Shown one piece after another: positions 1 to 48,069 of a stretch of 48,069 nt of DNA. The DNA comes from Ignavibacteria bacterium. GTDB lineage: Bacteria > Bacteroidota > Ignavibacteria > Kapaibacteriales > UBA4661. The translations under genes were made by a program, and so were the position numbers. Under the pieces are notes generated by a model. The model did no database searches and was not told the origin of the DNA. It saw nothing but the letters and a program-made list of their open reading frames with translations. Numbering within the stretch: position 1 is the stretch's first letter; each line of letters opens with the position of its first letter. The stretch lies in contig JAAFIV010000035.1 in assembly GCA_013298775.1 (NCBI GenBank), positions 1 to 48,069 of the forward strand. Reading direction: 5' to 3'.

Positions 1-2
1 AA

Positions 3-116
3 ATGAAGCATTACTGGATTCGTCTGGCAGCCTTTGAGTCTTTCACCGCACTCCGTACCGAAGTTTACCGTGTCCTTAATGCTATTGGCTCAGAATACCG
101 AATTTCTTTTCAATAG
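3..116 (+). CDS. C-terminal end of an IS630-family transposase (partial)
   Basis: A reading frame open from the window edge ends at a TAG at 114-116. Its last 37 residues follow the pattern at the end of many IS630-type transposases: a W-[IL] pair, then an A-F-x-S-F-x-x-L-R helix, and a final G-x-x-Y-x-I-x-F tail (GSEYRISFQ here). The DDE catalytic residues would lie outside the window, so neither function nor completeness can be judged. The ATG at position 3 is probably internal. The call rests on one short motif recognised by eye; an unrelated protein tail is possible. If correct, an insertion sequence borders the aminotransferase gene, and its right inverted repeat should lie between 117 and 151. 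Confidence 0.55.
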   Translation: MKHYWIRLAAFESFTALRTEVYRVLNAIGSEYRISFQ

Positions 117-151
117 GTACTTAGCAATCTCGCTGATTTTTGATAAAACAA

Positions 152-1345
152 TTACTTGCACACATCCCGCACCACATCAAGCGTCCGAGCAATTTCTTCT
201 GCCGTATTGTAGCAATGCGGCGCGAAGCGCAAACGCCCCTCGCGCAAGGAAATGACGCATTGTGCGCGGAGCATTTTCGCCAAAATTTCCTCGCCATTGC
301 TGGGGTGTGCCAGCGTCGCACTTACGATTCCCGCACGGCGTTCTTTGGGAAAATCCGTTACGTGGCTGAAGGCGGGATTTCCACGCAAACCTGCGATAAG
401 CTGCTCGGTCAATGCGCCAAGATGCGCTTCAATCCTTGACACACCTAATTCCAAAAAAGTTTGAACCGACGCGCCCAGCGCGATAATTCCTGGAAAATTC
501 AGCGTACCATTTTCATAGCGCGTGGCAGTTGCGTTCAGGGCTTGGTCGTATGTGAAAAAGTCCCAAGGTTTTTCAACGGAAATCCAGCCCAGCGTGGCTT
601 GTTCGACGCGCTCTTGCAGCTCTTCGGTGATGTATAAAAATGCTAGTCCTGTCGTGGACATGAGCCATTTCTGCGCTCCACACGCCAGCGCGTCAATGTG
701 CATTGCCTGAACATCAAGCGGAATCGCGCCTGCTGCTTGAATAGCATCCACCACAAAGATAATTCCATGCTGTTTGCAAAGTGCGCCAATCGCCGCCATA
801 TCTGCCCGAAAGCCGCTTAAAAACTGCACTGCACTGAGGGAAACGAGTTTTATTTTCGATGAACCATCTTCCCGCCGCGAGCGCATGATTGCTTGCTCGA
901 CCATTTCTGGCGTTACTTCGCCCTCGCGCGTCGGTAAAAACTCAATCTCCACGCCCTGCCGCTTCAGATTCCAGTACGGATAGACATTCGAGGGAAATTC
1001 AAGGTCGTTGAGCAAAATCACATCGCCCGTGCGCCATTCCAAGCCTGCCGGAACAACGTTCAGCGCGTCGGAGGTGTTCATAAAAAAGGCAATGCGGTCG
1101 GGCGATTCAGCATTGAGGAGCCGTGCAACGCTTGCCCGTGTTTCCCGCATCAGCGCGAGGTCTTGCACAAAGGTATTCACCGCACCTTCCGAGCGTGCCA
1201 CCAGATGCTTGTCCAAGGCAGCACGAACCCGTATAGAAAGCGGTCCAATCGAAGCGTGGTCGAGATAGATGCTCTCGCGGGTATGCGGAAAAAGAGTGCG
1301 AAGCTCTTCAGAGGCGCATTGTAACTGGGTTTGCGGGTGTGGCAT
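152..1345 (-). CDS. Aminotransferase class V (cysteine desulfurase / isopenicillin-N-epimerase-like)
   Basis: A 397-residue PLP-dependent enzyme of fold type I. The N-terminal YLDHASIGPLS segment matches the start of class V aminotransferases, VVDAIQAAGAIPLDV carries the aspartate and glutamine that contact the cofactor, and GAQKWLMS holds the likely Schiff-base lysine near residue 226. I see no conserved catalytic cysteine loop near the C-terminus, so a SufS/IscS role is unlikely; epimerase, kynureninase-like or selenocysteine-lyase-like activity is possible and the substrate cannot be told. The ATG at 1345 is preferred to a TTG 27 bases upstream because homology begins shortly after it. It is convergent with the transposase remnant and followed upstream by an unrelated membrane protein. 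Confidence 0.85.
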   Translation of the reverse strand: MPHPQTQLQCASEELRTLFPHTRESIYLDHASIGPLSIRVRAALDKHLVARSEGAVNTFVQDLALMRETRASVARLLNAESPDRIAFFMNTSDALNVVPAGLEWRTGDVILLNDLEFPSNVYPYWNLKRQGVEIEFLPTREGEVTPEMVEQAIMRSRREDGSSKIKLVSLSAVQFLSGFRADMAAIGALCKQHGIIFVVDAIQAAGAIPLDVQAMHIDALACGAQKWLMSTTGLAFLYITEELQERVEQATLGWISVEKPWDFFTYDQALNATATRYENGTLNFPGIIALGASVQTFLELGVSRIEAHLGALTEQLIAGLRGNPAFSHVTDFPKERRAGIVSATLAHPSNGEEILAKMLRAQCVISLREGRLRFAPHCYNTAEEIARTLDVVRDVCK

Positions 1346-1437
1346 TCGTGCAAAATGGTAAAAGGAGAGCAACGACGTTTGTTTCTCTCCAGAAAGTAAT
1401 GAGGTGCGAAATTATCACACAAAGTGCGGTCAAACAC

Positions 1438-1839
1438 TTACACAATTCGCAAAATAGCTTGCAGGGTAATAAGCGCAACCAATGAACCTAACACCACCAA
1501 CGACCAGAACTGCGCTGTGTACATACTTAGCAAAGAAGCAAGTGCGGACATAAGATGCTCAATATCATGCCCCTCGGTTTCGACAATAAACTTGAACGAC
1601 CCCGATGCACGTGACATAAACAGACCAATTGACCCCAACAACGCACCACCCAAAATGCCGGATAACTTTCCAAACATCGTTGTATTGACCATTGCTAAAA
1701 ATGCCTGTAATACGCCCAACACAATGAATGCAATGCCAACAACATTGAGCTTCTTTGCAAGATTGCTAATAAGCGTATTTTGTGCGGGCGAAAATTCATA
1801 ATTATTGTTTGAGGGATTTTGTGAAGATTCAGTATTCAT
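1438..1839 (-). CDS. Small integral membrane protein, function unknown
   Basis: A 133-residue protein with a polar, asparagine-rich N-terminus (about 20 residues) followed by two or three hydrophobic helices in the first half, a polar loop (IVETEGHDIEHLM), and one more helix at the C-terminus. The ATG at 1839 is chosen because GGAG lies about eight bases upstream (TTGGAGAACCGCATG); the frame can be extended to a TTG at 1851 without support. The architecture resembles the small membrane proteins grouped as DUF5362 in Bacteroidota, but I cannot confirm membership. No catalytic motif is visible. It stands alone between the aminotransferase and the nuclease, all on the minus strand. Confidence 0.6.
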   Translation of the reverse strand: MNTESSQNPSNNNYEFSPAQNTLISNLAKKLNVVGIAFIVLGVLQAFLAMVNTTMFGKLSGILGGALLGSIGLFMSRASGSFKFIVETEGHDIEHLMSALASLLSMYTAQFWSLVVLGSLVALITLQAILRIV

Positions 1840-1909
1840 GCGGTTCTCCAAGGAATGTTATTCAATGTTGTAATTCAAAATTGTAAGTCGAAATTGCGAC
1901 CAAAAAACT

Positions 1910-2824
1910 CTACCGCATTGACAGCGACTGGGTTTTACGGCTTTCGATTGCTTTCTGGATATTTTCAGGAATGGCAGTCAAAAAATCAATTCCCGTTTGC
2001 TGCTCAATATCATCTACCGTCGTCTGAAACTGCCGCCATTGCTGGTCTTTCAGCCCTTCGATGTTTGGCATAATTGCCGCAATGACAGGCGTGTTCTCAT
2101 TGACATCACGCGCACCTTGTCCGCGCTCCAGCACAACGATAATTTTATAGCATGCTTTCGGAACCGCAATATTACTCCGTTTCCCGATGGTTGGATAATT
2201 TTTGTCAAAAATTCCACCACAGATAATGTATAATTCTTTTTTGCGGCGGTTGGCAAGGAACTGGCAAAATTCCTCCAAACGCAGCCAGGGACCAGCATTC
2301 AGGGAATGAAGTTGGGGCAGAAGATTCGTCGTGTAGAACGTGGCATCATTATCAGCGCGAGTAGCAGTGCGCTCTTCGGAACGAACCATATGCCCTCGGT
2401 CGAAGCCAGTGTTGCTGTAATCTTGGTGTTTTACGCGATAAAATTGTGGTGGCAGGTCGGGGTCAGGCATGAATTGACCTTGTTTGCGCTCGACATCGCC
2501 AAAATCTTCAGCATGAAGATTCGAGCTAACCCAGTCAGGAACATTCTTGGTGCCATTGTATTGCAAAGCGTACTGCTGGCGGATAAGCAGGAAGGTTGGT
2601 GCGCCGTCGCCGCCCGATGGTGCGCCCATTTCAAGATGGCGGGTGTTGTATTTGTTCGCAGTACCAGAATTACCCGTAGAGCCGCCTTGTGACTGCTCTT
2701 GCGGTGAATTTCCCGTATCATTTTTCTTCTTGCACATGGTGAAAATCTGCACTCCAACAACCACAGCAAGAAGAATAAGCGCAATATTGCGCTTCAATGC
2801 GCGTGAAGAAGACGAACGAGCCAT
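1910..2824 (-). CDS. DNA/RNA non-specific endonuclease (NUC1 family), membrane-anchored or secreted
   Basis: A 304-residue protein with an N-terminal hydrophobic helix (about residues 13-30, IALILLAVVVGVQIF), a glycine/serine-rich linker to about residue 60, then a NUC1 (beta-beta-alpha metal) nuclease domain. The family signature DRGHM is present at residues 142-146, with H145 as the expected general base, and the downstream FYTTNLLPQ carries the asparagine that usually holds the magnesium ion. Such enzymes cut DNA and RNA without sequence preference outside the cytoplasm, for nutrition or defence. No immunity protein is encoded next to it, which fits export. The ATG at 2824 has GGAG about nine bases upstream. 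The first cysteine after the helix (MCKKK) does not form a good lipobox. Confidence 0.88.
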   Translation of the reverse strand: MARSSSSRALKRNIALILLAVVVGVQIFTMCKKKNDTGNSPQEQSQGGSTGNSGTANKYNTRHLEMGAPSGGDGAPTFLLIRQQYALQYNGTKNVPDWVSSNLHAEDFGDVERKQGQFMPDPDLPPQFYRVKHQDYSNTGFDRGHMVRSEERTATRADNDATFYTTNLLPQLHSLNAGPWLRLEEFCQFLANRRKKELYIICGGIFDKNYPTIGKRSNIAVPKACYKIIVVLERGQGARDVNENTPVIAAIMPNIEGLKDQQWRQFQTTVDDIEQQTGIDFLTAIPENIQKAIESRKTQSLSMR

Positions 2825-2938
2825 ACGGTGAATCTCCAAAAAGTGGTGAAAACACGAATGGCACAAATATACGGACAAAGTGCAAAGCTACAATACGAAA
2901 GCAACGGATGCTTTTCTTTGGAGCAAGATTTTCTGGTT

Positions 2939-3637
2939 CTACGCGCTTGTAAGACGTTTCCAAAGGTGCTTCACACCGATTTTCCACGCCGACTTTCGGT
3001 AATCCTCCATTGCCACGACAAGCAGCACGGTTGCGGCTTCTGGGGCAAGAATATCGCCATGGTCTGCGTCAGCTTGGGTGCTAAAAAAATCACCAGCGTT
3101 CATTGTTTTTCCCATGACCTTGACCGAACCCGAAAGAACGTAGCATTGCTCCGCGCCCGCGTGGTTATGTGACGGAAAGAGCGTTCCTGCGTCTAATTGC
3201 ATGAGTAATGTTGCATAGCCGCGCTGTTTGTCGGTTGCGAGCGGTTTTACGCGAATCCCCTTCACGGGATGCGCCATCCACGCGCCATCCGAGCCAAGCA
3301 CAGAGTAGAAATCCGCACCTTTTGCATCGTATTCGGGGATAAATTCCTCGTGTGCATGAGGCTTTGGAGAAGATTGATTTTCGTGTTGCGCTCTCTCGGC
3401 AACTTTGCTCATAATACGCTCCTTCAGGCTTGCAGGTGGCTGTACAAGCGGCACAGCCGACGGAAGGTGATGTGCAGTCCAAACCATTGCGTTGTACTCC
3501 TTGCGAATGTTTGCTGATGATTGCATAATTTCCCCAAAAACATCGTGAGCTTCTTTGGGCGAAAGTGCGCCCAAACTGAGTGCAGATGCGGCGTTTAAGA
3601 GTTCTTCGTGGGCGTGATGCTGATGTATTGTCGTCAT
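2939..3637 (-). CDS. Anti-sigma factor with ChrR-type cupin domain
   Basis: A 232-residue protein with two parts: an N-terminal helical anti-sigma region (about 1-90) and a C-terminal cupin (about 105-225). The cupin ligands H157, H159, E163 and H193 have the same spacing as the zinc site of Rhodobacter ChrR (H-x-H-x3-E, then His 30 residues on). The N-terminal zinc site of ChrR is not complete: H31 is present but the two cysteines expected four and seven residues later are glycine and methionine. The gene overlaps the sigma factor gene by four bases (ATGA), the standard arrangement for a sigma and its inhibitor. It probably holds the sigma factor inactive until the cupin senses a signal, which in ChrR is singlet oxygen or peroxides; the signal here is inferred only. 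Confidence 0.85.
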   Translation of the reverse strand: MTTIHQHHAHEELLNAASALSLGALSPKEAHDVFGEIMQSSANIRKEYNAMVWTAHHLPSAVPLVQPPASLKERIMSKVAERAQHENQSSPKPHAHEEFIPEYDAKGADFYSVLGSDGAWMAHPVKGIRVKPLATDKQRGYATLLMQLDAGTLFPSHNHAGAEQCYVLSGSVKVMGKTMNAGDFFSTQADADHGDILAPEAATVLLVVAMEDYRKSAWKIGVKHLWKRLTSA

Positions 3638-4221
3638 GGTAAAGCTCCCTTCAAAAGAGCGGAAAGTTTGATTAAACCTTGTCTCATACGTGTTTTTATC
3701 GTACCAAGTGGAATTTGCAATAGTTCCGCAATTTCGGTTTGCGTGTACCCTTGAAAATAGGCGAGCATGAGGGCATCACGCTGTTCTACGGGAATTTGCG
3801 CAAGGGCGTTGTGAACGCGCTCGCGGTCTTCGCTCATCGTCATTCCATCCAATGCCGACGTGTCGTCATCGGGAACAAGCATCATTGCTGCGTCGTTGGT
3901 GGATTCTTGCTGGCGTTCGCGGTAGCCTTTCGAGCGAAGGCGGTCAATGGCACGGTTGCGCGTCATGGTTACAAGCCATGAATACACACTTCCACGCTCT
4001 GCATTGAACTGTTTTGATTGATGCCAAATATGCAAAAAAAGCTCTTGCAACATGTCCTGTGCTTCGGGCGGATGCTTCACCACCGACAAAAGAATACTGT
4101 ACAACAGCCGTGAATAGCGGTCGTAGAGTGCTTCAAAAGCCGCTTCATCGCCAGCAGCGATGCGGCGCATGAGGGCTTTTTCTTCGTCGGCAGCCTGGGC
4201 GTTGTAGTGTTTGCTCACCAT
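3634..4221 (-). CDS. ECF RNA polymerase sigma factor
   Basis: A 195-residue sigma-70-family factor of the extracytoplasmic-function group. Region 2 spans about residues 22-95, with the core-binding segment DMLQELFLHIWH and the -10-reading helix around TRNRAIDRLRSKGYR. Region 4 spans about 135-190, ending with the helix-turn-helix YTQTEIAELLQIPLGTIKTRMRQG split over two helices. An acidic linker (about 105-120) joins them. An AAAGGTG ribosome binding site lies just upstream of the ATG at 4221. The downstream cupin anti-sigma gene starts within its stop codon. Resemblance is to the SigK/RpoE groups that pair with ChrR-like inhibitors. Target genes cannot be told; the neighbouring DUF2911 and unknown pair are candidates by position. 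Confidence 0.92.
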   Translation of the reverse strand: MVSKHYNAQAADEEKALMRRIAAGDEAAFEALYDRYSRLLYSILLSVVKHPPEAQDMLQELFLHIWHQSKQFNAERGSVYSWLVTMTRNRAIDRLRSKGYRERQQESTNDAAMMLVPDDDTSALDGMTMSEDRERVHNALAQIPVEQRDALMLAYFQGYTQTEIAELLQIPLGTIKTRMRQGLIKLSALLKGALP

Positions 4222-4244
4222 TCACCTTTTCATCTGACAAAACT

Positions 4245-4571
4245 TTACTTCTTTTCGGAAACGGAATAGACGGAAAAGTAGCGGAATTCAGGCACATAGC
4301 GGCAAGCAATGGCAAATACTTTCTCAATGCTGATGCCATCTCTGCGCAAATCAACCTCTACTTGAAGCACGATGCTTTCATCGCTTGCGAACCGTTGCGA
4401 TTGAATTTTGTAATACACCTCAACAACGATTGCGGGTATCATTCCATAGCCTTCTTTTGCAATGCCGACCAGTGTTCGCAATGCGCCTTCGCCAATAAAC
4501 AAGACCGTTCCACGCTTGGCAAAAGAATTGTAGAGAAAGCAAAATTCGAGGAGAGAGCTTTCAGGAACCAT
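4245..4571 (-). CDS. Unknown 108-residue protein, second gene of a coupled pair
   Basis: I do not recognise this family. The protein starts with a hydrophobic, aromatic stretch (LLEFCFLYNSF), has a central glycine/alanine region, and ends with alternating beta-type segments (IVLQVEVDL, YFSVYSV). The ATG at 4571 lies four bases after the stop of the preceding gene, and its ribosome binding site GAGGAG is formed by that gene's last codons, so translation of the two is almost certainly coupled. The sigma factor gene follows 23 bases downstream on the same strand and may be cotranscribed. The small size and tight coupling to a 72-residue charged partner recall toxin-antitoxin pairs, but no toxin motif is visible. 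Confidence 0.6.
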   Translation of the reverse strand: MVPESSLLEFCFLYNSFAKRGTVLFIGEGALRTLVGIAKEGYGMIPAIVVEVYYKIQSQRFASDESIVLQVEVDLRRDGISIEKVFAIACRYVPEFRYFSVYSVSEKK

Positions 4572-4575
4572 CCGT

Positions 4576-4794
4576 TTACTCCTCTGTTTGCAAGCGTTTG
4601 AGGCGTTCTAATTCTGGTTCAACCTCTTGAAAGATAGATTGATACACCATTTCCTGTTCTTCAAACGAAGCATATTTTACTGCGTCCATACGAGCAGCTT
4701 GCTCGCGGGAAAGCCGTACCATGACAGACCGTTTCGTTGTGTTGAACGGTCTGTCAAGTAATGCGTCCATTTGTGCTTGTGTCATTGCTTCCAT
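4576..4794 (-). CDS. Unknown 72-residue charged protein, first gene of a coupled pair
   Basis: A small protein with a segment reading KRSVMVRLSREQAARMD at about residues 20-37, which has the beta-strand then helix character of ribbon-helix-helix proteins, followed by a glutamate-rich helix to the end. This could be an antitoxin-like DNA-binding protein, but the match is weak. The ATG at 4794 has GAAAG about five bases upstream; the frame reaches a TTG at 4806. Its stop is four bases from the start of the 108-residue gene, whose ribosome binding site overlaps its last codons. Together they form one unit between the DUF2911 gene and the sigma factor. Confidence 0.55.
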   Translation of the reverse strand: MEAMTQAQMDALLDRPFNTTKRSVMVRLSREQAARMDAVKYASFEEQEMVYQSIFQEVEPELERLKRLQTEE

Positions 4795-4833
4795 ACGAGC
4801 TTTCAAGATGACGTTTCCAAATGATTCTAAAAA

Positions 4834-5424
4834 TTACTGCGCTGCAACTGGCACAAACACTTTGGTTTTATCCCATGCAATAGTAAAGCCTGTTTGCGGC
4901 GGCGTGGTTTCAAAGGAAATCGTCATGCGTTCAAGCATTGTATCGCTTGTGCCTGCGGGGACTTCCACGCGCAAAACATCAGCTTTTTCATCATGGAAAA
5001 ATGCGCCCCATTGACCAAGTTTTCCGTTGAAAATAATTGTCCATTTATCGGGACGCGGAATCGTGAACAGCTGATAACGTCCTGATTTCAGCGTTTGCCC
5101 CGCTACTTGAATATCTTTGTCAAGGCTGATTTCCGTTGCCTCATTCGCGCCCGTGCGCCATGTTTCGTTATAGGGAACAAGTTTGCCAAATACTTCCCGA
5201 CCATTTTTTGCGGGTTGGCTATAATCAATACTGAGTTTTGTGGTGCCAATCGTCGCATTGGCAATAGCTCCAGGGCTTGTACGTGTGGATTTATCCTTTT
5301 CGCTGATTGCCTTGAAGAAGCCAGAAACATCCACTTTTGCTTGGACAAGACCAAAAATCCCTCCGAAAAACACAACAACAACAGCGACCAATACGCCGAC
5401 AACTTTGAGAATTTTCTTGAGCAT
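4834..5424 (-). CDS. DUF2911 family protein with N-terminal membrane anchor
   Basis: A 196-residue protein with one N-terminal hydrophobic helix (about 5-28) and a single extracytoplasmic domain matching DUF2911: the I-D-Y-S-Q-P-x-K-x-G-R-E-V-F-G motif, then WRTGANEAT, SGRYQLFTIP and WTIIFN, all in family order. DUF2911 proteins are common in Bacteroidota and usually carry a signal peptide; their biochemical role is not known. The usual family length is about 170-200 residues for one domain, so this copy looks complete. The start at 5424 is the first ATG and lacks a clear ribosome binding site. It lies upstream of the small coupled pair and the sigma factor on the same strand. Confidence 0.82.
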   Translation of the reverse strand: MLKKILKVVGVLVAVVVVFFGGIFGLVQAKVDVSGFFKAISEKDKSTRTSPGAIANATIGTTKLSIDYSQPAKNGREVFGKLVPYNETWRTGANEATEISLDKDIQVAGQTLKSGRYQLFTIPRPDKWTIIFNGKLGQWGAFFHDEKADVLRVEVPAGTSDTMLERMTISFETTPPQTGFTIAWDKTKVFVPVAAQ

Positions 5425-5531
5425 AACACGTGAGATAGTGTGAAAAAAAAGTAAAAAAGCAAATTACGATAAATCCTCACGCGCAGCAACCACCAAATGA
5501 TGATATAGCTTTTGCAAGCGGCTCGTTTCAC

Positions 5532-5615
5532 GCGGCAGACAGGAGTGTCTGCCCTACCTCTGATAAATACTGGCTTCGGTAGCACGGGACACTCTTGCCT
5601 GTGCTTCTGCGCTCT
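5532..5615. repeat. Interspersed hairpin repeat, degenerate copy
   Basis: A short perfect hairpin (GGCAGACA, loop GGAG, TGTCTGCC) is followed by TAAATACTGGCTTCGGTAGCAC and then an ACACTCTTGCCTGTGC arm. The TACTGGCTTC flank also occurs at 25651 and, inverted, at 34410, which ties this copy to the same repeat family. It sits between the DUF2911 and radical SAM genes. Confidence 0.65.
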
Positions 5616-5641
5616 GTACTTCTTCGCTCTGTGCCTCTGCG

Positions 5642-7000
5642 TTAGGCGTTCTCCAAACGCTCCTTTTTACGCCGTTCCCAGTATTCTCGCTGATTTTCGC
5701 GCACGGGATTAAACTGCTTTTCTGTGCCGTCTGCCGCTTGATAGCTCACTTCTTGCGTGATGTAGTCGTCACGGCGGGCATTGTGTTCGCACATGGACAT
5801 CGGACCGTTTGGAGTCATAACCATAAACGAGCAGTTGTGAATCCGCTCTGCATCAAGCGCGTCAGCGTGCATGAAGTTGTGAATGAAGTACGAAAGTTTA
5901 TAGACTTTTGCCCGACTTGCCACGAGGTCAGATTTCATGCGCCAAAGGTGCTTGCCAATAAAACGAACGCCCTCAAAAATAATGCTCGGATGCTTTAGCA
6001 CATGCCCGACAATACGCGTAATTGCTTGCTTGGGATTGCCTCTATCAAAGTGTAACCCTTGAAATTTTTTGTTGAATTTCGGTATCGCCGTTGGGTCCCA
6101 CCACATATCGTACACGCGCTTGTTCGAGACAAACGCATAGCCAATGCGGTTGCAGGACGGATGCCCAATGTCAATCACATCAAAATTGATGCGGCTTCCA
6201 AGACTTCCCGTTTTTTCAAGCGAATTGTTGATGATATTGATAAGATTACGCGGCTCAATTGCATCTTCATCACGCCCGCGATGCTCTCCACGCCCAGTAT
6301 CTGCGCCAAGTTGGAAGCTCGCCATGCCCACAACGTCGGCGTGGTCTTTGAAGAAATTCACCAGCATTGGGAATTCGTGGAAATTTCCCGGAAAGAGCGT
6401 GGTATTAAAAATCATTGCCACACCCAAACCACGCACCCGCTCAATGTATTCGAGGCGTTTCTCGTTCAATTCTTCTTCGGTTTGGTAATAGGTTTTATCT
6501 GCCTTGCGAAGGCGTTGGGTCATGTCCACGTGAATAGCAATATCTTTCAAGCCTACATCTACCAGCTTTTTGATAAGTTCGCGGCTCGCTTTGATGCCAT
6601 TGGTGAGCAAAGCTGGCTCCATTCCTAAATCTGCAACATATTTCACAATTTCAATCAGTTCAGATTCCTTGCGCAAGGTTGGGTCGCCGCCGCTAATCTG
6701 CACGCCTGTTCCTGCGCCGTAGTGGAGAAGAATTTCGCCCACACGCCGCTTCAATTCTTCCATTGGCACATCCAGTGTTTTTTCGCTCATTTCACTGAGA
6801 TAGCAAAGTGTACAATCCAAATTGCATCGCTGCGTGATTTCAAGTGACACGCAGCCCATTGAGCGGACTTGCCCCAGCGATTGATTCGGAGTGCGCAGAT
6901 GTGGCGATAAATGCTGCCATGTTTTCATCACGCATTCTTTCGCCGTTGGTACGGGTTTTCCATTGATTTCAATGATAGGCAGTATTGGTGCGGTATTCAT
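5642..7000 (-). CDS. Radical SAM enzyme of unknown substrate
   Basis: A 452-residue protein with the radical SAM cluster motif C59-x3-C63-x2-C66 (CNLDCTLC), an ISGGDPTLR segment for SAM binding near residue 104, and the following alternating strand-helix core. The second half departs from common families: it has SCNRIGY, a tryptophan-rich MWWDP segment, and a late pair of cysteines in NCSFMV and SMCEH that could bind a second iron-sulfur cluster, though the spacing is not a clear SPASM domain. The substrate cannot be predicted. The ATG at 7000 is preferred to an upstream non-ATG start because the following residues look like a proper N-terminus; no ribosome binding site is visible. The gene is alone between repeats and an empty region. 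Confidence 0.85.
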   Translation of the reverse strand: MNTAPILPIIEINGKPVPTAKECVMKTWQHLSPHLRTPNQSLGQVRSMGCVSLEITQRCNLDCTLCYLSEMSEKTLDVPMEELKRRVGEILLHYGAGTGVQISGGDPTLRKESELIEIVKYVADLGMEPALLTNGIKASRELIKKLVDVGLKDIAIHVDMTQRLRKADKTYYQTEEELNEKRLEYIERVRGLGVAMIFNTTLFPGNFHEFPMLVNFFKDHADVVGMASFQLGADTGRGEHRGRDEDAIEPRNLINIINNSLEKTGSLGSRINFDVIDIGHPSCNRIGYAFVSNKRVYDMWWDPTAIPKFNKKFQGLHFDRGNPKQAITRIVGHVLKHPSIIFEGVRFIGKHLWRMKSDLVASRAKVYKLSYFIHNFMHADALDAERIHNCSFMVMTPNGPMSMCEHNARRDDYITQEVSYQAADGTEKQFNPVRENQREYWERRKKERLENA

Positions 7001-7510
7001 GGTATTCAGAAATAATGAAAAAATGAAATGTGGGAACAATCAATGCGAAACTTGAAATACCATGATGGGAAGATGGTTTTACCATGATGATACGGAATCT
7101 CAAGCCTCGCCATGCCTACATGTATGGACAGTACGAAATATCGTGAAGAGTGGATTGTCTGGGTCGTATAAAAAAGAAAAAAGTATTGAGGAATGCAATA
7201 GCTGGAAAATGCCAAGCCATTGAAGCCTGGTTTTATCAACTCTTCAAAGGTTGTACTCTCTACAAAAATCATAAAAGTGACAAAAGCTGAGGATATTACG
7301 CTAACGCCCCAAGACATACACCCTTCAACAGTAGATATTATCAGGCTTACAGGAAAAACAGCTATAAAATATCAAACAACAGGCTCGAACATACGATGTA
7401 TTCTGGGGTTGAGTTCATGAAGAATGCCGTGTATATCACCAAGAAGAAGCATGAACGGCTTGAAAATACAAGCATTCAGCACTTCTTTAAGTGGAACATC
7501 ATCCTCTTTT
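7001..7510. other. Gene-free stretch with a degenerate repeat flank
   Basis: No convincing gene is seen in about 510 bases between the radical SAM and chemoreceptor genes. The sequence is AT-rich. ACCATGATG occurs twice, at about 7059 and 7080. A segment near 7213 (CCATTGAAGCCTGGTTTTA) resembles the GAAGCCTGATTTTAC flank of the hairpin repeats at 22923 and 34274, suggesting an eroded copy. The promoter of the radical SAM gene should lie here. Confidence 0.5.
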
Positions 7511-9400
7511 TCATGCGTGCAAGCGCAAATCCAACGCAGGCTCGTTCTTGCTTGCCCCAAGTGAGGCGGTGCGTGAAGCACTTGAGCGTGTATCGGTGCG
7601 GAATTGCCCAACGAGGTGTTGGAGATTATCGGTGAGTGTGCTGAGTTCATCGGCAGTGATGTTCATTTGTGTTGCAGCATCGGCGGCATCGTGCGCTACA
7701 ACGTTGATTGCTTCTACGCGCTCGGCAATATCTTTGCTTGTGGCGGCTTGCTGTTCGCTGGCGGCTGCCAATTGTGAGATAATATCCGCAACACGGCTTG
7801 TGCGCTCAATAATACGGCTAAGAGCGTCGGCAGCACGAGCAGCAGAAACTTTTCCTTTTTCTACCTGCTCCGTTCCAGCCCGCATCGCGCCAACAGCTTC
7901 GGCGGTATCGGTTTGGATTTGCTTAATCGTCATCGCAATTTGTTTCGTTGCTTTTTGAGTACGCTCGGCGAGTTTGCGCACTTCATCCGCGACTACCGCA
8001 AAACCGCGCCCTTGCTCGCCAGCGCGGGCTGCTTCGATAGCCGCATTTAGCGCGAGAAGATTCGTTTGGTCAGCAATTTCTTCGATAACCTGCACAATCT
8101 CCCCAATCTGCTCGCTCGATGTTCCCAAGGCTTCGACGGTATCGGCAGATTTCATCACCACATTCGCAATGCCATTCATTCCGGCAATAGTTTCGGCAAC
8201 AATCGAACCGCCCTGTTGAGCATCGGTGCTGGCTTCGGCGGATTCAAAGGCAACGAGCGAAGCCTGCTGCGTATTTTCTGCAATGATTCGCGTCATACCG
8301 TCTATTGCACCCGTAATGTCTTGGATTTGCGCCTTTTGGTGCGTCATACCGCTTGAAAGCTGGCTCGAACGATTGGCAATGAGTTCACTCGCCATTGTCG
8401 TTGAATACACGGCTTGTATCACGTTTGCAGCGAGTTGGCGGATGTTTTCGACGGCATCGTTGAAGCCAAGCGCGAGTTGTCCGATGTCGTCTTTGCTTTT
8501 CACCGGTAAATGCACGGTCAAATCGCCCTTAGCAAAGTCTTGGATAACCGCCAGCATTGTTTGAACACTTGCAGAGAGGTATTGTTGCTGTGCTTGCGCA
8601 ACGCCGCGTGCTTCCTCGGCTTCGGCGGCGGCTTTGGCGGCAGCTTCGCTTTGGGTTTGTACGTCCTGCATGGATTGGCGAATATTCCCCACCATTGTCG
8701 AAAAAACATCGGTCAAGACACCAACTTCATCGCCGCTTGTGGCTTTCAGCGAAACGGTTGTATCGCCCGCCGCTACACGCCGTGCAGCTGCTTCCAAAAC
8801 ACGAATCGGCTTGACAATACGCGAAGTTTGCCACGCAAAAATACTTCCACCCACAAGCAGAATCACACCGCCCACCAACAACGCAATCGTGCGGCTTCTG
8901 CTTACGTCTGCTTGAAGTTGTTGGAGCGTAACGCCCATAACTAACGTTCCGATGGGTTCTTTATTCTCCAGCACAGGTACATAGGCAAGCGCAATATCGT
9001 CGAGGTGTTGAATAGTTTTATTTTTGCGGTCAAGCGTCTTCAATGCTGCTTGAATACTTGCTTCGAGGGCATTTACATTTTGCTTGTTCCACGACGCAAA
9101 GACGCTATTATCTGCCTTGTAAACAAGCACAAACTGAGCATCGGGAACACTTTTGAGTGTTTGGAGATATTTATTGACGGATTCTGGGTCGTCAAAAACC
9201 AGTCCTGCTGCGGCTCCTGAGGCAGTTATCTCCGCAACGACAAATGTTTTTTCATCAAGATATTTTGACATTTCTTGCTTTTGACGCGCAGGGAAGAAAA
9301 ATGCAATAAAGACAGAAACAAGTAACAGTAAAACAATAGCCAAGCCAAGGAATTTACTGTTGATACTCAAACTTTTCAGTGACGATGGGGAGTAGCTCAT
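7511..9400 (-). CDS. Methyl-accepting chemotaxis protein with CHASE8-like sensor
   Basis: A 629-residue chemoreceptor. A first membrane helix (about 18-38) is followed by a periplasmic domain (about 40-155) whose [16 protein letters not shown] pattern fits CHASE8-type sensors, a second helix near 165-185, a HAMP linker to about 240, and a long cytoplasmic coiled coil. The hairpin tip carries the canonical signature around residues 440-480 ([35 protein letters not shown]), which binds CheA and CheW. No pentapeptide for CheR binding is visible at the end. No che genes are in the window. It follows the soluble kinase and Sia-like genes on the same strand. The ATG at 9400 is chosen over an upstream non-ATG start because the signal helix begins soon after it. 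Confidence 0.93.
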
Positions 9401-9564
9401 GGTGATTTCCCAAGAATAAAGCACGTAAAAATAGCGTAAAACATGTCGTTATCAGCAATGTTGGCTCTGGTGGTGAGCAGCGAAATTGCTGGGGAGTAAA
9501 TGCAATCTGTTCTGGTATCTGGGGCTTCATACTGCCTAGCACTAGGTTCTATACTGTTTTCAAT

Positions 9565-10608
9565 CTACACAGTCTTCGATTTCTGCTGTGTTGAAGAGTC
9601 GGTATCAAAAAACTTTTTGTCGAAGATTTCATCTATTTCAAGAATTATCGGTATTTCTACCGCAAACACCGAACCCGGAACACCAGCATCGGCGCGGCTG
9701 TCTGCGGTAATGGTGCCGTTATGCAATTCAACAATTTTCTTCGCTACGGCAAGCCCCACGCCATGCGCACTCTCGCCGGCGGTAGGCTGCGCAGAAAGGC
9801 GTTGAAAATACCCAAAAAGTTTTTTCTTGTCGTCTTCGGTGAGTCCTGGTCCGTTATCTTTTACGGCAAGGCGCACAAAATCTTGTTCTATTCCTTCTGC
9901 ATTCCTCTGCCGTACATTACTCAAGGATACTTCAATCATACCTTCCAACGGTGAGTATTTCACGGCATTCGAGAGGATATTGTCGCACACCTCGTACAGC
10001 AAGGTCATATCGCCCAGCAGCATAAAGGACGCATTGCTGTGGTGGAAGCTAATCGTTTGCCCTTTGTGCTGCGCACGCATGGTGTTGGCGATAATCACTT
10101 CGGAAATTAAGGTCAAGAAATTTACTTCAGAAATTTCTGGCGAGAGTTTCCCTAGCTCTAGTGCAGATGTACTCAAAAGGTTCTGAATCAGCGTCAGCAT
10201 GCGCTCGCCAGTGGATTCAACAACTTCAATCGCATGAGCTTTTTCTTTCTCTTCGATGCTGTCATCGCGGAGCATTTGTACCAGCCCAATGATGCTGGCA
10301 AGCGGATTTTTCAAATCATGCGCAGCAATGCTGAGAATCTCGGTTTTTTGCTTATTCAATCGCTCAGCGATATTGCGCTGAAACTCTGCATTTTGAAGCG
10401 CGACGTACAGCTCTTTCCGCGTGCGACGAAGCTCGGTTTGCGTGGAGTCGCTCACACGGGTAATTTTCATAATCTCATTCAACAAAATACCGTATTGTTG
10501 CACTATATGGCGATATTCCATGTGCATCTCATCTTGGGTGAGATTTTCACGCTCAAGAATATGGTGAGCGCGGTCGGCAAAGCGTGATTCGGCTTCGTAT
10601 GCGTGCAT
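9565..10608 (-). CDS. Soluble sensor histidine kinase
   Basis: A 347-residue kinase with no membrane helix. About 90 residues of coiled coil lead into a HisKA domain with the phosphorylated histidine at H97 (SIAAHDLKNP), then a HATPase domain with the N box NILSNAVKYSP, G1 box DNGPGL and G2 box HGVGLAVAKKI. No receiver or PAS domain is present, so the input must come from a partner, possibly through the N-terminal coiled coil. It lies 145 bases downstream of the SiaC-like gene and 164 bases upstream of the chemoreceptor on the same strand, so it probably belongs to the same signalling block. No cognate response regulator is adjacent. The core resembles the TPR kinase at 37750-39882, including a shared KKKLFG segment. 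Confidence 0.92.
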   Translation of the reverse strand: MHAYEAESRFADRAHHILERENLTQDEMHMEYRHIVQQYGILLNEIMKITRVSDSTQTELRRTRKELYVALQNAEFQRNIAERLNKQKTEILSIAAHDLKNPLASIIGLVQMLRDDSIEEKEKAHAIEVVESTGERMLTLIQNLLSTSALELGKLSPEISEVNFLTLISEVIIANTMRAQHKGQTISFHHSNASFMLLGDMTLLYEVCDNILSNAVKYSPLEGMIEVSLSNVRQRNAEGIEQDFVRLAVKDNGPGLTEDDKKKLFGYFQRLSAQPTAGESAHGVGLAVAKKIVELHNGTITADSRADAGVPGSVFAVEIPIILEIDEIFDKKFFDTDSSTQQKSKTV

Positions 10609-10640
10609 AATTTCAATCCTTAAAAAGTATAAACTCGGAA

Positions 10641-10705
10641 GTATATCTACAAAGTATATCTACAACGTATATCTACAACGTATATCTACAACGTATATCT
10701 ACAAC
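10641..10705. repeat. Five tandem copies of a 13-bp unit
   Basis: GTATATCTACAAC is repeated head to tail five times; the first copy ends in AAA instead of AAC. The array lies between the SiaC-like gene and the histidine kinase, just upstream of the kinase start. It could be a slippage-prone spacer or an array of binding sites. Confidence 0.95.
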
Positions 10706-10753
10706 GTATGGAAGCAAAGACAACCTAAAGTATAACCGCAATAAAGCAAGATA

Positions 10754-11134
10754 TTACGCGCTATACTGTACTGTTTTGAAAATCATGTTAAACCCTTCGG
10801 CAAGTTCCTCGCCATTGGTTTTTATATTTTCATCATTAGATGGATAGTGCCATTCCACGACAATGGAACGTCCAGCAGCGTGCGCACCTTCGGCGAGAGA
10901 AAAGAAATTGATAATGTATTTTGCGGTGCTGGTATTGAAATACGAGAACTTAAATTTCAGCGTAATTGGACCGCGCGTTGTGCCGATATAACTTTGAAAC
11001 CACGTCAGCACGGGACGATAGAATTCATGCGCCAAGTCGGGGAACGACTCGCCAACAAGCCATAAATCACCGGAAACAGGGTCGAAATCAATGCGAGGTG
11101 TGTTTTCTGTTTCTTCAACGTAAAACTTTTCCAT
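10754..11134 (-). CDS. siaC: SiaC-family regulatory phosphoprotein (DUF1987)
   Basis: A 126-residue protein matching DUF1987/SiaC along its length, from E-x-T-x-x-T-P-R-I-D-F-D-P to the central YFNTSTAKYI. In Pseudomonas aeruginosa, SiaC is phosphorylated by SiaB on a threonine in this loop and dephosphorylated by SiaA; the matching residue here is T68. Unphosphorylated SiaC there activates the diguanylate cyclase SiaD. The genes for a SiaB-like kinase and a SpoIIE-type phosphatase lie immediately upstream on the same strand, so the switch looks complete apart from the cyclase. The ATG at 11134 is used because the conserved N-terminus begins right after it; no clear ribosome binding site is seen. 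Confidence 0.85.
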   Translation of the reverse strand: MEKFYVEETENTPRIDFDPVSGDLWLVGESFPDLAHEFYRPVLTWFQSYIGTTRGPITLKFKFSYFNTSTAKYIINFFSLAEGAHAAGRSIVVEWHYPSNDENIKTNGEELAEGFNMIFKTVQYSA

Positions 11135-11245
11135 AACAGATTCAGAGTAGGGATAAAATAAAATATTCTGCAATGATATGTGTACCAAAATAGATAAAAA
11201 TACAACAGATGAAATGGAAGCGTAGAGCTTGCATTCAAGCGTTTC

Positions 11246-11797
11246 CTACACTATTCCCGACGATTTATTCACCCGAGCATTCAAAATAAAAAACTGTAAA
11301 TCATTTTTGTAATCGCGTACAAAAAATTCAAGCGGATAATCACTGCGCCGTGCCATCTCAATCAGTCCAACACCCGCACCTTTACTGCCTTCTGGCGGGT
11401 CTTCCAGAAGACGTATTTTGTAGAATTTGTTTTGCGCAGATTTATCCATTGCATTTAGTTCGTTGCATTGCTGAACGAGGCGTGATGCGGTCTCGCGAGT
11501 AACGGCATTTCCAGAACTTATGGAGTAAACATTTTTTTCCTCACTTACGGTAATCACTCCAACGCCGTAAGGCTGTCCTTGCGCGTCCAAAGATTGTTCC
11601 GCCGAGTAATGACGGACATTTTGGGTTAATTCCACAAAGATACCAAATAAAATTTGAATTTGCGGTTCTTCTTGTGCTTGTTGTTTTAGCACCACCGCTA
11701 ATTGCGTCAGCATTGCCTGAGAAATTGTTCCCTTGAAGGCAAAGAGAATGCGGGCTGCATCCATGTTTTGATAAAATTCCAACAAATCGGAAGTCAT
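11246..11797 (-). CDS. siaB: SiaB-family protein kinase (HATPase fold)
   Basis: A 183-residue protein of the SiaB group (DUF6272), related to anti-sigma kinases of the GHKL fold. The N box appears as FVELTQNVRHYS (about 54-65) and the glycine-rich nucleotide loop as GSKGAGVGLIEMARRS (about 137-152). The expected role is to phosphorylate the SiaC-like protein encoded 111 bases downstream, opposing the phosphatase encoded just upstream. The gene order phosphatase, kinase, substrate is the same as in the Pseudomonas siaABC cluster. The length is typical. The ATG at 11797 is the only early start. The hairpin repeat at 11883 separates it from the phosphatase gene. Confidence 0.85.
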   Translation of the reverse strand: MTSDLLEFYQNMDAARILFAFKGTISQAMLTQLAVVLKQQAQEEPQIQILFGIFVELTQNVRHYSAEQSLDAQGQPYGVGVITVSEEKNVYSISSGNAVTRETASRLVQQCNELNAMDKSAQNKFYKIRLLEDPPEGSKGAGVGLIEMARRSDYPLEFFVRDYKNDLQFFILNARVNKSSGIV

Positions 11798-11882
11798 AAT
11801 CTTGTGGAAAAGAAAAGAAAAAGGACTTGAATTCAGAGGAGATGTTAGGAATGATAAACAATCACGTGGTCAGAGTCAGAGT

Positions 11883-11960
11883 AGTGGCACAGACATTCTT
11901 GTCTGTGTTTGTCGCCTGACCCCCTCACTAACACTCACAGACAGGAATGTCTGAGCCACT
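11883..11960. repeat. Interspersed hairpin repeat, GGCACAGACATTC arm type
   Basis: Arms of 25 bases, AGTGGCACAGACATTCTTGT plus CTGTG on the left and the near-complement ending in GAGCCACT on the right, enclose a loop reading TTTGTCGCCTGACCCCC. It lies between the phosphatase and SiaB-like genes and may terminate or stabilise transcripts. It is nearly identical to the copy at 15081. Confidence 0.9.
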
Positions 11961-12012
11961 GTATGTTTTAGTTGTATGTTTTTAGTTTATCCACGTAATT
12001 TTTGAGCATTCC

Positions 12013-14970
12013 TTATCGTGTTGCTAGACGAATACCCACAATCGAAATATCGTCTCGTTGGGGCGTTGCGCCTTGATGTGCTGCGAGTGCTTGCTCCAGA
12101 ATAGTGCGCTGTTGAGCGACTTCTTTCGGAGCAATTTCTATGAGCAAGCGTTCAAGGTGTTCTGTACCAAATTTTTCACGAGTGATACGATTATTTTGGT
12201 CGGCGTAGCCATCGCTCGTAAGATAGACCATTGCTGGCGTGGAGCGGTCTATATCAAGCCGTTTCGAGGCAAATTGCCGCTTTGCTTCACGCTGAAAACC
12301 GCCCACGGGCTTTGTATCGCCATTTAGAGTGAGTATCTCGCCATTTTGCACAATATACAACGGGCGACGCGCCCCAGCAAACGTAATTCCTGCCTCGTCA
12401 ATGCGGCATAAACACACGTCCATACCGTCTTGATTGCTTTCCAAATCGTTTGTTTGCTTGAGTGCGTGGCGCACGGCGTAATGCAGTTCGGTTAAAATCC
12501 ATCCGGGACTTGTGATGCCTTTCTCTAGTACAATTTGGTTCAATAAATCATTTCCAACCATGCTCATAAACGCGCCTGGAATGCCGTGTCCGGTGCAATC
12601 CACCACAGCAATAAGCGTCGCAAATTCGCTGCGCTGAAGCCAGTAGAAATCACCCGAAATCATTTCCATGGGCTTGTAGAGAATGAAGTGTTCGCCTATG
12701 GTTTCGGTAATTTCCGTTTCCAGAGGAAGAATTGCTTGCTGAATAGTTTTTGCATACGCAATGTTGTCGGTAATTTTCCCTGTAAGCTGCTCCAAATGGA
12801 CGTTTCGCTCGGAAAGTGCAGTATTGGCGAGTTCAATTGCCGCCGCTTGTTTCTCCAGCTCGGTTTGCTGTACTTGAATCTGCGCAAACGCGCTTGCATT
12901 CTGCAACGCCGTCGTTATGTACGCACTAATCGCCATCAGCAATTCAACATTTTCAGGCGGATAGCTATTTTTCTTCAAACTCTGCACGCTAAAAACACCA
13001 ATCACGCGCTCACCCGAAATAAGCGGAACATAGACCAATGACGCGGGTTTCACGCCCACCAGCACAGGAATATCTTCATCGTTCATCACAATCGGTCGCC
13101 GCTCCAGCACGCAGCGCACCGCCGGACGGTGGGTGTCGCTCATTTTCACCGTCGGAGGTGGCGCAAACTCTCCTTTTTCAATCAGGAAGCGCATTTTGAT
13201 GGCGGATTCTTGTGGAATATAGTCGCCAATGTTCAAAATTGGCGCGTCCATGAGCTGATTGATGTATTGATAAATCATCACAATCGCTCGCTCCATGTTC
13301 AGGTTTGATGCGATTTCTGCACCAATTTTACTGATTGCCTGAATGCGCACCGTTTGCCGCTCAAGCTCTGCATTGGTAGATTTCATGCGGGCATTCAGGC
13401 GACGCAGCATGATTGCCCCAACAAGAACAGCGAGCAGAATCACCCCGCCAATCGCTAAAAGCCAGCGTTGGCGCGAGGCGATGAGCGTTTGCGTTTGATT
13501 ATCCTTGCGCAAAAGCTCACTCAGAGATTGCTCGCGGTCCAGATTATACAACGCTTCCAAACCTGCAAGCTGCTGCGAACGCTCTACTGCTGCGATGGAA
13601 TCACGCAAGGTACGGGCAAGTTTTGTGTATTCGAGCGAGGTTTTTGTATCGGATTGTTCGTAAATTTTTGCCAGCACTTCCGCCGAAGAGGTAGCAAATT
13701 CAAGCTGTCCAATGTTTTTTGCTGCGGCTAAGGCTTCGCGTCCGTAGCGCGTGGCATCGGTCATGTTGTTCAGTTCAAACTCCGTTTTCCCAAGCCAAAG
13801 CATTGCCCGCGAGGAGTTACGCTTGTCGCCACTTCGGAGCGAGCGTTCCAACATATCGTGGAAATACACCGATGCCGCCGCATAATCCCTCAGCGCGAAG
13901 GAAAGCGTTCCCAAGCGATAGACGGCAAAATTTGCATCATTACCACGAATGCTCGCGCTATCCAGCACGCGCAAGGCAGCACGAAAACGCTCCTTCGCAC
14001 GGCTGATATTTCCTTGCTGCCGAGCAATATTTCCTTGCAAATCTTCTACGCCGGAAAGAACAATTCTTCCAAAGGTTGAGCGGTCTTGCTCGGTCAAAAC
14101 AAGCGCGGAATCAAGGATAGACAAGGCTTTTGCGGTATCGCCTCTTGCTTCGTAGCATTCGGCAATATGCAAATAGACATTCGCAGAACGCCCACTATTG
14201 CTTGTGTTTCGGCGAAATTCTGCTAATGACTTGCGAAAATACTCCAATGCTTTATTCAAGCTGCCAATTTTTTGTAATGCAATGCCCAAATCTTCATTCG
14301 ATGCCGCCGCACCCAGCGTAATTCCAAGCTGCTCGAAGAGACGCAATGATTTGAATTGGTTCGACAACGAAAAAATGTAATTGCCCTGATAACCGTACAA
14401 AATACCCTTGTAATACATCATCCACGCCACTTGCGGGATATACTTCATCTGCTCAAACCGCTCTAATGCTTGATTGTAGAAGCGTAAGGCAAGGTCGTAA
14501 TCGGCTTGATAGAAATGCGATGAAGCAACGGCACGCTCGGCAAAGGCAAGCCCCAGCGTATCGCGGAGCAAATCAAAGCGGTGAAGCGCGTCGTAGGCGT
14601 ATTGGCTGAAAAGGATATTGTCGCGGTATTCGTAGCGGCGTGCCACAAAACACAAACCCCATGCCACGCCACGCTCACTACTACGACGCTGCGAAAGGTC
14701 GAGCAACTCCTCTGCAAATGGCGTAGTTTCTGCTTCCGAAGCACCATTGCTCACGAGTGCTGAAGTAATTCCAATAAGTGCCTCAATGCGCTCTCGCCCC
14801 TGCAATGAGCCTCGTAGCTCGTTTCGGAGAGAATCAATCGTTACCGAAAGAGTAGATTGTTGTGCAAAGCCCACCTCCAAACACGCAATCAGCAATACCA
14901 TCGTACTCACGCAAAAAAATGCGCCACAGCGCGAACGCCGAGAGATGATGCGATGTTGAGAGATGGACAT
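12013..14970 (-). CDS. TPR-GAF-SpoIIE (PP2C) phosphatase, SiaA-like role
   Basis: A 985-residue protein. A signal or membrane helix (about 15-35) is followed by tetratricopeptide repeats to about residue 490, a membrane helix near 500-520 (WLLAIGGVILLAVL), a coiled coil, a GAF domain (about 543-695), another coiled coil and a PP2C/SpoIIE domain (about 750-985). Metal-binding aspartates are visible in ISGDFYW near 773, VVDCTGHGIPGAFMS, DGMDVCLC and SDGYADQ near 920, so it should be active. Position, strand and domain fit the SiaA role of dephosphorylating the SiaC-like protein, but SiaA has HAMP rather than TPR-GAF input. The ATG at 14970 is chosen because the frame upstream runs into the repeat at 15081 and no homology is expected there. 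Confidence 0.88.
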   Translation of the reverse strand: MSISQHRIISRRSRCGAFFCVSTMVLLIACLEVGFAQQSTLSVTIDSLRNELRGSLQGRERIEALIGITSALVSNGASEAETTPFAEELLDLSQRRSSERGVAWGLCFVARRYEYRDNILFSQYAYDALHRFDLLRDTLGLAFAERAVASSHFYQADYDLALRFYNQALERFEQMKYIPQVAWMMYYKGILYGYQGNYIFSLSNQFKSLRLFEQLGITLGAAASNEDLGIALQKIGSLNKALEYFRKSLAEFRRNTSNSGRSANVYLHIAECYEARGDTAKALSILDSALVLTEQDRSTFGRIVLSGVEDLQGNIARQQGNISRAKERFRAALRVLDSASIRGNDANFAVYRLGTLSFALRDYAAASVYFHDMLERSLRSGDKRNSSRAMLWLGKTEFELNNMTDATRYGREALAAAKNIGQLEFATSSAEVLAKIYEQSDTKTSLEYTKLARTLRDSIAAVERSQQLAGLEALYNLDREQSLSELLRKDNQTQTLIASRQRWLLAIGGVILLAVLVGAIMLRRLNARMKSTNAELERQTVRIQAISKIGAEIASNLNMERAIVMIYQYINQLMDAPILNIGDYIPQESAIKMRFLIEKGEFAPPPTVKMSDTHRPAVRCVLERRPIVMNDEDIPVLVGVKPASLVYVPLISGERVIGVFSVQSLKKNSYPPENVELLMAISAYITTALQNASAFAQIQVQQTELEKQAAAIELANTALSERNVHLEQLTGKITDNIAYAKTIQQAILPLETEITETIGEHFILYKPMEMISGDFYWLQRSEFATLIAVVDCTGHGIPGAFMSMVGNDLLNQIVLEKGITSPGWILTELHYAVRHALKQTNDLESNQDGMDVCLCRIDEAGITFAGARRPLYIVQNGEILTLNGDTKPVGGFQREAKRQFASKRLDIDRSTPAMVYLTSDGYADQNNRITREKFGTEHLERLLIEIAPKEVAQQRTILEQALAAHQGATPQRDDISIVGIRLATR

Positions 14971-15080
14971 TGCTAAGAAAAAAATGAGAGAATGCGCTAT
15001 TGAGTTCACCGTTTCTGGTACTAAATGATTTTCGTTAGAAATCAGGTATGATATTGGGTTGAAAAGGTAAAAAAACAGGT

Positions 15081-15158
15081 AGTGGCACAGACATTCTTGT
15101 CTGTGTTTTCCACCTGAACCCCGCACTACCACTCACAGACAAGAATGTCTGTGCCACT
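15081..15158. repeat. Interspersed hairpin repeat, GGCACAGACATTC arm type
   Basis: Near-perfect inverted repeat: AGTGGCACAGACATTCTTGT and CTGTG on the left, with the exact complement CACAGACAAGAATGTCTGTG and CCACT on the right, around a loop TTTTCCACCTGAACCCC. It lies between the phosphatase and AsmA-like genes. Read through, it encodes a GGKHRQECLCH peptide, which falsely lengthens neighbouring frames. Confidence 0.93.
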
Positions 15159-15206
15159 GATGAGGGAAGGATTCTTTCCAACTAAAATCATGTACTATCA
15201 CAATTT

Positions 15207-17879
15207 CTACTGTTTGCTGGTATCTTTCTTCGTACCAAAAATATCGAATGGAAGCCGTTTTTTGAGTTCGTCTTTTGCTTTTTGTTCGAGTTCTTTTGCC
15301 TTTTTATCTGCTTCTTCTTTTGCTTTTTGCTCAAGTTCTTTCACGCGTTTGTCCGCTTCGTCTTTCAATTTTTCCTTTGCTTTCGTGATTTCCTCCTCTG
15401 CAAGCCGCTTTGCTTCTTCCTGTGCAGCATCCAAGACCTGCTGCGCTGTGTTTTGCACGCCTGCAAGTGAGGGCTGAATGATAGGATGCTCCAGCGTTCC
15501 GCCAATTTTCACCGTTACGGGAATGGTCTTCGGCTTCAGCGCAGCAAGGTTCAAACCGCCGATATTTCCAAGCGTTCCCAGTGCGTCGGTGGGCAGTTTA
15601 TCCGTTGGAATGATGAGATTTATCGTATAGTCAATGGATTTGTCAATCCCATTTGAACCTTCAATACTTACGTCAATATTCGCAATTTTTGTTTTGAATG
15701 GTTTTACGTAAAAACGCCCATCCTTGATTTCATAAAAGGCACTGAATTTTGATAAACTCGGATTCCTCAACACATCCAATTTCAGCGTCTCGGCGAGTTT
15801 ATTAAAGGGCGCGAAGTTGTCGAGTTTGAGCGTGTTCGCGCTAATGCCACCGTCGCTGTTGAAGCTCTCCCACACGGGCATCAAATGACCATCCAGGTCG
15901 CTTTTGAGTGCAATTTTCGCACCGATTGTTCCTTGTAAATACTGCGCAAAGGGCGCGAATGCTTGCACAGAAACAAATTTTTCGTACAATGGCTGAATAC
16001 CAAAATCTTGGAGCTGCAAAGAAAACTCCGTTTTGGGTTGCAAATAGTTTTGTGTGTTGTATGAACCATTAGCAATCATGCGCCCTCCGAGCAATTTCAC
16101 TCCCACGTTTTCAAAGCGCAGAATTTTTTCTTTGAGCGTCATTCTCCCTTGAACATCCTGCATATCCAGATTGGAGAACAGAACCCGCTTCATTGCTGCG
16201 CTCATCGTGAAATTGATATTTGCTGGAAATTCGATGCTTGAAATGCTCGTGTCGCGTGGTGCAGAGCTAGGCGTGCTAGATTGTGGTGAAGACGTTTTTG
16301 CGGAATCCTTTGATGAATCTTTCATCCAAGGATTACAATCAAAATACGTGGATGCAAGGTTTAATGAGCCTGTCAGCAAACTATCATAGAGCGCGTACCC
16401 GACGACATTTTCCAATTGCCCGTCTGCTTGGAGGTCGCTTTTACCGAGCAGAACGCGGCAATTTGAGAGCGTTGCTTTCTGCGTCGTAAAAGCAAGATTC
16501 GCCGACGAAACACCTATTTGTGCGGGATAGGCAGAATCGGCATAGACAAAATTCTCCACGCCCATTGTTCCAGAAACATTGAAACGAGCGTAATCACGGG
16601 CTTTCACGGCAGAGAGCATGCCTGCAAATTTCACATCTGCCGCCACAACACCGCTTACAATCTTGTTCAAGCGCGGATGCTCCACAAGCTGCTTCAGGTC
16701 GGCAACATTGATTTTACCTTTCACTGCCGCTTGCACATTTGGGTCGGAAAGTGGCGTAGATACACGCATAGAAGCATCGAAAGGATTGCCAGCAAACAGC
16801 ACAGAAAATTGCTGAACGACAAGCACCGTATTATCCAAGCTCCCGCCTGGACTTGCGGCTTCTGCGTCCAGCATCACGCCTCTGAGCGCGGAGGGGAGTT
16901 TCGGGTGTTCAGCAGAACCATTTTGCACGAGTGCTTTCACGGAAAAGGCTGGGTAGGTAGTGTCGTTGTACACACCACGCACAAAGCCGAGCATTGATGC
17001 GCTCCCTGTGGCTTTGAGGTCGGCAAATTTTGAGGAGTACATCGCTGGAACAATCGAAAGGAAGCTCTTGAAATCGCTATTGCGTGTGGTGAATTTTATA
17101 TCAAGGTCGTAATCATCGCGGTCATCGGGCATACCGAATGTGCCTTCAAAGCCAAGTGGTAGCTCGTTCAGCAGCAATTCATTTTCCTTGAATGTGTACA
17201 CGCTTTTTTTCAAATCCATACCAATTTCCGCCGTGAGCTTCGCGCTGGCATTGTCCATATATGTCGAGCCGCTTTGCGCAAAGGTTACGCGAGCATCGGT
17301 GCGGGTAACGAGCGTAAATACGTCGTTTGCGAAGTCGCCACTACCGGTATGGTTGATATTATCCAAAATAAAATCGCGATTAGCGGCATCTTTGCGGAAA
17401 TGAAAACGCCCATTGGAAATGGAATAACTTTTCAGCGCAAGCCGCATGGATGCTGTATCAGTGGAGCTTTTCGCCTCCACGCTTGGCTTGGTGATATTCC
17501 AATTTTTCGCATTGTCATCCAGAGCATGCAAGAAGATGCGTGGCGAATCAATACTCAGCGAGTAAATTTTCACGATGCCTTCGCGCACATATGCAAGCGG
17601 GTCGAGCGCGATATCAATCGTTTTTGCTGAGAAAAGCGTATCGCCGACAAAGGGAGCTTGGTTTGTGAGCGCAAGGTCTTGAAGGCGCACCGTTGCTTGC
17701 GGGAAATTCCGCAGCAAGGAAATATCCACATCGCGAAAATTGAGCGTGGCGGTGATATTTTTATTTGCCGTGTCCTTGACGTACTGGATGATGCGGTCTT
17801 TGAAAAAGAGCGGCACCGCAGCCAGTACCACAATCACAAGCAAGATAACAACAACGAGGAAGGTGAGGAGTTTTTTCAT
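15207..17879 (-). CDS. AsmA-family protein with C-terminal coiled coil
   Basis: An 890-residue protein anchored by an N-terminal helix (about 5-25). The following IDIALDPLAYVREGIVKIYSL-type segment (split over two strands) matches the AsmA N-terminal domain, and the AsmA-like C-terminal region with NLDMQDVQGRMTLKE and SFNSDGGISANTLKL lies near 580-690. Such proteins are long beta-rich molecules spanning the periplasm and take part in lipid transport and outer-membrane upkeep. Odd here is a final 70-residue lysine/glutamate coiled coil with repeated ELEQKAK units. It is flanked by repeats rather than by operon partners. The ATG at 17879 gives a typical K-K-L-L signal anchor. Confidence 0.82.
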   Translation of the reverse strand: MKKLLTFLVVVILLVIVVLAAVPLFFKDRIIQYVKDTANKNITATLNFRDVDISLLRNFPQATVRLQDLALTNQAPFVGDTLFSAKTIDIALDPLAYVREGIVKIYSLSIDSPRIFLHALDDNAKNWNITKPSVEAKSSTDTASMRLALKSYSISNGRFHFRKDAANRDFILDNINHTGSGDFANDVFTLVTRTDARVTFAQSGSTYMDNASAKLTAEIGMDLKKSVYTFKENELLLNELPLGFEGTFGMPDDRDDYDLDIKFTTRNSDFKSFLSIVPAMYSSKFADLKATGSASMLGFVRGVYNDTTYPAFSVKALVQNGSAEHPKLPSALRGVMLDAEAASPGGSLDNTVLVVQQFSVLFAGNPFDASMRVSTPLSDPNVQAAVKGKINVADLKQLVEHPRLNKIVSGVVAADVKFAGMLSAVKARDYARFNVSGTMGVENFVYADSAYPAQIGVSSANLAFTTQKATLSNCRVLLGKSDLQADGQLENVVGYALYDSLLTGSLNLASTYFDCNPWMKDSSKDSAKTSSPQSSTPSSAPRDTSISSIEFPANINFTMSAAMKRVLFSNLDMQDVQGRMTLKEKILRFENVGVKLLGGRMIANGSYNTQNYLQPKTEFSLQLQDFGIQPLYEKFVSVQAFAPFAQYLQGTIGAKIALKSDLDGHLMPVWESFNSDGGISANTLKLDNFAPFNKLAETLKLDVLRNPSLSKFSAFYEIKDGRFYVKPFKTKIANIDVSIEGSNGIDKSIDYTINLIIPTDKLPTDALGTLGNIGGLNLAALKPKTIPVTVKIGGTLEHPIIQPSLAGVQNTAQQVLDAAQEEAKRLAEEEITKAKEKLKDEADKRVKELEQKAKEEADKKAKELEQKAKDELKKRLPFDIFGTKKDTSKQ

Positions 17880-18134
17880 TGTATGTTCCCGAAAAATCAC
17901 ATAAAAAAATCAACGAAACGCAGAAGATACGCGCAAATGTTGAAGCAATATTTGAAAGACTCTTTGAAACACTCTTTGAACGAATACTTGAGAGCATCTG
18001 AACCAATGTTCACGCCGAATTTCGCACTTTCCGAGCAGCTACACAAGGCTTTTTGTGGCGGCGGGAGATTACGAAAAGAAATGTAGTTTGCGGGGATTGC
18101 GTAAAGTGGTGTTATGTACTCGTCAGAAAGATTC

Positions 18135-18611
18135 TTACTCATCCTCCACCAAATGTACCACCTCCGCCTCCGCCACCTGCACAAGGTCGTTTGGCGCGAG
18201 AAGAGCCTGCATCCCGCGCTGTCCCGGGCTAATGCTGATGCGAGAGTGCTGCATTGCTGATTCATCCAAAAACGTCGGAAAATGCTTTTTCATGCCAATC
18301 GGCGAACAGCCACCGCGAATGTAGCCTGTGAGCGGCAGCAGTTCTTTCACAGGAAGCATGGAACACGATTTATTGCCTGTTACGCGAGCAGCATGTTTCA
18401 GATTTAGCTCGGCTTCGGCGGGAATAATTGCCACGAAGTATTTTAAGGTATCACCCATGAGAACAAGTGTTTTGAAGACTTGCGTCGCAGGAAGCCCGAT
18501 TTTACGCGCCACGCTGACGGCATCTAATTCTTCCTCATTCCATTGATACTCGCGGAGTTCATAATTAATCTTGTGTTTATCAAGGATTCGACACGCATTT
18601 GTTTTTGCCAT
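18135..18611 (-). CDS. ybaK: Cys-tRNA(Pro)/Cys-tRNA(Cys) deacylase YbaK
   Basis: A 158-residue single-domain protein of the YbaK/EbsC group. It removes cysteine wrongly charged on tRNA(Pro), acting in the cytoplasm on the product of prolyl-tRNA synthetase. The conserved features are VFKTLVL near residue 46 with the catalytic lysine, the VTGNKSC loop, and GYIRGGCSPIG near residue 97, which is the most typical YbaK motif. The length is standard. The start ATG at 18611 is immediately followed by AKTNACRIL, the usual family N-terminus. It is a stand-alone gene; a palindrome lies just upstream at 18646. Confidence 0.93.
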   Translation of the reverse strand: MAKTNACRILDKHKINYELREYQWNEEELDAVSVARKIGLPATQVFKTLVLMGDTLKYFVAIIPAEAELNLKHAARVTGNKSCSMLPVKELLPLTGYIRGGCSPIGMKKHFPTFLDESAMQHSRISISPGQRGMQALLAPNDLVQVAEAEVVHLVEDE

Positions 18612-18645
18612 TGCTGAACAATGAAAAAGGTTGGAAAAAGTAATA

Positions 18646-18748
18646 AACGCGGATATTGAGGACCGAGAAGATGTTGAGGACGCAGTGATAATGCCGAGAA
18701 CGGCAGAAAGTCCTAACCAGTCCTCGAAAGTCCTCAGAATCCGCGTTT
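18646..18748. repeat. Palindromic repeat, AAACGCGGAT arms
   Basis: The left arm AAACGCGGATATTGAGGAC pairs with GTCCTCAGAATCCGCGTTT on the right (17 of 19 positions), with further GAGGAC and GTCCT repeats inside. It lies between the divergent ybaK and DUF427 genes, so it is not a simple terminator; their promoters must lie around it. It is unrelated to the main hairpin family. Confidence 0.8.
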
Positions 18749-18900
18749 CCTGATGAGTGATTTTCCGCGTTACTGGAGAAGACGAGATGTTTACATAAAT
18801 TTTACATACATCGCTTTTGGCATAGCGTTTGCAAGATTAAACAAAAAAGTACAGAAAAAAAATCACAGAAAACCATTGTTCAATTTTTTGTTTGATTGCT

Positions 18901-19398
18901 ATGAATCCGCCCGACCGCATCATACCTCAGCCCGGACAAGAATCCGTGTGGGATTATCCGCGTCCGCCACGCTTGGAGAAATTTACGGGACTTGTCCGCT
19001 TGCGCTTCGGTGGCGTTTTGATTGCCGAAACGCGCAATGCGTATCGGGTCTTGGAAACAAGTCATCCGCCAACGTTTTATATTCCCATGCAAGACATTGC
19101 AGCAAAATATCTTAAAAAAGCTGCTGGAGAATCATTCTGCGAATGGAAGGGAGCCGCGCAGTATTTCTCGCTTTCGGTTGAGGGAAAAGTAGCAGAGAAA
19201 GTTGCATGGTATTATCCCAATCCAACGCCTGCTTTTGCAGCAATAAAAAATCACGTAGCTTTTTACGCTGCCCCGCTTGATGAATGCACCGTCAATGGCG
19301 AGCAAGTACAGGCGCAGCCTGGCGGCTTTTATGGCGGTTGGGTCACAAGCAATATCGTCGGACCATTCAAAGGCATTCCAGGCTCAGAAGGCTGGTAA
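18901..19398 (+). CDS. DUF427 domain protein
   Basis: A 165-residue protein with one DUF427 domain. Family features are the V-R-L-R-F-G-G-V-L-I-A-E-T strand near residue 35, P-T-F-Y-I-P-M-Q-D near 60, S-F-C-E-W-K-G-A-A near 80 and VAWYYPNPTPAF near 105. DUF427 proteins are small cytoplasmic proteins of uncertain function found in many bacteria and fungi. The C-terminal part after residue 125, ending in NGEQVQAQPGGFYGGW, also fits the common long form of the family. The ATG at 18901 follows an AT-rich leader; a TTG nine bases upstream is less likely. A hairpin repeat follows the stop by 20 bases. Confidence 0.85.
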   Translation: MNPPDRIIPQPGQESVWDYPRPPRLEKFTGLVRLRFGGVLIAETRNAYRVLETSHPPTFYIPMQDIAAKYLKKAAGESFCEWKGAAQYFSLSVEGKVAEKVAWYYPNPTPAFAAIKNHVAFYAAPLDECTVNGEQVQAQPGGFYGGWVTSNIVGPFKGIPGSEGW

Positions 19399-19417
19399 AA
19401 TAATATCAATAATCTTG

Positions 19418-19494
19418 AGTGGCACAGACATTCCTGTCTGTGTTTCCGCCTGAACCCAGCACAAATCCTCACAGACAGGAATGTCTGTACCACT
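19418..19494. repeat. Interspersed hairpin repeat, GGCACAGACATTC arm type
   Basis: AGTGGCACAGACATTCCTGT and CTGTG pair with CACAGACAGGAATGTCTGTA and CCACT around a TTTCCGCCTGAACCC loop. One mismatch in the outer stem is visible (GGCAC against GTACC). It lies between the DUF427 and murI genes. Confidence 0.92.
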
Positions 19495-19526
19495 GATACT
19501 GCGTTATTCACAACAGTATTTTTGCA

Positions 19527-20396
19527 ATGAAAAACGACCGAAAAACCGCATCAAATCTTTCTTCCAGCACAATTCCCTCGCAAGCAATCGGCGTGTTCGA
19601 TTCTGGCGTAGGCGGTCTTACAACCGTGCGCAAACTCGTGAACATGCTCCCAAACGAGCGTGTTATCTACTTCGGCGACACGGCGCGTGTTCCCTACGGC
19701 AATAAAACTGCCGCAACCGTAAGCGCGTACACGTGCGAGTGCGTGGAGTTTTTACTGGAACGCGAGGTAAAAGTGGTGATTATTGCCTGCAATACCGCAT
19801 CAGCACTAGCGATGGAGGCTGTGCAGCGTATCTCGCCTGTGCCTGTTGTTGGGGTAATTACTCCGGCGGCTGAAACTGCGCTTCGTAGCTCGGTTACAGG
19901 GCGCATTGGCATTATTGGCACACGAGCAACGGTGCAGAGCGGGGCGTATCAGGCGGCTATGAGCAGTATTCTCCAGAAGCAAGGATTGGAACGGGAAATA
20001 ACGGTTATTGCCGAAGCCTGCCCACTGTTTGTGCCGTTTGCGGAGGAAGGGTGGCATTATCATCCCGCAACCCGCCTCGTTGCTGAGGAATATCTCGCGC
20101 CGCTTAAACTTGCCAATATCGACACGCTTATTCTCGGCTGTACGCATTATCCGATGCTCACCGACGTAATTCAAGACGTGCTGCCGAATGTACGCCTTAT
20201 CAATTCTGGCGAAGAAGCCGTCGGCGTTGCCGATGCAATCTTGCACGAACAGAACATTCACGCGCAGGAGCGGAGTTTGCACCGCATTGTGGATTGCTAC
20301 ATCAGCGATAAATCCACCGCTTTTATGAGCGTTGCCGAGCGTTTTCTAGGCTTTCCGCTGGGAATGGCGCAGGAAGTTCGTTTGAAAAAAGGGTAA
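19527..20396 (+). CDS. murI: Glutamate racemase
   Basis: A 289-residue enzyme that makes D-glutamate for peptidoglycan in the cytoplasm. It shows FDSGVGGLTT near residue 24, YFGDTARVPYG near 48, and the two catalytic cysteines in IACNTAS (C88) and GCTHYP (C205). The spacing between them is typical. The first 20 residues are a polar extension absent from most family members; the ATG at 19527 is nevertheless the first in-frame start, and no internal ATG precedes the conserved core. It is followed by a strong palindrome and then xerD in the same direction. Confidence 0.96.
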   Translation: MKNDRKTASNLSSSTIPSQAIGVFDSGVGGLTTVRKLVNMLPNERVIYFGDTARVPYGNKTAATVSAYTCECVEFLLEREVKVVIIACNTASALAMEAVQRISPVPVVGVITPAAETALRSSVTGRIGIIGTRATVQSGAYQAAMSSILQKQGLEREITVIAEACPLFVPFAEEGWHYHPATRLVAEEYLAPLKLANIDTLILGCTHYPMLTDVIQDVLPNVRLINSGEEAVGVADAILHEQNIHAQERSLHRIVDCYISDKSTAFMSVAERFLGFPLGMAQEVRLKKG

Positions 20397-20404
20397 AAAT
20401 TGCC

Positions 20405-20502
20405 TTCGGAGTGAGGCTCTCGCTTCTTCGCGAGGGTCTCACTTCCACCTTGCTCTGGCGGCAAAGTGAGACCCTCACTAGGAAGTGAGAGCCTCACGGA
20501 GG
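20405..20502. repeat. Nested palindrome between murI and xerD
   Basis: CGGAGTGAGGCTCTCGCTTC and AGGGTCTCACTTCC on the left pair with GGAAGTGAGA and GCCTCACGGA on the right, with GTGAGACCCTCAC inside. Several alternative stems are possible. It could end the murI transcript, but there is no T-run, so it is called a repeat rather than a terminator. Confidence 0.75.
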
Positions 20503-20541
20503 GATACGCCTTTCTTTATACTCAATTTGAATAATGATTGT

Positions 20542-21471
20542 ATGACAATTTCACACACACAGAACGCCGTACCGCTCCGAATGCAGCGAGAATTGAAGCA
20601 GTTCACGCATCATATCGCACTGGAGCGTGGTTTGGCGGCAAATACGGTCAGTTCTTACACGATAGATTTGACGCGGTATTTGGAGTTTTTATCGGAACGG
20701 AAATTACAAAGTTGCGCAGAAGCAGTTTCGCCGCACATCACGGAATTTTTGGGAATGCTCTCCGAACTTGGCTTGGGAACAAGCTCGCGTACCCGCTATC
20801 TTGCGTCCTTGCGCTCCTTTTACAAATTTTTGTGCATGAGCGAATTGTCGGAGAAAAATCCCGCCGAGTTGATTGATTTACCAAAGTCGCGCCGTACCTT
20901 GCCTGAGGTGCTGTCGTATCATCAAATTGAGCAAATTATCACCCAACCAAACACCACCACACCCGACGGAGTGCGCAACCGCGCCATGCTGGAGATGCTC
21001 TATGCGTGTGGCTTGCGAGCTTCGGAATTATGCGGTTTGCAACAGCGTGATATTCTCTGGGAGGCAGAAGTGGTGCGGGTTTTCGGAAAAGGCTCGAAAG
21101 AGCGCGTGGTGCCGTGCGGGAAATCTGCGCTGCATTGGGTGGCGGAATATCAACGATTGGCGCGTCCTTTGTGGGTAAAACCGCACGGGAAGTCCGATGA
21201 TGCCTTGTTTCTGAACCAACGCGGCGGCGCACTCTCACGGATGTCGGTGTGGAATATCGTACATGATTCGGCAACTCAGGCAGGTATTAGCGAGGTGCAT
21301 CCGCACTTGTTTCGGCACTCTTTCGCTACGCATCTGTTGGAGGGCGGCGCGAATTTGCGGGCGGTACAGGAAATGCTTGGTCATTCCGATATTGCCACCA
21401 CGCAAGTCTATACGCATATTGACCGCGAATATATCAAGGAAGTGCATCAGAGCTATCATCCAAGAGCATAG
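20542..21471 (+). CDS. xerD: Tyrosine recombinase XerD
   Basis: A 309-residue tyrosine recombinase that, with XerC, resolves chromosome dimers at dif. The N-terminal SAM-like DNA-binding domain spans about 15-105. All catalytic residues are present: R159 (CGLRASEL), K183 (FGKGSKERVVP), H255 and R258 (HPHLFRHSFATHLL), H281 (LGHSDIATTQVY) and the nucleophile Y290. The sequence is closer to XerD than to phage integrases, as there is no extra arm-binding domain. The ATG at 20542 is preferred to the frame start in the palindrome upstream. With ftsK in the same window the cell has at least two parts of the dimer-resolution system, though they are 22 kb apart. Confidence 0.93.
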   Translation: MTISHTQNAVPLRMQRELKQFTHHIALERGLAANTVSSYTIDLTRYLEFLSERKLQSCAEAVSPHITEFLGMLSELGLGTSSRTRYLASLRSFYKFLCMSELSEKNPAELIDLPKSRRTLPEVLSYHQIEQIITQPNTTTPDGVRNRAMLEMLYACGLRASELCGLQQRDILWEAEVVRVFGKGSKERVVPCGKSALHWVAEYQRLARPLWVKPHGKSDDALFLNQRGGALSRMSVWNIVHDSATQAGISEVHPHLFRHSFATHLLEGGANLRAVQEMLGHSDIATTQVYTHIDREYIKEVHQSYHPRA

Positions 21472-21681
21472 CGACGTTTAAAAGACCATATTTCGGCTGT
21501 TTGTGCGAAACGTACACACGTGTACAAGGGAACCGCGCAAACAGCATTTTTTTTACAACCATTTCAGTTGTTTCAAAGAAACTCGGCGTGTATTGTGCAA
21601 AAAATTTCCCCCGAAAAATATCCTCTGAAAAGCACGGTAAAATGACAGTTTCTTGCTATGTTTGCAAGAGCGCAATCGCAC

Positions 21682-21718
21682 AAAGTCTGTATTGTCGCAA
21701 TGATAATACAGACTTTTT
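21682..21718 (+). terminator. Possible rho-independent terminator
   Basis: AAAGTCTGTATT and AATACAGACTTT form a 12-bp perfect stem with an 11-base loop, followed by five T in total. The stem is AT-rich. It lies 210 bases after xerD and just 32 bases before the next gene, so it may instead act as a leader hairpin for that gene. Confidence 0.5.
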
Positions 21719-21749
21719 CATTTCACCTCATTTTCTTCCTCTATCGGTC

Positions 21750-22802
21750 ATGAAATTTCTTATTCAATTCTCTGGCGTTGCTCTTGGCTTGTACTTAGGA
21801 TTATACCTCGCTCCGAACAAACCTCGTCCCGCGTGGTGGCGATGGATTGCTATTCTTTCGGTTAGCCTCACCGTGTTTTTAGGACTTGCACCGCGAACCG
21901 CCGGAAACTTCTCCGATGCAGTTCTCATGCGCCGTGCAGGGATGATGCCGAAAGTTCCTGTGAAAGTACAGATTCAGCACGAGACAAAAACTATTGATGC
22001 TGCAAGTAAGTATGCCACATTTCAAATGACTGATTTTAGCGAAGGTGCGCCGGTGCAAGCAACAGTGCGCTGTTCAGAAATTCTCGCCAATCAACTCACG
22101 GGCGTAGAACGCGCTATTTTGCTCGTCGAGCGCGATAGCACTGCGAATGACGGTGTATTTATTGCGCAGGAGTGTATCGCCACAAACCCGCTTCTTACCT
22201 TGCCCTTTATCCCGCAGCTTCAGGAACGCGCACGGAATCTGTATTTCCACGTGCCAATGTCGTGGGTGGGCATGCTGGCGTACATTTTGGCAATGTTCTA
22301 CGGTTTTCGCTACCTGAAAACACGCGCCCTGCACTACGACATCTACGCGGCGGCGGCGGCGGGCTTAGGGACGCTCTTTACCTTTCTTGCAACCGTTACA
22401 GGCGCGATTTGGGCAAAGTTCGATTGGGGGTCGTTTTGGAACTGGGACCCGCGCCAAACCTCGATTTTCATCCTTCTACTCATGTACGGCGCGTACTTTG
22501 CCTTGCGCCAAGCTATTGATAACGATGAACGCCGCGCGAGACTTTCTGCGGTGTACGTAATTTTTGCCGTTATTCCCGCCGTATTTCTCATTTACATCAT
22601 GCCGCGTATTTTAGACGGCTTGCATCCGGGCGCGGGCAATGACGCAAGTGCGGGACCAATTCTCAGCACGAAAAAAGAAGAATTGAACATCATAAAACAG
22701 GTCATTTTCTCGCTTGCCTTTGGCTCCTTTACCATGATTTTCTTTTGGATGCACTCGCTCCAAGTCCGCATACAATCTCTTGTACGGGCGAAGCAGGAGT
22801 AA
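21750..22802 (+). CDS. CcmC-type cytochrome c assembly protein with an extra N-terminal domain
   Basis: A 350-residue membrane protein. The C-terminal half (about 160-320) is CcmC-like: YFHVPMSW with H167, then the tryptophan-rich WGSFWNWDPRQTS near residue 226 and a second histidine in LHPG (H292). CcmC displays heme on the outer face of the membrane. The N-terminal part has two membrane helices (about 5-20 and 31-46) and then a soluble segment (about 68-145) whose pattern K-V-x-V, ATFQMTD, ATVRCSEIL and GVFIAQECIAT recalls the OB fold of CcmE, but without its heme-binding histidine. The ATG at 21750 is chosen because the frame before it has no family resemblance. Confidence 0.8.
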   Translation: MKFLIQFSGVALGLYLGLYLAPNKPRPAWWRWIAILSVSLTVFLGLAPRTAGNFSDAVLMRRAGMMPKVPVKVQIQHETKTIDAASKYATFQMTDFSEGAPVQATVRCSEILANQLTGVERAILLVERDSTANDGVFIAQECIATNPLLTLPFIPQLQERARNLYFHVPMSWVGMLAYILAMFYGFRYLKTRALHYDIYAAAAAGLGTLFTFLATVTGAIWAKFDWGSFWNWDPRQTSIFILLLMYGAYFALRQAIDNDERRARLSAVYVIFAVIPAVFLIYIMPRILDGLHPGAGNDASAGPILSTKKEELNIIKQVIFSLAFGSFTMIFFWMHSLQVRIQSLVRAKQE

Positions 22803-22844
22803 AAAAATCATCACCCCAAGTACACAACAAATTTTCTTTCCATA

Positions 22845-22922
22845 GTGGCTTGAGACTTCTTGTCGGTGAGTATTCGTGCGGGTTTCAGGCGGCAAACACA
22901 GACAAGAAGTCTCAAGCCACCG
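22845..22922. repeat. Interspersed hairpin repeat, GGCTTGAGACTTC arm type
   Basis: AGTGGCTTGAGACTTCTTGT on the left pairs with ACAAGAAGTCTCAAGCCACC on the right, around GTGAGTATTCGTGCGGG. The loop is in the opposite sense to that in the 15081 copy. The flank GAAGCCTGATTTTACCT is shared with 34274. It lies between the CcmC-like and EamA genes. Confidence 0.9.
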
Positions 22923-23001
22923 AAGCCTGATTTTACCTGCAACTCAAGTCTTTTATCAAGTATCAAGCTCTTCACCTTTCTTCTCTCAAAGGATTCCCAC
23001 C

Positions 23002-23955
23002 ATGAGCATTCTTGCGGGTTCGCCAGCTTTTCGTGCGCAGTTTTTTGCTGCGTATATTGCTATTTGCCTCATTTGGGGTTCTACATTTTTGGCGATTCGC
23101 TTCGCACTCGGCTCGTTTCCGCCCTTTCTCATGGCGGGCATTCGCTTTGCAATCGCAGGGACAATTCTCTTTGCGATTGCAAAAATACAAGGTGCGGAAA
23201 ACCCGACGCGAGCGCACTGGAAGTCAGCATTTATCACGGGTTTCTTGCTGTTTTTAGTCTTCAATGGTGGTTTAGTGTTGGCAGTGGGACGCATTCATTC
23301 AAGCATTGTTGCGGTTCTATCGACAACAATTCCTGTGTGGATGGTAATTATCGAATGGCTACGACCACAGGGAACACGCCCCAATGCTGGCTTGCTGGCA
23401 GGTTTAGCCTTAGGCTTGCTGGGAATTACGATTCTCGTACAGCCTTGGAATTACCTGCACTCAGCGAGCGGCACGGCAACAACCGACGCGCTTGGCGTGA
23501 TATTTTCCATTCTCGCCATGCTCGGTTGGGCAATGGGTTCCTTGCTGGCGCGTTCTATGACCTTGCCCGCGTCGCCGTTTATGACCACTGCTATCCAAAT
23601 GTGGCTCGGAAGCCTGATGCTGACGGGCGTTGGGCTGGCAATGGGCGAATGGGCGCGTTTGGACATCACCCGCGCAACAAACGCGTCATTACTGGCATTG
23701 CTCTTTTTGATTATCTTCGGTTCAGTGATTGCGTACAGCGCGTATATGTGGCTTCTGCGCAATGCACCGCCAACACTCGTCTCGACGTACACCTACATCA
23801 ACCCGCTCGTCGCAATTACACTCGGCTCGGCATTGGCAAATGAGCCTGTAACGCCCTTTTTGCTTATCGCACTTGTCTTTATTTTGGGTGGGATTTATTG
23901 TATTGCACGCTTTCGCCCTGCACCGCCCGCACCAGCGCATGCGGTAAGGAAATAA
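23002..23955 (+). CDS. EamA-family (DMT superfamily) transporter
   Basis: A 317-residue inner-membrane protein with about ten hydrophobic helices in two EamA halves. The first half starts with CLIWGSTFLAIRFALG, a typical entry motif, and the second with GVIFSILAMLGWAMGSLLAR; APPTLVSTYTYINPLVA near residue 265 is characteristic of the second repeat. Family members export amino acids, metabolites or drugs; the substrate cannot be told. The ATG at 23002 has AAGGA about nine bases upstream. A second 327-codon frame runs through the same DNA, but it has no transporter pattern and is a shadow. Confidence 0.9.
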   Translation: MSILAGSPAFRAQFFAAYIAICLIWGSTFLAIRFALGSFPPFLMAGIRFAIAGTILFAIAKIQGAENPTRAHWKSAFITGFLLFLVFNGGLVLAVGRIHSSIVAVLSTTIPVWMVIIEWLRPQGTRPNAGLLAGLALGLLGITILVQPWNYLHSASGTATTDALGVIFSILAMLGWAMGSLLARSMTLPASPFMTTAIQMWLGSLMLTGVGLAMGEWARLDITRATNASLLALLFLIIFGSVIAYSAYMWLLRNAPPTLVSTYTYINPLVAITLGSALANEPVTPFLLIALVFILGGIYCIARFRPAPPAPAHAVRK

Positions 23956-24010
23956 GCGATATTCAGGTCTTTAGTATTTTTAGCAATACGTCGTGACGTT
24001 AAGCACTTTT

Positions 24011-24110
24011 CCCTCACCCCAACCCCTCTCCCAAGGGTAGAGGGGCAAGATAAAAAGCCGTCTCCACCCTCGCCCTTTGGGAGAGGGTCGCTCGTAGAGC
24101 GGGGTGAGGG
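24011..24110. repeat. Large palindrome with CCCTCACCCC ends
   Basis: The outer arms CCCTCACCCC and GGGGTGAGGG and the inner arms ACCCCTCTCCCAAGGG and CCCTTTGGGAGAGGGT fold into a long cruciform. The arm sequence is of the kind seen as dispersed repeats in many bacterial genomes. It lies between the EamA and lipoprotein genes. Confidence 0.88.
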
Positions 24111-24152
24111 CATAACGTAATAACATGAATTCTCAAACCCTCGTCCAACCCA

Positions 24153-24836
24153 ATGCTCATGCGCTTTGTACCACTATTATTTTCCCTTCTGCTCTTGGGA
24201 ATATTTTCGCTATCATGCTCTGAACAGCGCGTAAAGACTGATACTTTACCCTATTCATGGGCTGCTGAAAATTTCAAAAATGACTATGCGTACTGGCACA
24301 TTGCTGATTCCGTCTTACTTCGGCGCGATACCATTTACGGCGCAATGTCAGTGGAAATGCGTAATTCGCTCATGCTCACCACCACACGCTTGCAAGGTGC
24401 GCAAATTATCAAGTCCGAGCTTCTTCGCCGCACGCCGCAAGGTTTGCTGCGCCTTTTGCCGTGTGATGATGGTTCTCGCTTGGAGCAAGTATTTTTGCCG
24501 TTTCCCATTCGACAAGATTCATCAAGCAAAGCCGCTTCCGTGCTGTCTTCGTGGGCAATCAAAGCCTGCACAGGCGATACCACCAGCACGTTTCGCATCC
24601 AATCTGCCGACACAAGTGTTTCTGTGCCAGCAGGGACGTTTCGCGTGATTCAGCTTCGCGAGGTAGATTTTACCAATCTCACTACCGATTTCTATTTTCA
24701 CGATACCCTTGGACTTATCCAAATGACCATTCAGCATTCGCTTCTTAGCAATAACGGAACGCGCTATCTTGCTGACGCAACGGCGAAACCCTTTGAAGGC
24801 TTTATTTTAGTAAAGGCGGGAAAGCGGCGCAAGTAG
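24153..24836 (+). CDS. Putative lipoprotein, function unknown
   Basis: A 227-residue protein with a signal peptide of the lipoprotein type: a hydrophobic run LLFSLLLLGIFSLSC with the cysteine at about position 22. The -3 residue is serine, so the lipobox is not ideal. The mature part is rich in beta strands and threonine/serine and has a region VPAGTFRVIQLREVDF near residue 160 that resembles the conserved core of several hypothetical periplasmic proteins. No enzyme motif is seen. Start could be at 24153 or at the next ATG, 24159. A LON-domain gene follows in the same direction after 100 bases. Confidence 0.65.
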   Translation: MLMRFVPLLFSLLLLGIFSLSCSEQRVKTDTLPYSWAAENFKNDYAYWHIADSVLLRRDTIYGAMSVEMRNSLMLTTTRLQGAQIIKSELLRRTPQGLLRLLPCDDGSRLEQVFLPFPIRQDSSSKAASVLSSWAIKACTGDTTSTFRIQSADTSVSVPAGTFRVIQLREVDFTNLTTDFYFHDTLGLIQMTIQHSLLSNNGTRYLADATAKPFEGFILVKAGKRRK

Positions 24837-24937
24837 CACGCTTACGTGCGTGCAAGGTCGTTTTTATCATATTTGCGAGTTCTTCAAAAAATGCGTAGTT
24901 TTTCGTGCTGTTTTCCTCTTACCTCTCACCGCGATTT

Positions 24938-25576
24938 ATGGAAAAAATAGGTTTATTTCCGCTCAATGTTGTCGTATTTCCCGAATCTTCCGTGCCGTTG
25001 CATATCTTCGAGCCACGCTATAAGCAGCTTGTAGCCTTGGCTATAGACGAAGAAAAAGATTTTGGCATCAATCTCGTGGATTCTTCGCGGCTCTTCCAAA
25101 CAGGCTGCACCGTAGAAGTGAGCGAAGTTTCGCGCCGGTACGACGACGGACGCTTGGATGTTGTCGTTACAGGCAAACAACGCTTCACGCTTCGCTCCTT
25201 GCGTGAAGGCGAGGAACTGTATTACGTCGGCATTGTGGAATACTTCATGGATGAAAGCGATGAAGTGATTGACACCCAACTTCGGCAAATGTGCATCAAG
25301 CAATACAATGAAATTATTGAACTTGTCTATCCGGGCGCGGCGGAAGAATATGTTCTGGATATAAGCTATACTGGCACAGCATCGTTTTTTATCGCCCAAA
25401 AAGCGGGCTTGGATGTGCTGCGCAAACAAGAGCTTTTGGAAATACGCTCGGAAAATCAACGCCTAGAAAAATTGACCGATTTTATGGAACGTCTTTTGCC
25501 CGAACTCCGCGATAAACGCCGTATTCAAGACGTAATTATGAGCGATGGCTATATCCCCAATAAGTCGAAAAATTAG
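24938..25576 (+). CDS. Stand-alone LON substrate-binding domain protein
   Basis: A 212-residue protein with the N-terminal domain of Lon protease but no ATPase or protease parts. It begins IGLFPLNVVVFPESSVPLHIFEPRYKQL in two stretches typical of the family, and shows FGINLVD, GCTVEVSEV and GRLDVVVTGKQRF in order. A helical tail covers about 130-212. Such proteins are common and may recognise damaged or unfolded proteins; their partner is not known. The ATG at 24938 is chosen because conservation begins a few residues later. Downstream lies a MITE-like element. Confidence 0.88.
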   Translation: MEKIGLFPLNVVVFPESSVPLHIFEPRYKQLVALAIDEEKDFGINLVDSSRLFQTGCTVEVSEVSRRYDDGRLDVVVTGKQRFTLRSLREGEELYYVGIVEYFMDESDEVIDTQLRQMCIKQYNEIIELVYPGAAEEYVLDISYTGTASFFIAQKAGLDVLRKQELLEIRSENQRLEKLTDFMERLLPELRDKRRIQDVIMSDGYIPNKSKN

Positions 25577-25608
25577 GCGTATCCTGCACAATGAGAATAG
25601 ATTATCAA

Positions 25609-25780
25609 TAGACATTATACAGATTAAGCTCTGAAGGGCTGGGAATGGCGTAAATACTGGCTTCAGTGGCTTGAGACTTCTTGTCTGTGTTTGTCGCCTG
25701 AACCCCGCACCAATGCTCACAGACAAGAAGTCTCAAGCCACTATTTGAAGAGCAAAAACAGCTAATCTGTATAATAGACT
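25609..25780 (+). mobile_element. MITE-like element, copy 1
   Basis: A 172-bp element. It starts with TAGACATTATACAGATTA and ends with TAATCTGTATAATAGAC, an imperfect inverted repeat. Inside is a hairpin repeat of the GGCTTGAGACTTC type (about 25664-25742). An almost identical copy lies in the opposite orientation at 34293-34463, where the ends match perfectly over 18 bp. It has no coding capacity. The sense here follows the left end given first. Confidence 0.85.
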
Positions 25781-25874
25781 TTATTCCGAATAGACTTTTT
25801 TACTAAACAAGGCAGCATGCTGCCTTGCTCCAAAACTCTAAAAACCTTATTCGAGATAAACTCTAATACATAAG

Positions 25875-25991
25875 GCTCTCGCAAAATTCTTGTTTTGTGG
25901 CACAGACAAGAGTTTCTATGCTACCAAAGACGCGTAAAATCTGCATCAAGCGGTAGCGCAGACACTCCTGTTTGCGCCATTTGCGAGAGTC
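25875..25991. repeat. Nested hairpin repeat with CTCTCGCAAA ends
   Basis: The outer arms CTCTCGCAAA and TTTGCGAGAG enclose two arms of the main family, GTGGCACAGACAAGAGT and GCGCAGACACTCCTGTTTGC. It lies 36 bases before the next gene and could shield its leader or carry the promoter. Confidence 0.75.
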
Positions 25992-26027
25992 CTAAATACA
26001 TTTTTACTCCTTTACTTTTGTTGCATT

Positions 26028-26423
26028 ATGGCTAAAACCCGCACTCACGCTGACTTCCGCACTGGTGGTGTCGTCTCTGTTTGGCTCGGCACTATCGGCA
26101 TCGAAGACGACCTCGACGATTATTTAGCAGATGAATTTGCTGATGATTTTGGCTTTGAAATTATTCCTGAAGACGGACCCGAATTCGATGTTGCAAATCC
26201 CGCACGCCCCGTTGCTGCGCTCTTGGATGGCTTTAGCTGCTTTGAAGATTTTATTGAAGAAGCCGTCGAAGCCGCGAAAATACAGGGCTGGGAAAAAGCA
26301 AATTGCGCGTTGGTTTTCTATAACTTTGCCTACGAAGAAGATTCTGCCAATGGCGACGCGCCACTGAGCTTTATTGGCACATTTCCTTTTGCCCTTGATG
26401 AAGGCGACGAAGACGAAGAGTAA
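26028..26423 (+). CDS. Imm22-like immunity protein, orphan
   Basis: A 131-residue, very acidic protein. The start of the conserved part, VVSVWLGTIGIEDDLDDYL, matches the V-S-I-W-L-G-x-F-x-S-E-x-E-x-x-x-Y pattern of the Imm22 family, and the FEDFIEEAVEAA helix and WEKANCALVFYNF strand also fit. Imm22 proteins neutralise polymorphic toxins delivered by contact-dependent or other secretion systems. No toxin gene is adjacent, so this would be an orphan or a protein recruited to another role. The last 15 residues are mostly aspartate and glutamate. The ATG at 26028 is the only early start. Confidence 0.65.
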   Translation: MAKTRTHADFRTGGVVSVWLGTIGIEDDLDDYLADEFADDFGFEIIPEDGPEFDVANPARPVAALLDGFSCFEDFIEEAVEAAKIQGWEKANCALVFYNFAYEEDSANGDAPLSFIGTFPFALDEGDEDEE

Positions 26424-26602
26424 AGACACTCAGCAAATACACTGAAAAACGAGTGTTGGTGCGTGATTGAAGTCTGTTACGAAATCGTAATATCGTTCTC
26501 ATGGAAAACACCAGAAATTCTGCGCTAAATAGCATAATTTTGTGGCTGTCTGTTGTACTCTTCAACGAAATGCAACTGCGATAGGATAATTCACTCTACT
26601 TG

Positions 26603-26644
26603 AGACTTTCTTTCCTAGACTTTCTTTCCTAGAATTTCTTTCAC
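26603..26644 (+). repeat. Three 14-bp tandem repeats upstream of pstS
   Basis: AGACTTTCTTTCCT occurs twice exactly and a third time as AGAATTTCTTTCAC, ending 17 bases before the pstS start. Its place in the leader suggests a role in transcription or translation of the pst genes, but no known PhoB box is visible in it. Confidence 0.85.
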
Positions 26645-26661
26645 TTCGCCCGCGCTTGTGT

Positions 26662-27600
26662 ATGAAGCAGTTTTACCATCTCATCACGATTTGTTTTCCT
26701 TCCTTTGTTTGCCGTAGTGCTGCGGTTTGTTGCCTTTTTGGGGCAATGATGCTTTCTCTCAGTCCTGCACTTTTCTCACAAGCAACAAATTCTGCAAAAG
26801 AAACCCAGAAAGTACCCCAGAAACAAACCCTCACTATCAAGGGGTCCGATACAATGGTTATTCTCGTGCAACGCTGGACGGAAGTATTTTCCAGCACCAT
26901 GCGCGATAAAACTAATGTGCAGTTCCAAGTAACCGGTGGCGGCTCTGGAACAGGTATTTCCTCGCTTATCAATGGTACGACCGATATTTGCTCTTCCTCG
27001 CGTCCAATCAAATCCAACGAAGTGCGCCAACTCAGCGAAAAATATCGTTCCAATGGCGTGGAAGTTCGCGTTGCCCGTGATGGTATTGCGGTATATTTGA
27101 ATGAAAAAAATCCTGTCCAAAATTTGACCATCGGGCAAGTGCAACGCATTTTTACGGGAGAAATTACGAACTGGAAAGACTTAGGTGGCGCAGATAGTCG
27201 GATTGTATTGTACAGCCGCGAAAACAACTCTGGTACGTATGAATTTTTCAAAGAGCATGCGCTCAAAAAGCAAGATTTTGCATCGCAGACACAGCATATG
27301 GTCGGCACAGGCGCACTCGTGAATGCGATTGCAAAAGATGAATTTGCCATTGGTTTTGGAGGAATTGCCTACGCAAGTGGCGTAAAAGCGGCTGCAATTG
27401 CATTCGATGAAAAAAGTCCGTATGTGCTTCCCAAAGAAAGTGAGATTTTAAGCGGTTCCTACCCGATTTCACGCTTGCTCTATTTCTATCTCAAAGAACG
27501 TCCCACTGGCACAATGAAAACCTTTATTGATTGGGTGATTAGCCAAAAAGGACAGGCTGTTGTTACAGAAGTTGGGTATTTGCCAACAAAGAAATTTTAA
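26662..27600 (+). CDS. pstS: Phosphate ABC transporter substrate-binding protein PstS
   Basis: A 312-residue periplasmic protein with an N-terminal signal peptide (about 1-42). The mature part begins LTIKGSDTMVILVQRW, as in PstS, and carries VTGGGSGTGISSLINGTTDI with the phosphate-binding glycine/serine loop, then SSRPIKSNE, ARDGIAVYLN, IFTGEITNWKDLGG and the RENNSGTYEFF loop with the second set of phosphate contacts. All of these fit the family. The protein takes phosphate to the PstC/PstA channel. The pstC gene starts 12 bases after the stop, so they form an operon. The ATG at 26662 is preferred to a TTG six bases before it. Confidence 0.95.
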   Translation: MKQFYHLITICFPSFVCRSAAVCCLFGAMMLSLSPALFSQATNSAKETQKVPQKQTLTIKGSDTMVILVQRWTEVFSSTMRDKTNVQFQVTGGGSGTGISSLINGTTDICSSSRPIKSNEVRQLSEKYRSNGVEVRVARDGIAVYLNEKNPVQNLTIGQVQRIFTGEITNWKDLGGADSRIVLYSRENNSGTYEFFKEHALKKQDFASQTQHMVGTGALVNAIAKDEFAIGFGGIAYASGVKAAAIAFDEKSPYVLPKESEILSGSYPISRLLYFYLKERPTGTMKTFIDWVISQKGQAVVTEVGYLPTKKF

Positions 27601-27612
27601 CGCTTGAACACT

Positions 27613-28779
27613 ATGGAATTGGAACAACAAGCAAATACGCCGCCTCAAGCACCTTCTTCTGAAGCGCATCCTTTTGTGCGGCGCAAAAGCAATCTCGGCG
27701 AGCGCGTCATAGAGCGCGGAATCGCGCTGATTGGCGGGATTGCGGTGGTATTGATATTTCTCATTTTGCTCTTTGTTGTGCGTGAGTCTATTCCACTTTT
27801 TTTTCAATCTGAACGAACAACAACGGCAGAAAAGAAAGCTAAGAAAGCAAGCAATGAAGCGGTCTTGAAGCCAGAGGTTTACAATCCAGATATTATCTTG
27901 AATAGCGCAGAAAGCGAATCCGTATTTGTACCAGAGGTCTATAACCCTGATGTTTCCGTGCCTTCGCAGATTTCGTCTTCCGCAAGCGCATCATCCGAAG
28001 AAGAAGAAAGCGAACACGGTATTAGTTTTGCAAATGTGCTATCAGGCACGTGGCAGCCTGTTTCTACGCGCCCAAAGTTTGGTATTTTACCGCTCATCGT
28101 TGGGACAGCAAAAACAACCATCGTCGCAATTTTCATAGGCGCACCGCTTGGTATCTTGGCTGCATTGTACGCTGCTTTTTTTGCGCCGCGCCGCTTGAAA
28201 GAATTTATTAAGCCACTCGTAGAAATGCTCGCAGGATTACCTTCGGTGGTCATTGGATTTTTTTGCTTGATGACCGTTGGCTCATTCCTCCAAACACTCT
28301 TCGGTCTGGATTTCCGCTTAAATGCTATTGTTGGCGGCATTGGCTTGTCAATTGCGGTGATTCCTATTGTGTTTACCATTGCCGAAGACGCGCTTTCTGC
28401 CGTGCCGAAAAGCCTCTTGGAAGCCTCGCTTGCAATGGGCGCAACAACGTGGGAGAGCGCGTATAAGGTCATGCTTCCTGCCGCATTTCCAGGTGTGTTT
28501 GCCGCAGTATTGCTTGGTATTGGGCGTGCATTTGGCGAAACGATGATTGCGCTCATGGCAACAGGCAATGCCGCAATGCTCTCTGCCTCTTTCGCCGACC
28601 CTGTTCGCACCTTCTCCGCAACGATTGGCGCGGAAATGGGTGAGGTTATCTGGGGTTCGCCGCATTATAGCATGCTCTTTTTTCTCGGTGTGTTGCTCTT
28701 CCTTTTCTCCTTCACGCTGAATGCCGTCACGGAACTATTCATCAAAGAACGTTTAGCGAAGAAGCTCCAAGGAGGATAG
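27613..28779 (+). CDS. pstC: Phosphate ABC transporter permease PstC
   Basis: A 388-residue membrane protein. The first helix lies at about 38-58 (IGGIAVVLIFLILLFVV). It is followed by an unusual ~90-residue insertion rich in glutamate and serine, with PEVYNPD twice. The transport domain starts at about 155 (GILPLIVGTAKTT) and contains LAGLPSVVIGFF and the coupling loop EASLAMGATTWES, the site where the PstB ATPase docks. The C-terminal part includes GRAFGETMIALMATGNA. The protein forms the channel with PstA. It lies 12 bases after pstS; pstA follows after a 384-base gap with an inserted element. Confidence 0.93.
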   Translation: MELEQQANTPPQAPSSEAHPFVRRKSNLGERVIERGIALIGGIAVVLIFLILLFVVRESIPLFFQSERTTTAEKKAKKASNEAVLKPEVYNPDIILNSAESESVFVPEVYNPDVSVPSQISSSASASSEEEESEHGISFANVLSGTWQPVSTRPKFGILPLIVGTAKTTIVAIFIGAPLGILAALYAAFFAPRRLKEFIKPLVEMLAGLPSVVIGFFCLMTVGSFLQTLFGLDFRLNAIVGGIGLSIAVIPIVFTIAEDALSAVPKSLLEASLAMGATTWESAYKVMLPAAFPGVFAAVLLGIGRAFGETMIALMATGNAAMLSASFADPVRTFSATIGAEMGEVIWGSPHYSMLFFLGVLLFLFSFTLNAVTELFIKERLAKKLQGG

Positions 28780-28948
28780 AAGAAAGGATGAAATCTGAGG
28801 GATGAGGGATGAAGAATGAAGATTTCACCGTCCGGCGGATTCTTGCGGTTATCACTCGCCAAACGGTGAAGAAACCGCCTGGGCGAGGCATGACAATCTT
28901 TCACCCGAAAGGGAATAAACTCCACGCAATGAAGACACAATGACTAAG

Positions 28949-29141
28949 AATGCCAATTAAAAGTTAGGCTAAGTCGTTGATTTTTATGACACTGATTTAA
29001 CTGATAAAAATGATTTTCACAGATACATGATGTGAAATGATATAAAAAAAATCTTTTCAAATCATTATTCTTCAATCAGTTATCAGTTTTATCGGTTCAA
29101 TCATTTTAATCAGTGTCAAAAACTATCTTTTAATTCGCATT
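28949..29141. mobile_element. Palindromic MITE-like element inside the pst operon
   Basis: A 193-bp AT-rich element. Its ends AATGCCAATTAAAAGTTAG and CTATCTTTTAATTCGCATT are inverted repeats (16 of 19 after complementing), and inner arms GACACTGATTTAACTGATAA and ATCATTTTAATCAGTGTC also pair. CAATGACTAAGAA occurs on both sides, at 28938-28950 and 29148-29160, as expected for a target duplication or recombination junction. It contains no gene. The remaining spacer at 28780-28948 holds a shorter GC-rich palindrome and no gene. Confidence 0.75.
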
Positions 29142-29149
29142 AAGAACCA

Positions 29150-29167
29150 ATGACTAAGAACCAATGA
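29150..29167 (+). promoter_or_regulatory. Five-codon upstream frame overlapping the pstA start
   Basis: ATG ACT AAG AAC CAA TGA encodes MTKNQ and stops in ATGA, where the pstA ATG begins. The same residues open PstA (MTKNQT), so the region arose by a 14-bp tandem duplication (AACCAATGACTAAG, AACCAATGACCAAG). Ribosomes starting at the first ATG could reinitiate at the second. Confidence 0.65.
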
Positions 29168-30078
29168 CCAAGAACCAAACAACAAAGCGTCTTATCGGGA
29201 TATTTGCTGTCGGGGCGGCACTATTGGCGGTCGTAGCAATAGCAGGACTTGTTTTTAGTACAATGGGGACATTTCTTGCGAAGGGCGCACCGCATGTATC
29301 GTGGTCGCTTTTGAGTGAAGCACCACGCAACAATAACACTGAAGGCGGCATCTTTCCTGCTATTTACGGTACAACGCTCTTAGTGCTGATAATGTCAATG
29401 TTGGGTGTACCGATTGGCACAATTACGGCAATTTATCTTTCCGAATACACCCGTCCGAATGCCGTATTCCCTCGTATCATTCGTTTTGCAGTAAACACCC
29501 TTGCGGGCGTGCCTTCGATTGTGTTTGGATTATTTGGCTTAGGTTTTTTTGTGCAATTCGTTGGACGCAGCATGGATACTGCCTTAGGCAATGACACTGC
29601 CCTTTTTGGACAACCCGCCCTTCTCTGGGCTGCTGCCACGCTTGCCGCATTAACACTGCCTGTGGTGATTGTCTCGGTAGAAGAAGCTCTCCGAACCGTT
29701 CCCCGCGAAATGCGTGAAGGCAGCCTCGCGCTTGGTGCGACGCGCTGGCAAACAATTTGGAAAATTGTCTTACCCAATTCCACTACTGGCATTTTAACGG
29801 GTGCAATTCTCGCCATTGGGCGCGGTGCGGGCGAAGTTGCACCGATATTGTTTACGGGCGCGGTCTATTCCTTGCCGCAGCTTCCCGACGGCATCACGAG
29901 CCAATTCATGCACCTAGGCTACCATTTGTTTGTTCTTTCAACGCAATCTCCCGACGTAGATAAAACCTTGCCCCTGCAATACGCCACCACGCTTGTCCTC
30001 CTCGCACTCACCTTCACGCTTAATTTTACAGCGACGTTCATTCGCTCGCGCTTGCGCCAACGCCAGATGGGACGGTAG
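29164..30078 (+). CDS. pstA: Phosphate ABC transporter permease PstA
   Basis: A 304-residue membrane protein with a first helix at about 10-35 and a six-helix binding-protein-dependent transport domain. It shows EGGIFPAIYGTTLL, then GVPIGTITAIYLSEY, NTLAGVPSIVFGLFGL and the coupling loop REGSLALGATRWQT with IGRGAGEVAPILFTGA near 225, all as in PstA. Its partner is PstC, encoded 384 bases upstream. The ATG at 29164 overlaps the stop of a five-codon frame. A pstB ATPase gene, which normally follows, is not found here or elsewhere in the window. Confidence 0.93.
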   Translation: MTKNQTTKRLIGIFAVGAALLAVVAIAGLVFSTMGTFLAKGAPHVSWSLLSEAPRNNNTEGGIFPAIYGTTLLVLIMSMLGVPIGTITAIYLSEYTRPNAVFPRIIRFAVNTLAGVPSIVFGLFGLGFFVQFVGRSMDTALGNDTALFGQPALLWAAATLAALTLPVVIVSVEEALRTVPREMREGSLALGATRWQTIWKIVLPNSTTGILTGAILAIGRGAGEVAPILFTGAVYSLPQLPDGITSQFMHLGYHLFVLSTQSPDVDKTLPLQYATTLVLLALTFTLNFTATFIRSRLRQRQMGR

Positions 30079-30301
30079 TTGGGGAAAGGATGAAGGATGA
30101 AAAATACAGGGCATTTTGTATATTTGCCGACCGTAACGAACATATCGCCTAGAGCCAAGATATGACAAGGCTTATAGCAGATAGTTCTCCAAAGTGCAAA
30201 AAGCAAAAAAAGCACTCCTAAGGCAGATTATATCTAGCTTCTCGGCATGATAAAGAATCCTTAAAAACGCCATAAAAATCACCCAAATCCCGTTCTCATC
30301 T

Positions 30302-30877
30302 ATGCTTGACGACCTCCATAGTTTCCTTCGGCAATTTCCCTCCTTGACCGAAGAAGAACGAGCCGCAATAGCCGAGAAACTCAGTGTTCACCAGCTTTTC
30401 AAAGGAACAATATTGCTGAGAGAAGGTGAAATTTCAACAAAATGTTATTTCATCCTGCGTGGTTGTATTCGCCAATTCGTACTTGGCGCGGATGGTAAAG
30501 AGCAAACAATTGAGTTTTTTACCGAGCAGCAAGCAGTGGTGCTGTTTTCCAGCTATGGTCATAGCACGCCGTCGCGCTTTGGGTTTGTGTGTGCGGAAGA
30601 TTGTACGGCAATTGTTGGCGATGTACTCCAAGAACACGCCATGTACGAAGAATTCCCTGCGCTGCAAGCAATTACGCGCTCTATGATGGAACAAGATTTA
30701 GGAGCATTGCAAGAAAAATACGCTTCCTTCGTGCGACTTTCCCCAGAAGAACGCTATCAACATTTACTTGAGACACGCCCCAGCCTATTGCAACGCGCTC
30801 CGCAACACCAGATTGCAAGCTATCTCGGCGTTACACCAGAATCGCTCAGTCGTATTCGGAAGCGTCTTGTTGGATAG
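30302..30877 (+). CDS. Crp/Fnr-family transcriptional regulator
   Basis: A 191-residue regulator with an N-terminal cyclic-nucleotide-binding-type beta barrel (about 20-115; FKGTILLREGEISTKCYFI is the typical entry, and GKEQTIEFF follows) and a C-terminal helix-turn-helix (about 167-188, HQIASYLGVTPESLSRIR). The PEERYQHLLETRP segment just before the helix-turn-helix is typical of the Bacteroidota form. There are no cysteines in a pattern for an iron-sulfur cluster, and the arginine that holds cAMP is not evident. Its signal is therefore unknown. It precedes the multi-PAS kinase by 97 bases on the same strand. Confidence 0.9.
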   Translation: MLDDLHSFLRQFPSLTEEERAAIAEKLSVHQLFKGTILLREGEISTKCYFILRGCIRQFVLGADGKEQTIEFFTEQQAVVLFSSYGHSTPSRFGFVCAEDCTAIVGDVLQEHAMYEEFPALQAITRSMMEQDLGALQEKYASFVRLSPEERYQHLLETRPSLLQRAPQHQIASYLGVTPESLSRIRKRLVG

Positions 30878-30973
30878 TTTTTGAATATGAACAACAAGCC
30901 ACACCTTCAGCATTGACAGAAAAGAAGCAGAAAAGAATTTGCATAGATTCTCGCATTTCATTATCCTGCGTGT

Positions 30974-33900
30974 ATGAATCACGCCGCTATTTCTCCAGAC
31001 TCTTTTTCTGAGCATACTCTCCTTGCGCGAAAGCACTTGGAGCGGTTTACGCGTGCAGGAAACGCTTTGTTTGAGGCTCTTTTTGAGCATTCGAGCGACG
31101 CACTGTTCCTTGCCACTGATGAAGATGATGCGTGGATTTTTTCCTGTAACCACCAAGCACGTGAAATGTTTGACGCGCCAAGCAACGATGCGCTCTTGGG
31201 GCATCAAAAACGAAGTATGCGCGAGCATCCGCCAACGCTTGAAGAATTGCACCAACATACCGAAGAACTGCATCACAAGGGCGTTCTGCGCTTCGATTGC
31301 CTGTACACGACGTTTTCACAAACGAACATTTGGTGCGAACACACGGTCACACGTATTCCCCTAGAGCAAGGTTTTGTGCGCCTTATACGCCTTGCTGATA
31401 TTACCAACCGCAAACAATTAGAAGAAAAACTGCGCCACACCAATAGCGTTCTCGCCGATGCAGAGCGTATCACGCAACTTGGCACATGGGAATTTAACCT
31501 TGAAGACCGCACCATTACGTGGTCGGCAGAAACGTTTCGTTTGTATGGATTAGAGCCGCACGAAGGAGTTGTTCCACGCGAACTTTTTTGGGAAATGGTG
31601 CATCCCGACGATATTCCCGCCTTGCAGCAAGCCGTTGCGGTGGTGCAAACCGAAGGTAAACCGTACAAGCTGGAATTACGCGGCTTGCAGCCCGATGGCT
31701 CATACCATTTTCTCGAAGCACGCGGGAAAGCTATTCGCAATGCCGAAGGGAGCATTGTAAAAATTCTTGGAACGGTGCGGAATATCAATGCCGATAAACG
31801 CCGCGAAGCCGAGCTTTTATACAACAAAGAGCAGCTTGAAAATATCATCAATAGCATTTCGGAAGTGATTGTGGAAATCAGTTTGACGGGCATGATTCAA
31901 TTTGTCTCGAAAAACTGGATAACGCTTACGGGGCGCACCATTGAGGATTCCCTTGAACGCTCGCTCGTAGATTTTGTGCATCCAGACGATATTTCTGGTT
32001 TGTATCAACTTCTGATGAACAGCCTCGACAGCGCACCGAATGAGCGATTTTCCGTAGAATATCGCGTGTGGAATCCAGAAAAGCAAGAGTGGCGGTGGCA
32101 TGGCGCGAATGCTTCGGTTGTGCGTACCGCGAATGGTGCGCCATTACACATTCTTGCTACGGTGCGAGACATTCATCAAGAAAAAGCAATTGCGGAAAAA
32201 TTGCAACGCAGCGAGGAGTTTCTCTCGGCAGCACAGCGCATGGCTCGTCTCGGAAGCTGGTACACGGACTTATCAACGCAAACAACCGAGTGGTCGCAAA
32301 CGATGTACAACATTTACAATCTTCCTGAAACAACGCGCCCTTTTTCTGGTACAGAGTTTCTGGAAATTGTACATCCGAAAGACAAAAGCCTCGTTGCGGC
32401 AAAGCTGGAAGATGCTGTGCGAGGACGCGAACAAACTGGTATGGAGTTTCGGATTGTGCGCCGCGATGGTGTCGTCATTTGGCTGGATGGGCGCGTAAAA
32501 CCTGTCTTGCATCCCACAACGCGGCGCACTATTGCGCTTTTTGGTATTGTGTGGGACATTACCGAGCGCAAGCAAGCGGATGAGCAAATTCGCTCGCTGA
32601 ATCTGCATTTGGAAGAGCGTGTGCAAGAGCGGACGCGCCAATTGGAGAAAACCAACACCGACCTTGTGGCAATTATTGAGGAGCGCACAACGGCAGAAAT
32701 CGCGCTGCAACGAAGCCAGAGTAATCTCCGGACGCTCGTCGAAAGTACAAATGATAGCATTTGGTCCATTGACCGAGAGTTCCATTTTACGGCACTCAAT
32801 GCCGCTTTTATGTCGGTGGTGCAGTTGTATAATGGGCAATCGCTCGCTATTGGCGAATCCGCGCTGATAGAAACGCTCGGCATTCCCGCAAACGATTGGT
32901 ACGACTACTATTGCCGCGTGCTGCAATGCGAACGCCTCACTGTTCATAGCCACTACATGCTTGCGGGGTACAATTTCGATGTGGAAATTTCCTTTAGTCC
33001 GATTATCAATGAGCAAAACGCCGTGCTTGGCGCAGTGGTATTTGCACGAGATATTACCGAACGGCTCTTGGCAGAGCGCGAGGTGCGCGAGCGCGAAGCC
33101 TTGATGAGTCTTATTTTGGAAAGCATCGAAACGGGCGTTGCGCTGAGTAATAGCAATGGTATCATTTTGCGAGCAAACCGCGCACTCGCACAGATGTTTG
33201 CCTACACACCAGAGGAAATGGTTGGACGGCATTATACGATGATTGTGAAGCCAGAACGCCAAGAACAGAGTATGGAGGCGTTTCGTCAGCTTATCCAGAA
33301 TCGCCCAGAGATTCCAACAAACATTGAAACACAGTTGGTGCGCAAAGATGGCACATTTGTCGAGGTAGAAATTCTGCAAAATGTCATTCAAGATGAAGGG
33401 AATGAGATTTTTGTTGTGTCGTCGGTGAATAATATCACCGAGCGCAAACAGGCTGAAGCCGAGATACGACGAGCTTTGGAGCAGGAACGTGAACTAAGCG
33501 CAATGCAATCGCGTTTTGTGGTGATGGTTTCGCATGAATTCCGGACACCGCTTACCACCATTCGCTCCTCAGCGCAGCTTTTGGAGCGGAACCGCGAGCG
33601 ATGGTCGCCTGAAAAGCAGCAGTCGTATTTTGAAGATATAGACGTTGCGGTGAATTCCATGACCGAGCTGTTAGAAGACGTGCTTTCCTGGGGCAAAGCG
33701 CACGCAAAGCGTATTCCGTTCGAGGCGCAACCAGTGGAAATTGGGGAATGTATTGAGGGAATCGTGAGTGGCTTCCGTGCGATTGAAGACTTCAAATACC
33801 GCATCAATACTGACTTGCCAGAAAAATCACAGATGAGTAAGAAAGCTCTTTTGGACACAAAACTCCTTCGGCAAATTTTGGTTAATCTCATCTCCAACGC

Positions 33901-34198
33901 GCTCAAATACTCGCCTGAAGCCGAACCGATTCTCGTGGAAATGATAGTGGATATTGCGAGTATTTCCTTCCATATCAAGGATAAAGGCATTGGCATTTCC
34001 GAAGAAGACCAAAAGCATCTCTTTGAGCCATTTTACCGAGCAAGTAATGTTGGCGGAATTGCTGGTACAGGGCTTGGATTGGCGATTGTGCAACAGGCGG
34101 TACAGCTGCACGGCGGCACGATTCACCTCACAAGCACAAGCGGTAAGGGAACGGAATTTATTGTCGTGATACCTTGTACTTTTCTCGAAAACTCGTAA
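30974..34198 (+). CDS. Multi-PAS sensor histidine kinase
   Basis: A soluble 1074-residue kinase. At least five PAS/PAC units can be traced by their C-terminal DIT-x-R-K, NINADKR, DIHQEKA, DITERKQ, DITERLL and NITERKQ motifs, with a coiled coil between the third and fourth (RVQERTRQLEKTNTDL). Several have the FRLYGLEPHEGV and YNIYNLPETTRP motifs of PAS_3-type sensors. A HisKA domain follows with the phosphorylated histidine H854 (VSHEFRTPL), then a HATPase with NLISNALKYSPEAEP, KDKGIGISEEDQ and GTGLGLAIVQQAV. No receiver is attached. It may act through the receiver-kinase hybrid encoded next. Start at 30974, the first ATG. Confidence 0.93.
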   Translation: MNHAAISPDSFSEHTLLARKHLERFTRAGNALFEALFEHSSDALFLATDEDDAWIFSCNHQAREMFDAPSNDALLGHQKRSMREHPPTLEELHQHTEELHHKGVLRFDCLYTTFSQTNIWCEHTVTRIPLEQGFVRLIRLADITNRKQLEEKLRHTNSVLADAERITQLGTWEFNLEDRTITWSAETFRLYGLEPHEGVVPRELFWEMVHPDDIPALQQAVAVVQTEGKPYKLELRGLQPDGSYHFLEARGKAIRNAEGSIVKILGTVRNINADKRREAELLYNKEQLENIINSISEVIVEISLTGMIQFVSKNWITLTGRTIEDSLERSLVDFVHPDDISGLYQLLMNSLDSAPNERFSVEYRVWNPEKQEWRWHGANASVVRTANGAPLHILATVRDIHQEKAIAEKLQRSEEFLSAAQRMARLGSWYTDLSTQTTEWSQTMYNIYNLPETTRPFSGTEFLEIVHPKDKSLVAAKLEDAVRGREQTGMEFRIVRRDGVVIWLDGRVKPVLHPTTRRTIALFGIVWDITERKQADEQIRSLNLHLEERVQERTRQLEKTNTDLVAIIEERTTAEIALQRSQSNLRTLVESTNDSIWSIDREFHFTALNAAFMSVVQLYNGQSLAIGESALIETLGIPANDWYDYYCRVLQCERLTVHSHYMLAGYNFDVEISFSPIINEQNAVLGAVVFARDITERLLAEREVREREALMSLILESIETGVALSNSNGIILRANRALAQMFAYTPEEMVGRHYTMIVKPERQEQSMEAFRQLIQNRPEIPTNIETQLVRKDGTFVEVEILQNVIQDEGNEIFVVSSVNNITERKQAEAEIRRALEQERELSAMQSRFVVMVSHEFRTPLTTIRSSAQLLERNRERWSPEKQQSYFEDIDVAVNSMTELLEDVLSWGKAHAKRIPFEAQPVEIGECIEGIVSGFRAIEDFKYRINTDLPEKSQMSKKALLDTKLLRQILVNLISNALKYSPEAEPILVEMIVDIASISFHIKDKGIGISEEDQKHLFEPFYRASNVGGIAGTGLGLAIVQQAVQLHGGTIHLTSTSGKGTEFIVVIPCTFLENS

Positions 34199-34232
34199 CT
34201 TGTCTTTCGCTACACGACAACATTCTTTCGGT

Positions 34233-34272
34233 AGTGGCACAGACCTCATACACAAGTTGAAGTCTGCGCCAT
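34233..34272. repeat. Degenerate hairpin repeat copy
   Basis: AGTGGCACAGACCTCATACA followed by CAAGTTGAAGTCTGCGCCAT forms an imperfect hairpin derived from the main family. It is followed by GAAGCCTGATTTTACCT, as at 22923, and then by the MITE-like element. Confidence 0.65.
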
Positions 34273-34292
34273 CGAAGCCTGATTTTACCTAT

Positions 34293-34463
34293 TAGACATT
34301 ATACAGATTAGTGATTTTTGCTCTTCAATAGTGGCACAGACATTCTTGTCTGTGAGTGTTGGTGAGGGTTCCAGGCGGCAAACACAGACAAGAAGTCTCA
34401 AGCCACTGAAGCCAGTATTTACGCCATTCCCAGCCCTTCAGAGCTTAATCTGTATAATGTCTA
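34293..34463 (-). mobile_element. MITE-like element, copy 2 (inverted)
   Basis: A 171-bp element with perfect 18-bp terminal inverted repeats: TAGACATTATACAGATTA at 34293 and its complement ending at 34463. It matches the copy at 25609-25780 in reverse orientation. Its inner hairpin is mixed: the left arm is of the GGCACAGACATTC type, the right arm of the GGCTTGAGACTTC type. It lies between the two kinase genes and has no coding capacity. Confidence 0.88.
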
Positions 34464-34530
34464 TTATTCAGAGCTGTTGTCGTCTATCAAAGTGCTGTCT
34501 GTTTCTTGAGCTTGCGTTTTCCGACTCTCT

Positions 34531-35634
34531 ATGAAAAAAATACTTGTTATCGAAGATGAAAAGAATATCCGCAATCGTATTGTGGATACGTTGGAGCTAT
34601 CGAACGAAGCGTATCAGGTCTTTACCGCAGAAAATGGGCGTATTGGCGTGGACATAGCGCAGAAAGAGCTTCCCGACCTCATTATCTCCGACGTGATGAT
34701 GCCAGAAATGGATGGCTACGAGGTACTAAAAGCACTGCGCTCCAACGAAGCCACAGCAAACATCCCCTTTATTTTCCTCTCGGCAAAAGCAGATATGGCA
34801 CATATTCGCGAGGGAATGAATCTTGGCGCGGATGATTATTTGCCAAAACCATTCAGCATTGATGAGCTTTTGAGAACAGTTTCGATGCGGCTTGCCAAAT
34901 TTGATGCGCATGAAAAACGCTCAAAACAAGAATTAGAAGAAGTGCGCTTGCGTATTGCAAGTTCGCTCCCCCACGAGTTTCGCACCCCGCTTTCTGGCTT
35001 GATTGGCTTTGCGGAAATGCTCAAAAATTACAAGCAATTCGACGACGATACCGTAAACATGATGATTGACCAAGTGCGCGGCAATGCAGAACGCTTGCAG
35101 CGTTTGGTAGAGAATTTTTTGCTGTACGCGCAAATTGAAATGTCCATTTTACGCAGTGGTGGCGCAGGAAAGCTCTTTCAAGCAGACCGTCTGACAATTG
35201 CGCAGGAAATTATCTCCACGAGTGCTGAAGCCGTTGCAACACGCCACAAACGCCCTCACGACCTTGAGTGCAACGTTGAGCGCACCGTTTTGAATATGAT
35301 GGCGCATAATCTGAAAAAAGTTATTGAAGAAATCGTGGATAATGCGTTCAAATTTTCAGGCAAATCCACCAAAGTCCGCTTAGATGCTTGCCGTACCGAG
35401 GATGGCTATTATAGCGTTGTCGTAAGCGATACTGGGCGCGGCATGAGCAAAGAAGACCTTGAAAATATTGGCGCGTACACGCAATTCGACCGCGAAACCC
35501 ACGAACAACAAGGCATGGGGCTAGGACTAACCATTGTGCGCCGCATCATGGAAGGACACGCTGGCACGATGGAGATTACCAGCACGCCTGGACAAGGAAC
35601 GGTTGTTGTGCTTAAATTCCTTATTTTGCCGTAG
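34531..35634 (+). CDS. Receiver-histidine kinase hybrid
   Basis: A 367-residue soluble protein with an N-terminal receiver domain (1-120; acidic E9/D10, phosphorylated D54 in IISDVMMPEMDG, lysine K106 in LPKPF) joined through a short coiled coil to a HisKA domain with H148 (SSLPHEFRTPLSGLIGF) and a HATPase (DNAFKFSG, DTGRGMS, QGMGLGLTIVRRIMEG). In this order the receiver may control the kinase, as in phosphorelay intermediates. The multi-PAS kinase encoded just upstream is a likely phosphate donor, by position only. The ATG at 34531 starts MKKILVIEDE, the standard receiver N-terminus. Confidence 0.93.
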   Translation: MKKILVIEDEKNIRNRIVDTLELSNEAYQVFTAENGRIGVDIAQKELPDLIISDVMMPEMDGYEVLKALRSNEATANIPFIFLSAKADMAHIREGMNLGADDYLPKPFSIDELLRTVSMRLAKFDAHEKRSKQELEEVRLRIASSLPHEFRTPLSGLIGFAEMLKNYKQFDDDTVNMMIDQVRGNAERLQRLVENFLLYAQIEMSILRSGGAGKLFQADRLTIAQEIISTSAEAVATRHKRPHDLECNVERTVLNMMAHNLKKVIEEIVDNAFKFSGKSTKVRLDACRTEDGYYSVVVSDTGRGMSKEDLENIGAYTQFDRETHEQQGMGLGLTIVRRIMEGHAGTMEITSTPGQGTVVVLKFLILP

Positions 35635-35761
35635 TAGTCGTCCGCGAAATGTATTCGGAGAGGCTGAGACAAAACTTGCATTCAAGAGCGTCTCTGCATC
35701 CCAACGAAATAAAACCTATCGCTTTCATCATCCCTCTGATTTCACCTTCATTTTTTATCGC

Positions 35762-36664
35762 ATGTCTTCAGTAGAAACGCTTTCCTCTCCCAACAATTCT
35801 TCGCCCAAAGACCACACCACCGCCGCCACACCACAAGTCCCTGAAGGGCGCGTCATTCCTTGCTTGGATAAAGGTTTTGTGCGCTTGGTGGATTCTATGG
35901 GTTCTGATGCCGCAATTGTCCAAGCGGCGCGTGTTTCCTATGGTGCAGGCACAAAGCAGGTGAGCGAAGATAGAGGTCTTATCCGCTATCTCATGCGCCA
36001 CGCCCATTCTACGCCGTTTGAAATGGTGGAATTCAAGTTTCACGTCAAACTCCCAATTTTCGTTGCACGCCAGTGGATACGCCATCGCACGGCAAATGTG
36101 AACGAGTATAGCGGTCGGTATTCTGTCATGCAGGATGAATTTTATGTGCCAGAAGGTGCGCAAATACGTCCGCAAAGCGCGACAAACAAGCAAGGACGCG
36201 CCGAAGAGACACTTTCCGCCGACGACAGCGCACAAATACTGGAGTTGCTGAAAAATGGTCAAACGAAAGCGTATCAAGATTACGAAACCTTGCTCGACCA
36301 CAATTTTGCCCGCGAACTTGCTCGCATCAATCTTCCAGTTTCTATGTACACGGAATGGTATTGGAAAATTGATTTGCACAATCTTTTTCACTTCCTCCGC
36401 CTCCGCATGGATGCTCATGCACAATACGAAATCCGCGTCTATGCTGAAGCAATGGCAGAAATGGTGCGGGATATTACACCGCTCGCCTTTGAAGCCTTCG
36501 AGGATTACGCGCTCAACGCCGTGCGCCTGACTGCACCTGAAATCCGAGCAATGAAGCGGCTTTTGGCAAGCAATGACCTCGACGATGCGGCTCTGCTCGA
36601 AAGCGGACTTTCCAAGCGAGAAATGGCGGAGTTTCGCAGCAAACTTGAAAAAATTCGCGCGTAA
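35762..36664 (+). CDS. thyX: Flavin-dependent thymidylate synthase ThyX
   Basis: A 300-residue enzyme that makes dTMP from dUMP using FAD and methylene-tetrahydrofolate. The ThyX signature R-H-R-T-x3-N-E-x-S-x-R-Y is intact (RHRTANVNEYSGRY, near residue 112). Also present are FEMVEFKFHVKLPIFVARQW before it and the substrate-binding region LPVSMYTEWYWKIDLHNLFHFL after it (near 195-220). The first 30 residues are a serine/proline-rich extension. The ATG at 35762 is chosen because the frame before it runs into the neighbouring kinase gene. No thyA is seen in the window. A hairpin repeat follows directly. Confidence 0.96.
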   Translation: MSSVETLSSPNNSSPKDHTTAATPQVPEGRVIPCLDKGFVRLVDSMGSDAAIVQAARVSYGAGTKQVSEDRGLIRYLMRHAHSTPFEMVEFKFHVKLPIFVARQWIRHRTANVNEYSGRYSVMQDEFYVPEGAQIRPQSATNKQGRAEETLSADDSAQILELLKNGQTKAYQDYETLLDHNFARELARINLPVSMYTEWYWKIDLHNLFHFLRLRMDAHAQYEIRVYAEAMAEMVRDITPLAFEAFEDYALNAVRLTAPEIRAMKRLLASNDLDDAALLESGLSKREMAEFRSKLEKIRA

Positions 36665-36677
36665 TTCAAACAGTTTT

Positions 36678-36754
36678 GGTAGCACAGACACTCCTGTCTG
36701 CGCCGCGCTGCATACCGCATCAAGACTGGCACAGACAAGAGTGTCTGTGCTACT
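36678..36754. repeat. Interspersed hairpin repeat, AGCACAGACACTC arm type
   Basis: GGTAGCACAGACACTCCTGT pairs with ACAAGAGTGTCTGTGCTACT around CTGCGCCGCGCTGCATACCG. The flank GAAGCCAG follows. It is a third arm variant of the main family, and lies 13 bases after thyX, where it could act as a transcript end. Confidence 0.88.
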
Positions 36755-36792
36755 GAAGCCAGAAAATTTTGCCACTTTGAATATTAATTCTC

Positions 36793-37728
36793 ATGGAATT
36801 TCTTCGTAAACATGCTCCGAAAATTGCTCTTGTCGTTGTTGTGATGGTTGTGGTGCTGATTTTGGCAGAACAATTGATGACGCGCCGCTCTGCAACGAGC
36901 TTTTTGAATACAACGCCCGCCAATCAAGCCAATGAAACTACCAGTGAAACTATGAATACGGACACTTCCTCCAATAGTAGTGCATCTCCGAGCAATACCA
37001 CTTCAAACACTAGTAATACTGCGCCCTCAGAGGCGATTCCTCTCTACACCTACGACATCGTGAAGACCATTCCCCACGATACGCAAGCATTTACGCAGGG
37101 TTTGGCGTTTTACAATGGAGAATTGCTCGAAAGTACGGGGCAGTACGGTTCGTCCAGCTTGCGCCGTCTCGACCGCGCAACGGGAAAAGTGCTACAACGC
37201 TTAAGCCTTGATGCAGCCTACTTTGCGGAGGGAATGGTTGCAGTGAATGGCAAGATTTATCAACTCACGTGGCAAGCAGGAATTGGCTTTGTGTACGATG
37301 CCAAAACCTTCCGCCAACTACGTACATTCTCATACTTCGGCGAAGGCTGGGGCTTGACCTACGATGGCTCGGAAATGATTATGAGTGACGGCACAAGCAA
37401 TCTCCGCTTTTTGGATGCTGATTCGCTCCTTATTCGCAAGATGCTCCCCGTAACAAGCAATGGTGCGCCTGTCAAGAACCTGAATGAATTGGAGTACGTC
37501 AATGGCGAGATTTGGGCGAATATTTGGCAAACCGACTCGATAGCCCGCATCAATCCACAAACAGGCAAAGTAGCAGGATGGATAGACCTCTCTGGCTTAC
37601 AAACCCCTGAAGAACGCGCCAATGCTGATGTTTTGAATGGTATTGCTTTCGACAGCAAACGCGAGGTGCTGCTGGTAACGGGCAAGAATTGGTCGAAGTT
37701 GTATGAGATTCGTTTACGAAAAAAGTAG
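36793..37728 (+). CDS. Glutaminyl-peptide cyclotransferase (beta-propeller type)
   Basis: A 311-residue protein anchored by an N-terminal helix (about 10-28), with a serine/threonine/asparagine-rich linker to about residue 75. The catalytic domain is a five-bladed propeller of the plant-type glutamine cyclotransferase family: FTQGLAFYNGELLESTGQYG near 97-116 is the family signature, and FAEGMVAVNGKIYQLTW, YFGEGWGLTYDG and LNELEYVNGEIWAN follow. It turns N-terminal glutamine into pyroglutamate, here outside the cytoplasm. The ATG at 36793 is the first in frame and gives a positively charged N-terminus before the helix. Confidence 0.9.
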   Translation: MEFLRKHAPKIALVVVVMVVVLILAEQLMTRRSATSFLNTTPANQANETTSETMNTDTSSNSSASPSNTTSNTSNTAPSEAIPLYTYDIVKTIPHDTQAFTQGLAFYNGELLESTGQYGSSSLRRLDRATGKVLQRLSLDAAYFAEGMVAVNGKIYQLTWQAGIGFVYDAKTFRQLRTFSYFGEGWGLTYDGSEMIMSDGTSNLRFLDADSLLIRKMLPVTSNGAPVKNLNELEYVNGEIWANIWQTDSIARINPQTGKVAGWIDLSGLQTPEERANADVLNGIAFDSKREVLLVTGKNWSKLYEIRLRKK

Positions 37729-37749
37729 AAATGAAGGGAGCAGAAAATC

Positions 37750-39882
37750 TTACTCCGCTTGCGGCAATTCCACAATAAACGTCGCTCCTGCACCATAGAC
37801 GCTTTCGCACCACACCTCGCCATTCATTGAACCGACCATTTTTTTGACAATCGAAAGTCCCAAACCTGTTGATTGTTCGCCGTTGGTGGGCTTTGCCGAG
37901 AGGCGCATGAACTTCCCAAATAATTTTTTTTTATCGTCGTCCGACAAGCCCGGACCTTCGTCCTGCACTTCAATCCGCACACACGATGGCGAAGATGTTG
38001 CATTCCCCGTCAGTGCGCTTTCTTGCGGTGTCCAAGTTCGCTCGCCGTAAATGCGCATCCACACATTTTTGCCGGATGGCGAGTATTTAATGGCATTGGA
38101 AACGATGTTTTCCAAAATTTGCATGACGGCAGTTTGGTCGCCAAGACAATCGGCATCGGAAAAGCTGTCGAAATGGAGCTGTACGCCCTTCGCTTCGGCT
38201 CGCGCTTCGTATTCTTCAAAGACCGAATATGCCGCTACCGAGATATTGAACGCCGTTACATTCAGCGTGATTGCGCCACGCTCAATCGCATTCACATTCA
38301 GAAGATTGCTGATAATGCGCGACATTTGGTCGGAAGAGGAAATAATCGTCGTTGTGAAGCGTTGGCGGTCGTGGTCGGGAACGCTCTGGTCGTGCATGAG
38401 CTGTGCCAGGAGCTTGATGGATAGAATAGGATTTTTTAGGTCGTGCGCAACAATCCCAAAAAACTCATTTTTCTCTGTGTTTAATTCTTCCAGATGCTCG
38501 TTTTTGCGGGCAATCACATCGTTTGCAAGCTCAAGTTCGCTATTTGTTTTTTGCAATTCCACAGCCGCTTTTTGCTTGATGCGATAGCCATTGGCAAGCA
38601 AAATCACCACTGCCGCAACCAGCACAAAACCTATGGCGAGAAACAAAAAGCGTTGATTTTGCAATTGAATTTTTTGCTCTTGCAATTGCAAATCACGCTG
38701 TTTTTGTTCGATAGAACGCTGCTTCTGGACAAGTTCGTATCGAGCTTCAGCATTGGCAAGGCGTTTGTCGCTTTGGTCATTGAAAATACTATCTTTCAAC
38801 TGATTATCAAGCCGAGCATATTCGAGCGCGAGTTTGTAGTTCCCCTGCGCGGAATAGAAGTCGGACAGACTAAAATAACAGGCTTGCAAGAGCGAACGCG
38901 AATGCAGTTCCTGTGCGAGCATGAGGGCATTGTTGAGGTATTTTTTTGCGTTGATATAATCTTGCTGCCCATTGTACACGTTGGCGATATTGATGTATAG
39001 TTCACCAAGCATGAGTTTATCGGGCGTGGAGGCTTCAAGGATTGTTTGCACCTTGAGCAAATACGGCAATGCTTGTGCATAATAATCGCGCACAAGATAA
39101 ATCGTGCCAATACCATTCAGCGCAGTTGCAATGCCGGTTGTATTGTTTAATTCTTTCCAAATGCCGAGTGCTTGTTCGTAGTTTTTGAGTGCAATTTCAA
39201 CGCTATCTTGCTCGTCGTACACGAGAGCAATATTGCTCAAAGTATTGGCAAAACCTTGCTTGTCGCCCAAAGAAAGATAGAGCTGCTGCGCCTTTTGATA
39301 ACTCTCAATCGCCTGACGGAAATTGCTTCGCTTGTAATACGTTCCACCTAAGCTATTCCAAACTCGCGCAATATCTCGCTTCTCGCCAAGTTCTTCGTAC
39401 AATTTCAAGGATTCAAAAAAGTGTTGAGCAGCGTTGTCGTAGGTTCCCTGCCGATAATACACCGTTCCCGTGATACGCAACGCCTCTGCTTGCCCCTGTT
39501 TGTCGCCGAGTGTTTGTGCGGCTTTCTTCGCTTCTTCTGCGTATTCTATCGCTTTGGGAGGATTATTCATCAGGTAATCATTCGCAAGCGTATTCAGCAT
39601 TTGCACCAATTTCACGTCGGTAAATTGTGGACGCTCACGCTTGTAGGCAGCAAGTTCGCGCTCAAGACTATCGGCACGCGAAAGCGAGGAAGAAAGAGGT
39701 GTCTGCGAAGAAGATGCCTGCGAAGAAGATGATTGCGAAGAAGATGATTGTGGAGAAGATGATTGCGAAGAAAAAACCTGTGCAGATGCAGCACAAGCAC
39801 GATATGGTGCGGTGTACAAGCACAACGCGGCACAAAAAATGAGTGTGATTGAACAGAAAGGGAAAGTGCGTAAAAAGCGCAT
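37750..39882 (-). CDS. TPR-containing membrane histidine kinase
   Basis: A 710-residue kinase. A signal peptide (about 1-32) is followed by a serine/glutamine repeat (about 35-60), six or more tetratricopeptide repeats (about 85-390), one membrane helix near 420 (FLFLAIGFVLVAAVVILLA), a coiled coil and a HisKA domain with H480 (IVAHDLKNPILS), then a HATPase with NIVSNAIKYSPSG, QDEGPGLSDDDKKKLFGKF and TGLGLSIVKKM. The periplasmic TPRs probably sense a protein partner. No receiver is fused or adjacent. It is convergent with the cyclotransferase gene. The ATG at 39882 is the only start that yields a signal peptide. Confidence 0.93.
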   Translation of the reverse strand: MRFLRTFPFCSITLIFCAALCLYTAPYRACAASAQVFSSQSSSPQSSSSQSSSSQASSSQTPLSSSLSRADSLERELAAYKRERPQFTDVKLVQMLNTLANDYLMNNPPKAIEYAEEAKKAAQTLGDKQGQAEALRITGTVYYRQGTYDNAAQHFFESLKLYEELGEKRDIARVWNSLGGTYYKRSNFRQAIESYQKAQQLYLSLGDKQGFANTLSNIALVYDEQDSVEIALKNYEQALGIWKELNNTTGIATALNGIGTIYLVRDYYAQALPYLLKVQTILEASTPDKLMLGELYINIANVYNGQQDYINAKKYLNNALMLAQELHSRSLLQACYFSLSDFYSAQGNYKLALEYARLDNQLKDSIFNDQSDKRLANAEARYELVQKQRSIEQKQRDLQLQEQKIQLQNQRFLFLAIGFVLVAAVVILLANGYRIKQKAAVELQKTNSELELANDVIARKNEHLEELNTEKNEFFGIVAHDLKNPILSIKLLAQLMHDQSVPDHDRQRFTTTIISSSDQMSRIISNLLNVNAIERGAITLNVTAFNISVAAYSVFEEYEARAEAKGVQLHFDSFSDADCLGDQTAVMQILENIVSNAIKYSPSGKNVWMRIYGERTWTPQESALTGNATSSPSCVRIEVQDEGPGLSDDDKKKLFGKFMRLSAKPTNGEQSTGLGLSIVKKMVGSMNGEVWCESVYGAGATFIVELPQAE
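39704..39778 (-). repeat. Five 15-bp tandem repeats inside the TPR kinase gene
   Basis: TGCGAAGAAGATGAT (plus strand) occurs five times with small changes. On the coding strand it encodes repeated S-S-Q units between the signal peptide and the TPR domain. Fifteen-base units keep the frame, so the linker length can vary without loss of the protein. Confidence 0.88.
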
Positions 39883-40184
39883 GATATCTAGGGTTCAGGG
39901 GATAGATGTGTACATTCGTGGACGCACTGTGGGGCGTGCAATGGTATTGTATGCTATGGAAGTATTGTATTCGTCTTGGAGCGTCTTGTCATGCTACTAC
40001 CTACAAAGTGAACAAAAGCGAATACTCTGTTCGTTTTTGCCGTGAACCTCTACCAAGTAGTTATTGCCTGACAAACGTTATTTTTCGTATGAACACAGCA
40101 AATATACCGCAAAGGTATAAGAGAAACAATATGTTACAGGTGTAAAGTTATCCTGAGTGTGGCAGAAGTTTTGTGTAAATGGTG
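39883..40184. other. Gene-free stretch upstream of the TPR kinase
   Basis: About 300 bases with no convincing gene. The promoter of the TPR kinase should lie in the part near 39883-40000. The sequence becomes AT-rich towards 40140. TTTTGTGTAA at 40169-40178 recurs at 40338-40347, on the other side of the palindromic element. Confidence 0.5.
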
Positions 40185-40330
40185 GTAACTCGTCAGGTAT
40201 CTCCCCGTCGGGTGGCTGAAGAGTGCGTAAACGCTGCCTTACGGCGGGTGCATTGCTGGCACACCACTCGCCGTAAGGCTACTGCACTTGTGATAACAGT
40301 CGCCCAACGAGATAGTACCTGACCAGTTAC
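40185..40330. mobile_element. Palindromic element flanked by a 10-bp direct repeat
   Basis: The ends GTAACTCGTCAGGTAT and GTACCTGACCAGTTAC are inverted repeats, and inner arms GCCTTACGGCGGGTG and CACTCGCCGTAAGGC also pair. TTTTGTGTAA lies on both sides. The right edge meets the broken gene copy at 40327-40425 and supplies its stop codon. GTAACTGGTCAG, as at its right end, is seen again at 47931. Confidence 0.7.
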
Positions 40331-40425
40331 CAAATTGTTTTGTGTAATTGAAACTCCGCTTTGAGTTGGTCTATACCCCACTTCTCAAAGGGCTTGAGCG
40401 TTGGTTTGCCGTTTGTGGTTTTCAT
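40327..40425 (-). pseudogene. Truncated third copy of the tandem nuclease-like family
   Basis: Translation from the ATG at 40425 gives MKTTNGKPTLKPFEKW, then GIDQLKAEFQL, which is nearly identical to the first 27 residues of the gene at 41169-41834. After that the match stops abruptly and a stop codon follows five codons later (TAA at 40327-40329), within the edge of the palindromic element. The DNA match is about 90 percent over 80 bases. Unlike the two whole copies, the sequence upstream of its ATG does not carry the shared leader. It is a remnant of a duplicated gene. Confidence 0.88.
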
Positions 40426-40471
40426 GCTGTTTAAGTTGGTAAAAGTATGGTGCGTTGTACAAAAAATGTCG

Positions 40472-41104
40472 TTACTGCTGATTTAACAAGTCTTCAATGA
40501 TTGCTTTTGCCTCTTTGAGCAGCCGCAGCATCCCAAATACCTCATCTTTCGTGGCATCGTAGGCAAGGCTTTCGGCGTATTCCTGTCTATCCAAAACCAC
40601 AAAAAACCAGTTTCTCCCTTGCACATAGCATCCGTAGAGAGCGTGTTTGTTCTCGTTGAGTTCTCGTGCCGCGAGCATTTCCACCAGTAACTGCGCCAAA
40701 GGGTCGTTTTCACGTCCGCGTGTGCGCTTGTATTCGTGCAGGAAAAAGAATGGCTGAATCGGCTTTGATTTCCCAGTGGCGACAACAAAATCTACGCGCC
40801 CGCTTAAAGGGACACCGTTCACCGTCGCGCTCAAGGTGCGCTGCGTGAAGGCATTAAAGCGGTCGGTATCGTAACCAACGATGCTCACAAAGGGCGCGAT
40901 AAATTTGAACTTCAGCTCATCTTCGTTCCAAATATCTATTTTGTGAACGAGATTTGTTTGAAGATGCTTGATGTTTGCGCGTTCTTGTTCGGTAATCTCT
41001 TGGTTGGCTGCCAACCACTCGTTGAGTGCAGAAAGCGTGTCGCTGCGACGAATGCCGAAGGTGTGCTCTACCTCGTCAATATCCCATTGTTCAAAGGTTT
41101 TCAT
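40472..41104 (-). CDS. PD-(D/E)XK nuclease-like protein, tandem paralogue A
   Basis: A 210-residue soluble protein, clearly a paralogue of the next gene (about half identical; near-identical blocks ELKFKFI, VDFVVATGK, PFFFLHEYKR, HALYGCYVQGRNWFFVVL). I do not know a named family. The core pattern E62 (in EDELKFKF), D105 (RVDFVVATG), E124-x-K126 (HEYKR) and Q138 fits a PD-(D/E)XK nuclease fold, with Asp, Glu and Lys as the metal-binding catalytic set; this is inference. The ATG at 41104 has AGAGGA about nine bases upstream, in a 29-bp leader shared exactly with paralogue B. It follows B by 64 bases on the same strand. Confidence 0.8.
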   Translation of the reverse strand: MKTFEQWDIDEVEHTFGIRRSDTLSALNEWLAANQEITEQERANIKHLQTNLVHKIDIWNEDELKFKFIAPFVSIVGYDTDRFNAFTQRTLSATVNGVPLSGRVDFVVATGKSKPIQPFFFLHEYKRTRGRENDPLAQLLVEMLAARELNENKHALYGCYVQGRNWFFVVLDRQEYAESLAYDATKDEVFGMLRLLKEAKAIIEDLLNQQ

Positions 41105-41133
41105 CGTTGTTCCTCTTCGTAAATTTGTGTATG
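41105..41133 (-). promoter_or_regulatory. Shared 29-bp leader, copy in front of paralogue A
   Basis: Reading on the minus strand, CATACACAAATTTACGAAGA then GGAACAACG directly precedes the ATG. The identical 29 bases precede paralogue B (41835-41863). It contains the ribosome binding site AGAGGA. Complete identity in a non-coding leader, where the genes have diverged by half, suggests selection on the leader. Confidence 0.8.
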
Positions 41134-41168
41134 ATGAAAATGACATTTTTCCCTGCAAACAAGTATCA

Positions 41169-41834
41169 TTACTGCCGCGCAGCAAGAATTTCCTCAATAT
41201 ACGCTTTAGCTTGTTGTAAGATTGCCATGATTTGAAACACATCTTCCTGCGTCGAAACAAACGCATCACTTACTGCATAATCCTTGCCCTCCAAGACCAC
41301 AAAAAACCAGTTGCGCCCAACGACATAGCATCCATACAGGGGGTGCTTTTGAGCGTTGAGTGTTTGTGCGGCGTACATGGCAATCAGCAACTGCCCAAGC
41401 GGGTCATTATTTGCTCCGCGCTCTTTTTTGTACTCGTGCAGAAAGAAAAACGGTTCTTGCGGCTCTACTTTGCCCGTAGCTACCATAAAATCAACAATCC
41501 CCGTAATTTTTTCACCATTCAGTTCCGCAGGAAGTTTTCTGTCCAAAAATGCGGAATACTCTTCGGAATCGAACCGAATCATGGAAATAAGCGGTCCGAT
41601 GAACTTAAACTTGAGTTCTTCCTCATTCCAGAAGTCCACATTTTTTCGCAAAAATTCTTGTAAACTCAAAACTGCTCGGCGGATGTCCTCTGCAAGCGGT
41701 ATCAATGGACTTGTTATCCACGTTTCGAGTAATGGTAATGTATCACGCCGCCGTAATTGAAACTCCGTTTTGAGTTGGTCTATATTCCACTTCTCAAAGG
41801 GTTTAAGTGTTGGTTTGCCGTTTGTGGTTTTCAT
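41169..41834 (-). CDS. PD-(D/E)XK nuclease-like protein, tandem paralogue B
   Basis: A 221-residue paralogue of the preceding entry, with an extra 11 residues at the N-terminus (KTTNGKPTLK region) that are also in the broken copy at 40327-40425. The putative nuclease residues are E72 (EEELKFKF), D115 (GIVDFMVATG), E134-x-K136 (HEYKKE) and Q148 (GQLLIAMYAAQ). The conserved C-terminal NWFFVVL strand and a helix ending the protein complete the domain. The ATG at 41834 has AGAGGA about nine bases upstream. The gene is divergent from the Sir2 gene, 101 bases apart, so the two promoters share this space. Confidence 0.8.
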   Translation of the reverse strand: MKTTNGKPTLKPFEKWNIDQLKTEFQLRRRDTLPLLETWITSPLIPLAEDIRRAVLSLQEFLRKNVDFWNEEELKFKFIGPLISMIRFDSEEYSAFLDRKLPAELNGEKITGIVDFMVATGKVEPQEPFFFLHEYKKERGANNDPLGQLLIAMYAAQTLNAQKHPLYGCYVVGRNWFFVVLEGKDYAVSDAFVSTQEDVFQIMAILQQAKAYIEEILAARQ

Positions 41835-41863
41835 CGTTGTTCCTCTTCGTAAATTTGTGTATG
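41835..41863 (-). promoter_or_regulatory. Shared 29-bp leader, copy in front of paralogue B
   Basis: The same 29 bases as at 41105-41133, directly before the ATG of paralogue B. Beyond it the two upstream regions differ. It lies in the divergent spacer with the Sir2 gene. Confidence 0.8.
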
Positions 41864-41935
41864 TTGAGCCAGAAAGAATACCCGCAAATCTACAAATCAT
41901 TTCCATTCTGTGCTATCTTGTCCTTCCGAACGACT

Positions 41936-42727
41936 ATGAACACTCTCTCACACCGCGCACAAACCTCTGAATACCGCTTCAGTGCTGAATTACTGAACAC
42001 ACTCCGCACCGCAAAGCGCGTCGCCGTGCTGACGGGCGCAGGTATTTCCGCCGAAAGTGGCGTGGCGACCTTCCGCGACCCAAACGGCTTGTGGTCGAAA
42101 TTTCGCCCCGAAGAGCTTGCAAGTATGGATGGCTTTTTGAAAAATCCGAACCTCGTTTGGGAATGGTATCAAGCGCGGCGCGAGGTTGTGGACAGCGTGA
42201 AACCTAATCCCGGACATTTTTCGCTCGTGGAGATGCAGAAGTATTACGCGGCAGAGGGCAGCGAGTTTACGCTCATCACGCAGAACGTGGACAGATTGCA
42301 CCAAGCAGCCGGCAGCCAGAACGTGGTGGAACTGCACGGAAATATCATTGAAAATTACTGCTCGCGCTGCAAAGAACCGCATGAATACGTCTATGCAGCC
42401 AATCCCGCACAAAAAGAGCCACCGCGCTGCGCCTACTGTGGCGGAATGGTGCGCCCTGCGGTGGTCTGGTTTGGCGAAATGCTTCCTGTGGATGCTCTGG
42501 AGACCGCATCAGAAGCGGCTTCTGCTTGCGAGGTGTTTTTTAGCATTGGTACATCGGCGGAAGTGTATCCAGCGGCGGGTTTGCCGCTCGAAGCAAAACG
42601 GAATGGTGCGCTGTTCATTGAAGTCAATCCCAACGAAACCGCCATTTCACGCTATGCCGATGTGCGTATTAGTGCGCCTTCGGGCGAGGCGTTACCTGCA
42701 TTGTGGGAAGCAGTTATGAAAAAATAA
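41936..42727 (+). CDS. cobB: NAD-dependent protein deacylase, Sir2 class III type
   Basis: A 263-residue sirtuin. The NAD site is GAGISAESGVATFRDPNGLW (34-53), TQNVDRLH follows at 115-122, and H134 in ELHGN is the catalytic base. Zinc is held by C142, C145, C165 and C168. WYQARR at 77-82 supplies Y78 and R81, the Tyr-x-x-Arg pair that in SIRT5 and CobB binds succinyl or malonyl lysine, so desuccinylation is likely besides deacetylation. It has no fused nuclease or other defence domain. The ATG at 41936 is chosen because the frame upstream overlaps the divergent paralogue B. A strong terminator follows its stop. Confidence 0.93.
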   Translation: MNTLSHRAQTSEYRFSAELLNTLRTAKRVAVLTGAGISAESGVATFRDPNGLWSKFRPEELASMDGFLKNPNLVWEWYQARREVVDSVKPNPGHFSLVEMQKYYAAEGSEFTLITQNVDRLHQAAGSQNVVELHGNIIENYCSRCKEPHEYVYAANPAQKEPPRCAYCGGMVRPAVVWFGEMLPVDALETASEAASACEVFFSIGTSAEVYPAAGLPLEAKRNGALFIEVNPNETAISRYADVRISAPSGEALPALWEAVMKK

Positions 42728-42729
42728 AA

Positions 42730-42778
42730 AAGCCGAATATGCAACACATCGTGTGTTCACTGCATACTCGGCTTCTTT
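42730..42778 (+). terminator. Rho-independent terminator after the Sir2 gene
   Basis: AAGCCGAATATGC and GCATACTCGGCTT form a long stem, with an inner AACACA-TCG-TGTGTT hairpin. It is followed by CTTTTT and preceded by an A-run, so it could work in both directions. It starts two bases after the stop codon. Confidence 0.85.
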
Positions 42779-42955
42779 TTGGAGATAGTGCGCCCCTCAA
42801 CGCACAGTGTCGTGATAGGTAGGGCTACGCATCAGTATTGCTGCGGGGTTTGCGCTTCCTTCTCCAAATTTTTCAGATATTTTTTCGTACAATAAATTAT
42901 CTCATTTCAGCCCTCATCATTCAGAGTGCATCATTCAGATTGCATCGTTCAGATT

Positions 42956-43918
42956 TCATCCTTTCTTCATCTCTTCCAGCCCTTGCTCAAAGAAAATACG
43001 CGGCGTGTAGCCAAGTTCTTCCTTTGCCGCATGGATGTTGTAGCGGCGCGGCATACTGACAAACGATAGCTCAAAACGCGAGAGCGGCGGCGCGGAATCT
43101 ATGCCGAAGAGCTTCCAAACGCCTTCCACGAGCGCGGCAGCAAATCCTGCAATGCTGGCGGGCATACTCTTCTCTGGCGGCGTAATTCCTCGCGTTGCGG
43201 CAAGTGCGGTGATGAGTTCTCGTGCGGTTTTCGGCGCGTCGTCGGTGATGTTGTAAATGCCTTTGTGCCGTCCTTGCGTGAGTGCGCAGACAATCGCTTC
43301 CACGACGTTATCCACGTGGACGCATTCTATCACGGTTTTACCGCCGTCAATCCACAGAAACCCGCCTGTTTTCATCTTTTCCAGCATCGTTTCCAATGCA
43401 GGAATGCCTTTGCCCCAGATAAAGGTTGGGCGTATAATCACACAATCGGTAATGCCTTGAGAGCGCATCAGTGCTTGCTCGGCGAGTTTTTTTGCTTTTC
43501 CGTAGAAGGAATTCGGCTCGTCGGGATACGGCTCTTGCTCCGTAATATCCAGAAGCGGCTTCGTTGCTTGCAGTACGGATTCCGAACTGATGTACACAAA
43601 GCGGCGGACATTGTTCCGTGCCGCAGATTCGTATAATTCGCTTGTAGAGCGCACAATATCTCGCTCGAAGTTTTCCCATTTGCCCCAAAACTCGACGGGC
43701 GAAGCAGCATGAATCACAACATCAAACTTTCCAAGCGCGAGTTCCCATTCGGGAATGTTCGTTAATTCACCGATAAGCGGCGTTGCGCCAACGCTTTTCA
43801 CTTTGTCGGCAGCTTCCAGCGAGCGAGCAAGCGCACTTACGGTATGCCCGTCGCCCACAAGCCGCGCAATGAGACGCTTTCCAAGAAAGCCGCTTCCGCC
43901 GGTTACAAAAATATTCAT
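42956..43918 (-). CDS. NAD(P)-dependent epimerase/dehydratase (extended SDR)
   Basis: A 320-residue enzyme of the extended short-chain dehydrogenase family. The nucleotide loop is VTGGSGFLGKRL at the N-terminus (G-x-x-G-x-x-G). The active site is Y-x3-K in SFYGKAKKLAE near residue 145, with the serine in YISSESV. VIRPTFIWGKG and VHVDNVVEAIVCAL are typical of the 3-beta-hydroxysteroid dehydrogenase-like and NAD-dependent epimerase branch. The substrate may be a steroid-like or isoprenoid alcohol or a nucleotide sugar, and cannot be told. The ATG at 43918 is preferred because the Rossmann fold begins at the second residue. Confidence 0.9.
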   Translation of the reverse strand: MNIFVTGGSGFLGKRLIARLVGDGHTVSALARSLEAADKVKSVGATPLIGELTNIPEWELALGKFDVVIHAASPVEFWGKWENFERDIVRSTSELYESAARNNVRRFVYISSESVLQATKPLLDITEQEPYPDEPNSFYGKAKKLAEQALMRSQGITDCVIIRPTFIWGKGIPALETMLEKMKTGGFLWIDGGKTVIECVHVDNVVEAIVCALTQGRHKGIYNITDDAPKTARELITALAATRGITPPEKSMPASIAGFAAALVEGVWKLFGIDSAPPLSRFELSFVSMPRRYNIHAAKEELGYTPRIFFEQGLEEMKKG

Positions 43919-44039
43919 CGCTTTTATTGGTAAATGTTGAGTGGTAAGCGTTGAGTGTGGGTCGGCAGATATGTCGCGCAACACCTGTATTCACGCGCTC
44001 TGCAAACTTCTCATCCCTCAGCCCTCATAGTTCATCCTT

Positions 44040-47000
44040 TTACAGAATTCCCTCTAACTCCGCTTCGCTGCTCACCAGCACAGCACGACCTTTGCTGCCA
44101 TCAAACCCACCCACAATACCCGCTTCTTCCAACTGGTCGGCAATGCGGGCTGCACGCGAGTAGCCAATTTTCATGCGGCGTTGCAGGAACGAGGTCGAGC
44201 ATTGTTGATGCTGAATGACAAATCGTGCTGCTTCTTGGAACAGCTCATCGCGGCTGTCGTCGCTGCCGCCAGAACTATTTTTCTGTGTTTTTTCGCTCAC
44301 CGACGGCAAGAAATAAGGCTGCGAGTAGCCTTGTTGCTGGCTGATGTGGTCGCAAATCCGCTCTACTTCATCGGTCGAGAGATACGAATTTTGCAAGCGC
44401 ATCGGTTTTCCTGCGCCGCCGGGCGTGAAGAGCATATCGCCATTGCCCAAAAGATGCTCTGCGCCGTTGGTGTCCAAAATCGTGCGTGAATCAATTTTCG
44501 AGGAAACTTGATATGCAATTCGCGCTGGAAAGTTCGCTTTAATCAAGCCTGTAACGACATCCACCGACGGACGCTGCGTTGCGACAATGAGGTGAATCCC
44601 GACCGCGCGAGCAAGCTGCGCAAGGCGGCAAATCGGCTCTTCTACGTCGCGGGAAGCAGTCATCATCAGGTCTGCAAGCTCATCCACAATGACCACAATG
44701 TACGGCAATTCGCTGTGAACGACCTCAGAAGTGTCTTTGTATCTGCCGTCGCGGACTTTTTGATTGTAATCCACGATATTGCGCTGACCAACTTTCGCAA
44801 GCACATCGTAACGGCGTTCCATCTCTGCAACGACCGATTTCAGCGCGAGAACAGCATTTTGCGGATTCGTGATAATTTTCTCGTCAATGTCGGGACACAC
44901 CGCAAGGAAATGGTTCGCAAGCGAGCGATACTGCGACATTTCGACCTTTTTGGGGTCAATAATTACAAACTTCAAATCGTGCGGGTGCATTTTGTAGAGC
45001 AACGACGCAATAATCGAGTTAATACCAACGCTTTTGCCAGAACCCGTCGCACCTGCAATCAGCAAATGCGGCATCTTTGCGAGGTCGGCGGCATACACGT
45101 CGCCGTGAATCGTTTTACCAAGCGCGAGCGGCAAACGCTGCGCGGCATCCTGAAACTCTGCCGTATCAACAATGCTGCTGAAGCGCACTGCTGTTGCTTT
45201 GTGATTCGGAATCTCCACAGCCACCGTACCACGTCCCGGAACAGGAGCAATGATGCGGATTCCACGCGCTTTCAAGGCAAGCGCAATGTCGTCGGCGAGG
45301 TTCTCAATTTGCGCCACTTTCACACCTGCTGCTGGCACAAATTCGTACTGCGTGACCACAGGTCCAGGCGTAACATTCAAGTTTTCAATTTCAATTTTAA
45401 AAGTGCTAAGTTTTGCTTGCAAAATGCGAGCTTTTTCCTGCAATTCCGCCTCATCCACCGTGCTGGAAGGCTCTTGCGGTACAAGCAAACCCAAGTGCGG
45501 CGGCGTGTAGTCAATCTCTTCATTCAGAGTATTGTGCGGCATGAAAAGCGGTTTTGCAATGACATCTAAACTATTGGAGGAACTGCCCGCCGTGCGAATG
45601 TTCATGCGGAGTTCAGCGTTTTGCTGTGTACGTTGCGCAACGTGTGTAACATTTTTCTCTGCTTCGGCGGCTTGCATCACCGCTTGAAGGGCTGCTTCCT
45701 CTGCAAGCCGCTTCGATACTTGTTCTTCAACGCGCTCCGTCATTTCCTGCTGCATTTGCTCACGCATTTGCTGAAGCACAATTTCACTGACATTTGCGGT
45801 GAGGTTTCCTGTAAGCTGCGCGGTAAGCTGTTCGGTCAAATCCGCCGCAACCTGCTTGGCTATGCGCTCCGCAACATCAAATGCGACATCATGCGCAACT
45901 TCATTGGCAACTTTTTCAGCAACTTCACCCGCAACCTGTTCCGCCATCAAACCCGTCAAATGCTGCAAATTGCGGCGTTCTGCCATGAGGTCTTCGGTGG
46001 TTACTTGATTGCTTAGTGCTTGGTTCGCTAGTGCTTGATTCGTTAGTGCTTGATTATCGAGGTTTTGCGCGGTGTGTGGCTCTTCAGCTTTATCCTTTAT
46101 CCCTTTGCCTTCTGCCTTTATCTCCCCTTTATCGTTTTTTTTTTCGACAAACGTGATAGACGCTTGCGAAGGATAGGCGAAACTTGGCGCGTGAATGGTG
46201 GTCTGCGACGTAGAAACGCTAATCGTGGGTGATGATGGTGAGCCAGCATTCACACGGTTTTGCGGAAGTTGAGGCTTTGGCTGCGTTTGCAAACTTTGCG
46301 CGGAAAGCACTTCCGATGCGGCTTCTGGCGCGTTGTCGGTATATTTCGTAATGAGGTCGCGGCGAATGGAGGCAAGCGGCTGTTCGTTTTCTGCGCTGCG
46401 TTGAAGGATTCGTGCGGGTTCGTCGGCATCGGCGAGTGTTGGTGTGGGTTTGGGCGTAGCTTTTTCTGCTTTCGCGCTCAAAACCTCGTCGTCCATGATG
46501 TACGATACTGCTTTTGGTGCTTCGGTAACCGTTCCAAACATTGCTTTGGAAATAGCATCGTCGGCAATGACTTCATTGCTCAACACTTCATCGGTGAATA
46601 CCGCAGTATTGCTTGCTTCGCTGAATGAATCTGAAAAGGAATCTGAAATATCTTCTGAATCATCTTCTGTGTCGGTAAAAACCGATGCTCCCGCAACTGA
46701 TGATGCCGCAGGCGCATCGTTCATGCTTTCGCGGACGGATTGTGCGAAATCGCTGGTGCTTTTGGATTTCCATGCCCCAAAGCGAGATTTTTCGTCGTTG
46801 AAGCGGGCGATTGTTTTTTCAATGTTGAGGTCTAATGCGGTGAAGAGCGTAGCGACAAGTGCTGCCGTCAAAGCAATGAACGCGCCAACGGTGCCAATGA
46901 CTTGCCAAAGCATCCGCGCGATGAATTGCCCAACTGAGCCGCTCCATTCGGGGCGCATGGTTGGCATCCAAGGAACGAGTTGCAAGACACCTGCGAAACT

Positions 47001-47765
47001 GGCGAAAATTGCCGTTCCGACGAGTGCCAGAGCCGTTCCCAAGAGGAGTTTGTCACTGTACGAGCGGCGTAAAATCGCGCCCGACCAGAGGAACATCATT
47101 ATCGGGAAAGCGAGAGCCGCGTAACCAACCGTATAATTGTACACAAAATGCGAAACGCTTGCGCCCACGTAGCCAAGCCAGTTCTTGATGATGTACTCGT
47201 CTTGATTCAGCATTGGTGCGCTTGCGGGGCTGGCACCGCGTCCTGCTGTTGCGCGGGCGGCAGTTTCTGCTGCTTGCGCATTCGCTTGAGCTGCTTGATT
47301 AGCAAGTGAAACACGAGCATTTGCGCGATCTTCAGGGCTATACGATACGAGTGCGAGCAAGAGAATTACGCCAAAAACGGCGAGTCCAATTCCAGCAATT
47401 TCTCGTTTGTACGTAGCAAGGAAGCCAAGTACGGCTTGCAACTGAGGATTCATGCCATTTTGCGGACGTTGATTTCCGCTTTGTGGCGTATGTGCTGGTT
47501 GTTGAGCGTTTTGCTGTTTGGGCTTTGCTTGTGTTTGTTTTGCGGTTTTATTTTCGCTTGGAAGTTTGGGCGCAGAATTGTCAGAACCCGCTCCATTGCT
47601 TGTTTTGGGCGAATTGCTGCCATTACCAATAGTATTGCCCGAAGCACCGCCATATTGGGGCGTGAAGCCATTTCGCGCCATCACGGGCGCGTCTAAAGGG
47701 TGCTGGAAGGGCGCAGTAATGGGCTGTCCTGCAATACCAAACGTTGTATGTGCCGTTGATTTCAT
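44040..47765 (-). CDS. ftsK: DNA translocase FtsK
   Basis: A 1241-residue translocase. After a ~110-residue low-complexity start rich in Asn, Gln and Pro come four membrane helices (about 115-335), a ~450-residue linker, and the motor. The motor has Walker A GATGSGKS near residue 905 and Walker B YIVVIVDELADLM near 1027. The C-terminal winged-helix gamma domain (about 1165-1230, FLQRRMKIGYSRAARIADQLEEAGIV) reads polar DNA sequences. The protein pumps DNA at the septum and activates XerCD at dif; xerD is in this window. The linker is unusual in holding NQAL repeats (15-bp tandem DNA at 46005-46057) and a long helix of repeated V-A-x-x-V-A units. The ATG at 47765 is the first. Confidence 0.95.
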   Translation of the reverse strand: MKSTAHTTFGIAGQPITAPFQHPLDAPVMARNGFTPQYGGASGNTIGNGSNSPKTSNGAGSDNSAPKLPSENKTAKQTQAKPKQQNAQQPAHTPQSGNQRPQNGMNPQLQAVLGFLATYKREIAGIGLAVFGVILLLALVSYSPEDRANARVSLANQAAQANAQAAETAARATAGRGASPASAPMLNQDEYIIKNWLGYVGASVSHFVYNYTVGYAALAFPIMMFLWSGAILRRSYSDKLLLGTALALVGTAIFASFAGVLQLVPWMPTMRPEWSGSVGQFIARMLWQVIGTVGAFIALTAALVATLFTALDLNIEKTIARFNDEKSRFGAWKSKSTSDFAQSVRESMNDAPAASSVAGASVFTDTEDDSEDISDSFSDSFSEASNTAVFTDEVLSNEVIADDAISKAMFGTVTEAPKAVSYIMDDEVLSAKAEKATPKPTPTLADADEPARILQRSAENEQPLASIRRDLITKYTDNAPEAASEVLSAQSLQTQPKPQLPQNRVNAGSPSSPTISVSTSQTTIHAPSFAYPSQASITFVEKKNDKGEIKAEGKGIKDKAEEPHTAQNLDNQALTNQALANQALSNQVTTEDLMAERRNLQHLTGLMAEQVAGEVAEKVANEVAHDVAFDVAERIAKQVAADLTEQLTAQLTGNLTANVSEIVLQQMREQMQQEMTERVEEQVSKRLAEEAALQAVMQAAEAEKNVTHVAQRTQQNAELRMNIRTAGSSSNSLDVIAKPLFMPHNTLNEEIDYTPPHLGLLVPQEPSSTVDEAELQEKARILQAKLSTFKIEIENLNVTPGPVVTQYEFVPAAGVKVAQIENLADDIALALKARGIRIIAPVPGRGTVAVEIPNHKATAVRFSSIVDTAEFQDAAQRLPLALGKTIHGDVYAADLAKMPHLLIAGATGSGKSVGINSIIASLLYKMHPHDLKFVIIDPKKVEMSQYRSLANHFLAVCPDIDEKIITNPQNAVLALKSVVAEMERRYDVLAKVGQRNIVDYNQKVRDGRYKDTSEVVHSELPYIVVIVDELADLMMTASRDVEEPICRLAQLARAVGIHLIVATQRPSVDVVTGLIKANFPARIAYQVSSKIDSRTILDTNGAEHLLGNGDMLFTPGGAGKPMRLQNSYLSTDEVERICDHISQQQGYSQPYFLPSVSEKTQKNSSGGSDDSRDELFQEAARFVIQHQQCSTSFLQRRMKIGYSRAARIADQLEEAGIVGGFDGSKGRAVLVSSEAELEGIL
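46005..46057 (-). repeat. 15-bp tandem repeats in the ftsK linker
   Basis: TTGATTGCTTAGTGC-type units repeat about three and a half times in the plus strand. On the coding strand they encode NQALTNQALANQALSNQ. The unit keeps the frame, so linker length can change by five residues. Confidence 0.85.
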
Positions 47766-48069
47766 GCACTATCCTCAAAAAATAAGGGTCAAATGAAAGG
47801 TCGAAAGTAGGGTAATGATTTTTTTTAAGCATCATTACGAAATCCATCACGAAGAGGGGCGTGAATACAGAGGAATAATTATCAATTTGTATGCCAGAAT
47901 GAATTTTCTCAGAAACAGAGTCAAGTCCTGTAACTGGTCAGTCCATCCCGTCTATTAGGTTTGTATTGTCCCAAAAGACAGAAAAAAGTGATAGATTCTG
48001 AATAATTCCTAGATTATTGTCCAATCGACAAGACCAAAGGCAAGCCGATTAAGTCTATTTCCCGTCTCT
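47766..48069. other. Gene-free right end of the window
   Basis: No convincing gene is seen in the last 304 bases. The ftsK promoter should lie between 47766 and about 47880. GTAACTGGTCAG at about 47931 matches the end of the palindromic element at 40185-40330 but the match does not continue. A frame open to the right edge from about 48005 is too short to judge. Confidence 0.5.

What the first reader, a model, noticed from the sequence alone, without database searches (positions are those of the whole stretch)
40327..41863. Tandem family of PD-(D/E)XK-like proteins with an identical leader and a broken third copy, beside a sirtuin
Two whole paralogues (210 and 221 residues) lie head to tail, with a truncated third copy behind a palindromic element. 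The proteins are only about half identical, but 29 bases directly before each ATG are exactly the same. The conserved set E, D, E-x-K and Q in the expected order suggests a nuclease fold. Repeated local duplication, loss of one copy and a conserved leader are what one expects of defence or conflict genes; the neighbouring Sir2 is a plain deacylase, so a joint role is not shown.
Basis: partly seen in the sequence, partly recalled or inferred. Interest (0 to 1): 0.68.

Follow-up and report, generated by a model that had tools for sequence, protein, structure and literature searches.

The report
Nuclease family with exchanged N-terminal segment
The two neighbouring genes belong to an unnamed family of predicted DNA-cutting proteins that sits as lone genes all over this bacterial genome and seems to move between species, keeping the cutting part almost unchanged while one short N-terminal segment is exchanged in some copies, as one would expect of genes fighting phages or rival DNA, although no function has been tested.

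Summary
In detail: two intact genes (221 and 210 aa, 50% identical), 29 identical bases before each ATG, and a third copy of about 27 codons ending beside a repeat. The nuclease reading is supported: AlphaFold2 gives a confident PD-(D/E)XK fold and the key positions are conserved across 99 members. "Local duplication" is not: A and B are not nearest relatives, and 17 full-length members are scattered over the genome. At the same Sir2 locus a sister genome has the same leader before a different member; orthologues of B and A lie at other loci elsewhere. Main new result: some near-identical orthologues differ almost completely in one N-terminal segment (residues 28-66). Of 14 pairs with core identity of at least 0.90, segment identity is at least 0.82 in 10 and at most 0.39 in 4 (three events); silent codon changes there are raised too, which suggests segmental exchange, though no donor was found. 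The sirtuin has no constant link. The best whole-length fold match is to mitoribosome chains read as mL37 and mL65, already called repurposed endonucleases. Best guess: a mobile conflict DNase whose N-terminal module sets specificity. Function untested.

The parts
41169..41834 (-). Gene B, 221 aa, predicted PD-(D/E)XK protein
   Evidence: AlphaFold2 pLDDT 91.7, pTM 0.88; canonical secondary-structure order
40472..41104 (-). Gene A, 210 aa, family member from another branch (50% to B); nearest relative is the G002 orthologue (0.98 over residues 69-216 of B)
40344..40425 (-). Fragment C: codons 1-27 of a B-like gene, 76 of 82 bases identical; the ungapped homology stops where the variable segment begins, 12 bases from the repeat
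41835..41912 (-). B leader (about 78 bases). Homologous leaders stand before family genes or remnants at different loci in G001, G002 (two) and G007, and at the same Sir2 locus in G005
41105..41133 (-). 29-base end of the same leader, copied before gene A
41637..41753 (-). Variable segment of B (residues 28-66; helices 34-40 and 49-65)
40937..41053 (-). Corresponding segment of A (residues 18-56, counted back from the WNE motif); nearly unchanged in G002's A (0.97)
41427..41435 (-). E-x-K motif of B (E134, K136); E134 in 99 of 99 and K136 in 97 of 99 members
41490..41492 (-). D115 of B: D in 82, E in 17 of 99 members
40184..40331 (.). 148-base repeat with 16-base inverted ends, dispersed in the genome; next to fragment C but not part of the family
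41939..42727 (+). Sir2 deacylase gene, neighbour with a match in each of 9 genomes, not part of the system

Best explanation
A and B are two members of an unnamed, multi-copy family of stand-alone PD-(D/E)XK proteins. Shown by sequence: active-site residues kept under strong constraint; lone genes at many loci; patchy presence; the same leader with different members behind it at one locus, and the same members at different loci in related genomes; near-constant nuclease cores whose N-terminal segment (residues 28-66) differs wholesale between some close relatives. Inferred: the segment is replaced by recombination between conserved flanks (first ~27 codons and the WNE motif); the protein cuts DNA, probably as a dimer; the helical N-terminal module decides what activates it or which copies bind each other; the genes are kept because they act against phages or other incoming DNA, much like Rpn proteins but with the variable module at the other end. 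The Sir2 locus is one landing place, not an operon partner.
For: Fold and residues. A second model, of B's G002 orthologue with the other segment, has the same elements, pLDDT 92.4. Copy number: 19 matches in this genome, 0 in two of the eight genomes of the genus; 7 of 41 relatives and 4 of 395 genomes of the phylum match, the own genome counted in both. Mobility: several members are closer between G000 and G002 than Sir2 is (contig C19 gene: core 120 of 122 residues, pS 0.28; Sir2 191 of 252, pS 0.67); B is 96-98% identical to G001's (3' half pS 0.43; Sir2 0.79 and pS 0.64); the orthologues of B and A lie at other loci; a different member stands behind the same leader at the Sir2 locus of G005. 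Segment exchange: 14 pairs with core of at least 0.90 split into 10 at 0.82 or more and 4 at 0.39 or less; C33 G000-G002 differs at 24 of 41 segment residues, C33 G000-G005 at 2 of 41, with 1 and 2 of 122 core differences, p=1.6e-7; at codons with unchanged amino acids the segment shows more codon changes than the core in 5 of 6 variable pairs (uncorrected p 0.002-0.044; B p=0.22; two of the pairs share C33 in G002) and in 0 of 4 control pairs (p 0.16-0.82). No relative found among phages, plasmids or viral contigs. Rpn precedent: PMC10327210 (abstract, opening text, sections 4, 11, 13).
Against: No activity, toxicity or phage test exists. The 4 low pairs are only 3 independent events; the 26 pairs with core 0.8-0.9 fill the range (segment 0.29-0.79), so fast evolution contributes. 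No donor was found: in the 84-member set no pair had segment identity of at least 0.6 with core below 0.75. Most neighbours look like ordinary genes: of 10 neighbour proteins scanned (of 30 nearest ORFs picked mechanically), 8 had no PADLOC match; the two that did both lie in the C8 stretch, a cyclase-like protein (PycC models, 8e-20) and a helicase (DpdF models, 2.5e-184) that I read as RecQ-type from a recalled motif. Dimerisation is inferred only from distant structures. Sir2 is the only synonymous yardstick; FtsK gave identities only. Against G005 the picture is mixed: members have pS 0.01 (C1), 0.34-0.42 (C33, C78, C10) and 0.64-0.70 (C12, C8b, C5) against 0.30 for Sir2.
Confidence: 0.5

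Rival explanations
1. Selfish lone genes: the proteins mainly promote their own spread (as homing or recombination-promoting nucleases), and copy number and mobility reflect that and not host benefit.
For: Lone gene units of the B group with borders about 78 bases before the ATG and 10-17 bases after the stop at different loci; decayed remnants behind leaders; patchy copy number.
Against: No target-site duplication or terminal repeat was noticed at the unit ends in the sequences viewed (not a systematic test); borders of other groups vary; a selfish nuclease does not predict an exchanged N-terminal segment on a constrained core.
Confidence: 0.25
2. The N-terminal segment is not exchanged but diversifies quickly in place under selection by phage or partner proteins.
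For: Segment pN is 0.33-0.60 in the most variable pairs; intermediate pairs exist; no donor found.
Against: Silent codon changes at unchanged residues are also raised in the segment in 5 of 6 variable pairs and in 0 of 4 controls; no pair with core of at least 0.90 has a value between 0.39 and 0.82.
Confidence: 0.25
3. Simple tandem duplication of a defence gene beside Sir2.
For: Head-to-tail order, identical leader end, B-like fragment. Other tandem pairs exist (contig C2; G004:C5).
Against: A and B are not nearest relatives; each has an orthologue elsewhere; of the genomes seen only G005 has a member at this Sir2 locus, and it is another one.
Confidence: 0.05

Closest known systems
Rpn (recombination-promoting nuclease, COG5464 / PF04754)
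   Same: PD-(D/E)XK superfamily; many copies, patchy, gained or lost as single genes without conventional transposon ends; a helical variable domain (PMC10327210, sections 4, 11, 13 read)
   Different: Variable part is N-terminal and differs as a block, not a C-terminal domain with four-residue repeats that is also translated on its own; no Rpn family among the 11 Pfam families hit by 51 members at E<=0.1; no activity known
PADLOC PDLC01472 'PD_DExK' (listed as CRISPR-associated)
   Same: All 51 members scanned match, best E=1.9e-18, so this profile is the nearest named model found
   Different: The profile (146 positions) matches only the core of B, residues 78-208; no cas gene among the 10 neighbours scanned; CRISPR linkage elsewhere not examined
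Mitoribosome large-subunit proteins mL37 and mL65 (chains '5'/'a' and 's'; names recalled, not given by the tool)
   Same: Whole-length fold match incl. N-terminal module: Z 15.6, 3.8 A, 209 residues and Z 14.0, 4.0 A, 206 residues; 16.0 and 14.1 for the second model. A review calls mL65/mL37 a pseudo-dimer of (in its legend: probably) repurposed endonucleases (PMC8998825, passages)
   Different: About 12% and 6% identity, no sequence-level match; structural proteins of the animal mitoribosome
Nuclease domains of type IIG enzymes BpuSI and DrdV, HsdR, NucC, Cas4
   Same: Core fold: BpuSI Z 10.6, 3.9 A, 144 residues; DrdV 10.2, 3.2 A, 134; HsdR fragment 8.7, 4.7 A, 128; NucC 6.7, 4.6 A, 155; Cas4 6.4, 7.0 A, 129
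   Different: BpuSI, DrdV, HsdR and NucC begin to match at residues 46-65, so most of the N-terminal module is not covered; the Cas4 rows span 5-186 but fit loosely; no constant partner gene seen here
Pfam PDDEXK_12 (PF20516)
   Same: Weak similarity, 10 of 51 members at E<=0.1, best 2.6e-4
   Different: B scores 16.1 bits against a cut-off of 27; cut-offs were shown only for the first member

Membership tests
PD-(D/E)XK nuclease superfamily | alpha-beta-beta-beta-alpha-beta core | tested here: met
   H71-84, E94-100, E108-111, E113-120, E126-135, H145-159, E166-172; searches match solved members
PD-(D/E)XK nuclease superfamily | D ... E-x-K catalytic residues | tested here: met
   position 115 D 82, E 17 of 99; 134 E 99; 136 K 97; also E71 97, Q148 98. 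The meeting of the residues in space was not measured (no coordinates)
PD-(D/E)XK nuclease superfamily | DNA cleavage | not testable with these tools
   none
Rpn (PF04754) | matches the family profile | tested here: not met
   not among the 11 families hit by 51 members at E<=0.1; HMMER filters drop most weak matches
Rpn (PF04754) | variable C-terminal domain with four-residue repeats | tested here: not met
   the most variable part is residues 28-66 (mean column entropy 2.86; C-terminal 191-216 2.29; core 1.72); repeats not searched for
Rpn (PF04754) | multi-copy, moves as a single gene | tested here: met
PADLOC PDLC01472 PD_DExK | profile match | tested here: met
   51 of 51
PADLOC PDLC01472 PD_DExK | association with CRISPR-Cas | not tested
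   only 10 neighbour proteins scanned
mL37/mL65 lineage | common ancestry with these proteins | tested here: inconclusive
   strong fold match, no sequence match, predicted structures of cellular proteins not searched
Restriction-modification system | cognate methyltransferase next door | tested here: inconclusive
   among the 30 nearest ORFs of 15 loci in this genome the only similar pair is the C2 tandem itself; neighbours were not scanned for methyltransferases
Sir2-linked defence | conserved adjacency to Sir2 | tested here: not met
   of 8 other genomes only G005 has a member beside Sir2; no match to B lies on the Sir2 contig of the other 7, the Sir2 of G002 and G009 lying near a contig end

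The most novel reading that the evidence does not exclude
A so far undescribed conflict-nuclease family that diversifies by cassette-like exchange: whole members change places behind shared leaders, and within members a 39-residue helical recognition module is replaced by recombination between conserved flanks. The same two-part architecture is the bacterial stock from which the animal mitoribosome pair mL37/mL65 was drawn.
Probability: 0.25. Interest if true: 0.8.

Novelty: new variant of a known kind. Interest (0 to 1): 0.55.

Why it matters
If right, it gives a natural series of nearly identical nucleases that differ in one module, so one can ask directly what the module recognises; it adds a second PD-(D/E)XK family that behaves like Rpn but is built the other way round; and it offers a bacterial whole-length fold relative for two mitoribosome proteins described as repurposed endonucleases.

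Tried and rejected
Sir2 partnership: rejected on adjacency. Phage or plasmid carriage: no match found in phages, plasmids or viral contigs (the viral-contig scan works from short patterns, 69 stretches matched a pattern and none was confirmed). Structured RNA: no Rfam match at gathering score in window 39800-42000. Known Pfam, NCBIfam or PHROG family: no convincing match. Shared neighbour or antitoxin: none among 30 nearest ORFs of 15 loci, which were picked mechanically and include doubtful ones. Sequence relation to solved structures: one chance-level match, HALC4_135 at E=1.7. A link of the family to the 148-base repeat was not tested statistically. Paper searches for mL37 + mL65 + nuclease (no paper), MRPL37 + MRPS30, mL37 + mL65 + evolution, PDDEXK + hypervariable and Kapabacteria + nuclease showed nothing on this family in their listings; I looked inside PMC10327210 (abstract, opening text, sections 4, 11, 13), and at passages of PMC8998825, PMC7326499 and PMC11452305.

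Faults of my own that were replaced: the aligner failed silently and the rows printed are unaligned; the Sir2 rows of G002 and G006 were read in the wrong orientation (corrected), and the row 'B vs G001 5half' was out of frame (the 98% comes); searches left out gene A and its G002 orthologue through an extraction fault (redone for all but the tree and the donor search; the bootstrap of the tree had not settled). In one search the lenient aligner carried the G001 leader to -188 through poorly matching sequence. Rows dropped: of 136 places 5 for internal stops, 6 short, 12 without the WN. motif, 14 duplicates; 99 kept. The structure alignment A1 holds 51 of the 60 rows first listed.

Full report
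What is there. On the minus strand lie B (41169-41834, 221 aa) and A (40472-41104, 210 aa), head to tail, then a fragment C of a B-like gene (40344-40425) ending 12 bases from a 148-base repeat with exact 16-base inverted ends. The 29 bases before both ATGs are identical and the identity runs 9 bases into both genes.

Family. The whole genome (5.19 Mb, 95 contigs) has 19 matches to B: 17 full-length members (A and B included; one, on C10, with an in-frame TAA), the fragment, and one distant match. Of 41 genomes (own and relatives) 7 match; within the eight genomes of the genus the number of matches runs from 0 (two genomes) to 19. In a draw of 395 genomes of the phylum only 4 match at E<=1e-10, two of them from the genus, the own genome counted. 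A pattern-based scan of species genomes, which reaches close relatives, found 63 loci, in Kapabacteria/Ignavibacteria, Cytophagales and other Bacteroidota, Chloroflexi, and Desulfobulbaceae or Desulfobacteraceae MAGs. No relative was found in phages, plasmids or viral contigs. Pfam and NCBIfam give only weak hits; the PADLOC profile PDLC01472 PD_DExK matches 51 of 51 members scanned.

Fold. AlphaFold2 on 51 sequences gives pLDDT 91.7 and pTM 0.88 for B, with helices 18-25, 34-40, 49-65 and then the core H71-84, E94-100, E108-111, E113-120, E126-135, H145-159, E166-172, E175-182 and a last helix 198-220. D115 lies in the strand 113-120, E134 at the end of strand 126-135 followed by K136, and Q148 in the helix 145-159. 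Over 99 members E134 is invariant, K136 97, Q148 98, E71 97; position 115 is D in 82 and E in 17. Solved nucleases match the core: BpuSI Z 10.6 (3.9 A, 144 residues), DrdV 10.2 (3.2 A, 134), HsdR fragment 8.7 (4.7 A, 128).

An unexpected match. The best matches, above these nucleases and over the whole length, are chains of the mitoribosome large subunit: chain '5'/'a' Z 15.6 (3.8 A, 209 residues) and chain 's' Z 14.0 (4.0 A, 206 residues); for the second model 16.0 and 14.1. I read these as mL37 and mL65 from memory of chain naming. A review describes mL65 and mL37 as a pseudo-dimer of repurposed endonucleases, in its figure legend 'probably' (PMC8998825, passages seen), so the nuclease origin is in print; that a bacterial family shares the N-terminal module as well is what this adds. 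There is no sequence-level match, and predicted structures of cellular proteins were not on hand, so other bacterial families may be as close.

Not a local duplication. Over residues 69-216 B's nearest relatives are orthologues in G002 (0.93), in a Kapaibacterium record (0.83) and in G007 (0.75); the G001 orthologue is 98% and 96% identical in two contig-end halves. A's nearest is G002's A (0.98). Within the genome A is nearest to the C1 gene (0.68) and B to a C2 gene (0.60). The orthologues lie elsewhere: near genes that I read from their sequence as TPR-histidine kinases (G001 B, G002 A) and between a TPR gene and a glycogen-synthase-like gene (G002 B). Homology between B's places covers the gene, about 78 bases before it and 10-17 after the stop; leaders are 65-90% identical while the 200 bases beyond -90 show 46-54%. 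In G002 the A orthologue is followed by a 3' remnant of a B-like gene.

Leader exchange at the Sir2 locus. In G005 (Sir2 95% identical, same order through to FtsK) the leader between Sir2 and the nuclease gene is 85% identical to that of B (90 of 106 columns), but the coding sequence behind it is another family member, 44% identical to B; its nearest partner in this genome is the C8b gene (core 0.83). A second, cut leader runs straight into a 3' remnant there. In ten genomes the 26-base leader core (up to 3 mismatches) was found 6 times: before four family genes (G000 B, G001, G002 B, G005), before the G005 remnant, and in G007 before a few remaining codons beside a divergent kinase-like gene; the leader of G002's A is homologous but more diverged. 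So leaders and members recombine.

Horizontal movement. Against G002, Sir2 shows 191 of 252 identical residues and pS 0.67; the C19 gene core shows 120 of 122 and pS 0.28, C33 121 of 122 and 0.42, C78 114 of 122 and 0.38; A 0.98 and pS 0.54, so for A the synonymous gap is small. Against G001 the 3' half of B has 0.96 and pS 0.43 (Sir2 200 of 252, 0.64). FtsK identities are 86% to G005 and 49-73% to the others of the genus. Against G005 members have pS 0.01 (C1), 0.34-0.42 (C33, C78, C10) and 0.64-0.70 (C12, C8b, C5), Sir2 0.30, so not every member is a recent arrival.

The variable segment. In several orthologous pairs the first ~27 codons and everything from the WNE motif on are similar or nearly identical while the 39-41 residues between are not. 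Of 14 pairs with core identity of at least 0.90, 10 have segment identity 0.82-0.97 and 4 have 0.36-0.39; the four stand for three events (C33 in G002, C8c, B). C33 is the cleanest: G000-G002 differ at 24 of 41 segment residues, G000-G005 at 2 of 41 (p=1.6e-7), with 1 and 2 of 122 core differences. Counting only codons whose amino acid is unchanged, codon changes are more frequent in the segment than in the core in 5 of 6 variable pairs (uncorrected p 0.002-0.044; B p=0.22; two pairs share the G002 C33 gene, and the C2 and L056 tandem pairs have cores just below 0.90) and in none of 4 controls (p 0.16-0.82). That speaks for replacement by an older-diverged segment and not only for selection on amino acids. 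Against it: no donor was found (84 members), and the 26 pairs with cores of 0.8-0.9 have segment values anywhere from 0.29 to 0.79. The segment is well folded in both models (pLDDT blocks 91-98) and both versions give the same helices; hydrophobic positions L36, W39, L55, L58 and L62 stay mostly conserved, so what changes is mainly the other face (inference). Fragment C's ungapped homology to B ends at codon 27, where this segment begins (the protein match runs to residue 30).

Neighbourhood. The 30 nearest ORFs of 15 loci share nothing but the C2 tandem itself. Of 10 neighbour proteins scanned, 8 had no PADLOC match; two in the C8 stretch did, a cyclase-like protein (PycC models) and a helicase (DpdF models) that I take for RecQ-type. 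This neither makes nor excludes a defence island there.

How it probably works. Shown: family, fold, residues, mobility, leader and segment patterns. Inferred: DNA cleavage; dimerisation; the module as sensor, target selector or self-recognition surface; benefit in conflict with phages or other DNA. The nearest worked example is Rpn, whose variable helical domain mediates dimer formation and inhibition and which protects against certain phages (PMC10327210; abstract and sections 4, 11, 13 read). This family is not Rpn by profile or by position of the variable part, but it may work like it. Confidence in the whole chain is 0.5; in the nuclease fold alone it is far higher.

Verdict. The finding is real, and more interesting as a genome-wide, recombining nuclease family than as a tandem pair beside a sirtuin. 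Novelty: new variant of a known kind.

Noticed in passing
window 40184-40331: 148-base MITE-like repeat with 16-base inverted ends GGTAACTSGTCAGGTA; 42 matches listed in this genome from 40 of 195 candidates scored. A related element sits before Sir2 in G002 and is absent in G004, flanked by ATTTGACG on both sides, which looks like a target-site duplication.
   Followed up: partly
L145 (G007:C131:34594), L011, L013: The B-type leader lies between a family gene or its remnant and a divergent TPR-histidine-kinase-like gene in three genomes. The leader holds TAGATTTG, which fits the Bacteroidota -7 promoter motif TAnnTTTG (motif recalled).
   Followed up: partly
G001:C350:3-389 and G001:C155:7994-8266: The G001 orthologue of B is split between two contig ends at residues 129/131: an insertion in the gene or an assembly break.
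   Followed up: no
L075 (G000:C10:22344-22979), L128, L139, L140: Decaying members with one or many in-frame stops, including one (C10) whose G005 counterpart is intact. The family turns over by birth and death.
   Followed up: partly
L076 vs L114, about residues 190-205: The C19 genes of G000 and G002 are almost identical except for a block near the C-terminus (C-terminal identity 0.58 against core 0.98), a possible second exchange site.
   Followed up: no
family position 115: 17 of 99 members have E instead of D at the first catalytic position while keeping E-x-K; the 13 listed are all from Bacteroidota records, mostly Cytophagales.
   Followed up: partly
L077 (G000:C8:26000-33000): Two family genes, a cyclase-like gene (PycC models, E=8e-20) and a helicase gene (DpdF models, E=2.5e-184; RecQ-like by a recalled motif) lie within 7 kb.
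   Followed up: partly
window 39692-39787: Five copies of a unit spaced by 15 bases near the start of the TPR-histidine-kinase-like gene, coding a Ser/Gln-rich stretch.
   Followed up: no
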